Assembly (NCBI GenBank): GCA_030386875.1 | Contig: CM059557.1 | Coordinates: 56,436,514 to 56,500,513 of the forward strand | From: Morinoia aosen | Taxonomy: Eukaryota; Arthropoda; Malacostraca; Amphipoda; Talitridae | Reading direction: 5' to 3' | Length of the DNA: 64,000 nucleotides | Shown here: positions 1 through 64,000 of the stretch, one piece after another | How positions within the stretch are numbered: position 1 is the first letter of the stretch | Layout of the letters: every line of letters starts with the position of its first letter | Made by a program: the position numbers and the translations under genes | Notes under the pieces: generated by a model | What the model saw: the letters and a program-made list of their open reading frames with translations, nothing else | Databases searched by the model: none | What the model was told of the DNA's origin: nothing

Positions 1-2850
1 TAACCTTATTCGCTACTGATCTCATAAACTACAAATGGCACGAGCAAGCCACACGCACTAAATTTGCGAAAACAGACAAGCAGCGTGGAAGAAATTCGTC
101 CCTCAACGTATAGTAAACAAACTCTAATGGCTGAGGTGTACGAAGCACTGCAAAAAATAAAGATCGCGTACAAAGAAAAGTTTATATACTGATAGAACAT
201 GGAATGCACTACAGCACAACACCCGATATAGCGAATGAACTAGTTGGAAAATACTGCAGAGTACCTAGCGCTGATAGAGACCTATATTTCAACAGATCAA
301 AACTACCCATGAAAAGATTTCAAAACCTTTCGATTCACAAAACTTGTAAGTAAATCACCAAATTTTCAAAAGAAATGAATTAAACTCTACTCTTAAAAAT
401 AACAAAAATACATCACCAGGACTCGATAAAATATCTTAAGACATGATCAAACATCTAAACTCGAATGAAAAGCCCTACGTCTTGAACAGTTTCAGCACCT
501 TATGGACAACTGGTTATTTTACCACCATACACAGTGGCAACGCTCAGTAATTACTCAAAATCAAAAATCTGGAAAAGACAATAGTAAGCCAGATAACTTC
601 AGGCCAATCGCACTCGCCAATCGTCTGTGCAAATCTATAGAGCAATTGATTAATGTCCGATTTTTTAAATTCCTAGACATGAACAATGTAATAAGTAAAG
701 TGCAGTGCGGATGTACGTGTAAAAGGGCTTTACACAACTATTCACTTAGCAAGATTAAACTCACCAATAAGACTATCTTCCATAAACAAAGTCATTCCTT
801 CATTTCAGTATTTTTTGCTAAAGAAAAAGCTTACGGTAGAACGTGGAGGTACGGAATAAAACAGTCTCTCTTTAGAGTAAGGCTTAGAAGGAAACAACAA
901 ATTTTTGGGGAATAGAACGTTAAATGTTAGAATAGATAACTACAGTTCAAGGATTCACAAACAGCAAAACGGAGTCCATCAAAGCAGCGTTCTCCTGGTT
1001 ACATTATTCGCTCCCAAAATAAAAGACATCACTGGCATTACCCACTGAGCAATAAATTCCATTATTCTCTGTACGTTGAATACTTGCAAATCGGATATCA
1101 TCACCAAGACCTCCAGGTCATTCGATCAAAATGAAATTCTGTTCAAATACAATATTTCATTGGTCTCAAATTCACGGCTTGAAATTGTCACTAACCAAAA
1201 AAGCAATATACTTTTATGCCATGCATGGATTATTCCTGAGCCCAACACTCAAACTTAGTCCCAAAATTATTCAATATGCAAATTTATTGAATTTTTATGT
1301 TTAAAGAGCTGAACTAGCAGCGACACGTCATCGCCCTGAAAAAGAAAGGAAATGCCGGCCTTAATTTCCTGCAGTCAATAACAGCCCAGAGTTGGGGAGC
1401 CGACCAAATCCCAATCCTCAGACCATACTGAAGCATAACAAGATCAATCTTTGACTTCAGATCAATAATCTATAGCTCGGCCAGCCAAACCACCTTATGG
1501 CCCGTCAAATCAATTACATGCGAGGCACTTCGAATCGCTACAGGAGCATTTCAATTTAGCCCAACAAATGATCTCTTCGTTAACAATGAAGTACCTCAGA
1601 CACCAAACGAAACTATCTTTCTCTCTCTGTGATATTACTGCAAAGTCCGAAGCCAACTCGGAAATTCTATTTTAACTATATTATTGGTGCGCCAAATAAT
1701 CGACTACGGTTCCAAACCAGAAAAATGACTCCAACGTGTCCTGTCAGAATGCAAATATTATTCGAATGAGTCAATTTACGACAGTTTCGATCCAAATCAA
1801 AATCTAATAGAGATTTTTAAACAAAATATACGTCTATATTAGTATTAGGGAGACTTATTATTAATACAAAACAAATTGACTTCTCGAGAATGAAACTACT
1901 GAATACGTATTCCGTCAATAGCTTCAAAGAATAGCATCTGAAAGTTACAGTAACTTCGTGGCTATACGTATACGCGACGGCTCACTGGGATAGAGGTGCG
2001 GCTACGGCAGCGGTGAGTGGTGACATTGCATCCCAACACTCCTGTGAGAATCCTCAGTTCAGTTTACTGTTGAAATACGCCCTAAATACGTGGTACTTGA
2101 TTTTTTCAAGGATAAAAGCGACACGAACTTTGTACCATACTGTGACGTATTAAGTATTGCTAAGGTACCAAAGTACGGAACTCACCGTCCAATGCTACGT
2201 CGAATGCTGCACGATATTCATGATCGAATTAGCGGCAAATCTATCGACAAATTCTGGGTCCGTTCTTATATTGGAAAAGGCGATAACGATGTTACTGATG
2301 CAGCAGCCAAAAGCGCTTCTCAAGTACCTGAGGAATATATTCAATTAATTACTTGGATCGGAAATCCATAATACAAGACTTGATTACAAGTTGGAAACTT
2401 AAGTTAAAAATATTACAGAGGCAAAATGAGGGAACTACTACCATTACCAAAAAATAAGTTATATTTGGCTAAAATATCACGTACAAAGAAGGTAACAATA
2501 AAAGGACTCAGAATAGGACATACATTCCTAACTCGGAGCTAGTTGACGGACAATGAAATACCCGACATATAGCACCAGTAAGTGGGCTGTAAGGAATTCA
2601 AGACTCACAGTTGAACATTTAATCACAGACTGTGAAAGCCTCGAAAATAGTAGAGGTTGTATGAAAGTTTGGAGAGCGCAACAACGGATTACTGCCGATA
2701 AAATATTGGGACGGCACTTGGAAATAAAGGATTCGATAAACTACCTTCGTGCAATGAATGTTTATGGTCTTATTCAAATATTTCTGTGTATTTTGTTAAG
2801 AGTTGACTCACTTTTAAAGAAATACAGGGTGTCCATACAGGGGTCTTAAC
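1..2850 (+). mobile_element. Degraded I-like non-LTR retrotransposon (LINE), 3' part
   Basis: Broken pieces of one LINE second ORF appear in order on the plus strand. Near 200-300 is a linker-like piece (PDIANELVGKYCRVPSADRD). Near 410-450 is the start of the reverse transcriptase palm (SPGLDKIS). At 580-860 is more RT, with KPDNFRPIALANRLCKSIEQ and a decayed FFAKEKAYGRTW, matching the FFDLQKAYDTAW block of the intact LINE at 56-62 kb. At 2250-2330 is the end of an RNase H domain (GKGDNDVTDAAAKSA, the family's GN.RAD.AA block). At 2490-2790 is the C-terminal RIGHTFLT and the HLITDC zinc-knuckle half. Many stops and frameshifts separate the pieces, so it is long dead. The element continues left of the window. 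RT plus RNase H order supports the I-type group rather than jockey or R1. The 3' end near 2850 is approximate. Confidence 0.75.
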
Positions 2851-4685
2851 CATTTCACAGATTGATTACAAATACAACTGACTGGATTCAGATTTGTTCT
2901 GATGAATTCAGAGTTTGAGTTTATTAAAGTTTTTCTTACTTTATTTAATAGACTTCTACATGGGCATCATTAGTTGCACGAAGCACATCAAGATGGTTCT
3001 CGATTTCTTACCATGTCCGCTGTGGCATAGTCAACTCGATGATCAATAATTGTGGGACTAACTAAAACTGTCACTGTCTCCAAAAATTACTTGTTCCATC
3101 CACGAATTGACGGACGGGATGGTAGATCTCTTCCATACTTAGTTCTGAGGCTTCGCTGAGTCTACCTATCTGTTTTTGTTTCAATAAACCATGAGACACG
3201 CTGCGCCTTCTCTTGAGGGGTAGCCATTTTTAGGGGTTCATTCAACAGCACCTTCTTCACAACCGGGTTCCCTGAAACACACAAATGCAAAAAGGGATTA
3301 AAAACTTTAATAAACACTGAATACGATAGAGCAAATCTGAATAAAACATATTTTCAATTGCATTTTCAATAAATTTTTGAAATGGTATAGACACTTTACG
3401 GGCACTCTGAATAGTGGAGTATTTTTTTGTCATTGATACCTGGGCTCGCCTATGTGCTTTTATTGTCAACACCCTTCGATAGTATGTATACAATTATAAT
3501 TAAAATACATTTCAAGCTGCTGACAACTTCATTCCCAAATTTTTTCCTTCTGGGATCAAGGTGTCCGCGTGTAAAGGGGCGAATTCTGTACGAAATGTTT
3601 GTTGCCATTCTGAAGTCATACTTTCAATTTTGCTCACCATTCGTTGTAAATGTATTCCACCAGCAGATTATTATGGCAATACGATCTAACACTGTTCTAT
3701 TTAAACGTTTTCAAGTGTCATCGGTTAAGAATGCACAGCAGATATGTAAAAAGTTCTTCTTTAGACGCTGCCCATCCTCCACTATAGCTTAGTCCAAACG
3801 CGATATAAAAGCTGCACGATCATTTTGAATACAAACAGAAGAACTCGCGTTAAGTGCCATGAAAAAATATGAGTCAAACAAATAAAATTTATTCTTTTAT
3901 ACGAACATCGGAGGCTCAGCCTGCCTGCCGGCGCGTCCATCTATTGTTCAGACTCGTGGTGAAGCTGAGCGGAGCCGAGATTTACGTCGGACTAAAATCT
4001 AAACGCTAAGAAAAAAGTGAGACAATTTCGGACGATTAATTTCAACGAGTTGAAAAACCTGCTAAGAAGCAGGCAAGCCCGATGATATCTCAGAGCTCTA
4101 AAAAAAAGAGAAAATCCGATTTTGCGGAATTGGGCTTTAAAACAAGAGCACCTGATAAGCGCCGCTTGAGCTGTGAAGACTTATCGTAACGATTACTAAC
4201 GATATATAGCCCCGTTTAGGTGTGTCTTAGATTCAGCTACGAATTGTTCCCGCTTCAGCAGGTTTGGCCTCCTAAACTGAGCACATAAGCTGCTCAAAAC
4301 TTCCCAACAAATGCACTGGCGCCACAAAACTGCCCAAAATCCAAACTTTCAATCGTTTAGTGTTCAGCTTGTTGGCATTAATGAAACTCTTGTTCTACTA
4401 CCTTGATTTGCTGTATTTCTCAGCCTGGAAATAGCAGTCATATTTTTTCATATCAAATAATAGTTTCCGCGAGTAAAAACTATGAAATCAAATAGATTTG
4501 CGTTACATGATCAGCTTATTGAATTTTCAATATTCATTGCACACTTAAAACACGTTTTTTACATATAATTTTGGAACAATATTTTACGAAAGAATGTTAA
4601 AACAGAATTATTGATTGATTCTAGAATCACATCGTTTCAGCTGAAAAAATATTCAAAACAAATGAAATGAACTGCGATGGTGAAT
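2851..4685. other. No gene recognised
   Basis: AT-rich sequence without a convincing reading frame, RNA gene or terminal repeat. Short open frames on both strands show no family signature. A GC-richer stretch near 3900-4000 stands out only by composition. Confidence 0.4.
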
Positions 4686-4759
4686 ACAGAGCAATAAACT
4701 GTCAGTTGAAATTTCAACGTGCTAACGTTGAGATTTCAAGTGACACTTTATTGCTCTGT
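4686..4759. repeat. Long hairpin: 35-bp arms, 4-bp loop
   Basis: The stretch folds back on itself. The left arm starts ACAGAGCAATAAA and ends TTTCAACGT, the loop is GCTA, and the right arm mirrors it and ends TTATTGCTCTGT. Comparing arm with reverse-complemented arm gives 3 mismatches in 35. It could be a tiny palindromic MITE or solo inverted repeat, or the source of a foldback RNA. A 4-base loop is small for a microRNA precursor. No target-site duplication was identified. Confidence 0.7.
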
Positions 4760-4989
4760 CTAAATCTAACAATCTAAAATCTAACCAATCCCACCATCTA
4801 AGATCTAACCAATTGTGCGGTGTCCCGGCCTCAGCTTTGGGCCTCTTACATTGAGACGCTCCAGGTTCAAAAGGAATACGAGGAGCTGTAAATAAATTCA
4901 AGCGAGGTTTAATATTGTTATTGCTAAGCGACTTCTGGCCCCGATTTCCTTCAAAGATGTCTCTCTGTGAATCGATACAACAAGTCCAG

Positions 4990-5990
4990 AGTTCTTTCCA
5001 TGCCTGAAAAGAGTCACAAAATTTTTTCCTGACGGCTGTCAAGCACCGCAGGCGTTTTATTTTCTTGTCTTTTGTGGTGTGAAAACGAAAACATCTCATG
5101 TAAATTTTCACTCACTATCAGAAACCGAGCAAAGTTACAAGGGGCTAAATCTGGTGAACACCATTGGTGTGGGATGGCGTGTAGGTAGTCTTTGGCCAAA
5201 CTTTATCTTTGTTTCTACTGAAATGCTTGCAACGGCATTGAAGTGATAACAGCTAGTTTAGTTTTTGACGCAATTTGGGACTTTTTCGTCTCAGATTTTT
5301 TTTCAGTCCCTTCAAAATATCACAAATAAAATCTGAGTTCACTGAAATACCAGCGGGTACGAACTCGCGATAGACAATATTTTTTAGCTTTGAAACACAC
5401 AACGAGCGTCCTTCTTTATACATTTCTAACCAGTTGTTCTATTTTAAATCTCTGAGATCATGAATTTTTTACTGTGACGACTGGTGTTTTGATTCTGAAT
5501 CATAGCCATAAGCCCGCTTTCATTACCGGTTATGACTCTGGTGATGAAGGTAGGGTCATTTTCAGACGTCACTCGAAGTTTTCCGCACGCGTCAGAACGA
5601 CGCCGCTTCTAATCCACGGATGAAGGCCGAGAGACAAATTTTACAGCAGTATGACGCATGCCTTAACTTTCAATTAGAACTATTTGCAGCTTCCACTGCT
5701 TATGTTGACATTTTTACCAAAATCATCGCTATTTTTTCGAAGATCTCTCTGAATTAGTGGTCGATTTTTTTATATTGTAATCATTTTTGCCCGTAGACGA
5801 CGTTCTTGATCGATAATATAAATAACCATCTTCAAGTAAAATTCTACCGGCCTTGAAAGGAGCACACTACTCGATAACCTCTGTCATCTGTTCAGAGATT
5901 GTGTTTCATATTTTTTCGAAGAATTTCGAAAGTTTTAAAGGCGATTTACAAAGTTTAACGCAACCCTATGCGTCAGCTCGCTGTTCGAGT
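4990..5990 (-). mobile_element. Decayed mariner-type transposase
   Basis: Read on the minus strand, several mariner transposase blocks survive in order but in different frames. Near 5980-5860 is weak similarity to the N-terminal helix-turn-helix part. Near 5660-5600 is the linker KFVSRPSSVD. Near 5560-5480 is NDPTFITRVITGNESGLMAMI, the family's TGDE..VYGY block. Near 5185-5130 is HQWCSPDLAPCNFARF, the SPDLAPCD block. Both catalytic aspartates visible in these blocks read as asparagine (TGNES, APCN), and stops and frameshifts interrupt the gene. It is a plain dead DNA transposon. Terminal inverted repeats were not found. The C-terminal end near 4990 is approximate. Confidence 0.75.
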
Positions 5991-6091
5991 TCATCAGCTA
6001 TTAAAAAAATTAAAAAACAAACGTTAGCACATAATTACAAGTCACAAACCATACACGTATACCACGGTATGCAGAATATTGTATACTGAAT

Positions 6092-8236
6092 ACAACATCA
6101 CTATGCAACAATGCTCATCACAACCTCACAATGCAACAAACTCAACACAATCTCACAATGCAACAAACTCAACACAACCTCACAATGCAACAAACTCAAC
6201 ACAACCTCACAATGCAACAAACTCAACACAACCTTACAATGCGACAAACTCAACACAACCTCACAATGCGACAAACTCAACACAACCTCACAATGCGACA
6301 AACTCAACACAACCTCACAATGCAACAAACTCATCACAACCTCACAATGCAACAAACTCAACACAACCTTACAATGCGACAAACTCAACACAACCTCACA
6401 ATGCGACAAACTCAACACAACCTCACAATGCGACAAACTCAACACAACCTCACAATGCAACAAACTCATCACAACCTCACAATGCGACAAACTCATCACA
6501 ACCTCACAATGCGACAAACTCAACACAACCTCACAATGCGACAAACTCAACACAACTTCACAATGCGACAAACTCATCACAACCTCACAATGCGACAAAC
6601 TCATCACAACTTCACAATGCGACAAACTCAACACAACTTCACAATGCGACAAACTCAACACAACCTCACAATGCGACAAACTCAACACAACTTCACAATG
6701 CGACAAACTCAACACAACCTTACAATGCAACAAACTCATCACAACTTCACAATGCGACAAACTCATCACAACCTCACAATGCGACAAACTCAACACAACC
6801 TCACAATGCGACAAACTCAACACAACCTCACAATGCGACAAACTCAACACAACCTCACAATGCGACAAACTCATCACAACTTCACAATACGACAAACTCA
6901 ACACAACCTCATAATGCGACAAACTCAACACAACCTCACAATGCAAAAAACTCACCACAACCTCACAATACGACAAACTCATCACAACCTCACAATGCGA
7001 CAAACTCAACACAACCTCACAATGCAACAAACTCATCACAACCTCACAATGCGACAAACTCAACACAACCTCACAATGCAACAAACTCAACACCACCTCA
7101 CAATGCAACAAACTCATCACAACCTCACAATGCGACAAACTCAACACAACCTCACAATGCAACAAACTCATCACAACCTCACAATGCGACAAACTCAACG
7201 CAACCTCACAATGCGACAAATTCAACACAACCTCACAATGCAACAAACTCAACATAACCTCACAGTGCAACAAACTCAACACAACCTCACAATGCAACAA
7301 ACTCAACACAACCTCACAATGCAACAAACTCAACACAACCTCACAATGCAACAAACTCAACACAACCTCACAATGCAACAAACTCAACAAAACCTCACAA
7401 TGCAACAAAGTCAACACAACCTCACAATGCGACAAACTCAACACAAACTCACAATGCAACAAACTCATCACAACCTCACAATGCGACAAACTCAACACAA
7501 ACTCACAATGCAACAAACTCAACACAACCTCACAATGCGACAAACTCAACACAACCTCATAATGCGACAAACTCAACACAACCTCACAATGCGACAAACT
7601 CAACAAAACCTCCCAATGCAACAAACTCAACACAACCTCACAATGCAACAAACTCATCACAACCTCACAATGCGACAAACTCAACAAAACCTCCCAATGC
7701 AACAAACTCAACACAACCTCACAATGCAACAAACTCATCACAACCTCACAATGCGATAAACTCAAAACAACCTCACAATGCAACAAACTCAACACAACCT
7801 CACAATGCAACAAACTCATCACAACCTCACAATACGACAAACTCAACACAACCTCACAATGCAACAAACTCATTACAACCTCGCAATGCAACAAACTCAA
7901 CACAACCTCACAATGCAACAAACTCATCACAACCTCACAATACGACAAACTCAACACAACCTCACAATGCGATAAACTCAACACAACCTCACAATGCAAC
8001 AAACTCAACACAACCTCACAATGCAACAAACTCATCACAACCTCACAATACGACAAACTCAACACAACCTCACAATGCGACAAACTCATCACAACCTCAC
8101 AATACGACAAACTCAACACAACCTCACAATGCGACAAACTCAACACAACTTCACAATGCGACAAACTCAACGCAACCTCACAATGCGACAAACTCAACAC
8201 AACTTCACAATGCGACAAACTCAACGCAACCTCACA
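6092..8236. repeat. 27-bp minisatellite, about 79 units
   Basis: A head-to-tail array with unit CTCACAATGCRACAAACTCA plus WCACAAC. Main variable sites are GCG/GCA, AAC/ATC and CCT/CTT. Because 27 is divisible by 3 and most units lack stops, long frames stay open: plus-strand repeats of QPHNATNST and QTQHNLTMR, and a minus-strand 726-aa frame repeating CEVVLSLSH. This openness follows from the repeat and is not evidence for a protein. Clusters of GCA units (about 6130-6230, 7020-7420) alternate with GCG clusters, as expected from local unit turnover. Confidence 0.95.
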
Positions 8237-9249
8237 CATTAGTTCTTGCGCAATCAAGCGAGCTCTTGCCGTCGCGTCCAACAGCCATGACGAGTTCAGT
8301 CAGAGAACTTTCTGATGGCCTCTCGTACGTAAGCATCAAATAAACCAGTAGTAGGCCTCGTTTCTCTTACTTGGACGTTTTCAACCTCCGAAATAGAACG
8401 GGTGCTGCCATTGAGTTACTTTCCATTCTCTGCCATCAAAAAATAGTGTTTTTCAGAAGTTCAAATAAAAATTGGATTTAGAATTTACGAGGTTGTTTCA
8501 ATTTTCAAGAAATTTTTTTCTAATTACTGTCAGAAACATAAAAAATCAGAGCCACACAATGAATAACGTGACTCAATAAATATCTTAACAGATGTCACTT
8601 CGCTTGCATCGCAAATTCACTATGAATATTAAAGCGAAAGAATGCTAATTTAGTGAGGAATTTGTCGCGATACGGAGAAGTGGGTGGGTTTAGGACCCCC
8701 TTTGGATACTCTGAGGGACTCTCAACCCCTGCAAAATTTAAATATTGTCCTTCATGCTTGCGTACACCTGCATACCAGACATGGAGAATAAAAGAATTTA
8801 AAGATTTACATGAATTTACTTGGGGTAACACGTGGATAAAGTACACAAGGCATTGGAACGAAATGATTTGAAAGGGCACAATTGCGTTAAAGAAAGGCAC
8901 ACACATATCTACCGCCAAAAACTTTAAACACGACATGGTATAAATGTGATGCTTACCGATAATTCAAGTTACCAATACTCCTTCGTTGACAACAAATTAC
9001 GCATCCACAGAATCGCGGGCTCCGCAGCAACACAAGCATAATATTTACGAGAATGACACATCACGATTTAACCTGTAATTGTGACAAGGTGTCGAATCAT
9101 ATGAAGCGTCGCACCATTCACAACGTGAATTCGATCCTCGACTAAATAAACACAGGAAACCGATTGCCTATAATTTATATGATTTAGCGCAACACTTTGA
9201 AAAGCACTTTTCTGCGTGCTGTTCTACATCTGAAATTGAACTTTTATCA
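8237..9249. other. No gene recognised
   Basis: Unassigned sequence between the minisatellite and the LTR-like block. Overlapping small frames near 8600-8930 on both strands show no family signature. The part nearest 9250 might belong to the neighbouring LTR-type element, but no retroelement protein is visible. Confidence 0.35.
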
Positions 9250-10275
9250 CCACCTAACAGGGCTCTCACAACCATAAAACACTCGCCCTTTTGATAATAA
9301 GTAATTCACTGATAGATATTCACTGCCGATATGCTATCGTTCACTCGCTGATCTCCTTCGTCGTTGCTGAGAATAGCTGCTGTCCTGTGCTGATGTCTCG
9401 CTAACGTGCTGCAGCGGTACCTTCCACCGCTCCATCTTCGTGCTGCCGGTATTACCACTCGTATTCGCTGCTGCCCTGGTGTCTGGAATCTTTTAAGAGT
9501 TTCGTTCAGCCCAGGATTCCTTGAAGCGTTGGTGAGTCAATTCACTGTAGTTTTGTGCGCTGATCTTCGCATCGTTGGTGCACGAACTTGACTGTTGATA
9601 CTCGCAACGTTAGCAATTGCGTGGCTCCAAATCTTGACGCTGAAGTTGCCCGTGAGAGCGGTCCCGATGCAGAGATGTCTGAATGCTCCGTCGCTGACGA
9701 CATTTACGCTTGCCGATTACCGCTGCCTCGCTGCTGTGCTACGAATGACTCCTGACGCACTTCAGTACTTTGAAGTTTGTTGATACACTGGACGCCTCCT
9801 CTCGAAACTTCGATGGTTAACTTTCACTTTAGATGTTGGATTTTGGCTGCTCATGTCGAAAGTGTGCCGGCGGCGCTCTTCACTTGCAGTCAACACCGGA
9901 CTTGGTATAATGCCGGGTAATACCGGCGTCTGCCGGTATTCCGGCTGCAAAACCCCTCCTTGATTATGCGTCTCTCTCGTAGCGTCACCGAGCGGAAAAT
10001 CCCTCTCGAGGCTTCATCCCAACCCCTTATAAGTATTTCCCTTTCTTCCTTCGAGATTGATCTCGAACATTCCATTCTACAGAGGCCGTATCTGCATCCT
10101 GATTGGCGGGATCCTTGTTTGTTCTGACGTCTGGGCCTCCCATTGGTGTGTGCTCAGACACACCTTCTCGCGTGATCGCTAGGCAAGCGTTCATTGGTGT
10201 AGCACAATAGGTTCTCTGCTAACGTATCCCCTTTTCCCCCTCGAAGCAGCCCCGCTTGGCGGCCTAACCGTCACA
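9250..10275 (-). mobile_element. Possible solo LTR of a Ty3/gypsy-type element (fossil)
   Basis: Read on the minus strand, the block begins TGTGACGGTTAGGCC, a common start for insect gypsy-type LTRs. It has a TATA-like ACTTATAAGG about 230 bases in, and near its other end a GTGAGAGCC...GTTAGGTGG stretch resembling an LTR end and primer-binding region. It is GC-richer than its surroundings. No gag or pol domain is seen nearby and no partner LTR lies in the window, so a solo LTR is the simplest reading. Borders and family are uncertain and age cannot be estimated. Confidence 0.35.
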
Positions 10276-10329
10276 TTCCAATCCTTGCTGTAACATCTCT
10301 CACAAAATAAAGCACAGCATCTTTGAACC

Positions 10330-10470
10330 ATAAAGTGAAGTATTTTTCCAAAAACATTTTACGATCCTGTTTCCCCAAAAAAAATATTTTACGAGAGTAT
10401 ACGAGCCTGTTTCCCCAAAAAAATATTTTACGAGAGCATTTCTCAAAAATTCCCAAAAAACATTTTATGA
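10330..10470. repeat. Short degenerate tandem repeat
   Basis: Three or four imperfect copies of a unit reading roughly CCTGTTTCCCC, an A run, then ATTTTACGAGAG. It lies just outside the LTR-like block. No function is apparent. Confidence 0.6.
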
Positions 10471-10756
10471 GAGTAGTATTTCCTCACAAATTTTACTTAA
10501 AAAAAGAAAAACGTTTCGGAGACCAACTCCTTTATTAGCTCTATAAAATATGAAGTATGATAAAAAAAAGCAAGCGTAAAATCCCGATCGATAATAAATT
10601 CCGTATTATACATCAGGGTGAAGAAAATGTGTGAGTAAGAAGAAAAAAACGAAAACAATAAAGACAACTGTGCGTCAACTATCTAAAGAGGATACGATCT
10701 AAGCATATTATTTAAAATTGTACTGTCCCTATAAATATGCAACAATTGTAAAATCC

Positions 10757-10990
10757 TCAGGTAAAAATCCCGGAAAGAACCGTCAATCTTTCTAAAATTA
10801 AAATAATTGTATTGCACTTCTTAGCATGGATGCTCATTGCTGAATGAGGAGGACGAGCCAGTAAGTTACCGGAGCGAGAACTCCTTCCGCGGTGCTCCGC
10901 TACTTTGCGTAAATGCTGCGTGACGTCATCACGATGTACGTCGATAAGCACTGTGGACAACTATACTTATACCCAACAGAAGAGTGCATG
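10757..10990 (-). mobile_element. Penelope-type GIY-YIG fragment
   Basis: The minus strand encodes VGYKYSCPQCLSTYI and then EHRGRSSRSGNLLARPPHSA with HAKKC. This matches the Penelope-like endonuclease pattern (YK..C..C...Y.G.T.R, EH.G.S.RTG, P.HSAI..H...C) seen more completely at 26844-27167. It is a small, decayed fragment without recognisable ends. Confidence 0.55.
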
Positions 10991-13900
10991 AACTCTGGAA
11001 TAAAATCCTTGTTTAAAAAAAGCTGATTGTTGCTTTTCTAACCATTATAACACTTAAATTTACTAATGGAAATGCTTACAGAATAAAGACTTTAGTTCGT
11101 GGGCTAATTTTTCAGATGGAAAATTGAAATAGATTCAAGTCCAAAACAAGTCATTTTTACACTTAACAGGAGTGTTGGACGCTGTAAAACAGGGCATACA
11201 ATATCTATCCATCTTTCAACGACATACATGCAGACAGCAGAGTTAAATTTTTAACGGGATTTTTTGGCAACAATGGTTTCCCATGCGAATCATAAACTCT
11301 GCAGTTATAAAGGTTTTGTCAACAAAATATGTCCAACACTGTCTCACAATTTCCCTAGTGGTCACAAAAGGAATCTCGGACACATTAACATTCAACGGAT
11401 CAGAATCAAGTTCTCTGGGACGATCTATCCTTGGTTCATCTTTTGAAGTTAAATGTACACTTCTAAAACAAGAAAACCATCTCCTGCAACTTTTTTATTC
11501 TCTATATCATACCCTTATGTGTCTTGAATAGATTTTGCTTCCGCACTTGAACTGATACCTTTATGAAGCTCTTACAGCAGAACATTTCTGATGTGATCTT
11601 CAGATGGGGAGAACGGACGGCAATATTTATGAAAGTTATGAAAGTAGCAGAAATTATCTGAAAGAAAATTATTTAGTTTAGAAATATATAACACTTATAA
11701 TGTAAATAATATACATATATAAATTTTAAACCTCCGTTTAAAAAATCAGACATCAGTTTGGCACCAACCTGATATATTTCAATGATAGTTAGCGGACGCG
11801 AGTACATTTGAAATTTTCGATAATGATAAATATTAGGATGGCACTGGTGCGCTAAGTCAAATAGATGAATTGAAAAGTTAAGTTAACTCAATATTGTTAA
11901 GAAATTACAGAGAACTCCATTGTACTGTATAACAACGGTCAGGAAGGCTTAGCCTCGCGTTAGAGCAAACGAAGAGAGCATAGAAGAGGGAACAGTGATC
12001 GATGTCAAAACAACAAAGATGTCTCCAACTGCATGAAAATTTTACTACATGCAGTGAGAAAGTATCTGAAAAGTTAAGTTGAAAGGGAAGTGTTGCGAGG
12101 AAGTAGCCCTTGATTTCACAGCCTATCAGGGAGAGGCGTGTGGACTGGAGGAGAAAATTCGAAGGGAAAGATAGTGGATTCGGCGGGCTGTAACTTGGAG
12201 AGGTGATGGTGTGTTCTGCCGGCATTTCAATTCGATAGAGGATTATGTTTAGAAAAATCAGACTAGCGCATGAATGATTGAATATCAGCAGATAACCGTG
12301 AAACATTTAGAAACTGAAGTGTTCGGTTCAATCTAGGTTGGAGGGAAATCGAAGCTGATTTTCAGCGACGAGTTGTTGAATGGGAGAAACCGCAAAAAAA
12401 CATTAGGAAAAGGAGTCCTTCTAATGCTTGAATCCATGTAGATTCATAAAAATTATTCCTTAACAATCATTCTTCGATTTCATAGCTGCAAAGTTGCAAA
12501 AGCATGGGAAGGATCGAGCGATATTAAGACGTTGCCATAGATGGGTAATTCAAAGTCCTAACTAGAATCTAAAAGAGCTCGTAATTGCGAGTACCTTTAC
12601 AAAAACTCCTAGAGCCTACACAAACATGCCTGAGTCATGTGTCGCTGCATAGGTGGAACATAGATAGAGGAGTGGCAAAATTTTCATTGTATTGGATTTA
12701 TACCACGCTTTGTATTTGACGGAAAAGAAAATAAAGTGCAGAAAATTGAACTCGCTTTTTGCTTCCTTGGTTGTTCTTGAAAATAAACACGAATATAATA
12801 CGATAAATTTTATGCATCATAATATTCTTTCAAATTACTGGTATTTTTGAACAAGTTCGATGAAATGGGAAGCACCAGTAGTGAAAATATTGTTCTAATG
12901 TTGGAAAAATAGAATATGACGGAACGGAGCACTGAGTCCTTAAGTCCTTATAGCTGCGAAAGGTTGGCTGGATGATCAAACTTGAGGACCGCTGCTTTGA
13001 AATGAGCTCTAAAGTTCTCAACTGCAAAGTGCCTCCATTACTCACTGTCTATCAGGCCCCATTTATTAACATAATATATTCTGAGCGGACAGTTCTCTAT
13101 ATCATCACCACTGGAAGCAAACACCCAAACTCTAAGAGCAAGAATTTCGATGACAATATTTCTGCGACGCAGGGCAACCCTCAATGTTTTCACGACCAAC
13201 CCATTGTTGGCAGCGTGATAAAAATTAATAGTGACGTCATTTATTGTCTCTCGGACAGCCTGGATAATGTAATGGCAGCTGATAATCAAAATAAATAGAG
13301 GACGTTCCTCTCCTTTCATCGACTTCAGAAGTATATTTGTGAGCAAAACCAATTGTCCCCGGACGTTCCTCCGGGGCTTCCAGTCTCCAGCATTAGCGCC
13401 CAAACAATTTCTCCTCGATTTAATATTGTCTTTCGAAGGAAAATTTTGTGTAATAAGAATTCCAAGAATGGTTGGAACCGAGAAAATAATATGTCTATAT
13501 AACAGAAAGTTAAAAGTAATTGTGTTTACATTAGTAGTAAAAGGAAGTCCATTTCATTTGAATGAGGAGTCTCGTGCCACCGTGCCGAGCTTAGCGCTGC
13601 TAAAAGAAGGTAAGAGTTTAGTATGCATCACCCAAAAATGGTGACAAAAATTTAAAAAACTAAGCAATGTAATTAACCACCACATCCTTCTCAAATGCTT
13701 TGAAGAAAATTTTTTCTGGAAACAAACAGGAAAATTATGCTGGTTAAATTTTTTTTCGTAAAACACAAAACATTTGAATTGTCGATAGATTTCAAAACAA
13801 ACTTTAGCGATGGTTGGGAACTTATTTTCTAATTAAAATATTTACCAAAAAACGTGATAGATGATAAACTCATAAACTAAATATTTCAATTTTTGACCTG

Positions 13901-15200
13901 TTTGGGAATGGTTCAAGTGTTGACGCGAATTAGCAGTCGTCTACCGCGTATTATACCACAACACATGGCGTTGCGGTTCAATTATACGCCTCTTTAGCTT
14001 GGTGTAACTATACAGTGTCGGTTAATACCTTGTATTTCATATTAATTTCTAATTACATATATTAATCAGCGGCTTGTGAGAATTCAAGGTATTTTAAGCT
14101 AAAGTATCTCCCCTATTTTAATATTGAAAATAGGAATATTATACGTTGTTGGTAGACATACAGTTGATCTTCGAGTTGTACAGAGTGTCCCACGAAAAGC
14201 AAAACTTGAATCTAAAATAGTATAATTCAAAAACTACATGCTGTATTTTTATTGCCAAAGACCTCATTAAGTCGATTTTTCTACCGTATAAAGCTTTTCA
14301 ACATATGTAATACGTTTTGATAAAATATAATGAAAAAATATTAACGTGTAATTGATCTTCTGAAAGCTTTCAAAGCATGTTTGTGCAGGAAAGTCAAAGA
14401 ATAAAACGTACTCGCTCAGGCCCAATAAAATGAACACGGAAAGTCAAATGTAATCCGCGCAAGTTGTGGTTCGCATAAGATGATGTGCGATATTAGGATC
14501 TCCTGCGGACAAGCTCATTGAACCGATTTACTTGAATCCAGGTTTGATGAGTCCATTCCGCTACTGTAGCTGTGACGGTCGAATGCGCATTGAGTTCCAG
14601 GGTCGCGAGATTGGATCACGTACGCGCACCCGACCCAGTCACCATCAGATCACAATTGGATTCTTCAAGTCGTGCCAAAGCACAAAAATCGACCAAATGA
14701 GGCATCTCATCTGATCAGTCAGTTGATGTGTCCAAAGATACTCCCTACCACGTAACCTGAATCTCTTACTTCTCTAAATCCGCCGAATCTGAGTTCATTT
14801 TCATTTCTCCTCCGAGAAATCCTCCGGAATGAACGCAGGTTGCGCTTTCGGGAGATTGCTTTTGGCCAACAATTTGGAAGAGAAAATGGGATTCACTTTC
14901 TCTTTGTCAGCTTCTCAAGAGAGAAAACGGGCAAGTGCACCTTGCTGCACACTGCTGCACATTCCCTAGCTCAGAACCAGACTCATTTACATAATTACGC
15001 TGCTGCATCCACCGTATAAAACACGACCATTTGTTACGCTAAAAAATGGCCCTTAGCTCACGCAGTCTCGAATGCAAAGTGGTTTCTTGACGACGACTTC
15101 TTCTGAGAGTTACTGTAAATGATTAGAAATCACGCTTTGCTGGCTTTTGAATTGACTCGTTTGCTGCTCATGCTACTTGATTTAGTTGGTTGTTGCGATC
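10991..15200. other. No gene recognised
   Basis: About 4.2 kb of AT-rich sequence. Scattered frames of 60-130 codons (for example 11905-12306 minus, 13038-13403 minus and 13339-13644 plus) lack domain motifs and look like chance. An isolated AGAGTGTCCCACGAAAAGC near 14188 resembles one end of a Tc1-like MITE, but no partner end was found. Confidence 0.4.
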
Positions 15201-15239
15201 ATTAATAATTATAATCTTCAATTGAAGCTAATTATTAAT
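15201..15239. repeat. 39-bp near-perfect palindrome
   Basis: ATTAATAATTA and TAATTATTAAT flank an inner perfect palindrome CTTCAATTGAAG. It may be a chance AT palindrome or a degenerate element end. Confidence 0.5.
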
Positions 15240-15839
15240 TATTGCCTCTCAGAGGCTTTTATAAGTTCTAATTTCCAGTCGAAATTTTGAATAATAATCT
15301 GCGCTGTTTACGTTTGTGACCAACGCTGAATTTGATTCAGCCAGAAAATGAATTTAAAAAAATATGGAATAAATACCCATATCCCTTAATTTGCTCTGAT
15401 TTCAATGGAGGAACCTAGAACTAATTAACATAACCATAAGTTGATGATTTGTAAGATTTTAACACGCAATATCAGCTTTCAAATAATTTCACTGGGTAAC
15501 AAAAAAATATTTTTGTCCGATATGTAAAATACTTCAAGGAATCCTGAAGTGATTTTGTTTGTCAATTTGGTGAATAGCTTCTGTTTATTTCCGTCAGTTC
15601 TAGTCGTCTAACTATCCTCATATCTATTTTGACTCCATTAAATGCCATGAATGAGTAAGTATTTCAGCAAGAAACAAGCGTTGATATTGAAGTTCTTCAG
15701 AAGAATTAGCCAAGACCTTTTTATTAAGAATGTATTTTATTCACACAACAGGTAATCAAAATGAGGCCATAAAGAAAGTTCCACGCGAAACAAAGCAAAG
15801 AATAGATTAAAATCCTCAAAAAAATTGCGCATTGGCACG

Positions 15840-16090
15840 GAAATTTAACATAAAATTCAAGAAATATATTCAAGTCTCTTTGTCAAGGAACATTTGGGTT
15901 GAAACTCCTACAATTGTCTGCTATCATCACAGCGTCACAACTCCCGTGGTACCGAGTTTTCATCTCCTTGATGTCCTCATGGAACTGTTGGCCAAAGAGA
16001 TCTAGAGATTTTCAAGAAAACCATCTAGATCACTCATAAGAAATGCATTTAGATGCCATACTTGCGCCCATATCTCCAAAATCTGATGTC
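15840..16090 (-). pseudogene. C-terminal relic of a transposon-type gene
   Basis: The minus strand reads LFGQQFHEDIKEMKTRYHGS followed by CDAVMIADNC, preceded by weak remains of a KIHFLHSHL-type block in a broken frame. From memory this matches the C-terminal block (GERFHQDIKEME.RYQG.W...MMADYCW) of a repetitive protein found many times in arthropod and cnidarian genomes. Another relic of the same family, covering its middle, lies at 42400-43560. The class of element is not settled. It is clearly decayed and not a host gene. Confidence 0.5.
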
Positions 16091-16373
16091 AAGTTTGTAA
16101 CGTCTACTGTATGTTGCTAGAATTTAATAGAGCGAAAATGGAGGCATGAATAGTCAAAAAACAACATCTGAGACAGGAAAACTGAAGTTATTTTCGAATT
16201 CGGCATGTAAAATCCCGTCAGAATTCATTGAAATATCCCAGACGCCCACAAAAATTTTGTTGCCGGTATTGTCAATTGTTTCACAAGTTCACCAACTAAA
16301 ACGTAAAATTAGTTCCCCTGGACGCCAATGTTTTTCAAAAAACCTCTGAGAGCTAAAATTTTCCAGCAACCCC

Positions 16374-16577
16374 GTGACGAATAGACAGTATAAACGCGTC
16401 CCTACTCGCGTGTCTGAAAAGCGTAAACGTTATCTGCGTGCGATTATCCGTAAGGTTTCGCCTGATAACGATCATAAAATTCTATTTGTCAGAGTGAAAT
16501 TGTTTGATACGTCGCGAATCACTATTTCAGGGGTTTCTGGTTCGTATATTGCAGCAATAGAGAGCTGTTCAAAATGA
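16374..16577 (+). CDS. Small ORF of bacterial or phage appearance, unknown function
   Basis: A 67-codon frame beginning at GTG. The product is basic at the N terminus (QYKRVPTRVSEKRKRYL) and resembles no family I recognise. Codon use is unlike the surroundings: CGT, CGC, CTG and GCG recur in the first half. The stop codon lies inside the left arm of a 10-bp perfect hairpin that resembles a bacterial terminator. No ribosome-binding site is obvious, and there is no intron or poly-A context. It could be a fragment of bacterial or phage DNA captured in the genome, an assembly contaminant, or chance. I do not claim it is expressed. Confidence 0.3.
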   Translation: MTNRQYKRVPTRVSEKRKRYLRAIIRKVSPDNDHKILFVRVKLFDTSRITISGVSGSYIAAIESCSK

Positions 16578-16600
16578 GGGGCTTTTTTGACCCTCATTTT
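16571..16600 (+). terminator. Terminator-like hairpin after the small ORF
   Basis: AAAATGAGGG and CCCTCATTTT form a perfect 10-bp stem around the loop GCTTTTTTGA. The stem overlaps the stop codon of the preceding frame. In a bacterium this would be read as an intrinsic terminator. In an animal genome it may mean nothing. Confidence 0.35.
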
Positions 16601-16840
16601 CTTCAACTGATTAGTGTACGAAATGTGTTCGACTGATCGACCTCGTTTTTCAGTGTATTTTGAGAAGTGTATTCAATTCCCTTACTTCAGTTTCAACAAA
16701 ATCGCCCGACGGGAAAACTGAATGCGATTGAAAATACCTGGTGTGTAAAAAAGCAAACTGCTGCCTCGATTACGTTACATTTACACGTGACGTTATCTAC
16801 TACAAAATGAGGTATAAAAGATATCGATCTATCAAATAAT

Positions 16841-16945
16841 GTTAGGTTAGACTAGGTTAGGTTAGGTTAGGTTAGGTTAGGTTTGGTTAGGTTTGGTTTG
16901 ATCAGTTCGGGTACGGTCAGGTCAGGTCGGGTTAGGTTATATTAG
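16841..16945 (+). repeat. Interstitial (TTAGG)n telomere-like tract
   Basis: About ten fairly clean GGTTA units, with GGTTT and GGTCA variants decaying rightwards. TTAGG is the standard telomeric unit of most insect orders. Being short, imperfect and surrounded by unrelated sequence, this is an interstitial remnant rather than a chromosome end. Confidence 0.8.
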
Positions 16946-17297
16946 GTTTGCCGATTTAGCTAGGGACGGCATCAGAAAAATTCTTATCAATTTACTTGAC
17001 GACCCCAATCCCTGACACTTTAACCGCAATTGGTTAAATTGTATTCAAACTGTATCGGTGGTATTGAAGTTCAGTATTTAACTCAAATTTGAAAAAAATT
17101 GTAGTGAGCAATTTTGAAAATAGCAAACATTAACTGGATCATGCCTTCATTTAGCTTTAATTAAGTATTAATAAAAATTGAGTTTGTTAGTACTAGTCTG
17201 TCAGCAGCGTTATTGAAATCTTCAAAGCCATCGGTGGCGCACGTTGCGTTCTGAGTTTTAAAGCAGGGCCCTCCCGTTTCCTTGAGGCTCTTACTAA

Positions 17298-17314
17298 GGC
17301 CCCTTTCACACGAG
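17298..17314 (+). repeat. Left terminal inverted repeat of the Harbinger element
   Basis: GGCCCCTTTCACACGAG, preceded by TAA. It pairs with the right end at 20346-20363; only the outermost one or two bases differ. Confidence 0.8.
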
Positions 17315-17607
17315 TCACTATGTGACCGTCACCGGTGACAGTCACTGGTTACCCGCCATTATTTCGAATGTAGCCTTTCATACGAAGTCACTTCGGTTGC
17401 CCAGTTGCGCAACATCATTTTGCAGTTTCCCGTGAGGTAGCTAGTGACCATTGCAAGCAGTTGCCGTTACCGACTGTTGGGTATAATACTAATAATAGCT
17501 TTCATACTGAGTCACTCGGTGACGCAACACTTTCGTCCCTGCGCGCGTTACCCGCATCATTCAACGCGCTTTCCTCGTGTATGCATGTGTGACATTGTTG
17601 TGTACAT

Positions 17608-17782
17608 GGACGATATTAACACCGAAGAATTCATCCATGAAGTGGAGAAGTACCCTGCATTGTGGAATTCATCCTGTGATGAAAATAGCAACAAGAATGA
17701 AAAGAGGAAGGCATGGAATGCCATTATTCTGCACTTCATTGCGGACTTTAAAGAAAAAACTTCAGCTGAAAAGAATGATTGA
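17608..17782 (+). pseudogene. Harbinger companion gene, MADF exon 1
   Basis: From the ATG at 17608 the product begins MDDINTEEFIHEVEKYPALW, the start of a MADF (Myb/SANT-like) DNA-binding domain: FI..VE.YP.LW followed by K..AW..I. A GTAAGT donor follows at about 17785, but a TGA falls in frame just before it, suggesting a small lesion. In working Harbinger elements this second protein helps bring the transposase into the nucleus and to the DNA. The domain continues at 18983. Confidence 0.65.
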
Positions 17783-18089
17783 GGTAAGTAAAAGCAAGCA
17801 TTTGTATATTTAATTTATTCATAAGTAGAAACAGTGAATGTTTTCCGTTTTATGGCACGCACAAAATTACTCTAAAGGCAAATGACTCAAAATCTATTAC
17901 CTAATTTATTCGAAAAAGGAATATTATAATCTTAACCAGTACTAAAACTGTATCACTACTAACAGATATCTCGAAAAAAAATTCTGCCAAAGACGGAAAA
18001 AAACGAAGTCTTATTACACCTTTTTATAAATAATCTATCTGCCAGGGAACAGCACCTTCATCACTTATAAAGTAGTCGCATATTGATCT

Positions 18090-20283
18090 CTCAGGAGGTT
18101 GGCCCTGTTACACACTCCCTGTCAAATACTCCTTCAAATGAGAAACTTTCATCAGTTTAAACACCAACTCTTGCTCGGACAAAGTAATGGACTTTGAAAG
18201 TGTCTTCTGCCAATGCTAGGTTCACATTAAGTGGGCGATGAAAAATGCGCCATTTATTTGCAAGTATCCGAAACGTGCATTCAATATATCTGCGAGCCCG
18301 TGAAAGCCTATAGTTAAATATGTTTTTTTTTTTTACTTAAGAACTTTCCAGCATATGGCTGCATAATTTCTTGAGTAAGGCCAAAGGCTTCATCTGCCAC
18401 AAACACGAAAGGCATTGGTGTCTCAAACCCAGTGGCGGATTTGTGTGCAGGAGGAATGTTTAGGGTTCCGTTTTCAAGTTTCTTGAAAAATGCACTTTCT
18501 TTGAACGCAGTATCATCTGAGGACTTTCCATACGCACCCACGTCAATAAAGAGGAAATTATATGAAGCATCACATACAGCAACGAGCAAAATGGAAAAAT
18601 AATTTTTGTAATTATAGAATAATGAACCACTATTCTCTGGCTTGATTAATCTGATGAGTTTCCCACCTAAGGCATCTACGCAATGAGGGAAATTTGTCTT
18701 TTCCCAAAACTGAGTCGCGGTTTCCATCCAGAAATGTTTTGTCTGTTAAAGAAAAGAAATTGGCTTCACTCTTTCCCAAATGGCCGTGCAGACTTGACGT
18801 ATGATAGTAGAAATTGTAGATATGCCGAGTCTGTACTGGTAATGTAGATCACTCATAGTAGCTCCGGAGCCAAGGTATCTGTAACAACAATTGATTTTAT
18901 ATGTTATTATTAAACTCTATTCTAGTTCATTTTTGTAACAATCTTCTATTTTCCCTTTGTTTCCGCTACTTGTCCCCAGAAGAAGTGGAAGGGAATTCGA
19001 GCCAGTTAAACTAGAGAGCTGTTGAAGAAAAAATACAAAAAAAGTAGATCAGGTGCAAATAGACGAAAGCAGTACGTGCATTTCGAAATCCTCAGTTTTC
19101 TTGAAACGGTTACGAAACCTACTACAAGCAGCATTTACGAAAACAAAGATGAGGATGTTGATAATGACATTAACGTAGGGACTCCAAGGGAAAAAGAACA
19201 AGAAAATCCTTCAAAAAAATCTAAAATAAATAAAATAAATGATGACCTTATTGATGACCTTAAGTTCTAAAGGCCAAAGTACATGAGGAAAACCAACAGC
19301 AATCGGATGAAACGAACGAGGATAGGTTGTTCTTACTATCCCTCGTATCAGACCTCCAGAAAGTACCTGCTGACAGGAAGCTGCAAGTAAATATAAGCAT
19401 ATTGAATATCATCTGCCAAGCACAAGTTATCCAACAACCACTCATTCAACATTCAACTTTACCCATTTACAATCCGACTTGTCAACCTCTGAATTTTCAT
19501 CTATTTCAGCAGCCAGCATTTCAAGATCAAAGTCGCAATCATTGGCAAATGAAACCTACGACAGCAGCTATTGGAAATGATCCTACGCAGTGTCCTGCAC
19601 CAACACCGTCTCCTACTTTTTCTGACAGTAGCAGTATAATCAATTTCAGATTTTCTGAGGAACATTTTCAGCTCCAATAAATTACACAAATACTTGAAGA
19701 TGTGAAAAATGAAATATGTGGTAATTATGCACCAAAAAATGCGAAATTAAATGATGCAGTTTGTGTAATTTACTAATGAATCAGTACTCGATATTTACTA
19801 CCATAAAAGTTACACGAAAAAGTTGATTTTGATATCATAGCAGTATTATCTATATACCTATAACTTTGGTGGGCTCCATATATGAACTTCACAGAAGTTT
19901 CTTTAAAAAGTCATGTATTTTCTACATATAAATATCTTACCTCAAAGTTACTACAAGTTTTTCATCTGGCCTTATGCTTCTTCTCATGTTTGTATCAGTC
20001 CATCTGATGTCATTCTCGATGAGGCTGAGTAACTCCTCAAACGAAGGCTTGCTCATACGAAAGTAATTAAAAAATTATTCTCATCTGTATATAAATCATC
20101 ATAAAGTGTATGATGTACACCTTTGTATATTCTTGATGTTAACATCGCATGAGTTTTCATTCTTCTTTTTCGAGAGCGTTTCATTTTCTTGAGCAGTAAA
20201 GCCAATAGAAGTAACTCAGCACTTGAAGAAGGCATTCTTGTGACAGAGGGTTTCCTGGGCTGGTTGTGAGCAGAGACGGTCAA
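18090..20283 (-). pseudogene. Harbinger DDE transposase, decayed, three exonic pieces
   Basis: Read on the minus strand. The N-terminal piece (about 20283-19942) gives MLTSRIYKGVHHTLYDDLYT and, after a one-base shift in a T run, RMSKPSFEELLSLIENDIRW with TNMRRSIRPDEKLVVTLR, ending at a GTAAGA donor. The middle piece (18887-18314) begins RYLGSGATMSDLHYQYRLGI, then NFPHCVDALGGKLIR, NFLFIDVGAYGKSSD and VADEAFGLTQEIMQPY. These are the family's GA(D)GKH, DVGA.G..SD and DEAF.L blocks. The first catalytic aspartate reads as glycine (ALGGK for ALDGK). The C-terminal piece (below 18314, another frame) retains the NYRLSRARRYIE and FGILANKWRIF-type blocks. Several lesions; inactive. Confidence 0.8.
18983..19680 (+). 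pseudogene. Harbinger companion gene, rest of MADF plus BESS motif
   Basis: After an acceptor-like TGTCCCCAG the frame reads KKWKGIRAS, a stop, then REL and KKKYKKSRSGANRRKQYVHF with FEILSFLE, the second half of a MADF domain. An acidic, lysine-rich linker follows. A second frame from about 19324 gives EDRLFLLSLVSDLQKVPADR and KLQVNISIL, a clear BESS protein-interaction motif, then a Gln/Pro/Ser-rich tail to a stop at 19680. At least one internal stop and one frameshift make it a pseudogene. Confidence 0.7.
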
Positions 20284-20345
20284 TGGTTGCCGAGACTTTC
20301 ATACGAGGCAACTGGTGACCGTCACCGGTGACGGTCACAAGTTGC

Positions 20346-20363
20346 CTCGTGTGAAAGGGGCTT
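20346..20363 (-). repeat. Right terminal inverted repeat of the Harbinger element
   Basis: CTCGTGTGAAAGGGGCTT, followed by TAA. It is the complement of the left end apart from the outermost bases. Confidence 0.8.
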
Positions 20364-22936
20364 TAATAAGATGTGCAGTTCGGAGGAAATCACTCATTTG
20401 GAGGACCATGCTTTAAGAGTTAGGGCCTAATTTAAACTGTATATAATTCTTATAACGATTTTAAAACGTTCTTTGCGCGTTTTGACAAGGTGACGTCGCA
20501 AGGAGCATTTTTGTAACTTCAACCGCCTGTTCTCCACTTTAGTTTTTTTTAAGCGCGTAACTTTAAATTTCTCTGACAGTGTTTGGACTGTGAAATGGAG
20601 AGTTATTATCACTGTTTAATGAAACTCGCTTTTAATCGAGAGTCGATCGAATACTTTATGTACATTTACCAGACAAAGAAATGAGTGCCTCAGAAACGCT
20701 ACTATTTTAGGTGGCGTTCGATGTTACAATATACGTACGGAACGAAAACCTTCAAGTGTCATTTTTTGGAAAATCAGTGCAAAAATGGATAATATCCACT
20801 AAAATCATTTAGCTAGCAATGCAATCGTGAGCACCAATATATTCGCATCAATATTTTGAGTATCAAACATTGTCTTCTATTCAAATCATTTTGAATACAC
20901 AAGCTTCCATGCCTATCACGCGGGAATTTAACGCTTGGGCCGCTCTGCACTCCCGTTTGTCATCGAGCATGTGTTCGTCAAATTGAATTCTGAAAAACGC
21001 GCTCAGTTGTCGTTAGATTAAAATTGATTTTCATATGGTGCAGCGCCAGCACGATTAGGCAGAGAGCTACTAGCCTTGTTGGCTTTCACCCTGTTAAAGC
21101 AATTTGAAGTTGAGAAATTTATTGAATATTATGATTCAGCCAATTGTATTCTGAACGAATGAAAATCAAATGACACGTCCACAAGTCTAATATCAAATAA
21201 AAATCAATTGAATTAGATAAAGTTCTGGAAATTTATAAACTTACCCCACAGGCCACAAACAATGAATAAATGAAGTTTGATGAGAGACGTTCTAATACGA
21301 TGGACTTTGGAGTAATGTCAAGAATTCCAGTGCGCTATTAATTCCTACGACTTTCCAAAATAATGTGAAGGGCACGGATTTGCTAAAATAAATCTTTATC
21401 CATCGTGGTTATGAAGTTCATTCACCTTTAAAGAAGGATCAGTTACATCGTGAAGAGAAGATAGATAGACTTCGAAGAGAATAAGAGACTTTAGTTTCTA
21501 TGAAAAAGACTCGATTCCGTATTTCCTACGCCTCTTCTTCTCAGTTCCCCAGAAAGTCAACATGATTGAAGTTCGGAATTGGTTTAGCAGCCGAACTGGC
21601 ATCGGCCAGTCTAGCGTTAAGATCACAAAAGTCGACTGAAACAGAGTTGGAATTCTTGTAAAACAAAATTGAAGCTGCAATCAGACTGACAAATTTAGGC
21701 ATTCACATGCTCGATCACCTTGTCAATGGTACTCGTCCAACTCGAGAAGACTCAATTTTGATGGACTTTTGTCCTACTTTTGGAAGAGCAACTCTTTACC
21801 GTAGATGAAGGACGGAGTGAAATGAATGAGCAGATAATTTTAATGAATGTCTTGCTAGAGCCAAGAGCTTTATGAAGTTATTTGTTTCAAATTCGAGTAT
21901 CTATTAGTAACAACTGTGCGAAGTCGAGGGCATGGTTAAAATAAAATAATTTTCTAATAATCTTGAAATGAACGTTCATAAGATTTTAATTTGGTATAAA
22001 AAATTGAAATTATTAGCTCCTTTGAATGAGGAGCCCAAAATCAGAGAATTTGAAGTGCACTAAAAATGTTTATAAACTGTAAGAAATATGTTAAATGAAC
22101 ATCGCTGCAGTTGGGAACCGACAGGATTAAACCGTTAAGGTTTTATGTGAGTTAAGCCGAACAGCTTTAGCAAACTAAATTAAAAAAAACGCAGAAAAAT
22201 GTTTCAAAAATTTGCTTTCAGTATTTTGATGTGTTCCTTAATCCCGCACTCTAGAAAATGAGTAGAAATCCTCATTCTTTTCAAGCTGAAGAGAAAAATA
22301 ACAAAACATGAAATTTGAAGATTTCATGTAAAATTTGATTTTGGTCTGTACAGTTTTGTATGTGCATCACTAAAGCCGTTCGTGAATTGTTACCATACTC
22401 CTCTGCATTCTAGGTAGTGGGCGAATAATTAAGAGATGATCCGCTTACATTGTTACGGCACTCTTCCAAAGCGTGGAGTTGGGTATAGAACCTATCTATT
22501 GGTGGGTTAGTGAATTTTTTCATTGTCATCCAGATCTTTTTGGAAGTTATACATAAATTTATGGAAACTAAATGAGAAAATTAAACTACGACGTGAGAAT
22601 AAAATTAAATTCAACGCTGAAAATGGACTTATAAGGTACCTAATAATGTTACTGATAACCAGAACACATTAGAAATGAATAGCCTTAATTAACTTCTAGG
22701 TACATTTTTTGTTTCAACATTTTTACAGATATATGCGGCATCAGACCTCCGTTTACAACTCACAGCACGAGACAGGTTGCGGACGCTATGATAAACTACG
22801 AAAACGGTACTATACTTTACACTTCTTCGATTGAGGGTCAACCACGATCTAAAGTTTAAATAATAAGTACTGTATATGTCTTCCGCGAATCACATTTGTT
22901 CCAGGAGAATAGTTGTAAATAACCTGTCTGCTATTA
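20364..22936. other. No gene recognised
   Basis: AT-rich unassigned sequence. Frames of about 60 codons (20427-20612 minus, 21498-21680 minus) have no domain signature. No repeat ends were found. Confidence 0.4.
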
Positions 22937-22938
22937 TA

Positions 22939-23082
22939 CAGTATGTTTTATATCCTTTTCTATAGGCTAATTTTGAAGGGTAAGTTTGCTAGAAATTAAA
23001 GGCTGATGGTATTTATTCTTATGATGGTATTAACTGATACGGAAAAATCAATTCTCGGTTCTGGTTTTTGTGGGACATACTG
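22939..23082. mobile_element. Possible Tc1/mariner-type MITE, 144 bp
   Basis: Both ends read CAGTATGT inwards and are flanked by TA. The right end continues CCCACAAAAACC when complemented, a familiar Tc1-like terminus; the left end is more eroded. The interior has no coding capacity. The match is short, so this is a moderate call. Confidence 0.5.
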
Positions 23083-26000
23083 TATTTTAATTTACATTAA
23101 TTCTCTTCATTGCTGTAGAAGCGTAAAAATGGAACCAACGTCATCGTTGACAATGGCGTACTGACTGGTGCACAATAAAGTTGTGAACAGTATAATATGT
23201 CCTTAGATACTAACTTTCCGACTATCTTGCATGTTTTACTCGTCCGTGGAATTATTTCAGTTAAAGTTCCTCACTGCTTCATTCTCAACTGATAAACTTC
23301 CATTGTATCATTTTTTTTCTGAATATGAGCGACTCAAAAACTCAAAAGCTGTGCTTCCAATCCACCGTTCGTTGAAACCAGATTTTATGGCCCTTTTAAC
23401 TTTTTTTGTTTATTCGTTTTCTCTTCATGTTTGTGTGAATACACGATGTTGCGCTGCTGTTTGATGCGCTCAGCTTCGTTAACTGCGTCCTTCACTCAAA
23501 CTTTTGCTCAAACTCGACCATTCGCTCTCCTGCGTCCATTTCTCCCCATTTCAGGGACCGGGACGCTGTAGCCCTCAATTTCCCTGCTCCATTTCCGCTG
23601 GGCGGTTTGGACCGTCAATTATTATGAGCAGTTAAGATCCCAGATTTTCGCACAATATCCTGCCTCCGTCGTCCCCAATTTTCGAGTTCATGCGGAGATG
23701 GAAGCGAGTGCTCAACCCCTGTGTTTCTGGAACTGAAACGCAATATCGCCTATCTAAAGCTCGCCATAGTAGCCATGATACCCGTCCAAGCTCAATTCAA
23801 ACTTCCGTGAGACAACTGAATTATTTCAGGACTCACCGTCAAGATATGCGATATTGTTGAGAAATTGTCGGCGTGGATCTGCGTCGCGAGGCCACGCTCA
23901 GTCAGTTTATTTGTTCAACACCGTGAATTGTTTCGAAATTTTTGAGTGATGCAAATCAAATTCAAATTGAAGACACTTGAGGACGGAGATATGGGGAGGT
24001 TGAGGAGGGAAGTCATCTCAAACCTGAATTTCTTTGACTGAGCTGACACGAAGTAAAGACCATGAGAACCTTAACAGAAATGCTTTATTTCTACACATCA
24101 AAACAAACTATTCAGTCATCAAATTGGTTACTCAATGGAACAAGGAAATTTTTTTGCACATCATCGTCAATTTGAGTTGAACTTGAGAAACGAAGATGCT
24201 GGTACATGTCCTCTCATCTGATAAGGAATTCTGTGTGTTTTCGCTATGTAATGCAGGTTCATGAATTAACAACTTAACTTATTACACAAAATTAGCAATT
24301 TTCATACATGGTAAACAATTTTCTATACCTCATTATTAATTGTCTCCATCACAAGTTGCTTTGGTCACTAAAGAATGAAATTAACCGTGTTGCAGTATGA
24401 ACTCGGTTAAAGGGACCCTAAATGGCCGGGATTATTCCGTACTATCTGCACTTAACTGCCGTTCTTGCTAATTGCTATTGTAGTCTGAAGTGGTCGTTAG
24501 GCTGGCTCTGCCTCAGGAACTTAGCACTCGACTACACGGCAGCGCTCTAAGCTGGAGAGCGGTAACGGGCACGGGCCCTGAGAGCTTCTCAGCCAGAAGC
24601 GCTACTCCACTGCAACAAACTTCTACCGTTACTATACGGTAGGACTCAAGCTTGAGAAAACTAAGGATAGCCCTAGAAAGCAAAGCAATGATCATTAATC
24701 GACACTGGTCACAAGATGAGACTTGCAACTCTGAGATTATTCAAGAAGTTTCACTGCGCTGCCTTCAACCAGTGGTATACACCCATGAAAAATGGGCGAG
24801 AAAGTTTATACGTTACCTTCGGTAGGTTACTTAGGGACTCGGTTATTCAGGGTTTTTTAATACCGCATAATCCATTAAAAATGGTTTCGTAGTTGTGTAA
24901 ACACAGTTTCTTCCCAAGCCAGGACGAGACACCTCAGTTTTGCCTTTAGCAACGATGGCATCTTCCAAACGCTTCCTGAAAGCAGTCGTTTGGCACGCCA
25001 GATCCCTCATGTGAGAACCTTTATCTCATTCTTTGGCAATTGCTTTTATTCAGATCCCCGAGATTTTGGCTAGACTTTGAACTAGCCAGTGACTTCAAGA
25101 AACCTCATAGACGAGAGTCTTACACAAAGCAGACCAAATCCCATTCCAAAATCAAAAGGACCTTCATCCGCCTCGCTTGAGGTATGCGTAAGCATTGCTG
25201 TCATTAACGCCATTTAGCAGAATCGTAGACCATTTTTTAGCGCTTCTTGGCCTCCACGAATGTAATCTTTTTTGGATAACGCTTTTTGGTTTTGTACGGT
25301 GGTTGGACGAAGTAATACTGCACTAATTTGTCAGTTTTTCAAAGCAAAAACGCACTTGTGCCTCCTGAATGTTTCATTGCTACCACTTACACCTGTGTAG
25401 GAAAGTAGTCTCATGCAATTGCATATACTCATTTAACTGAATTACCAAATTAGGGAAATGGCAAGTAATTATCACTAACTCATTATTAGTCAACTCCTCT
25501 ACAAATTGTTCATCTTTGTAAAGAATGGAATTAAGGGATTTAATATTAACTCAGTTGAATGGTCACTGAATGACGGATTATTCTGGCGACATCTGAGAGC
25601 CCACACAAAAAAATTGGCGTGGTACTACCAAGGATTGTGCTTTTTGTAGTGCTGAGAACCTATAATAGTTTTAACTTCCCTCGCTTCTCGCTCAAACAAG
25701 AACTGAGATTTAGCTAAACCAAATATAATATTTGCAACATTTAATTTCTTTATGCTCGCATACTAAGAACTTCGCTATCTTGCATGCACAAAGATAGCTT
25801 TGACAAAAAGTATCGCGTTTTAATGTTCATCTAGCCGAAGTCTATTGATTTTCTGTAAGTTGACTCGAAAGAATATATTTGTACTGCTTTGGGTATTCAT
25901 TTTCATTGCCGGTAATTATGTATTTATTCATTTTTACGCTAAAACTTGTGAATAACTAGTCTAAATATTCAAATTTAAAACGTTGGTTTGAAGGTAGGTT

Positions 26001-26611
26001 CAAAATTTTTCTAATTTAAAAAAAAAAACATTTGAATCTGCACACAGCTCTCAGTCACAATTCAAATTTCAAACTACTCAAGTGGTGTTCGACGCTTCAG
26101 CTCTAAAAGACTTAAATTTGGTACGGGGCTTTTAATCCAGATCAATGATAAATGGTCTGAGCAGATGTAGTGTGTAAATGAAGATCACTTGCTGAACATA
26201 TTCTGCTGACAACCATGTCTAAAAACACAGCATTACACTACCTAGGATTGGGCTTTTTGTCGGCGTTCATGTTCATTCTGAGCTTAAATTTATTAACTTT
26301 ACTGAAGTAGAATCATTAGGCCTTGGTTTGCAGATACTCCTGAAGGGACAGAGGGTTAGAAGTAGGTTTAGATAAGTTAGATTTGTCTAAGGGATGCCCC
26401 CAGAGATGGTGTTAGGTTACCTCAGCTGCAATCGATTTCGGCTGAGCTGGGGGGAGGGGGTAATTTAAGCATTTCATTTATTCTTTTTATATTTTTCCGT
26501 GCGTTCAGCGCACACTTGCACTGAACTTTAAAATCGAAAAAACTCTAAATTTCCGAAATTAAACTTATCACTTTGGACCATTGTTTAATCTACCTATATG
26601 TGCCAAATTTT
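23083..26611. other. No gene recognised
   Basis: About 3.5 kb without a supported gene. A GC-richer stretch at 23490-23910 and another near 24480-24800 differ from the AT-rich surroundings but give no long open frame. Sequence near 24330-24450 weakly resembles 25480-25600, hinting at an old duplication or two copies of an unknown repeat. Confidence 0.35.
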
Positions 26612-27382
26612 GATTATAAATAGAAGAGCAAAGAAAGTCGCTTTTAAATTCAACATTCTTATTATTACAGTCTAATACTAAAAAAAGAACGTTACGACCT
26701 GTTAGGTCATTTTCAACTTCTGTCGATAGAAAATCACAAGATCCAATAAAATTTCAAGTGAAATTGCAGACAATGAGGAAAAAATAAAAATAAAATAACA
26801 TCATACTAAAAAACATAACATCATACTAAAAATTCCCAAAGGCATGCTCTCATCTGTTATCTACAAATATTGTTGGGCACGTTGTGCGTCTGAGTACGTG
26901 GGCTCAACTAAACGGGCCCTTAGTATTCGCGTTGCTGAGCATGCTGGTAGAAGTTTTAGAACAAGCCTCAGTCTCTCTACACCATCTCATTCTGCCATCC
27001 GTTCTCATTCAGAGAAATGCGATCTTCCAGTGCGCTTAAACGATTTTAAAATAATTGCATCCACATCTGGTATTATTAATCTTCGTATCTTAGAACCTTT
27101 GTATATTTTAACGGAAAAACCGGTTTTGAATGATAGTCAGTCTGCATTCCCCCTTCAGCTAGTTTAGGTTGTATTTGTTGTTTTTTAGTATGATGTTATT
27201 TTATTTTAATTTTTTTCCTCATTGTCTACAATTTTACTTGAAATTTTATTGGATCTTGTGATTTTCTATCGACAGAAGTTGAAAATGACCTAACAGGTCG
27301 AAACGTTCTTCTTATAGTATTAGACTGTAATAATAAGAATGTTGAATTTAGAAGCGACTTTCTTTACTCTTTTATTCATAAT
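26612..27382 (+). mobile_element. Penelope-like element end with about 200-bp inverted repeats
   Basis: Arms at 26612-26815 and 27181-27382 are inverted copies of each other with few differences. They enclose a GIY-YIG endonuclease frame. Each arm holds a short stem GACCT-AAC-AGGTC followed by GAAACGTTCTT on the plus strand of the right arm. That arrangement recalls the helix II plus GAAA part of the hammerhead-ribozyme motifs known in Penelope repeats, although the CTGATGA half is not intact here. The reverse transcriptase part is absent, so this is a 5'-truncated or rearranged copy. Confidence 0.7.
26844..27167 (+). CDS. Penelope-type GIY-YIG endonuclease domain
   Basis: A 107-codon frame starting MLSSVIYKYCWARCASEYVG. 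The catalytic pattern YK..C..C...YVGSTKR, then R..EHAGRSFRTS, then PSHSAIRSHSEKCD, is that of the C-terminal endonuclease of Penelope-like retroelements, where it nicks the target DNA. It lies between two inverted repeats and ends just before the right arm, as expected for the 3' end of such an element's single ORF. The N-terminal reverse transcriptase is not present, so on its own this is a fragment. It is not a host gene. Confidence 0.75.
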   Translation: MLSSVIYKYCWARCASEYVGSTKRALSIRVAEHAGRSFRTSLSLSTPSHSAIRSHSEKCDLPVRLNDFKIIASTSGIINLRILEPLYILTEKPVLNDSQSAFPLQLV

Positions 27383-27417
27383 TAGGATTTGCAAGAAGCA
27401 GAACATAAATATTTATT

Positions 27418-28870
27418 CATGCCAAATTTTGTAAATATTCGCCACTCAGATGTGATACCCGGCCACAATGTTACTCCATTTTATCCCATGTACACATGTC
27501 CGTGTGATGCTGAAGAGTTGTGTTGTTTCTTGACTGTAACCTGAGTTTTCTTAAAAATTTCTATGAAGAAATTAAAAACCTGTTCATTCTTACGTTTTCC
27601 GAAGCCCTTTTTTCCTTTTAGTTATTTTTTTCCGAATAATTTCTTAGGATTACAGTGAGCTCGACTGTCATTTTCGATGTAGTAGATGGTAGGTTGTTTT
27701 TTTATCTTTTTATTTTATATATGTATTTTTTCTATTATATTCATTTTCAATGTATATATATATATATATTAATATTTTTGTGTACGTATGTAGGTATATA
27801 TATTTCTACATACATAGATATACATGTTTCTATTTCATTTCTTTACGCGAAAACCATCCGGTTAATAAATTTTATTGCACTAGCGAAATGATTCAAAAAT
27901 AGATCTATCACTTCCCCAGAGGGCGTTTCTGTGAATCGTATTAATTAATGACGAATACAATTAATGAAATAAAGCGCAATATGAGCTTATGAATCGAGGT
28001 AAAATTATCTTCCTGTCCGTATGTTGTACAAGCTATGAATTTTGATGATGACTATATGTTTGTTTACGCATTTCTGCCAAAACTTTGTAGATATTTGTCA
28101 ACCATGAGTGGTAACCGGCTTACACTGTATCTCCATTTTATCCCATGTACCCATGTCCGCATGATGTTGCAGAGAATATCGAGAAGATATGTAATATGTT
28201 TTTTTTTTTAATTGTTGTTCCTCGACGGTAACTTGAGTTTTCTCGAAATTTCTTTTAGGAAATTAAAAAACCATTTCATTTATACGTTTTTCGAAGTCCT
28301 TTTTCTATTCATTATTTTTCCTCAGGTTATTTCTTACGATTCATCAGAGCTTTGGCTGTCATTTTAAATGTTGAAAGAGTAAGATTATTTTTAATGTTTA
28401 TTAGCATTTTTCTTATTTTCATTTTCGATACGTATATATATGAATATGTGTGTGTGTGTGTGTGTGTGTGCATGTGTATGTATGTGTGCGCACGCAAATT
28501 GAATGTCTATGTATCTGTGTGCACATGCACACGTTCGCACATACATATGCACACATATACATACATATGTTTTTATTTCTTTTTTTTTGCGTAAAAAGCA
28601 AAACCTCAAAACACATTACATTTTACCTAAAGCTCTGCGATCAGTTAACACTGAACCAAATTCCAGAAATAAACAAATTGATTGCGCTTGCTTAATGATT
28701 CATAAATAGATCTATCACGGCCTTGAAGGGCATTTCTGTGAATAGAAGAAATTGAATGTATAAACAGATAAAAGAAATAAAGCGCTCGTGCAAAAATTAT
28801 CTCTATGTTTGTGTGCTTAACAAGCCATGCATTTCATTTTTGAGTGTAAGTTTGTTTACGCATTTCTAGA
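27418..28870. repeat. Diverged tandem duplication, two units with microsatellites
   Basis: Unit one (about 27418-28073) and unit two (about 28074-28870) share blocks in the same order: TCCATTTTATCCCATGTAC, AACTTGAGTTTTCT or its variant, GAAATTAAAAACC, GCTGTCATTTT, AATAAAGCGC and TGTTTACGCATTTCT. Each contains a dinucleotide tract, (TA)n near 27750 in the first and (TG)n at 28446-28475 in the second, whose expansion explains the length difference. No protein is supported; frames over the microsatellites are artefacts. Confidence 0.75.
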
Positions 28871-29154
28871 TGTGCGTGCTGTGTTGCGCGATGTTCTTTA
28901 TAAATTACTTCGTGACTAACCTTTTCTCAATACTTGATTGTCATTTACGATGGTGTTACAATCTGCTCCAGTATAGCGTTTTTGTCTTTTTCTTACTTCG
29001 ATAATTTCAACTAATAACTTGGGAGTTCCGAAGAATTCTTTAGTAGTATTCGAATTATTTATAAGTTGTTAGCCATCTCTTGGAATATAAAATATCCAAG
29101 AGATGATATTTTTCTTTTCTTATTCAACTACCCTTTGACAGAGTTAGACCATTA

Positions 29155-29605
29155 GCACGCCCCGTATGATTTGTCTATTAGTACGCATCGTATATTTTTT
29201 CTATTAATATGCCTGGTATGGTCTATCTATTTGTACACCTCTGATAGTTATGCCCCCAGATTCTGTTCTATTGGTACACCTCGTATAGTTTGTCTATTAT
29301 TATGCCTCGTATGGCTTATCTATTTGTACACCTCGGATGGTTTGTCAATTAGTACCCCTCGTATGGAACTTTTGTTTTAGGACGTCGTATATTAAAAATT
29401 TTTTAAAAGCCAATACGTTGGCATGTATCTCTTTCATATTGGTACACCTCGTATAGTTTGTCTATTATTATGCCTCGTGTGGCTTATCTATTTGTACACC
29501 TCGGATGGTTTGTCAATTAGTACCCCTCGTATGGAACTTTTGTTTTAGGGCGTCGTATATTAAAAACTTTTAAAAGCCAATATGTTGGCATGTATCTCTT
29601 TCATG
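29155..29605. repeat. Nested minisatellite: 26-bp units inside a 168-bp repeat
   Basis: Short units of the form TTTGTCTATTAGTACRCCTC plus GTATGG recur from about 29155. A larger block starting ATTGGTACACCTCGTATAG at 29269 is repeated almost exactly at 29437, including an AT-rich tail ending GGCATGTATCTCTTTCAT. So a short-period repeat was itself duplicated as a longer unit. Confidence 0.8.
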
Positions 29606-31933
29606 TGGCAACTCGGAAATAAACGTTTTTTTTTTCTTTCTCAGTTATTGATTGGCTTTGGGACTTCTTCTGCACCCGCTTAGGTGCTTCCAGTGCTCAT
29701 GCCTTCTCCACTGTTGCGTCATTGCTTTTCTTCCACTTCTTCCGTACTTGCTGTTTCGATGTGCAGAGTATCCTGTGTGAGAACACTTCTTCGGTATTGA
29801 TTACTCTTTTTTTATAGCTCATACTCCATATTCGCTTCTCTTCTCTCTATCTATACAGTACATTTCTTGGGGATAGGACGTCTTAAACTGATTATAACAA
29901 TACAATATCCCGAATCTATCGTATATGTTCTAACTTTAAACAAATAGTAAAAATATATGGATTTCTCTATCGTGCATGCTCGCAGTTTCCCTCCATAGCT
30001 GCATTTTAGCGTTGGGTTTTGGGTCGCTCAGCCTTAACGGCAGAGTGCGCTGATCGTGGCAGGCGGTAGCATTTATACAATAAATTATGGAATAAAAATA
30101 CCTGAAGCAATATATGAGTAGATAATTAATAATACTTTCGAGAGACGCATTTAGCACTCGTAATGGATTCCAACTCAGTTCAAATATCCCTAAATCATTT
30201 TCACGGTAATGAGGTAAACAAAATCGCACCTTATTTCTCAGAGAAATTTGCGTCCAGCCCCAAAAGAATGGGAACAAATTCCTACTTTCACCAGCGCTTC
30301 TAAACCCAATAAGCGTTTTTCAGACTATCAGCAAGAAGTCGCTCACGCTCTCTAGGGCCAGTCAAGCCTTCCCAATGTTGTACAGCGGCGTTTTTACGGT
30401 AGACAAGCGAGCTCGCTGCAACTCAACATTTTTTGTGATGGCTAAACGCTCTTGATGCAACTAAACGTTTTTACGACTAACAAACGCCGTTGCTGTAACT
30501 GAGAAGCCGTAGGAGGACAAAACGATCTTTTCTATTCCCCGATGAGCCTTGGCCAAAGTAAGAGTACAGAAGTTTTCTGAGGTCAAGAAAACCATAAACC
30601 TTGTGGAGTTGAAGCTGTCTTTTGCTGAGGCGAGAGGCTCTCCGCCCGCCTCATTAGAGAAGTTCTCTCTCTAAATTTGAACGTACTTATGCAGCTCGTC
30701 GCTACAGACACAACTGAAAGGTATGAATGTATCCGAGAGAAAGTGCTTCTTTTTGTTTATGTTCTCTGCCTGTGGATGGACTGAAATACGACCTCATCCA
30801 TAATCTTGGGCATGTTGTAATTTTCTCACTGATTGTAGTACTGAGAGCCTAAACTATTTTTCCTTGTTCTTCTCACATGCTCAAATAAAAAAATGAGGTT
30901 TAGCCAACCACAATTTTGCTGTATCATTTTCTTAGGATGCTCGTATATTTAGATTGACACTACAGTAGCTTCTTATTTTTATCATAAAAATTTCACAAAA
31001 AGGAATTTGCATTCCCGATGCGAAAACACATTCATTGTTTTTGCTAAATTGTTCACCATCAACGGAACTGGTAAATTAATTTTCAATACACTACCTACGA
31101 CTTTTTTCTATTTCTGTATTCTCGGCAAAGCATTGGCCAGAAAATCGCAGAATTTTAATACCATTGGGTAATGATATTATTTTCTTGAATATCGAATCTC
31201 AATCCATACAACCCTGGTCAAATTAAAGTTCTGGAGACGACGATTTCACCAAAATGAAGACATGGATAATGAAGCTGAGCTTCAAACATAAAATGAACAT
31301 TGAACAAACGATGCAACAAAAAAATACCATTATCGATCGCTCCATTTTTTTCGCTCTGTGAAAACAATGTTTTTTTCTGATTTATCCCCTGAGAGAGAGG
31401 GATGGAAGTGCCAGCTCAATTGAGTAGGGTTTCACATACAACTTTTTCGTCACATCTTTGATTTTCTCCATTCATTAGAGGGCCTGCTTGCCCCAAGGAA
31501 TGCACGTTTCCAAAAATCGAACTGTGATTTTTGTCGCTCAGAGTGGAAGGCCGAGCGCATTACCCTCGGCGAAGACATGGCATCGACTGCTGTCGAACGT
31601 AGTTGCACGCTGGAGGGAAAATCAATTTCCACCGTGCGTAAGCAAATAAAAACTTATTCCTATTTTCCTAATGAGCAGGATTATATGAAATTCGAATTTT
31701 GAGGACGAAGGCATTTTGTAAATAAACTTAATTACCCTCTTTGTCTGCGTCTCTCCCGTGATAATGACGAATGGAATTAAAATGAAAAAGCGAAATACAA
31801 TGCCGATCCAATCAGGAATATCTGATTCCGATACTAGCATTCCAATGTTAGACTGATACCTAGAACCTGCTGCTTAGCCCGTATTCTGGTGACAGAAATT
31901 GTCACTCGATAGCGCTAGTCATTGCTTCAACAG
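29606..31933. other. No gene recognised
   Basis: Unassigned AT-rich sequence. The 113-codon minus frame at 29936-30277 and smaller frames near 31450-31840 show no recognisable domain or coding pattern. Confidence 0.4.
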
Positions 31934-34900
31934 GGTGAAACCCTTCGAAAATGCGAGAACGCTGAACTGCAATGAAAGAAATAGTACAGCGGAACGCATG
32001 CTTATTTTTAGTTACGTAACTTTCGCAAAGTATTTTGCGATGCAATTGCAGAATTCGCATCAAAAATTTAAACTAGCCCTCAAAGTAAGGCTGTAAACAG
32101 CTTGAAGACAAACTGAACAAGACATACGTGCAATGACACTGAAAGGTAATTGACGAAAAATAAAGCAAATAATAAAATGGAAAGGAAGACTGCGGGAAAA
32201 AAGCAAGCAATAATAATTATTGTGACTGGCCTTGAGGCTCAAAATAAATAGGTACGAATGCCTCATAGTTTAAACACGATAAAAAAGGCGAATGGCAAGT
32301 CCGACTGCACAAGATGTGTAGTGCAGTCACAGCTCAAGTAGCAGTTTTGCGAAGTCAGACTGTAAATGATCGATATTACCTTTAGTTTGACCGCATGTTC
32401 AACAACCACGAGAACACCAGAGATGGCACGGTGTGCGATGGTGGCAGCGCAGGCAGCGCAATGGTCCAGGATGGAAACGGGTGCCGCGACGGTCATTACC
32501 GCGTTGATGGGTGGCGTAACAGCCTCGAGGCCTCCATTCCAGGCAATGGGAATATTTCCGTTAAGCGCCTCAATTCTCACGAGTCAAAGAGCATTTATGA
32601 GCCTTCAAAGAGCCAGTAAAATTGACGCTGTACTTTGAGCTAAGGCCTGCAACACATGTTTATGGCTGTGCGAATATGACTTCAATCTGGTGCTCGTACG
32701 TGAAGTTTGATGGATGAGAAAGTGACTTGTTTCTTCTCTACTTTTACCCCGGAGCTTGTAAATGTGCTGGATTGGTGTCCAAATAGCGTAGGACGTAAGT
32801 ATAAACACAAATGTGGGTTCTTTGCTCGTTCCTGGTACCGTAGTCTGTTCTGCCTGTCATAATCTTAAGAGTGAGAACATTATTTGTATCGATGTTATCT
32901 GGCTTCAAAACTGTGAGGGACTTTTGCTGAGAAATGTAATGTTGCACTTGATCTGTTTCTGGTATCATCTAGCGTTCAGTTTGTGTTTCTAGTTCCATAA
33001 ACGTCTTGTAAATATGAAAAAAAAATTACTTGCGTTACTCGAATTTGAAATGGTATTTCAATACAATTTTTAGCCCTAGAGAAATGAAATTAATCATTTC
33101 TTCAACAACATATATAGTACCCATAAAGTATATGTGTAAAAAATAGACAATTTTATTATCATTAGGGAATGTATATCGAAGCTTCTACACAGAATAAGAA
33201 AAACATTCCAAATTTAAATGAGTGAATACTTTTCCTGTTTTACAAATAATGCAGAATTATCTACAATTCTGGCGCCTAATCTAACACAACTTCTCTTATT
33301 TTTGAAGCGAGGACAAATAGCCTCACAGTCTTTTGCGGGAATTCCGACCTTCGAGGAGGACTTGGAAAAGTAATAAAAAGATCATACAAACGTGACTGCG
33401 CTGTAATCACTCACCAAAGAGCCGGTAAAAGTCCTGATAGACATGTTCTCCAGAGTTCCTGTGGAAATTGTAATTGAGTTCGTGATTAATTGTGGTGCAA
33501 GGCATGAAGCTCATTTCATTCTCACACTAAACTACATAGAAATGCGGCCTCGAGCCTGTACAAAACTAAAAAGAAGTTGCAATTCAACTGCAGGAACTGG
33601 ATTATAACACTAATTGCGTCACTGAAAAACAATTGACTTCGAAAATTAAATTTCTCTTTCTCATGCAGCGTATAGGAAAAAACGTATTCGACCGGTGCGC
33701 GGCAGTGATTGGTGTATTTATGGTGCGGCAAGTCTAAAGTAAGACGAATCGAATACTTTGCTTTAGCTTGAATGCTAAAAGCAATGTGGGGTAACATTTC
33801 AACGATTCACCTGGTTTTATACTTATAAACCCAGTTTAATTGTTGCTAATAGATCGGATTTACTCTCTACTGACCGCTATAAAAACACCTTCTTGAGTAA
33901 GCTTGTAATTGTGCTGCCAAAAATCCTTGACCAAAACTGACCCAGCGCTCGGAAAACCAAACAGTTTCTTTACGGAAAAAAGTTTGTTGCTTTATGCTTC
34001 GTCTAGCGCAAGAACTATAGAATGTTCTTACACGTACATATCAATTTGACGCCTTTCTTCGGAGCGTTATGAGGCTTCGCTGTAACGGATAAATTTGCGC
34101 TTACTAGATTGCCAGTAATGCCTATTACGACCTTTAGAAGAGTGATTTTTTCATTACAAGGAACAGCAATAAATGCTGACCCTCGGTGAACAAAATTAAT
34201 AGTAGGCCCGAGCACGGCGCATCAATACCTTCAGAAGATAATACGTGCTTCATTACCAGGGATCACGACCGCAGAGTATTTCATGTGCAACACATCCTCA
34301 AAAAAATCAACTCAACAGAAAAGTACAGAAATGGCTACCGGGTGGCTTATGATTCCTTTATCCGTTTAAATAATCCTAATATGAGTCCTCGAACAGAATA
34401 AAAGTTCCTGTAAATATTTTCTGACTGTAGGCTTGGCATTTTGAGTCATGTTCTAGCGAGTGTATTCAGAAAAATGCTATAATGCTATTTTATCCGTTGA
34501 ATACACAGTAGACATGAAGCCTGCTATTTTCGATTCATGAAGAATTTCACCATGTCATTTGAGGTTACATTTACCAGCTTTAAATAATTTATTCTGAATG
34601 ACTCTGAGAGCTTGACGAGATTTGAATTTGATTCAAATTTTGATCGCCTGGTTTTGACTATTGGAACACTTACGTTTCCATAAGCCTATAAGCTGTTTTA
34701 GATCTCTCGGATCTTGGATTTGCATGTCCAAAGAACTGGAATCCTCGTTTCCAAAAACACTCATTCTGGAGTTATTTCAAGATACCGTTGAGTTATTGGA
34801 AATTCAACCCACGGAATATCAAAGTCAATTGGTTTAGCCTCCCTCTGAGATCTCAATTTTTGTGTTCGTACGTAATTAGTATTCATAGGAAACGGACTCC

Positions 34901-36003
34901 TCATAAATCATCCAGTCGTTCCTTTGTTGCAATTACGATCGGTCCTAAAAAGCAAGTAATGGAGAGCCTTAGAGCGCAGGCGTTTCGCAAAATTTATTGA
35001 AGTTCTAAAGGCTCATTAAAAGCAAGGGTCCAATGAGCTTCAGTCGGCGGAATATTTTCTGGAATTTCATTCTGATTTCCACGGGCTCTAAAAACAGGAA
35101 AATGGTCGGCGTGAGCTCACCCAGAATTTTTAGTTCACTCATATTTTCATGTAGCCAGGATCTCAAAACATGAAATCATTATCCCAAACTTTAACGAAAA
35201 AGTTCTATTCGTTTTTTATTTAAAGATATCAGACTTGGACTGGTTGTTTAAACTAAAACATAGCTAAAACAATTTTACTTTAATAATTTGTACACGTGAT
35301 GAAGTTGTAAATGTAACCAACTTCCTCAGGATACTGAGTTCATCCTTGGGTATTTTTTTTTTTTGTTCTTTGAACCAGTTTGTTCGAATTTGTTTCGAGG
35401 TTTGCTATTCACCAAAATATTTTTTTTAATGTTGACTATTATACATGATTAAAATACGATATTTTTAGTAGGATTGTGACCACACGACTTACAACGTAGG
35501 ACATGACGTCACTGACCCAGAATTAACGTAATTCGTGACAAAATATTTAATTCGACAATATGACCACTAACGTACTTTTCCAGTGATTGATTGATTAAAA
35601 GAAAGTTTTAGCCACCCTTTACCACGACAAAGATGTTCAAAGAGAGGAAGGAGGAAGGCACCATTTAGTATGGAATTAAGGGAACGCGGAATCTATGCAC
35701 AAGGTTCATTGAAACAGCAAGCTAAGAAAGAATTCATGAAACAAGAAAAAATTTGAAGAAGAAAGTAGTAGGTGCTGAAAAACAGGACAGCAGTGAACTG
35801 AAAATAGGTGGTCCTTAACAAAATATAAATCTATATTATTTCAACATGAAGGCCTGCCTAACTCTCAGCTCGGGCCCTCACACATTTTCCCCCTGGAAAA
35901 GCAAATTCCCATGGATACAACAGTTGCATCCCCCTGAGGCCTGGGTTCATTTCTAGTTTAAGTTCCCACAATTTCCACCGGATCACAAACTGCACCAAGT
36001 GAC
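31934..36003. repeat. 4.1-kb tandem duplication, copy 1
   Basis: From GGTGAAACCCTTCGAAAATG to TGCACCAAGTGACC the sequence is repeated almost exactly at 36045-40117. I noticed only about half a dozen differences, such as a T/C change near 32497, a one-base loss near 32590 and homopolymer length changes. The unit holds no recognisable gene: its frames of 65-105 codons lack domains. It ends with a copy of the 330-bp dispersed repeat. Confidence 0.95.
35600..35938 (+). repeat. 330-bp dispersed repeat, copy 1
   Basis: Member of a family with core blocks AGAGAGGAAGGAGGAAGGCA, CACCATTTAGTATGG, GGAATCTATGCACAAGG, GTAGTAGGTGCTGAAAAACA, GGACAGCAGTGAAC, GGGCCCTCACA and a CCCCTGAGG end. No coding frame, clear polymerase III boxes or terminal inverted repeats are seen, so its class is unknown. 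Confidence 0.85.
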
Positions 36004-36044
36004 CTAATATAGAGTATCATATTATCTAGAGTATAGTATCACAA

Positions 36045-39000
36045 GGTGAAACCCTTCGAAAATGCGAGAACGCTGAACTGCAATGAAAGAAATAGTACAG
36101 CGGAACGCATGCTTATTTTTAGTTACGTAACTTTCGCAAAGTATTTTGCGATGCAATTGCAGAATTCGCATCAAAAATTTAAACTAGCCCTCAAAGTAAG
36201 GCTGTAAACAGCTTGAAGACAAACTGAACAAGACATACGTGCAATGACACTGAAAGGTAATTGACGAAAAATAAAGCAAATAATAAAATGGAAAGGAAGA
36301 CTGCGGGAAAAAAGCAAGCAATAATAATTATTGTGACTGGCCTTGAGGCTCAAAATAAATAGGTACGAATGCCTCATAGTTTAAACACGATAAAAAAGGC
36401 GAATGGCAAGTCCGACTGCACAAGATGTGTAGTGCAGTCACAGCTCAAGTAGCAGTTTTGCGAAGTCAGACTGTAAATGATCGATATTACCTTTAGTTTG
36501 ACCGCATGTTCAACAACCACGAGAACACCAGAGATGGCACGGTGTGCGATGGTGGCAGCGCAGGCAGCGCAATGGTCCAGGATGGAAACGGGTGCCGCGA
36601 CGGTCATCACCGCGTTGATGGGTGGCGTAACAGCCTCGAGGCCTCCATTCCAGGCAATGGGAATATTTCCGTTAAGCGCCTCAATTCTCACGAGTCAAAG
36701 ACATTTATGAGCCTTCAAAGAGCCAGTAAAATTGACGCTGTACTTTGAGCTAAGGCCTGCAACACATGTTTATGGCTGTGCGAATATGACTTCAATCTGG
36801 TGCTCGTACGTGAAGTTTGATGGATGAGAAAGTGACTTGTTTCTTCTCTACTTTTACCCCGGAGCTTGTAAATGTGCTGGATTGGTGTCCAAATAGCGTA
36901 GGACGTAAGTATAAACACAAATGTGGGTTCTTTGCTCGTTCCTGGTACCGTAGTCTGTTCTGCCTGTCATAATCTTAAGAGTGAGAACATTATTTGTATC
37001 GATGTTATCTGGCTTCAAAACTGTGAGGGACTTTTGCTGAGAAATGTAATGTTGCACTTGATCTGTTTCTGGTATCATCTAGCGTTCAGTTTGTGTTTCT
37101 AGTTCCATAAACGTCTTGTAAATATGAAAAAAAAATTACTTGCGTTACTCGAATTTGAAATGGTATTTCAATACAATTTTTAGCCCTAGAGAAATGAAAT
37201 TAATCATTTCTTCAACAACATATATAGTACCCATAAAGTATATGTGTAAAAAATAGACAATTTTATTATCATTAGGGAATGTATATCGAAGCTTCTACAC
37301 AGAATAAGAAAAACATTCCAAATTTAAATGAGTGAATACTTTTCCTGTTTTACAAATAATGCAGAATTATCTACAATTCTGGCGCCTAATCTAACACAAC
37401 TTCTCTTATTTTTGAAGCGAGGACAAATAGCCTCACAGTCTTTTGCGGGAATTCCGACCTTCGAGGAGGACTTGGAAAAGTAATAAAAAGATCATACAAA
37501 CGTGACTGCGCTGTAATCACTCACCAAAGAGCCGGTAAAAGTCCTGATAGACATGTTCTCCAGAGTTCCTGTGGAAATTGTAATTGAGTTCGTGATTAAT
37601 TGTGGTGCAAGGCATGAAGCTCATTTCATTCTCACACTAAACTACATAGAAATGCGGCCTCGAGCCTGTACAAAACTAAAAAGAAGTTGCAATTCAACTG
37701 CAGGAACTGGATTATAACACTAATTGCGTCACTGAAAAACAATTGACTTCGAAAATTAAATTTCTCTTTCTCATGCAGCGTATAGGAAAAAACGTATTCG
37801 ACCGGTGCGCGGCAGTGATTGGTGTATTTATGGTGCGGCAAGTCTAAAGTAAGACGAATCGAATACTTTGCTTTAGCTTGAATGCTAAAAGCAATGTGGG
37901 GTAACATTTCAACGATTCACCTGGTTTTATACTTATAAACCCAGTTTAATTGTTGCTAATAGATCGGATTTACTCTCTACTGACCGCTATAAAAACACCT
38001 TCTTGAGTAAGCTTGTAATTGTGCTGCCAAAAATCCTTGACCAAAACTGACCCAGCGCTCGGAAAACCAAACAGTTTCTTTACGGAAAAAAGTTTGTTGC
38101 TTTATGCTTCGTCTAGCGCAAGAACTATAGAATGTTCTTACACGTACATATCAATTTGACGCCTTTCTTCGGAGCGTTATGAGGCTTCGCTGTAACGGAT
38201 AAATTTGCGCTTACTAGATTGCCAGTAATGCCTATTACGACCTTTAGAAGAGTGATTTTTTCATTACAAGGAACAGCAATAAATGCTGACCCTCGGTGAA
38301 CAAAATTAATAGTAGGCCCGAGCACGGCGCATCAATACCTTCAGAAGATAATACGTGCTTCATTACCAGGGATCACGACCGCAGAGTATTTCATGTGCAA
38401 CACATCCTCAAAAAAATCAACTCAACAGAAAAGTACAGAAATGGCTACCGGGTGGCTTATGATTCCTTTATCCGTTTAAATAATCCTAATATGAGTCCTC
38501 GAACAGAATAAAAGTTCCTGTAAATATTTTCTGACTGTAGGCTTGGCATTTTGAGTCATGTTCTAGCGAGTGTATTCAGAAAAATGCTATAATGCTATTT
38601 TATCCGTTGAATACACAGTAGACATGAAGCCTGCTATTTTCGATTCATGAAGAATTTCACCATGTCATTTGAGGTTACATTTACCAGCTTTAAATAATTT
38701 ATTCTGAATGACTCTGAGAGCTTGACGAGATTTGAATTTGATTCAAATTTTGATCGCCTGGTTTTGACTATTGGAACACTTACGTTTCCATAAGCCTATA
38801 AGCTGTTTTAGATCTCTCGGATCTTGGATTTGCATGTCCAAAGAACTGGAATCCTCGTTTCCAAAAACACTCATTCTGGAGTTATTTCAAGATACCGTTG
38901 AGTTATTGGAAATTCAACCCACGGAATATCAAAGTCAATTGGTTTAGCCTCCCTCTGAGATCTCAATTTTTGTGTTCGTACGTAATTAGTATTCATAGGA

Positions 39001-40117
39001 AACGGACTCCTCATAAATCATCCAGTCGTTCCTTTGTTGCAATTACGATCGGTCCTAAAAAGCAAGTAATGGAGAGCCTTAGAGCGCAGGCGTTTCGCAA
39101 AATTTATTGAAGTTCTAAAGGCTCATTAAAAGCAAGGGTCCAATGAGCTTCAGTCGGCGGAATATTTTCTGGAATTTCATTCTGATTTCCACGGGCTCTA
39201 AAAACAGGAAAATGGTCGGCGTGAGCTCACCCAGAATTTTTAGTTCACTCATATTTTCATGTAGCCAGGATCTCAAAACATGAAATCATTATCCCAAACT
39301 TTAACGAAAAAGTTCTATTCGTTTTTTATTTAAAGATATCAGACTTGGACTGGTTGTTTAAACTAAAACATAGCTAAAACAATTTTACTTTAATAATTTT
39401 GTACACGTGATGAAGTTGTAAATGTAACCAACTTCCTCAGGATACTGAGTTCATCCTTGGGTATTTTTTTTTTTTTGTTCTTTGAACCAGTTTGTTCGAA
39501 TTTGTTTCGAGGTTTGCTATTCACCAAAATATTTTTTTTAATGTTGACTATTATACATGATTAAAATACGATATTTTTAGTAGGATTGTGACCACACGAC
39601 TTACAACGTAGGACATGACGTCACTGACCCAGAATTAACGTAATTCGTGACAAAATATTTAATTCGACAATATGACCACTAACGTACTTTTCCAGTGATT
39701 GATTGATCAAAAGAAAGTTTTAGCCACCCTTTACCACGACAAAGATGTTCAAAGAGAGGAAGGAGGAAGGCACCATTTAGTATGGAATTAAGGGAACGCG
39801 GAATCTATGCACAAGGTTCATTGAAACAGCAAGCTAAGAAAGAAGTTCATGAAACAAGAAAAAATTTGAAGAAGAAAGTAGTAGGTGCTGAAAAACAGGA
39901 CAGCAGTGAACTGAAAATAGGTGGTCCTTAACAAAATATAAATCTATATTATTTCAACATGAAGGCCTGCCTAACTCTCAGCTCGGGCCCTCACACATTT
40001 TCCCCCTGGAAAAGCAAATTCCCATGGATACAACAGTTGCATCCCCCTGAGGCCTGGGTTCATTTCTAGTTTAAGTTCCCACAATTTCCACCGGATCACA
40101 AACTGCACCAAGTGACC
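36045..40117. repeat. 4.1-kb tandem duplication, copy 2
   Basis: Direct repeat of 31934-36003, offset about 4111 bases. The 41 bases between the copies (36004-36044) contain AGAGTATCAT and CTAGAGTATAGTATCA. These resemble the unique sequence after copy 2 (CTAGAGTATCATT at 40125), as if the junction was filled by copying nearby DNA during end joining. Confidence 0.95.
39711..40056 (+). repeat. 330-bp dispersed repeat, copy 2
   Basis: The equivalent of copy 1 within the second unit of the 4.1-kb duplication, so it arose by duplication rather than by its own insertion. Confidence 0.85.
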
Positions 40118-42399
40118 CTAATTTCTAGAGTATCATTATTGCTTTACAAAAACTGAGTCCAGATTATTCTTTCAAATTGAAGAGATTTTCATAGTTGATG
40201 TCGAATTTAAATGTACAATGGCTGTAAAAACATACAGAAGTGATGTTCAAAACACATTTCAAGGTGAAGGGAATCATGAAAAATTGAGAAATTGCAATTA
40301 CACAGTTACTCCTAGCTTCAGCCCATAGAATCCGGCCTAGAAAAAATGAAAATTTCACTTTTAAATTTCGTAAAAGTCCCGAAGCTTGGGCACCTTAAAA
40401 TTTATTTTCAGATCACAAATACTTAGGAAAGCAAAAGTATATCAGTACAAAATAATCACAAGCTATCATAAATGTAGCGATCAAATGCTGAAAACAAATT
40501 TCCGTTGTCCTAGAAGCTGAACCAAAACCTCCAACAAACCTGAGAAAATGTGAGGCAGTGCGTTCAACCGAAGTAAAATTTCATCGAATCACTGGGGTGG
40601 AGTGAACAAAAGATTTCTTCATCAGTTTTGGCTGAGTAGAGTCGATTTTTATAGAAGATTTGAGCGTGAGACACGGCCTTGCCAAGTTTGAAAGGAAACT
40701 TTCCTCGACTGAACAAAAGAAAGTCGTGCCCCATCTGTGCGTGGCCCGCATTGCATTGAGGAGTAAAAGTTTAAAAGAATCAAGAGATGAAACAGGAGCC
40801 TACCAATGTAAAAGGAAAGAAAACGTAACCCTTCATGGTTCAAGACTACCCGACGGAGTAGAAGCAAAAGTGAACTACAGTGAGGCTATATTATGTGTAA
40901 ACCGCTGCAAGTTCTCGAATTGTACAGTGCACGAAAGAAAATGTAAATATTAGGTTGTTCTGAGATGATGCAAGCGCAGCAGCATTGAGTCTGCTAATCC
41001 CAGGTGTCGTTGTTAACTTGCTACTTTTAGGCTTTTAAACATGTGTAAGATAGTGTAATCTTTTGTCATTTTGTACGGCCGTCATTGTAAAATTTGGGAT
41101 TTTACCACCGAAGGGCAACATAAGCCAGGCTTAATAACCCCAGTGATTGCGGGGTTGTGAACAGCAAGCAATCCGTTTCAGAGATACAAGCAGCACTCAG
41201 TAGCCACTCTTAATATTACCAATAATAAACTCATTTAAAGACCACTTCGTGCTTCTTCATATTGAGCAACACACTTTCCAGTGATTTTCCGAAGATGCAT
41301 TATTTGGTGTTTGCTGTTACGTATTTCTAAATTTGCATACAGTCAAGCAGTCGTGTTTTACGGTCAGAACTGCATCTACACATCATCTGCATGTGGGTCT
41401 CAAGCCATGGTAATCTGAGTTCAGCAATTAGATCAGGATCAAAGTTACATGTTTTAATCGCAGTATATTGATACCACATTTTTTTACGGTTATGAATGTA
41501 CTTGTTTACCTTCCACCTTCGGGTGTTCTTAATGTAAGATCGCCTTGCTCACGATTTCGGATTTCAAATGCCCTCTTTATCAGCTAAAGTCAGTCTTTGA
41601 ATCAGTTCAAATTCAGTCGATCTTGTTGCTGCCCATTTGCTGTTTGGTGAGCACTTCCAATCTTGCCAATGGCCGGGTGGGCTGGACCGAGCAACTCGTA
41701 ATGGTGATGTTTTTTCTTTCTCGAATTGCTTGATGCCCTTCCAATGTTGTCCTATTGAGTAGTTGTTTCTAGTATTGATATTGATAACTTATATGCAGCA
41801 CATTGTCAAGTAAAATATGACAAAATTATCAAATTGTGTTTCTTTTATAATGCTGACTGCAAGCTAGATTGCATGAAACTCCGCTCTCATTACACTTATA
41901 ACTAGCAGTAGTGAGATCCTGATGATGTTACTCTTCACCGCTGCGCCAATCCTTGCCTGTGACTTCGAGCCTTTGTGAAAATCAGCTTACAATTGTTGTA
42001 GCCTTATGTTCACATATTCCCTGTACACGTATCTCATAAGTGCTGTAGTTATTTTATCTATTCTTAGGTTCGTAGCATTTTCCTCGACGATTTGCCGTTT
42101 CACAATCCATGTATATGTTGTAGAAGTGAAATAAGGTTAGACTGATTGTATTGGAACCCTGTACTCATTTATGACTCGGCGGCGTTTCAGGGGAACTATC
42201 TCCGCGCGGCGTCCACGGCTGCTAAAGATTACTCTAGCAGCCATGATAAATTTTGCAGATAACTTTGCTAAAGATTACTGCGATAGATAATCAAAGAAGC
42301 AGTTCATTTCTTCTGAATTCTAGCTTTGGTTCAATGGTGATGTTTTGGTTTTGTGCTCATACAGATCGCCGCATTCGCAAGAACACTCAACAACCTCAA
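40118..42399. other. No gene recognised
   Basis: Unassigned sequence. The overlapping frames near 40650-40950 and the 42253-42561 plus frame show no family signature; the latter overlaps the transposon relic on the other strand. Confidence 0.4.
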
Positions 42400-43560
42400 C
42401 GCTGCGTGGTATCGTCGTGTAATATATATACCTCAAGAAGAGGTCAATGGTGCCCTTCTCACTGTAGAACGCTGAGTCTGCCAGACTGTTCCGGAATGCT
42501 GGCAATGCAAAATAGTAATTTATTACTCATGTTAGAACCACGGCGCTTTGTAGCTCTCTAATAATTTCTGAACAATTTCTGTGACTTGAACGTGAATTTT
42601 CGAGAAAGTTCTTGATGACGTCCTTGAATAATTGCCTAGCATTTTTTTCAAGGTCTGACATAGTACCGATGAAGTGTATATCTCCGATGAGCTGTCTTAT
42701 TTGGGGACCATCAAGCACACTGGCTTTGATTGTTCGATTGACCGTACAGAAAATCCAAAATGATATACTGCAAACAATCGCCATCAGTTGCCAATGTCTT
42801 CACAAATTGTTTCGTGAGACCTAGTTTTATGTACAGAGGTGAGAATGTTATATTCTTCCTGTCAACAATTGACTCATGTACAAGGTTAGGATCTATAGGT
42901 TTGAGATCAAATCTCGGAGGCCAATTTGTCTCAACCCAACGCTCCTCTCAAGCTCTGCTATCCCACCCACAGAGAAAGCAGGGATACTTAGTGCATCCAC
43001 GTTGCGAACACCATCTTAAGGTCAACACAAATTATCCAATTGTAACTGTCATATGGCAATAACTCTAACATATTTTTCCTGATGACACGCCGAATGCCAA
43101 ATACTGACTGCACCAAATAGACTGCCATTGAGTGGCAGGACGCACTTAAAGCTCTACTTTAAGCTATCAATAAAGTCTTTATTTATTTGGATTGTAGATT
43201 GAAAGCCCTAATTCCTTCAGTAGACCAAGGATGTTATGAGTAAACACAAAACTGCTGTTATTTCGAAAGTACTGAAGGAATGGACTTTCTCTAGTTCAAA
43301 AGTATACCATCACTTCTTTTTCAAGTGTGTTTTTCTCTTTCAGTATTGGTACTAGTATTTCTGAAGCTTTTTTAAATAGGCCCAAATCCCGTGCTAAACC
43401 ATTAGCTCGTGATCGAATCCCCTATGAACTACTTCTTCGTGAATGTCAAACTCAGCATCATTGCTGTCATTACGTTCTTCAACATCACTCAGATCTTCTC
43501 GAGGAGGTAGTTGTTGCTGGCACTTTAATTTCAGATGAATGAGGCATTGGTCTTTCAGCA
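42400..43560 (-). pseudogene. Relic of a transposon-type gene, middle part
   Basis: Read on the minus strand in several frames. About 43560-43400 gives GFDHELMV and a decayed KKLQKY...KRKTHLKKK. About 43070-42880 gives NWIICVDLKMV, KYPCFLC.WDSRA and RWVETNWPPRFDLKPIDPN. About 42880-42780 gives the ITFSPLYIKLGLTKQFVKTL type block. From 42740 comes SVLDGPQIRQLIGDIHFIG, then FKDVIKNFLEN. From memory these are successive blocks of a repetitive arthropod protein family (KYPCFLC.WDSR, LPPLHIKLGLMKQFVK, F.GP.IR.L, NFLGN). The relic at 15840-16090 is the next block of the same family. Many frameshifts; the element class is unassigned. Confidence 0.6.
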
Positions 43561-44836
43561 ACGGTATGTTAGGATGTCCTTTTTTCCTTGTATTTTTCTT
43601 GTAAAATTCTGTTTTCACTGAGCAAAGGTAACAGTCTACAAACTACCTCCCACATAGCTCTAGATGAGATACATCGGAATGAGCTGGTAATTTTTACTAC
43701 AGCTTAACAGTAAAAATTTGCTTATCGGGTGGGTAAGCTGAAGAGAAAGAACTAGACATGCTAGAAAAAACTTGCTACAGATTTGGAATCAGCATGCTAA
43801 TTTTAGTTTAAATAGACTCAAATATCTAACCCGACAAAAAATTGAACTGAAAATGGTTTTCAAATTGTTCCCCGTATAATTGCATCAGCTTCATTTTACA
43901 ACGCCGTGTTGCATCTGAAACTCCATCAGTAAATACAGTCTGTTTTTTGGGGGCCTTATTGCCTTAAGTTTACCTCCTAGATGTTGAGTAACGTATTTTT
44001 CACGCAGCCAAGGCGGTATTTCTATTTGGGGGGTTCGTTTATTTTGTTATCGAAACTAAGAATAAAATTGTCAGATGAGAGTACTCGTTCCGTTTCATGC
44101 ACACCCTCTTCAATTGGTTAATAATTATAATAAACTCAATTAACGACAATTCGGTCAAGGACTATTTAGTTGTCGCTTTGGTAGTTTACCAAAGTAACCC
44201 TCGTCTTGATGCAATTATGATTTCATAGCAATATTATGAGTAATTTAAGCCCGTAAGCTCAATTTTATCCACCGAGGACTTTACGGAACCAACCACGCCG
44301 AGGCAAAACTGATAAGCGAGACACAAAAATCTGGTGCATATCAATATTCTTGACAATGCATGGAGGTTATCCAGAGTTTAATTTCATTGATAGCAGCTAG
44401 AACCCCCGGGTGGGGTTCCAGCCACCCGCCCTCACTATGGCCGAGCTTGTTTAGTTTTTCTTATAGCACTTTCCTTTTCTATGACCTGCCGTTAACATCT
44501 CTCCTCCACTTCGTTGTCCCATAGGATGATACAAGCTGTGCGAGGTCCTCCACTGCGAACACACTTCCGCTGATCAAAAATGCAGTTCAAAGTGCCACAT
44601 CAGTACACCTGCACACAACTGAGGTGCTGCGACATCGCTCAGCAGTGTGTTCAAACGAGTTACAGTTGAAACTTGTCAGCTTACTATTAGATGGGTATTG
44701 GGTACACCTTGGAGTCCTTTCTTAAAGGACATAGAAGCTGTATGAGACAGTCGATTGCTGGTACATATGTTAACAGAAGTTTGTTTCAGAATACCTCGGT
44801 TTATTAATGATTAATGATGGTCTCTTTAATGGCGTC
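43561..44836. other. No gene recognised
   Basis: AT-rich unassigned sequence with no supported frame or repeat end. Confidence 0.4.
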
Positions 44837-44844
44837 CTCTACAT

Positions 44845-45010
44845 CTTGCGTCCCCAACCTTTTTTTTCGCCCCGCAACCCTAACGAAATTTTATTCAAAC
44901 CTCGCACCCCCTGAAAAAGAAATGCCAACATATAGCCTATATCCAAATTATTCAAATGGACTTTTCTCGCACCTCTCAGGAGTACGAGCATCTCAGTTTG
45001 GGAATCCCTG
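44845..45010. mobile_element. hAT-like MITE, 166 bp, with 8-bp target duplication
   Basis: CTCTACAT lies immediately on both sides (44837-44844 and 45011-45018), the 8-bp duplication typical of hAT transposons. The left end reads CTTGCGTCCCCAACC. The right end, complemented, reads CAGGGATTCCCAAAC, an imperfect inverted repeat of hAT/Charlie style. It has no coding capacity and is non-autonomous. The eroded left terminus suggests it is old. Confidence 0.75.
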
Positions 45011-45026
45011 CTCTACATTTCAGTTT

Positions 45027-45355
45027 TTGAACAGCAGGCTATTGTATCTATGGGAACTAGCGCTCCCAGGGGAACAATGTGAGGGCCTGAGCTAAAGGTT
45101 AGGTTGGCTTTCATTTTGTTAAAATAACATAGGTTTTTTGTTTTGTTACGGACCAACTTTTTTTCGGTTCACTGCTGTCCTGTTTTTTCAACACCCACCA
45201 CTTTCTTGAACTTTGTTTTTTTATGAAATTCTTTCTTATCTTACTGTTTCTATGCCCTTTCTGCATAGATTCCACGTTCCCTTTACTCCATACTCAATGG
45301 TGCCTTCTTCCTTCCTCTCTTTGGATTTCATTTGTTGAGCATAGAGGCTTAAACC
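45027..45355 (-). repeat. 330-bp dispersed repeat, copy 3 (inverted)
   Basis: Reverse-orientation copy: AGGGCCTGAGCTAAAGGTT, GTTACGGACCA, CACTGCTGTCCTGTTTTT, and TGGTGCCTTCTTCCTTCCTC at its end. It faces copy 4 across about 0.7 kb. The hAT-like MITE lies 9 bases beyond it, outside the MITE's target duplication. Confidence 0.8.
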
Positions 45356-46045
45356 AATAATCTAATCTTTAACAGCAGACCTAAATTTCTCAATAACGGC
45401 AACGTCATTATCACCGATACATTTCAAGTCAAGTCATTGAGTTAGTTTTGTGCCGTCCGGCACGGTACACCTTCCTCGCTATCGGGTTAACAATCCCCCC
45501 TGCCAACACGGCGCCTTGCACCTCGACATTCATTCTCTCGCAGACCATGCTCAAGATCTTAGGCGTTTCTTCAGCTTTGTTTTATTTCATCTTTTATGTT
45601 AAATGGTTCGACAGTTCGTTTATTTATTATTCGAATGCAACCGAAAAGTATATAGGATGGTATTTTTTGTTCGTAAAAACGAGAGCAGCGTATTTTCCTC
45701 TTTCTTGAGGCTGTCCTTTGTTGCTGGGGTTATTGCTCCTGCAAGTTAATCGGATTGCACCAACAGCACCGCCAGCTTGATACTCTCTTGTTCCTCAATC
45801 TTGCTCATTCCAACAGTACTTTATTCAGCAGTATTGGTTCCACGATTCTCCATTGATTATAAGAGAACGTGTTCTTTCCATCCTTTTCTTTACACTCTGA
45901 GTCCAACCCACCTGCTCCATCCTTCAGTGATTATTAGTATTAGTATTTTTATTGTTATTATTATTGTTGTTGTTATTCTTGTCCTCCAGAGGTAGATATA
46001 CACACATAGATCTAACAATAGATTAGATTATTAGTTAGTGTAAGC

Positions 46046-46378
46046 CTCCCTATCCGCAATAAATGCTATCCAAAGAGAGGAAGGAAGAAGGCACCATTTA
46101 GTATGGAGTTAAGGATAAGCGGAATCTATGCAGAAAAGGCACAGAAACCGTAAGATGAGAAAGAAGTTCATGAAACAAAAAAAAGTTAAAGAAGAAAGTA
46201 GTAGGTGCTGAAAAACAGGACAGCAGTGAACCGAAAAAAAATGGTCCGTAACAAAACAAAAACCTACGTTATTTTAACAAACAGAAAGCCTACCTAACCA
46301 TTAGTTTGGGCCCTCACATTGTCGCCCTGAGAGCGCTAATTCCCATAGATACAATAGTTCTAGCCCCCCCGAGGGGTC
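46046..46378 (+). repeat. 330-bp dispersed repeat, copy 4
   Basis: Plus-orientation copy starting GCCTCCCTATCCGCAATAAA and ending CCCCCCCGAGGGG. With copy 3 it forms an inverted pair able to fold into a long stem if transcribed through. Confidence 0.85.
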
Positions 46379-47176
46379 ACCAGTTCAAAATCACTAATTT
46401 TAGCACATTTGCTGTTTATGCCCAGATAACAATGAAGTGTTGGACAAGGACTGCTTGTATGTTATGATTCAGCCCAAACGCATTAATTAAATTCTGTTCG
46501 TAACTCTCCACCAGAAAATTAATGTTGACTCGAGGTGGCCTTCAGGTTAATTCAGTAACTAATAGTGAGCGGTAGGGAAACTAACAGCTCAACAAATATT
46601 TCAAGGTTAATTTTCTCTAATGCACCAACAAGTGTCAAATTAGATTATTAGGTAAAACATTTGCACTAACAAGGAAGGTTAACCCCTTTCCCAACAATTT
46701 TTTTTATTTAAAAGGTTTCTTTTTCAGACTAATTTTTTCATTATGGTTTCATGTAGTATTTTTGATGCTGGTAATGAGAACAGTTTGTAGTTCTTTTTTC
46801 TTCCCATTTTAGTGGTCAACTTTTTATTTTAAAAATACACTTGTCGGCAAAAACGAGTCATATGTCATTGTCTGATGTCGAGAAATAGTCATTGTCTGAT
46901 GAACTGGCAGAGTTATCAGAAGTATTCAAGCTTCTGAGGGAATGTTCATATTCACTATCTTCCGTTGAACTAGACATTTGGGGTGTAACACTTGAAAATG
47001 CTACAAAAAAATGAATGGAAATGTGGATACAAACAACACCCATTCGACGTCAATGGCTGTCGGAGCAAGTCTAGTAACAATGTCCTTGAAATCCCACAGC
47101 TCTACCAAATCGCCTCTGCCAGGCGTACAATTTGACGAGAATACCCGTTCCACACGTAGAATGGCTTACAAAGGCT

Positions 47177-47178
<2 letters not shown>
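46379..47178. other. No gene recognised
   Basis: AT-rich sequence. A short serine/aspartate-rich minus frame at 46858-47043 (SSTEDSEYEHSLRSLNTSDN) resembles the acidic N terminus of some transposases, but too little remains to assign it. Confidence 0.35.

Positions 47179-47231
<53 letters not shown>
47179..47231. repeat. (TA)n microsatellite
   Basis: An uninterrupted run of about 26 TA units. It creates a spurious IYIYIY reading frame. Confidence 0.95.
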
Positions 47232-48506
47232 GTATGTAGCTGGTTTTTGAGGGTAAAGTTTCAGACGAGTATACTCGTCGACGACTGGAAATCGAACATT
47301 TTGTGAAAACCAGTATACACGTTTCTGCCGGGGAAGGGGGTAACAAACGAAAGCATGTTTTTGATTTGTTTTGTAATTAAATAACGTTCACACATATTAC
47401 CCAAAAAACAGACTGTGCTACAAAACGATGTCAATTCGTTGATCGTTCACAAATTTGGTTGATTTGACGAAGACTGAAAGTTATGAAAAATATTAACATT
47501 ACAGAAATTGAATTCCGAATTGAAGGTCTGACATTTGCCTCAGCGTTCACAATAAATAGCTAGCCTTCCAAAGATTAACATCTACACGGCAGAACTACTC
47601 AGCACGTTTGACGTCGATGACAATCTGAACGATACAGTGAATTCTAAAAATACGCACACACACTTCTCATATCTCATGATTGTGGAGGTCTCCCTAAAGA
47701 GAACTACTTCCAATCGCTCATTCACAGCTTATGCGTCTTCTAAATACGGGAATGAGTAAGGAGAAATTTGATCAGTGCCTTCCTTAAATCGACATGAAAT
47801 GATGAATGCTAATGCAACAAATGATGGGAAACTTATGACCCACAATGGCGGACCAGCGGTCAACGCATTTGGTTCGCCAGGAGCGCTCACTTGAAGCATT
47901 CCTGTAATGCCCGAACACAAAGGTCTCGCAACATTTAAGAGGTGTGATGAACAAAATCTGATTATAAATCGGAGTACAGTTATTTTGATGTGCTTAAAGG
48001 AAGTACACAGCAACAGCAAAAATTATTACCCGCTAACGGTCTTGAAGAAGCTATTGCAAGTCACATGAATTCCTACAATTAACTCTGAACATCATCTGCT
48101 AACCGGTTCGAGAAGAATGGTACCTTGCAACATCGTACGACATGAATTTTACTTATTCTAAAACTAAGCAGCGAAAATGTCAATTCAAGTAACGAATGCA
48201 ACGACAACTAAGATCTTACTGATGACCCGATATTAAGTTCTTACAGCACTAACAATCACTACTGATGTAAACTGAGAATTTTCCGAGCATAGGCCCTAAT
48301 CAGCCATGTTACCTCGCCTAACTCATAGCAAGACTATGAATTATTAGCCCGCAAGGTGAATATCTACGATCCGTAAATTTCCTCAATAGTATTTCATGAT
48401 GCATGACATACGAAAAATTCATCTACGTGAGCCAGCCCGCGTATCGTCAATGTCACGGACTAGATGACGAGCAATTCGTCTACAAATGATACACCTCGAC
48501 ATATTT
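47232..48506. other. 3' flank and probable 3' UTR of Gp93
   Basis: Directly downstream of the Gp93 stop codon on the minus strand. I found no convincing AATAAA close to the stop, so the 3' end of the transcript is not placed. No other gene is seen. Confidence 0.4.
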
Positions 48507-48730
48507 CTACAACTCGTCATGCATCTCCTCCGACTCGCCGCTATCATCAATCACCTCTTCCTCTCCTTCGTCAGAGTCGAGCACGTCTTCCTGAGCGTCA
48601 TCCTCCGGTAGCTCCGGCTCTTCTTCAATGGGCTCATCCGCCGCAATGCCAAGCGTTGAGCGCAACATTTCTTCCACGGATGCTGCGAATTCTACGGTGT
48701 CCTTAAGCATGAAGCCGGACCGAAGTGTTG
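48507..48730 (-). CDS. Gp93: Gp93 (GRP94/endoplasmin) last coding exon, ends HDEL
   Basis: This exon follows an acceptor TTTTGCAG. It completes a codon begun by the previous exon (G plus CA, alanine) and continues TLRSGFMLKDTVEFAASVEE, then MLRSTLGI, and an acidic tail of about 40 residues (EEEPELPEDDAQED and onward) ending MHDEL and a TAG stop. TLRSG and the helix that follows are part of the Hsp90 C-terminal dimerisation domain. The acidic tail is typical of the ER paralogue, which binds calcium. The terminal HDEL is an ER retrieval signal read by the KDEL receptor, so the product is lumenal, not the cytosolic Hsp90 that ends MEEVD. Length 224 nt; enters in phase 1 and is in frame with all upstream exons. 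Confidence 0.95.
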
Positions 48731-49454
48731 CTGCAAAACGAGAGTTTCATTAGAACATGGGATATGTAGCCAGTCACACAGAACTAGTTTCATTAGCACG
48801 AGAGCTCTAAAGAAGACCTGGTAAAGGACAGTCTAATTCCAGTCAAATTTATATTTTCAGCGGGAAGAGAAGCATAGTAATCCACCAAAGCGAATGCCTA
48901 ACATTAAGGTGCCTAAAACACTAAAAATTTTGCAACCATATTGGAAAGACACTCGAACCGGAGATCGTGATCCACAACTTTGAATGCAAAGAAATTCAAA
49001 GAAATCTACTAAGATACGGCATTTATGGAAGACACTTGAAAAATAAGTTTAAAATAAATAATTATAATTCTTATTATATAAGAAAGTTTTAGCCTCTTAA
49101 TTGCACGACAAAGATGTTCTAAGAGAGGAAGGAGGAAGGCACCATTTAGTATGGAATTGAGAGAACGCGGAATCTATGCACAAGGTGCACAGAAACGGGA
49201 AGCCAAGAAAAAAGTTCATGAAACAAGAAAAAGTTGAAGAAGAAAGTAGTAGGTGCTGAAAAACAGGACAGCAGTGAACCGAAAAAAGATGGTCCGTAAC
49301 AAAACAGAAACCTATTCTATTTCAAGCAAAGGAAGCCTACCTAACCTTTAGCTCAGGCCCTCACATAGTCCCCCTGGGAGCGCAAATTCCCATAGATACA
49401 ATACCTGTATCCCCCTGAGGGGAGCTTAAAATAAAAAGGAACTCAAAACCATAC
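48731..49454 (-). other. Gp93 intron with a dispersed repeat
   Basis: Between the last two coding exons. About half of it is copy 5 of the 330-bp repeat, which begins only about 30 bases after the splice donor. Confidence 0.8.
49088..49424 (+). repeat. 330-bp dispersed repeat, copy 5 (Gp93 intron)
   Basis: Starts near AAGTTTTAGCC, as copy 1 does, and ends CCCCCTGAGGGG. It is opposite in orientation to Gp93. Confidence 0.85.
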
Positions 49455-49588
49455 CTGTTCTGAACATCATCTTGGCGATATCGACAGTGGATTCATCCGT
49501 CTCTCCCGCCTCGACTCTCTTGAGAAGCTCTTTCATGATTGGGTGCCGGGGGTTGATCTCGAGAGTTTTCTTTTGGTTCAGGTAAAAT
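49455..49588 (-). CDS. Gp93: Gp93 exon, C-terminal dimerisation domain
   Basis: A 134-nt exon with acceptor TTACCAG and donor GTATGG. It enters in phase 2 (its first base A completes CA to glutamine from either alternative exon) and leaves in phase 1. It encodes FYLNQKKTLEINPRHPIMKE, then LLKRVEAGETDESTVDIAK and MMFRT. NQKK.LEINP.HP is a signature of all Hsp90 C-terminal domains and here matches the ER paralogue. The same acceptor must serve both alternative upstream exons, 52234-52370 and 54180-54316, and the phase fits each. Confidence 0.95.
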
Positions 49589-52233
49589 CTGGTAAATCAA
49601 AATAAGACATTGAAAGCCAACATAAACTTGATACACTATTTTCAAAGCTGTGAGAAAAGGCGCGAGAGAAATATAACAACATTGATAAAAAGAAGCTTCA
49701 GACTACGCACAAAAGTTTTTTTCCAATAGATTATTGCATGAACATTTTAATAATTCAGAAAATCATATCTAACACGACTAGTAATTTAAACTCCATATGA
49801 AATTCGAAATAATAAATTTACTTCAAGTTAGCTGTGCAAATATCACACTAATCTAGCCTTAAAACATGTGAAGTGCAAGCACAAAAATGAGAACAGCAAG
49901 TGGCAAAATAAAAGCATGTGAAGGAGCCGTTTATTCCATGCAACTGCAGATACGTTCAGTAGAGCAAAAGCGTACTTATTCCATCAAACCAGAAATTGGC
50001 CAACGAAGAATAAGTGCAAGCCGAAATAAGTTACTAAATAACCATTCAACATACAAAAATGGAACAAACGATTATGTGCAGAAGTTTTTAGAAAGTACAA
50101 GAGCACCTCAAACGAATATTCGATTCACACACAATCTTAGAGCTAAAGCTAGTTATAGGCGAAGAAAATCCTTTCGCGTCAGTTAAGTAGATGTACGAAC
50201 ACAATTCGCTGCCCCATGGAAATGGACACTCGCCAAATTAGTGATCAATTCAAGAGGCGCCAAAAAAATCAGTAACATTTAGTGAATTATAATTGCGTTC
50301 AATTAGTTTCAGACTTTATAGCCACGCCAAAAACAATCAGAAGGAAACAAAGAGAAGGAATCATTTTGTTCGCATTCGAATGTGAGAGCACACAATGATA
50401 CTTTGTGCAGAAAAACACGTGAAGAATGAAGAGGAAGAAAATCCAGAGATAAAAATGAAGGGATAAAAACTAAAAAAGGAAAATGAGCACGAAATATTCA
50501 AGTCACGCAAGGCCGTCTATGGCTGAGTCCACAGTATCCTCCCCGAGTGGCCTCAGACATGACAATGTACTAACTTCAATAACCTATTTTACGCACTTCT
50601 GAGAAGAGCGGGAGTGATTATGAACAAGCGTGCGATTCACTTACATCCACGTCTGACGCTTATGCGATGCAATGACTATCGAAACTTTCCACAGGGATAC
50701 CAACATAACACCACTACAGACTGGCCCATACCAGCAGAATAGCTGCTTCTAAATATCAAGATACTACAGTGTCAAGTGCAAATTCTCCATAAGGCGTTCT
50801 GTTGTTATCTTGTGACCGATCGTATTTCGAACGGCAGGCGTAATTCAACGCAATTGCTTGTTTTATAGCATCAATGGCCCTCACCTGTCGGAAGACATCA
50901 GATAGCAGGAATTACAAGACACGGGCAACAGTCTAGTCTTCAGGATACAACTTGCCATAATCTAGAGAGGCATATAACAAAAGGTTTCACACTGGAACTT
51001 CAATGATACCATGAACATCTATCAATCCAAAAAACGAAAAGCATACTCACATCTTTCCGAATAGAAAACATTTCAAACTTTTCTACGTAAGCTAAATCAA
51101 CTTCGTTCAAGTGAAAATAATTTCGTACCCCATGCCATAAGGGTGAGAAGCTCAACCGCTTACTTCAAAACCAATCACTATTCGACTTCAAAATTTCATC
51201 ACTGCTTCTACAGAGTGAGTGGAAGTGCAGTTCGATCACCAAGTGCAAGTAAGCAATTACCGAAGGATCTGCTGACGTAGACAGTCAAGCGAATAGGCCT
51301 CATAGTAAACAGATAGGATTAGATGTTACTTCAAGTTTCCCTTACCGCAACAAAGGCATTCCAAAGAGAGGAAGTAGGAAGGAACCATTTAGTATGGAGT
51401 CGACAAATCTATGCACAAGGTGCATAGAAACAGTAAGTAGTTGAGAAAGAAGTTCATGAAACAAGATATAAGTTGAAGAAGAAAGCAGTTACACACAACA
51501 GTAGTGAGCTGGAGAAAAAAGATAATCAGTAACTGAACAAGAAAACCAATTTTATTTCAACAGAAGGAAGGCCTACCCTCTCTCTGAGAGCACCAGTTTT
51601 TCAAGATACAATAGTTTTATTCCCCTGAGGGTATTGGAAAAAGCAGAAAAATGAGCAGCAGCACCACCACATAGCTTCATGTGTTGTGGTTTTGCCCACA
51701 AGAACAAAGAGAAGAAATAGACAACCATTACCATTTCACTTGTTTGGCGCTCTTAACGTCGTCTGATTCGGAGTGATAGTTACGCTGATTTTAAAAGGGA
51801 AAAGAACAGTCACGGAATGCATTGAAATTTATAACAGTGAATAAGCAGCAAAGGACACCCCAAAAATGGAGGTACGTGCTTTTGAATTCATTAGCTCTAA
51901 GCTTTTTTATTTCAGCAAGGTAACTTAACAGCGTATCTCAGTTCCAAATTAGTGACCAAGTTTGTGCATTGAAGTTGTTATAAAAAGAACAAACGTACTT
52001 CAAGTTGCAGACAAATCAACCCAGCCCAAGCTAATATCTACATGCAGTTAGGAAGAGCTCGTACAGGACAGCACAAGATATTAAAGATATACCACACAGA
52101 AGACAACTTGGTTAGAAATGTTAGTAGGAGCTTAAGCTCTTGTAGCGACTCGATCAGAGCCAACAGAAGAAGACAACCCGTTGTGTTACGAAGTTTATAA
52201 TTATCGCGAGCGCATGGGGACAAAAGAACGCAC
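49589..52233 (-). other. Gp93 intron
   Basis: About 2.6 kb separating the shared downstream exon from the nearer alternative exon. It contains copy 6 of the 330-bp repeat at 51337-51632. No further exon copy was seen. The 99-codon plus frame at 49887-50186 has no recognisable domain. Confidence 0.7.
51337..51632 (+). repeat. 330-bp dispersed repeat, copy 6 (Gp93 intron)
   Basis: A more diverged copy starting CCCTTACCGCAACAAAGGCA and ending TTCCCCTGAGGG, with an internal deletion near the GGGCCCTCACA block. Orientation is opposite to Gp93. Confidence 0.8.
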
Positions 52234-52370
52234 TGTCTCTGGACGTCGTCAGCCTTGCTGTGGGTCTGGGCGGAGACGATGCGCTCCATGTTCGCGGTCC
52301 AGCCGAACCGCGAAGACACGAGGGCGCACGGCGACGAGTCCAGCCGCTCACTCACCTCAGCCTTCGAGAT
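52234..52370 (-). CDS. Gp93: Gp93 alternative exon B (canonical-looking client-binding helix)
   Basis: A 137-nt exon, acceptor GCGAGTCCAG, donor GTGCGT, entering in phase 0 and leaving in phase 2. It encodes ISKAEVSERLDSSPCALVSS, then RFGWTANMERIVSAQTHSK and ADDVQR. It matches the GRP94 segment V-S-x-R-L-x-x-S-P-C-A-L-V...GW...NMER that opens the C-terminal domain. MERI..AQ is close to the mammalian sequence as I remember it. It is a homologue of the exon at 54180-54316, with the same length and phases and 25 of 45 residues identical. Third codon positions are mostly G or C (40 of 45), like the constitutive exons. It cannot be spliced together with exon A without shifting the frame. Confidence 0.93.
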
Positions 52371-54179
52371 CTGGACTCGCGTCACACCAGGCAACATTAG
52401 TGAGTGCAACCCATAAACCAACCCACAGATTTGACATCGTACCCTAATGTTGAGAGAACGGGTCACGCTGGTGATGAGGGTGAACAAAGAAATGACAGAA
52501 ATAGCCAGAAAAGGTGCATTTGAATCAAACGCATAGGAAAGTTTTTCTACGCTGACACGTGGGGTAATACTTCCCAAAACGTGCAAGACTTTACGTGCAC
52601 AATCACCCTTGAGGTGCATCAATAACCGAGTACATCAAAAGCTTAAAAAATACAATACTAAAGACGCTGCAGCAAGATGCCTTCCAAATATCAAAAGGCC
52701 AAACAGAAGGGAAATGAGAAAAACGCACAACTAAGCCATAAAATTTCTATGGTCAGCCAATAACCATTCTGCCGTGACTACTACGAAAAAAAGTCTAGAA
52801 ATTGCGGAAAAGTAATAGGAAAATACACTTCAATAATTCAGTTGGTCAGTCAAAGCAGAGAAACAAAATTTGACGGGCACCGAATTTTGTAAATCTCCAT
52901 CCACGTGCAACGCATCGTAGGGCTAGGCTACACGCGACACCTGTCCAGCAGTACTGGCCTTACAAGGAGCGACCAACTGAGCGTTCTGCGTCTTTTAACG
53001 CGAGCACTAATCAAACGGCGTCTAAAACCACCATTCAGCGAACTTAACGCACCACTGCAATTAAATATCTGTTTTGTTTCAATTAGAGGCATCTTGACGA
53101 TATGACAACCGATTGAGATGTATATTGGACTAGTCCTAGTATCATGCGGTAGTATCATACGCTTCCTTTACTTACAATGAAAAATTAACGTGAAGTGCCT
53201 TTTTCTACATGAGAGGGTCTAGACGGAAGATAAACAAAAATGGAGTCAATAATTCGTGACCTGTAACACTGTGTGATCTGCAATGAATGTGGTTTGAACT
53301 TCGTTTTATTGACAAAGCTGGCTCCTACAAATGAAAAATTACTAGTCCATTGAACATACAATATATTTTCTACTGAAAAAAGCGCATAAGCAACAGATGC
53401 ACAAGGAAAAGTAAGTCAATTTGAACTTATCCCAATAGAACTTTCAACTGGCAAACACGTATCACTTTGAGTCAAAGAAAAATAGTGAGGGAACTCTACC
53501 CATGATCCGCCTAAAATGAAAGGTCTCGTGTCGAGAATCGATTAACTTGAGAAAACCCAGAAAAAATATGATAGGGTAAACTCCAATGACTGCACATTGA
53601 AGAAATCTGTAGAGAAAAGTTTCAGGAACAGGCATCTTAGAGTAAATTGAACCATAAAAAAGAAATGCGCACATAAGGTGGTGCGCAGTAAAAATGAGAA
53701 CGGCAGTGCAACAATGGAAACATTCGTAGCAATACGGAATTTGAACATTCGTTCCGGCAGCGACATTTGGAAGCAGTACAAGAACAAACACTCCTGTCTA
53801 AGCACGCTTGAACGCAACCAACTAAAATAAATGCAAATTAAAATCGTATCAAAAAATTAACACGCACTAAAAATCGTGTAACGCGCAAACCGTGACTAAT
53901 TATTTCGTGCTTGTAAAAATGTGAAGGTTTCACAACACCAGCATTCTCGTATTTGAGTGCAAGTCTCACACGAGCACATCGAGGAATGACAGGAAACGCA
54001 AAAAAGTACAAATCGTAGCAATTTCACCTAAAACCAATTCACGCATTCATTTTCTATAGCGCTGCCAACAATCTAGCACAATGTTGAACGAAATATGGAA
54101 TGCTGAGCAAGGCGTTTCTACAGGAAACCATGCACCGAACAAGACAGCCAGAAAAAAATTGAAAGTGAGAAATTCTCAC
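52371..54179 (-). other. Gp93 intron between the two alternative exons
   Basis: 1,809 nt. Short frames inside it show no domains. Paired RNA elements that enforce mutually exclusive splicing could lie here, but I could not test folding. Confidence 0.7.
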
Positions 54180-54316
54180 TGCTTGGAAACATCCTCAGAT
54201 TTTTGGTGCGCGTTGGAGATATGCAGTCTCTCCATGTTGCCAGTCCACCCGAAGGAAGAAGCGACCAAAGCGCAAGGCGAGGTAGTCAGCCGTTCGCTCA
54301 CCACACATTTGTTAAC
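54180..54316 (-). CDS. Gp93: Gp93 alternative exon A (diverged client-binding helix)
   Basis: A 137-nt exon, acceptor GCTATGTCAG, donor GTGAGA, entering in phase 0 and leaving in phase 2. It encodes VNKCVVSERLTTSPCALVAS, then SFGWTGNMERLHISNAHQKS and EDVSK. The first half is very close to the conserved GRP94 sequence (VVS.RLT.SPCALVAS). The helix after NMER is unusual (LHISNAH in place of the I..AQ type). The frame is fully open and both splice borders are intact, so it is not an obvious pseudo-exon. Third positions are less G/C-rich (28 of 45) than in exon B. It lies upstream of exon B in the transcript. Each can join the preceding exon (ending LKEQ, phase 0) and the following one (phase 2), so they are alternatives. 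Confidence 0.93.
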
Positions 54317-55810
54317 CTGACATAGCTCGTCGTTAGCAAAATGATGGTATTCGACAGATAGCGAGGGCTGCTTTTCAATGCTAGTCCAAGTTGGTAACGA
54401 AAAACCAATGGAATAGATTGCTTTGACTGCTAGGGTATGATTTAGAAGACTGTTTTCAAATTCAATCCCGATGTATTACTCGTAATGGAGACATTCTACG
54501 TATTTCTATACCTTAAAATTAGTGCGCGAGTATCCACGCGATTCGCTGATCATAAAGCCCGAAACTATACGCAAAAAAATTATTAAATAAGTGGACTAGC
54601 AAGATCCACGTCACGAATGCCTACCATGAATAGCTTTAGCAACCTATTGGCGGTGCGAGTCCCCAAAATATTAGACAAAACTAAACTACCTCTTCAACCT
54701 ATTGCCTCATAAGTGTCATGTTTATTCAAAAACCATGATTAGGCGCTATTATAGCAGCCCAATGTACAGTATGATGCTTAGTCCACATCGAAGATATATA
54801 CTCGTACTTGCATCTCGCTCACATGAGGTCAGTGAATTCTTATGAAGAAATTTGGAGTGTTGTCATTCGTGCCAACGCTCAGTCGTTCAAGGAAATAAAA
54901 TTAAAAATTACGAATATGCTATCAATTCGTCAGCCTGGAGTCACAGAAAAAGGAAATCTAGCGCAGCGGCTCTCATTTGTCAGCACGCGAGGCTCTCGAC
55001 ACATCCGGCCATGCCTCAAAATGCTTTTTAGTTTTAAGCTCTTATGAAATCGATTGACCCTAGCTAGATACGCAGCCCAACTATAGCTGCAAGGTATCCG
55101 CAGAAATACCTTGCAAATGGACATAGAAAATGATAACAGTCGAAAATTTTAAGTTGAAGTAGCGAACTAACACTTATCGAGTACTCTTCTTTACAATCCA
55201 ACACTACATGATAACGATTGAACCAACTATAGTAACTTCTAACAACCAATCGAGTTTACATTGCGCGAGTTTAAGGAATTGACTGCTATCTTTCATTCGA
55301 TGTAAACGAGAAAAGTGAGAATAGAAATTGCTGCCTTTAGATTTTTCCGTATGAGGAGGAAAATTGAACACCCAACAAAGTAGAAACGAACACATTCACA
55401 CTGGAGAAGTCTAGAAACTACATTCACAACATGAATATATTAATGATCCAGAGGCGCCAATGCACCACGCTGAGGCTGATATGCTAAAATTTGAAAGTTT
55501 CAAAACATTAATTTGCACAGCCAGTTTTCATCATACAATGATTTTATTGCTAGCCAAGGTACGCGAGTTACGGACGGATATGATGGGGATAGGTAAATCT
55601 TTTCTTCTCATAATGCGACCAATGCTGTCTTCAAAACGAGACAACAATTTTACTGAAATGAAGTTCTTTAAGAGACAATTTTATCGCAAGAGCTAATATT
55701 AGAATAATACTCCTTCAACACAAAGATATTCAGTCTCCAGACTCTCTCATCAGTGATGGTTGGAAGTAAGCAGTTCTCACAATCCCCACGCTATTCCTGC
55801 ATTACAATAC
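54317..55810 (-). other. Gp93 intron
   Basis: About 1.5 kb between the constitutive exon and alternative exon A. No third version of the alternative exon was found by eye. Confidence 0.7.
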
Positions 55811-56056
55811 CTGTTCTTTGAGCGCCTCCTCGGCCAGCCACGTGGTGAGGGGCTCGAACTGCTTCTTGAGCTCCTCAGTCCTCTCCTTGGCGGCCTCGCT
55901 GCTCGAGAGTGACAGACCTTCCTTGGCCACATTCTGGAACTTCTTGCCTTCGAATTCAGGCAGGGCGTTAATGGCATATTCGTCAATGGCTTCCACGAGG
56001 TACAGAACTTCGAAGCCCTTCTTCAAGAGGCGCTCCACGAATGGGGAAGTAGCCAC
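55811..56056 (-). CDS. Gp93: Gp93 exon, end of middle domain
   Basis: A 246-nt exon (82 codons, phase 0 at both ends), acceptor TTGTCAG, donor GTATTG. It encodes VATSPFVERLLKKGFEVLYL, then VEAIDEYAINALPEFEGKKF and QNVAKEG, ending EEALKEQ. SPF.E.L..KG.EVLYL....DEY....L.EF.GK...V.KEG is the conserved end of the Hsp90 middle domain leading into the C-terminal domain. It joins in frame to 62800-63174 upstream and to either alternative exon downstream. Confidence 0.95.
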
Positions 56057-56215
56057 CTGACAATGCAGAAAAGTTTTTTTTGAAGCATTAGTATCTAATG
56101 CTTCCTCCACAGCTAAATGAGCAGGCGTAATAAAAAAATTAACCTTGATACAAACGCATGGCTAAACCGTAATCCACCCACCCACCTGAACCGCAGCACA
56201 TCCGAATACTCGCGG

Positions 56216-56227
56216 GGAAAGATCAGA
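56216..56227. repeat. LINE target-site duplication, copy at the 3' end
   Basis: GGAAAGATCAGA, directly abutting the (TAA)n tail. The identical 12 bases occur at 62353-62364. Confidence 0.85.
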
Positions 56228-56391
56228 TTATTATTATTATTATTGTAATTGTTTAACCACCGTTACCCCTAACAAGTGATCCGCACAGTGAGTCGCAGTA
56301 ACATATTACATTTCAAGCACAATTCAAACTAAAATTATAAATGGCATCACTATCAATTTGCCTGTCTTTATAATTTAGAACTCATGGGAAA

Positions 56392-59300
56392 TTAGATTAC
56401 ATAGAATAAGTCAGCTTCTTGGAGAAACCTATAGAGGCCTCCCCCCAATTCAACCGGGCCCGAGTCTCCCAGCAACTCGCTCATCACCACCTCGCTCTGA
56501 CCGAAGTAACGGCGTCTTAGTGCAGCATATCGTTGGCACTCGGTGAGAATGTGTTTTACACTCACAGTAACTTGACACTGGAGACATTGCGGCGGCGCAG
56601 TCCCGTTCATCAAATACTCATGCGTTAGAAGTGTATGTCCAATACGGAGGCGACACAGCTTTATCTCCCACTCCCGGTTGGTCCAGCAGCTTGTTCGGAG
56701 GGGTTGCGTCGTGTCCTTAATTTCTCGGAGTTTGTTCTCAGTCACTTCACGCCAGTCATGATTCCAATTTTGATGGACGAGTCTTTTAAAGGCACATGCG
56801 AAGTCTCCGCGAGGCATTCCTTTGCGTATCTGGCGCTCTCGTTGGGTGGCAGACTGTGCAGCCTCGTCAGCTCTCTCGTTCCCCGCCACACCCACATGGC
56901 TAGGCACCCAGCACAATGTATAATGTTTTCCGATCTCAGTCATCAGCGTTAGGATCTGCGTTATTATAGGATGGGTGTTGCAGGGTTTTATCATACTTTG
57001 TAGGGCGCTACGACAGTCTGAGACGATTGTGATCATACTCGTATCCACCGCTCGAGATGCGCGCACCGCGGACAGTATTGCACACAACTCAGCTGTGAAC
57101 ACCGAAGCCACTGAAGGGAGTTTGACCGCTAGTATGTTTAACCCATGGACGGCTGCATATGCCGTGCCATGTTCAGTTCTAGATCCATCGGTAAAGAAGA
57201 CAGCTGTTTCAGAGTGACGTACGAAGTGATCGAGGAATAGGGCTCTGGATGGGGCTGCACCAAGCAGTCGTTTATGCAGGTCAGCCAGTTCACTGCACAC
57301 AGCTATCGGGGGAGAGACCCACGGCGCAATGGGGGAGACGCTTTCCGGAGCCACGCACTCCAGTGAGATGTCATAGTTTCTTAGTATCGTTTGCAGGCGA
57401 ACATAAAATGGTTTGGGGCTTCTTTCGTTTGCATGCAGGCGTCCCGAAGCACAGCGAATTTTTGAGAGAATTTGTTGAGCAGGATCAGAGAGCAGTCTAA
57501 GGTAATAGTTTACGATCTTTATTTCCAGGTAATACGCTAAAGGTTTTATTCCGGTTTCTGCATGGAGAGATAAGATAGGTGAACTTTTGAACGCACCAGT
57601 AGCTACCCGAAGGGCAGAATTCTGCACAGTGTGCAATGATTTCATTAGGGTAGCACATGCAGAGCTATAAGCTTCTGAGCCATAGTCCAATTTTGGCTTT
57701 AGTAGACCCATATAAAGACGGAGCAAGGTTTGCCGATCTGCTCCATACTGGGTATGGGATATGACTTTCATTAAGTTTATGTGTTGTGAACATGATCGTT
57801 TGAGGGATTGGATGTGAGGCCGCCAGGTAAGGCTCGAGTCGAAGATTAATCCCAGATACTTGAATTGTTCAACATGTGGTAGCACTGCATTGTTTAGATG
57901 AAGTTCGGGGGAGGCTTTCAGACAGCCACGAGTACGGCAGAAATGCATAGTCACTGTTTTGGATGGGTAGAATTGAAATCCAGTGGTTGCTGTCCATTGC
58001 GTGAGGTGGTTAATAGCGATCTGCAATTGTCGTTTTAGGAACTCCGGTTTTTTGCCCGACACATAGATGACGAAGTCATCTACGTATAGAAGCCGATGGA
58101 CACTCTGCGGAATTTCATCAGCGATATCATTTATGGCAACAAGGAAACACACGCAGCTGAGGATACTTCCCTGAGGGACTCCTCCTCGGAGGCTCTTGGT
58201 TGACGAGTGGACATTCTGGAGACGGACTCTAATTTTTCTATTATTCATGAAATTGTGTAGGAAAGCAAGAAGGTGCCCATGTATACCATATTTCTGAAGT
58301 TTCAGTAGGATTCCGTATGTCCATGCGGTGTCATATGCTTTCTGTAGGTCAAAGAAGACGGCAACAAGGTGATTCTTTGAAGTAATACTCGAAGCGATGT
58401 GTGATGACAGCGTCACCAAATGGTCGGTGGTACTTCGGTTCTTCCGGAAGCCAGATTGGATATTTACTATTTTCCTAGTCGATTCCAAAAACCAGACTAG
58501 TCTCCTGTTAACAATTTTTTCAAGCAGTTTGCTTAAGCATGAGGTGAGAGCAATTGGACGGTAACTATTTGGAGATGTCGGATCTTTACCAGCTTTTAAA
58601 ATTGCTATTATTATTGTTAGTGACCAAGTTGCTGGGACTTCCTGCTGGGACCATATTTTGTTGAAGAGAGAGAGTACTGCAGGGAGGAAGGTTTCGTGGG
58701 CTTTTTTAATCATGCTGTACGAGATGTCATCATGGCCGGGAGCGCTATCGCTGGCTGTGCGTAAGGCAGTTTTAAGTTCTGACATGGTTAAGGGGCTATT
58801 GTATGCTTCATTGTCTCCCCCCAACCGCAGAGGTCTTCCTTCCCACCTTTCCTTATATCGCGTGAAGGACGCGTCGACGGTTGCGTTATCACTCACTGAT
58901 GAGAAGTGTTCCGCCAGCATCTCCGCAGCTTCCAGCAACGTTTCAGTCAGGTTGTTCGTACGGGGATCTCTCAACTTTGGGGTAGGAGTCAATTTAAATT
59001 TTCCGGACAGCTTTTGGACTTTTTTCCATACTAAGTTTAAGCTGGTTTTGATATTTATACTACTGATGAAAGCTTTCCAGGATGATTGTTTACTTGTCAG
59101 GAAGGTCTTCCGGCAGATTGCCTTTGCTCTATTGTATCGGATCCTGTTATACGCATTGTTACATCTTTCCAAGGCTCTTTCAGCTCGCGTACGCTCGCGC
59201 TTTGCCATTTCGCACTCAGAGTTCCACCACGGTACCGGAGGTCGCGGTAGAGAGCCGCTCTTGCGAGGTATGGATGTATCAGCAGCTTGCTGTAAGATGT

Positions 59301-60099
59301 TGGTCAAAGTAGCTGTGTGATCCTCAACATTCTTTCCATTCAGCTGGTCGATATCCTCACTTGACAACTGGGTCAGTCTGCTAAACAGAGTCCAATTTCC
59401 TTTGTTTAGGTCATACCGTTCATATCTGGCTTGTATATTTTGAGGATGGACAGGATCGAGATGGATAGGGTAGTGATCGCTGTCATAAAGGTTTGCATTA
59501 ACATGGTATTTAAAATCCATATAGCAGTCAGGAGAGCATAGTGTTAAATCGATGACAGAGAGGGATCCCGTCTGCCTGTGAAAATGAGTAGGTTGTCCGT
59601 CGTTCATGATACAGATGTTATTTTCTCTTACTATTCTTTCCATGAGTTGTCCTTTATCATTTACCACGTTGTCATTCCATAGTTGGTTTCGAGGATTGAA
59701 GTCCCCCATTATAATATACGGGGTAGGCAGCTGGGAAATCAAATTTTCAACTTCTTGGTGTTGTATATTGATGTGCGGCAAGTAGACTGAGCATATGGTG
59801 TATGTCCGGTGCAGATTAATACGTAGTGCTACTGCTTGCAACGTGGTACGCAAGTCAATCCGGTGATGCGGTATTGTCCTGTGGATCAATATTGCAGCGC
59901 CCCGCTCGTGATCATCAGCGCGGGTCACACCAGAGGTATAGAGAGAGTACTGAGTGGGTGGTGTCACCGTTCTGTCCCGGAGCATGGTCTCTTGAAGGCA
60001 GACACATGCAGGGTGGTATAGATTGAGGAGTTGTTTAAGTTCACAGAATTTGGTTCGGTACGATTCTAAATTCCATTGAATAAATGAATCAAAATTCAT
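56392..60099 (-). CDS. LINE ORF2: endonuclease, reverse transcriptase, RNase H
   Basis: 1,235 aa. Residues 1-225 are an AP-type endonuclease that nicks the target: QWN at 8-10, LQET with Glu37, MGDFN at 131-135, SVIDL at 181-185, SDHY at 207-210. Residues about 455-700 are reverse transcriptase: FFDLQKAYD at 582-590, GVPQGS at 640-645 and the catalytic YVDDF at 672-676. Residues about 967-1085 are RNase H with TDGS (Asp971), Glu1004, SD (Asp1028) and ERAD (Asp1078), plus WVPSHVG. A C-terminal knuckle C1172-C1175-H1183-C1188 follows RIGHTLLTH. All catalytic residues I can check are present. The ATG directly follows a TAA, in the same frame as ORF1. Confidence 0.95.
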   Translation of the reverse strand: MNFDSFIQWNLESYRTKFCELKQLLNLYHPACVCLQETMLRDRTVTPPTQYSLYTSGVTRADDHERGAAILIHRTIPHHRIDLRTTLQAVALRINLHRTYTICSVYLPHINIQHQEVENLISQLPTPYIIMGDFNPRNQLWNDNVVNDKGQLMERIVRENNICIMNDGQPTHFHRQTGSLSVIDLTLCSPDCYMDFKYHVNANLYDSDHYPIHLDPVHPQNIQARYERYDLNKGNWTLFSRLTQLSSEDIDQLNGKNVEDHTATLTNILQQAADTSIPRKSGSLPRPPVPWWNSECEMAKRERTRAERALERCNNAYNRIRYNRAKAICRKTFLTSKQSSWKAFISSINIKTSLNLVWKKVQKLSGKFKLTPTPKLRDPRTNNLTETLLEAAEMLAEHFSSVSDNATVDASFTRYKERWEGRPLRLGGDNEAYNSPLTMSELKTALRTASDSAPGHDDISYSMIKKAHETFLPAVLSLFNKIWSQQEVPATWSLTIIIAILKAGKDPTSPNSYRPIALTSCLSKLLEKIVNRRLVWFLESTRKIVNIQSGFRKNRSTTDHLVTLSSHIASSITSKNHLVAVFFDLQKAYDTAWTYGILLKLQKYGIHGHLLAFLHNFMNNRKIRVRLQNVHSSTKSLRGGVPQGSILSCVCFLVAINDIADEIPQSVHRLLYVDDFVIYVSGKKPEFLKRQLQIAINHLTQWTATTGFQFYPSKTVTMHFCRTRGCLKASPELHLNNAVLPHVEQFKYLGLIFDSSLTWRPHIQSLKRSCSQHINLMKVISHTQYGADRQTLLRLYMGLLKPKLDYGSEAYSSACATLMKSLHTVQNSALRVATGAFKSSPILSLHAETGIKPLAYYLEIKIVNYYLRLLSDPAQQILSKIRCASGRLHANERSPKPFYVRLQTILRNYDISLECVAPESVSPIAPWVSPPIAVCSELADLHKRLLGAAPSRALFLDHFVRHSETAVFFTDGSRTEHGTAYAAVHGLNILAVKLPSVASVFTAELCAILSAVRASRAVDTSMITIVSDCRSALQSMIKPCNTHPIITQILTLMTEIGKHYTLCWVPSHVGVAGNERADEAAQSATQRERQIRKGMPRGDFACAFKRLVHQNWNHDWREVTENKLREIKDTTQPLRTSCWTNREWEIKLCRLRIGHTLLTHEYLMNGTAPPQCLQCQVTVSVKHILTECQRYAALRRRYFGQSEVVMSELLGDSGPVELGGGLYRFLQEADLFYVI

Positions 60100-60129
60100 T
60101 TACAAATAGAGGTACTGGTTTGTTTTCCT

Positions 60130-61992
60130 TCAGGTTCCGATCACTTGAATTTTTTGGCTTTCTGCTGATCTCGATGCTCGGTCTCGGCTTCTTGATGGTG
60201 GCGATGTCGTCCGCTGTTTCTTGGTTGGTGCAGTAGGCTTCGGTTTGTAGGTCATTGAGTTTCTACTGGAGTTGCCATCGTCATCGTCGCTTCCATAGCC
60301 TTGGAGGTTTGTAAGGCTGGAAGTTGTCTCCCTCCGCTTGAAAGAGTATTTGGTGAGAGAAGCCGGCGTAGGTTTTTGGCCTTTCACTGTTTTAGGGGGT
60401 TCTCCGTTTGGCTCCAGTTGTTTTCGTTGTCGGTTGTAGACTGTAGGCACCTTGGGCTTAGAGAGTGTGGCGTTATTTATTTCTTTTTGCGTCGTCCCTT
60501 TCGGTGAAATGATGGGTTGGGAGACGGCAACTGTTGGAGTTCCTGAGCTTGTACTAATTGAATCGGTGGCCTTCGATTTTACATCAGCTGTAGCTGGAGC
60601 GGATTTAGCGTTGCGAGGAGTAGAATCAGTGCACGCAGTGATTTGGTTAGGAGGTTGTTCATTGTTGTTTTTTGCCTGAACTGGCCTTATTTCTGGTTTT
60701 GCAGGTTCTTGTTCAGTGTGAGTCGGCTGTTGTGGCATATATTCCTGAGGAGCTGCAGAGTTGGGTTCTTCCGCAGGGGTACTTGTATCTCCCCTAACTA
60801 CCGCGCTATACATCCGCTCATGCTCCGGATGTTTCTCCAAAACGAGGTCCATGGCTTCTGAGCGCGAGGTCTTCAATCTCTGTTGAGTGGCTAAAATTTC
60901 ACTTTCAATTTGATATTTTGGGCATTGTTTATCATTTGAGTAATGAGGCTGCCCGCAATGGTAGCATCGGACGGCATTAGGACAGGAGCTTTTTTGGTGC
61001 CCTTCCTGCCCACATCGGGAGCACGTGTCTGCTTCTCTGCGGCAGTATTTTGCAACGTGGCTATAGCGTTGGCATTTAAAGCATTGTTGCGGTCTTTCTT
61101 TATATTCTTCTACAAGCTCACTGTGCCAAGATGACAATTTCACAGCTCTTGGCACCGTGTGCTTTTGGAATGTCAGGATGTATGTGTCGGTAACAACTTT
61201 CTCGCCATCTCTCCTCAGCTCTATTCGCCGCAGGTCAATCACTCCCTGGTCAGCTAGGTGGTCCTTCAGTTCTTCCATAGAACACTGTCCGAAAGTCTTG
61301 CTTCGGACTACACCACGAACAGTGTTGAGTGATCGGTGGGGCTCTATTACTACTCCCTTTCCGCCAATGCGGTCCAGTTTCATCAGCTTATCTGATTGGG
61401 TTGTACTATTTGTCTCAATGAGGAGACTGTTATACCCAGATTTTACGATTTTCTTTGGAGTACCAATTGTCTTAGTAATGTCGCGTTCTGCCAGCAACAC
61501 GTTCAAATCTCTGGAGATATTGACCCCAGGGAATCGTACAGTATAATATTTGATATAGTATGGTATGGAGTTCTCGAACATTCCTTCCAGTCTCAGCATC
61601 TGACGCGCTCGCCGGTCATCTCGTCGTCTCCTCTTCACCTGTCGTCGGTTCATTGTTCTCCAGATGCTCTGTTCATCTCCGGTCGCAGCTTCCTCATCAT
61701 TGTTAGGCTCTCGGGTTGTCTCAGCTTCCACTGTTTTGGCCCTCGAAGCGTCTTCGCTACATAAGTTTCTCTCATTCGTCTGATCTTTTCCATTATTTAA
61801 TTCAGTCTCGGCACTCGCTCCTTGTGTGGGGTCCACACTTAGAGGAGGCAAATCGTTAGTCTGCATTAGAGCAGAACTAGCAGTATCCATTTGAGTGTCC
61901 AGGTCGTCAGCGGCAGGTAGGGATTGATGGGTTTCCATCGCGTACTGGGGAGACCCCGGTTGGCTCCCCCTAGCACAATCGCTAGGGGGCAC
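60130..61992 (-). CDS. LINE ORF1: RNA-binding protein with three zinc knuckles
   Basis: 620 aa, starting MPPSDCARGSQPGSPQYAME. Residues 1-110 are low-complexity and acidic; 113-132 are strongly basic (RRQVKRRRRDDRRAR). About 145-285 is an RRM-like region followed by a conserved HTVPRAVKL segment. Three CCHC knuckles follow: C304-C307-H312-C317, C324-C327-H332-C337 and C343-C346-H350-C357. The last 200 residues are Pro/Thr/Ser-rich with a basic end. Such proteins coat the element's RNA and accompany it to the target. The stop TGA is separated from the ORF2 ATG by nine sense codons and a TAA, all in the same frame. Confidence 0.93.
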   Translation of the reverse strand: MPPSDCARGSQPGSPQYAMETHQSLPAADDLDTQMDTASSALMQTNDLPPLSVDPTQGASAETELNNGKDQTNERNLCSEDASRAKTVEAETTREPNNDEEAATGDEQSIWRTMNRRQVKRRRRDDRRARQMLRLEGMFENSIPYYIKYYTVRFPGVNISRDLNVLLAERDITKTIGTPKKIVKSGYNSLLIETNSTTQSDKLMKLDRIGGKGVVIEPHRSLNTVRGVVRSKTFGQCSMEELKDHLADQGVIDLRRIELRRDGEKVVTDTYILTFQKHTVPRAVKLSSWHSELVEEYKERPQQCFKCQRYSHVAKYCRREADTCSRCGQEGHQKSSCPNAVRCYHCGQPHYSNDKQCPKYQIESEILATQQRLKTSRSEAMDLVLEKHPEHERMYSAVVRGDTSTPAEEPNSAAPQEYMPQQPTHTEQEPAKPEIRPVQAKNNNEQPPNQITACTDSTPRNAKSAPATADVKSKATDSISTSSGTPTVAVSQPIISPKGTTQKEINNATLSKPKVPTVYNRQRKQLEPNGEPPKTVKGQKPTPASLTKYSFKRRETTSSLTNLQGYGSDDDDGNSSRNSMTYKPKPTAPTKKQRTTSPPSRSRDRASRSAESQKIQVIGT

Positions 61993-62352
61993 CTTGTAAC
62001 TGCTTACAAGCTCCTCAGATGATATTGGTTTAATAATCTACATAAAAGAACAAAATAATACAAAACCCCGATGTAGGGGGGGCCGCCTGCGTTGGTTCTA
62101 CCTACAACAAGCTATCAAGAATAATTAAATGAGGTCAGCCTGTTATTTTACATTAATTATCTAATGTATATCAAAGACAAGTAGGTATACTAATAGTACC
62201 ACCACGTAAAGGTGCAGGTCGACTAGATACACTCTAGTAAGAATGTACCTTCTATCAAATCCTTGTCAATATTCAGCAATGTTCCCTTCACACATATAAA
62301 CAAATACACTTGGTACCAGTAAAACGTGGTAAAGGGAACAGTGAAAATTCCA

Positions 62353-62364
62353 GGAAAGATCAGA
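62353..62364. repeat. LINE target-site duplication, copy at the 5' end
   Basis: GGAAAGATCAGA, identical to 56216-56227. It marks the 5' border of the LINE. Confidence 0.85.
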
Positions 62365-62799
62365 AGATTTCACAAACGCTGAGACAAGTCCTTCACTTTC
62401 GTCAACTATTTTTGCACAGATTTTAAAATTCCAAGTGCCACTTCTCAACGCGGCCTTCCCCCCCATAACTGAAATGTCTCCTCCACCAGTTTTAAACTTA
62501 CGTCATCAGTGCTCTTTAATATTGTTAATTGAAAGTACTCTCTTCAGTCAAGCGAAGGTAGCACATTTCCAGTTCCTGGCCAAAACGCATATTTTTACGT
62601 CCAAATGTCTATCACCCTCGCAAATACGAGTATAACGAATTCATACATTGTACCAGGAAACTAAGTTATCAATTCTCTACAGCCATAAAAACAATAGATT
62701 CATTTCTTTTTAGGTACAACAATGCGAGAAAAACAAACAATTGAGAACGTTGAATCAGAATGCAAAATTTCTCACAAAAATTCTAACAAACGCGCATAC

Positions 62800-63174
62800 C
62801 TCTTCCTTAGAAGCACCAGCCATGTAGAAAATGTTCTCCTGGCTGTCCTTCATGCGACCAACATAGTCTGCCAAACTGGTCTTCTTGTCATCCTTCATTG
62901 AAGAGCTGCTAAACCTCAGCAGCTTGGCGAGGCGATTACGATTGCTCGTGTCTTCCAGCACTCCGAGCTTCAAGTTAGTAGAATATTCCTTATAGAAGTT
63001 CTCGAATTCTTCGTCGTCGAGCTTCTTGAACATGTCCAAGGCCTTGCGGACGAGTTTCTTCTTGATGACCTTAAGAAGCTTGTGCTGCTGGAGAGTCTCG
63101 CGAGAGACGTTCAAGGGAAGATCGTCGGAGTCCACAACGCCTCGGATGAAGGACAGATAGTTGGGCATCATGTC
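62800..63174 (-). CDS. Gp93: Gp93 exon, middle domain
   Basis: A 375-nt exon (125 codons, phase 0 at both ends), acceptor GTTTTCAG, donor GTATGC. It encodes [40 protein letters not shown], then [19 protein letters not shown] and [27 protein letters not shown] is the Hsp90 middle-domain signature; the conserved arginine in NVSRE helps activate the N-terminal ATPase. Lack of the cytosolic-type sequence and the downstream HDEL identify the ER paralogue. Exons for the ATPase domain and signal peptide lie beyond the right edge. Confidence 0.95.
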
Positions 63175-63794
63175 CTGAAAACGAATTGTCATTGAGCGTA
63201 TGGTCATAACGTACTCGTGCTTTTTTGGCAAAATATCCATGGATAATCATTTAAACAGGAATAATACACGTAAAATCCCACGAATGGGCCTCTAAAATGC
63301 CACTAAAATAAAAAACTATTGAAGATTCAAATAGGATATTTCCGTTTACCTACGTAAAAAATTATTAATGCATTTTGTTTGAAATTTAACAATAAACGAG
63401 CTTAAATAGGAGACGTGGTGAAAAAAAATGAAATCTTCAATGCAGTGCCCAAATTAGATCAACTCAATCACCTGAAAATCAACCACATAAAAAGCACGTC
63501 TTTCAGCTCTCACATGTAACTCATACTGAATTTTGATTCGATTCCCATTTGTGACTTGCAAATACTATATATTATTCATAAGCAGTAGTTTCAGCCATTC
63601 AATTCTTACACGTATTAAATACCCGACCGAAATCCAGATTTCACCCGATTTCAACAAGAACCGCATGTATGGCCTGTTAAGGTTGACATTTTATAAGTCA
63701 CTCTTGCCTTGAAGGAGTGCAAGTGAAAATGTAAAAAAAACTATTCGCGGGGAAACTCACATCATTAGAAGATTAATAGATGCTCAAGTCTATG
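63175..63794 (-). other. Gp93 upstream intron
   Basis: Intronic sequence leading to exons outside the window. No coding segment matching the preceding Hsp90 block (FITDDF type) was found before the right edge. Confidence 0.6.
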
Positions 63795-64000
63795 CCTCCC
63801 TAACCATAAATAAAGGTATATCAAGCGCTAGGGTACTATGTATGGTATACGAGAGCGGGGAATCAAAGCACAAGGTGTGACGACACCCTGCGCTAACAGC
63901 ACGATTGATAGAAGTTTATGAAATTATATCGAAATTGAAAGGTGTTGAAAAAGGGCAGCAGTGAACAGAAAAATGGCGCATAAAACCCTATTTATTATAA
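63795..64000 (+). repeat. 330-bp dispersed repeat, copy 7 (cut by window end)
   Basis: A diverged copy starting GCCTCCCTAACCATAAATAA, with GGGGAATCAAAGCACAAGGT and GGGCAGCAGTGAACAGAAAA. It runs off the window. Confidence 0.7.

Follow-up and report, generated by a model that had tools for sequence, protein, structure and literature searches.

The GRP94 gene and its surroundings

The minus strand of the 64-kb window (the whole stretch of Morinoia aosen DNA analysed here) carries a GRP94/Gp93 (endoplasmin) gene, whose exons are listed in Table 1. All the coordinates on which the original prediction was built have been re-verified. Like other genes known as GRP94, gp96, endoplasmin or Gp93, it encodes a protein of the HSP90 family with endoplasmin as best match and an HDEL end. 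Both spliced products match Pfam HSP90 (214.8 and 218.1 bits), and the two isoforms score 221.8 and 215.2 bits against endoplasmin, whereas their scores against Hsp90-beta do not exceed 140.9 and 144.4; as judged from these predicted products, the gene is a member of the HSP90 family nearer to endoplasmin than to cytosolic Hsp90. The C-terminus reads MHDEL, followed by a stop codon at 48509-48507, so that the ER retention signal is present. Upstream of 63174 the window yielded no further exon, and the first coding exons presumably lie outside it.

Table 1. Exons of the GRP94 gene, from upstream to downstream, and other features of the window
Feature	Position	Strand	Description
GRP94 exon (middle domain)	62800..63174	-	375 nt, phase 0 to 0; Pfam HSP90 1.3e-63; best PDB matches are endoplasmin
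Exon preceding the pair	55811..56056	-	246 nt, phase 0 to 0; endoplasmin 5e-29; tblastn with dog GRP94
Alternative exon A	54180..54316	-	137 nt, phase 0 to 2; product VNKCVVSERLTTSPCALVASSFGWTGNMERLHISNAHQKSEDVSK
A-B intron	52371..54179	-	1809 nt
Alternative exon B	52234..52370	-	137 nt, phase 0 to 2; product ISKAEVSERLDSSPCALVSSRFGWTANMERIVSAQTHSKADDVQR
Exon following the pair	49455..49588	-	base 1 finishes the split Gln codon CA+A, with A or B alike
Last coding exon	48507..48730	-	HDEL, then stop
LINE-type non-LTR retrotransposon	about 56225-62037	-	long frames of 635 aa (zinc knuckle) and 1235 aa (endonuclease, RT, RNase H); TAA-repeat tail
27-bp minisatellite	6085-8236		roughly 80 copies with 92% matches; both strands stay open over long frames, that on minus being 732 aa with a 9-residue LSHCEVVLS-like repeat
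Open frame with BESS motif	19264-19677	+	8e-7
DDE_Tnp_4 transposase fragment	18317-18745	-	9e-14; adjoins the BESS frame

Several repeats and mobile elements accompany the gene. The retrotransposon lies inside a GRP94 intron, on the same strand and some 170 bases before the exon that precedes the pair, and its still open frames suggest a young insertion. Near-identical translated matches (HHLVWN) at 35629-35700, 39741-39812 and 49110-49181 (plus strand) point to a putative dispersed repeat, one copy of which would lie in a GRP94 intron. The frames of the minisatellite are probably open because 27 is divisible by three. BESS, found in the open frame beside the transposase fragment, is a mainly arthropod motif and hints at arthropod DNA.

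The exon pair and the segment that it encodes

Two homologous exons, A and B, lie in tandem within this gene, and the anatomy of the pair is certain. As had been claimed, both are stop-free, identical in length and phase, preceded by AG and followed by GT; they share 25 of 45 residues and sit between an upstream exon ending at 55811 and a downstream exon starting at 49588. Their DNA is 58% identical, their alignment score amounts to 60-63% of the self score, and the SPCALV..FGWT.NMER core is undamaged in both. In tblastn searches (low-complexity filter and composition correction off), exon A as a query recovers exon B at E 8e-16, and dog GRP94 recovers both copies in the same single gene, A at 6e-14 and B at 3e-12. 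The next-best matches in the window have E values of 1.5 for exon A, 0.22 for exon B and 0.21 for dog GRP94 as the query, and no third copy of the paired exon appears in the 64 kb. Exon A shares 26 and exon B 24 of 45 residues with dog GRP94, so neither is clearly ancestral.

The numbering follows the 9n9j chain, in which GWSGNM at 653-658 and IM at 661-662 fix Met658 and Met662. Aligned to it, each exon spans GRP94 residues 631-675 and runs two bases into codon 676. According to two reviews, residues 652-678 are the client-binding segment used by integrins and Toll-like receptors, Met658 and Met662 are critical for integrins, and the proinsulin/IGF site overlaps this segment (PMC8002708, PMC7465916); the two methionines are described as essential in integrin folding, although not for Toll-like receptors (PMC7465916), so that client choice by GRP94 is no simple matter. 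Of the 27 residues of the segment, 24 thus lie wholly inside the exchanged exon. The main interest of the pair would lie in this overlap, by which the swapped exon carries most of the reported client-binding segment, a point absent from the original prediction.

The differences between A and B are unevenly distributed. Up to Arg660, 21 of 30 residues are identical; in the 15 after it, just past NMER, only 4 are (Fisher p 0.01, merely a guide, as this boundary was picked after viewing the alignment). From residue 661 onwards, exon A reads LHISNAHQKSEDVSK and exon B IVSAQTHSKADDVQR. Met658 is retained in both, while exon A has His-Ile and exon B Val-Ser in place of Met662-Lys663; with Met662 replaced in both, neither exon simply reproduces the vertebrate site. 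Insect Gp93 holds an A-like ISNAHQK stretch, which is not counted as evidence here. At the position of residue 634, exon A has an additional cysteine, and it also contains an N-K-C triplet; B has neither, and a redox difference or a rare glycosylation difference in the ER is possible.

Constraint on the two exons and their predicted inclusion in the transcript

By the Nei-Gojobori method, 23.9 of 32 synonymous sites differ between A and B (pS 0.747, near saturation), as do 33.1 of 103 nonsynonymous sites (pN 0.321), and the differences at codon positions 1, 2 and 3 number 18, 11 and 28 of 45. These values were compared with simulations of 400 runs per setting, in which A had been neutral since the duplication and B evolved at an omega of 0.1, and whose slightly different counting gives observed values of 0.740 for pS and 0.324 for pN. 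At total neutral distances (d) of 0.6, 1.0, 1.5 and 2.5, exon A stayed open with a pN no higher than observed in 119, 22, 0 and 0 runs, and the observed pS was attained as well in 0, 2, 0 and 0. The same joint test was passed at d 1.5 by 142 runs with A at omega 0.2 and by 161 with A at 0.1, at d 2.5 by 214 and 296, respectively, and with A at omega 0.5 by 50 runs at d 1.5 and none at d 2.5.

Since the test is one-sided in pN, it rejects lasting neutrality and leaves the strength of the constraint on A unfixed. The mean pN nearest to that observed (0.33) came from omega 0.5 on A at d 1.5, and such a relaxed constraint fits the observed pN equally to a stronger one at larger divergence. These results, which rest on 32 synonymous sites, argue for an old duplication whose copies have both been constrained to some degree for most of the time since. 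Past purifying selection on the pair is thus well supported, and the long-standing selection on both exons that had been proposed holds in so far as lasting neutrality of A was rarely or never compatible with the simulations; as regards the present, the recent death of one copy would still be compatible.

It is rather unlikely that only one of the exons works and that the other is either a duplicate that functioned for long and has recently died, or a sequence spliced in merely as noise. Splice sites were scored with generic consensus frequencies, and the acceptor of exon A (1.0) is the weakest of those scored, that of B reaching 2.6 and those of four other exons 4.0, 5.7, 8.2 and 5.7. The GC content at third codon positions is likewise lower in A (0.62) than in B (0.89), an exon that had died recently would still show an open frame and a low pN, and an omega of 0.5 on the A branch would fit as well. 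Nevertheless, frame, phase, borders and core are intact in both exons, the last exon has the same third-position GC content as A (0.62), and the simulations rarely or never allow for a copy that was neutral ever since the duplication. If just one exon were used, the case would be that of an ordinary fossil. The weak acceptors of A and B also fit a regulated inclusion, and the donors (A 5.0 and B 4.3; others 7.7, 4.2 and 9.2) do not distinguish the pair.

The reading frame behaves as originally predicted, in that only single inclusion preserves it. Over the exons within the window, from 63174 to 48507, the joins with A only and with B only each yield a frame of 1116 nt that ends in MHDEL and a stop, and a premature stop arises when both exons or neither are included. 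If A is joined to B, the shifted frame meets a stop that starts 255 nt short of the last junction, so nonsense-mediated decay (NMD) is predicted; if both are skipped, the stop starts only 41 nt short of that junction, so the message may escape decay, yet without HDEL.

This arithmetic could also serve an off switch, with joint inclusion or skipping leading to a stop and NMD and thereby tuning the level of GRP94 rather than making two proteins. A length of 137 nt, which is not a multiple of three, and the position of the A+B stop agree with such a device. Moreover, in a human survey, 377 of 629 clusters (60%) would shift the frame if jointly included, and joining reads were found in 83 of these 377 (PMC5740500). 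A pure poison exon, however, need not retain a fold-compatible sequence that encodes a client site, as both copies do, and an off switch is on these grounds improbable. Weaker still is an assembly artefact that brought in one copy from another locus or haplotype, of which no sign was seen and which is hardly credible given that tblastn found no second copies of exons 56056-55811 and 49588-49455 or of the last exon in the window (63174-62800 not being queried), that A and B share orientation and phase, and that a DNA identity of just 58% is too low for two haplotypes of one exon.

The explanation that we favour, and consider probable, is that A and B are two mutually exclusive exons of one GRP94/Gp93 gene and give rise to isoforms differing in client preference. 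Mutually exclusive use of the two is likely. In each transcript, either A or B would be chosen, and either choice would keep the frame intact to the HDEL end of the ER chaperone; inclusion of both or neither would break it, and the A+B message would be removed by NMD. We infer that both exons are spliced into messages and that the choice between them is regulated. The isoforms would have the ATPase, the HDEL end and most of the dimerisation scaffold in common, and would differ in the surfaces after Met658; by reasoning from these surfaces to the reported client site, we infer a switch of clients, with each isoform preferring different clients, tissues or stress states. The broader proposal of an Hsp90-family chaperone whose client range is changed by splicing, with one ATPase engine and two interchangeable client-binding segments kept apart by a frame-shift lock, is offered more tentatively, as something that may be so.

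As to how joint inclusion would be avoided, the A-B intron is too long for steric exclusion, no steric or U2/U12 ground for exclusivity is visible by eye, and the GT donors of both exons look ordinary. A docking/selector RNA structure was rejected, as the best ungapped long-range pairing among the three introns was matched by 22, 58 and 17 of 60 dinucleotide shuffles and is thus not above chance expectation. Four inverted repeats were taken as chance, and Rfam gave no matches at gathering scores. With neither a steric, a U2/U12 nor a pairing basis seen, exclusivity would depend on the frame shift together with further regulators.

Comparison with known systems

The pair resembles the tandem mutually exclusive exons of myosin heavy chain, Dscam, Cacophony and Ca-alpha1T, a kind covered by three surveys (PMC3228551, PMC5740500, PMC9741552), in that adjacent homologous exons share phase and length, and also in that these lengths shift the frame upon joint inclusion. 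Unlike in those cases, the host gene here is a chaperone. A further parallel is the exchange of a region crucial for a partner, which is reported for Cacophony (PMC9741552). In exon length, in reading frame and splice sites without a stop, and in protein homology, the properties used by Pillmann et al. (PMC3228551), the pair can be classed as a predicted cluster of mutually exclusive exons; their minimum alignment score is 15%, computed differently from the 60-63% found here. Among 16,180 Drosophila X-chromosome transcript exons (counted per transcript) in that study, only 90 that are annotated as not mutually exclusive share these features.

As the original prediction held, other GRP94 genes are not known to have more than a single version of this segment. 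This gene differs from GRP94/gp96/endoplasmin/Gp93 in holding two genomic versions of residues 631-675, with Met662 replaced in both. Cytosolic Hsp90 alpha and beta are similar in being two forms of a chaperone with most of their sequence in common; they are, however, the products of two genes (PMC9496497), whereas one gene with a choice in splicing is proposed here. If this proposal is correct, one gene could yield two chaperones that grip their clients differently, and a cell could retool its ER toward different receptors or secreted proteins by exon choice. Splicing would thereby become a means of regulating a general ER chaperone, and a pair of segments that differ with all else constant would permit a direct test of client choice by GRP94.

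Relatives were sought in viral and prokaryote collections, neither of which gave a useful one, so that the pair is not dated by them. A scan of viral contigs with the isoform alignment gave 69 stretches that fit the pattern, none of them confirmed. A DNA pattern of the type G-W-[TS]-[GA]-N-M-E-R matched eight viral contigs, one of which (L006) encodes an uninterrupted Hsp90 stretch that is, over 174 columns, 42.5% identical to dog GRP94; the rest gave only short motif matches or nothing. Among the prokaryote genome contigs (26 stretches, one confirmed), the stretch from a Chloroflexi MAG matched over 22 residues and was taken as chance.

The anatomy of the pair is of a known kind, and the gene and the swapped site appear to be new among the open-licence matches listed. 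Those matches, as far as titles and the starts of abstracts go, include no exon pair of GRP94, Gp93, Hsp90 or endoplasmin. The terms Hsp90 and chaperone are absent from the main text of the three surveys cited above, as are Gp93 from that of PMC3228551 and endoplasmin from those of PMC5740500 and PMC9741552. Two endoplasmin isoforms may already be present in genome annotations of this animal or its relatives. The peptide string NAHQK is absent from the open-licence PMC main text. Of six further strings, two occur in the open-licence text, in four papers, namely GWSGNMER and GWTANMERI, the latter lying within exon B and equally in human Hsp90-beta.
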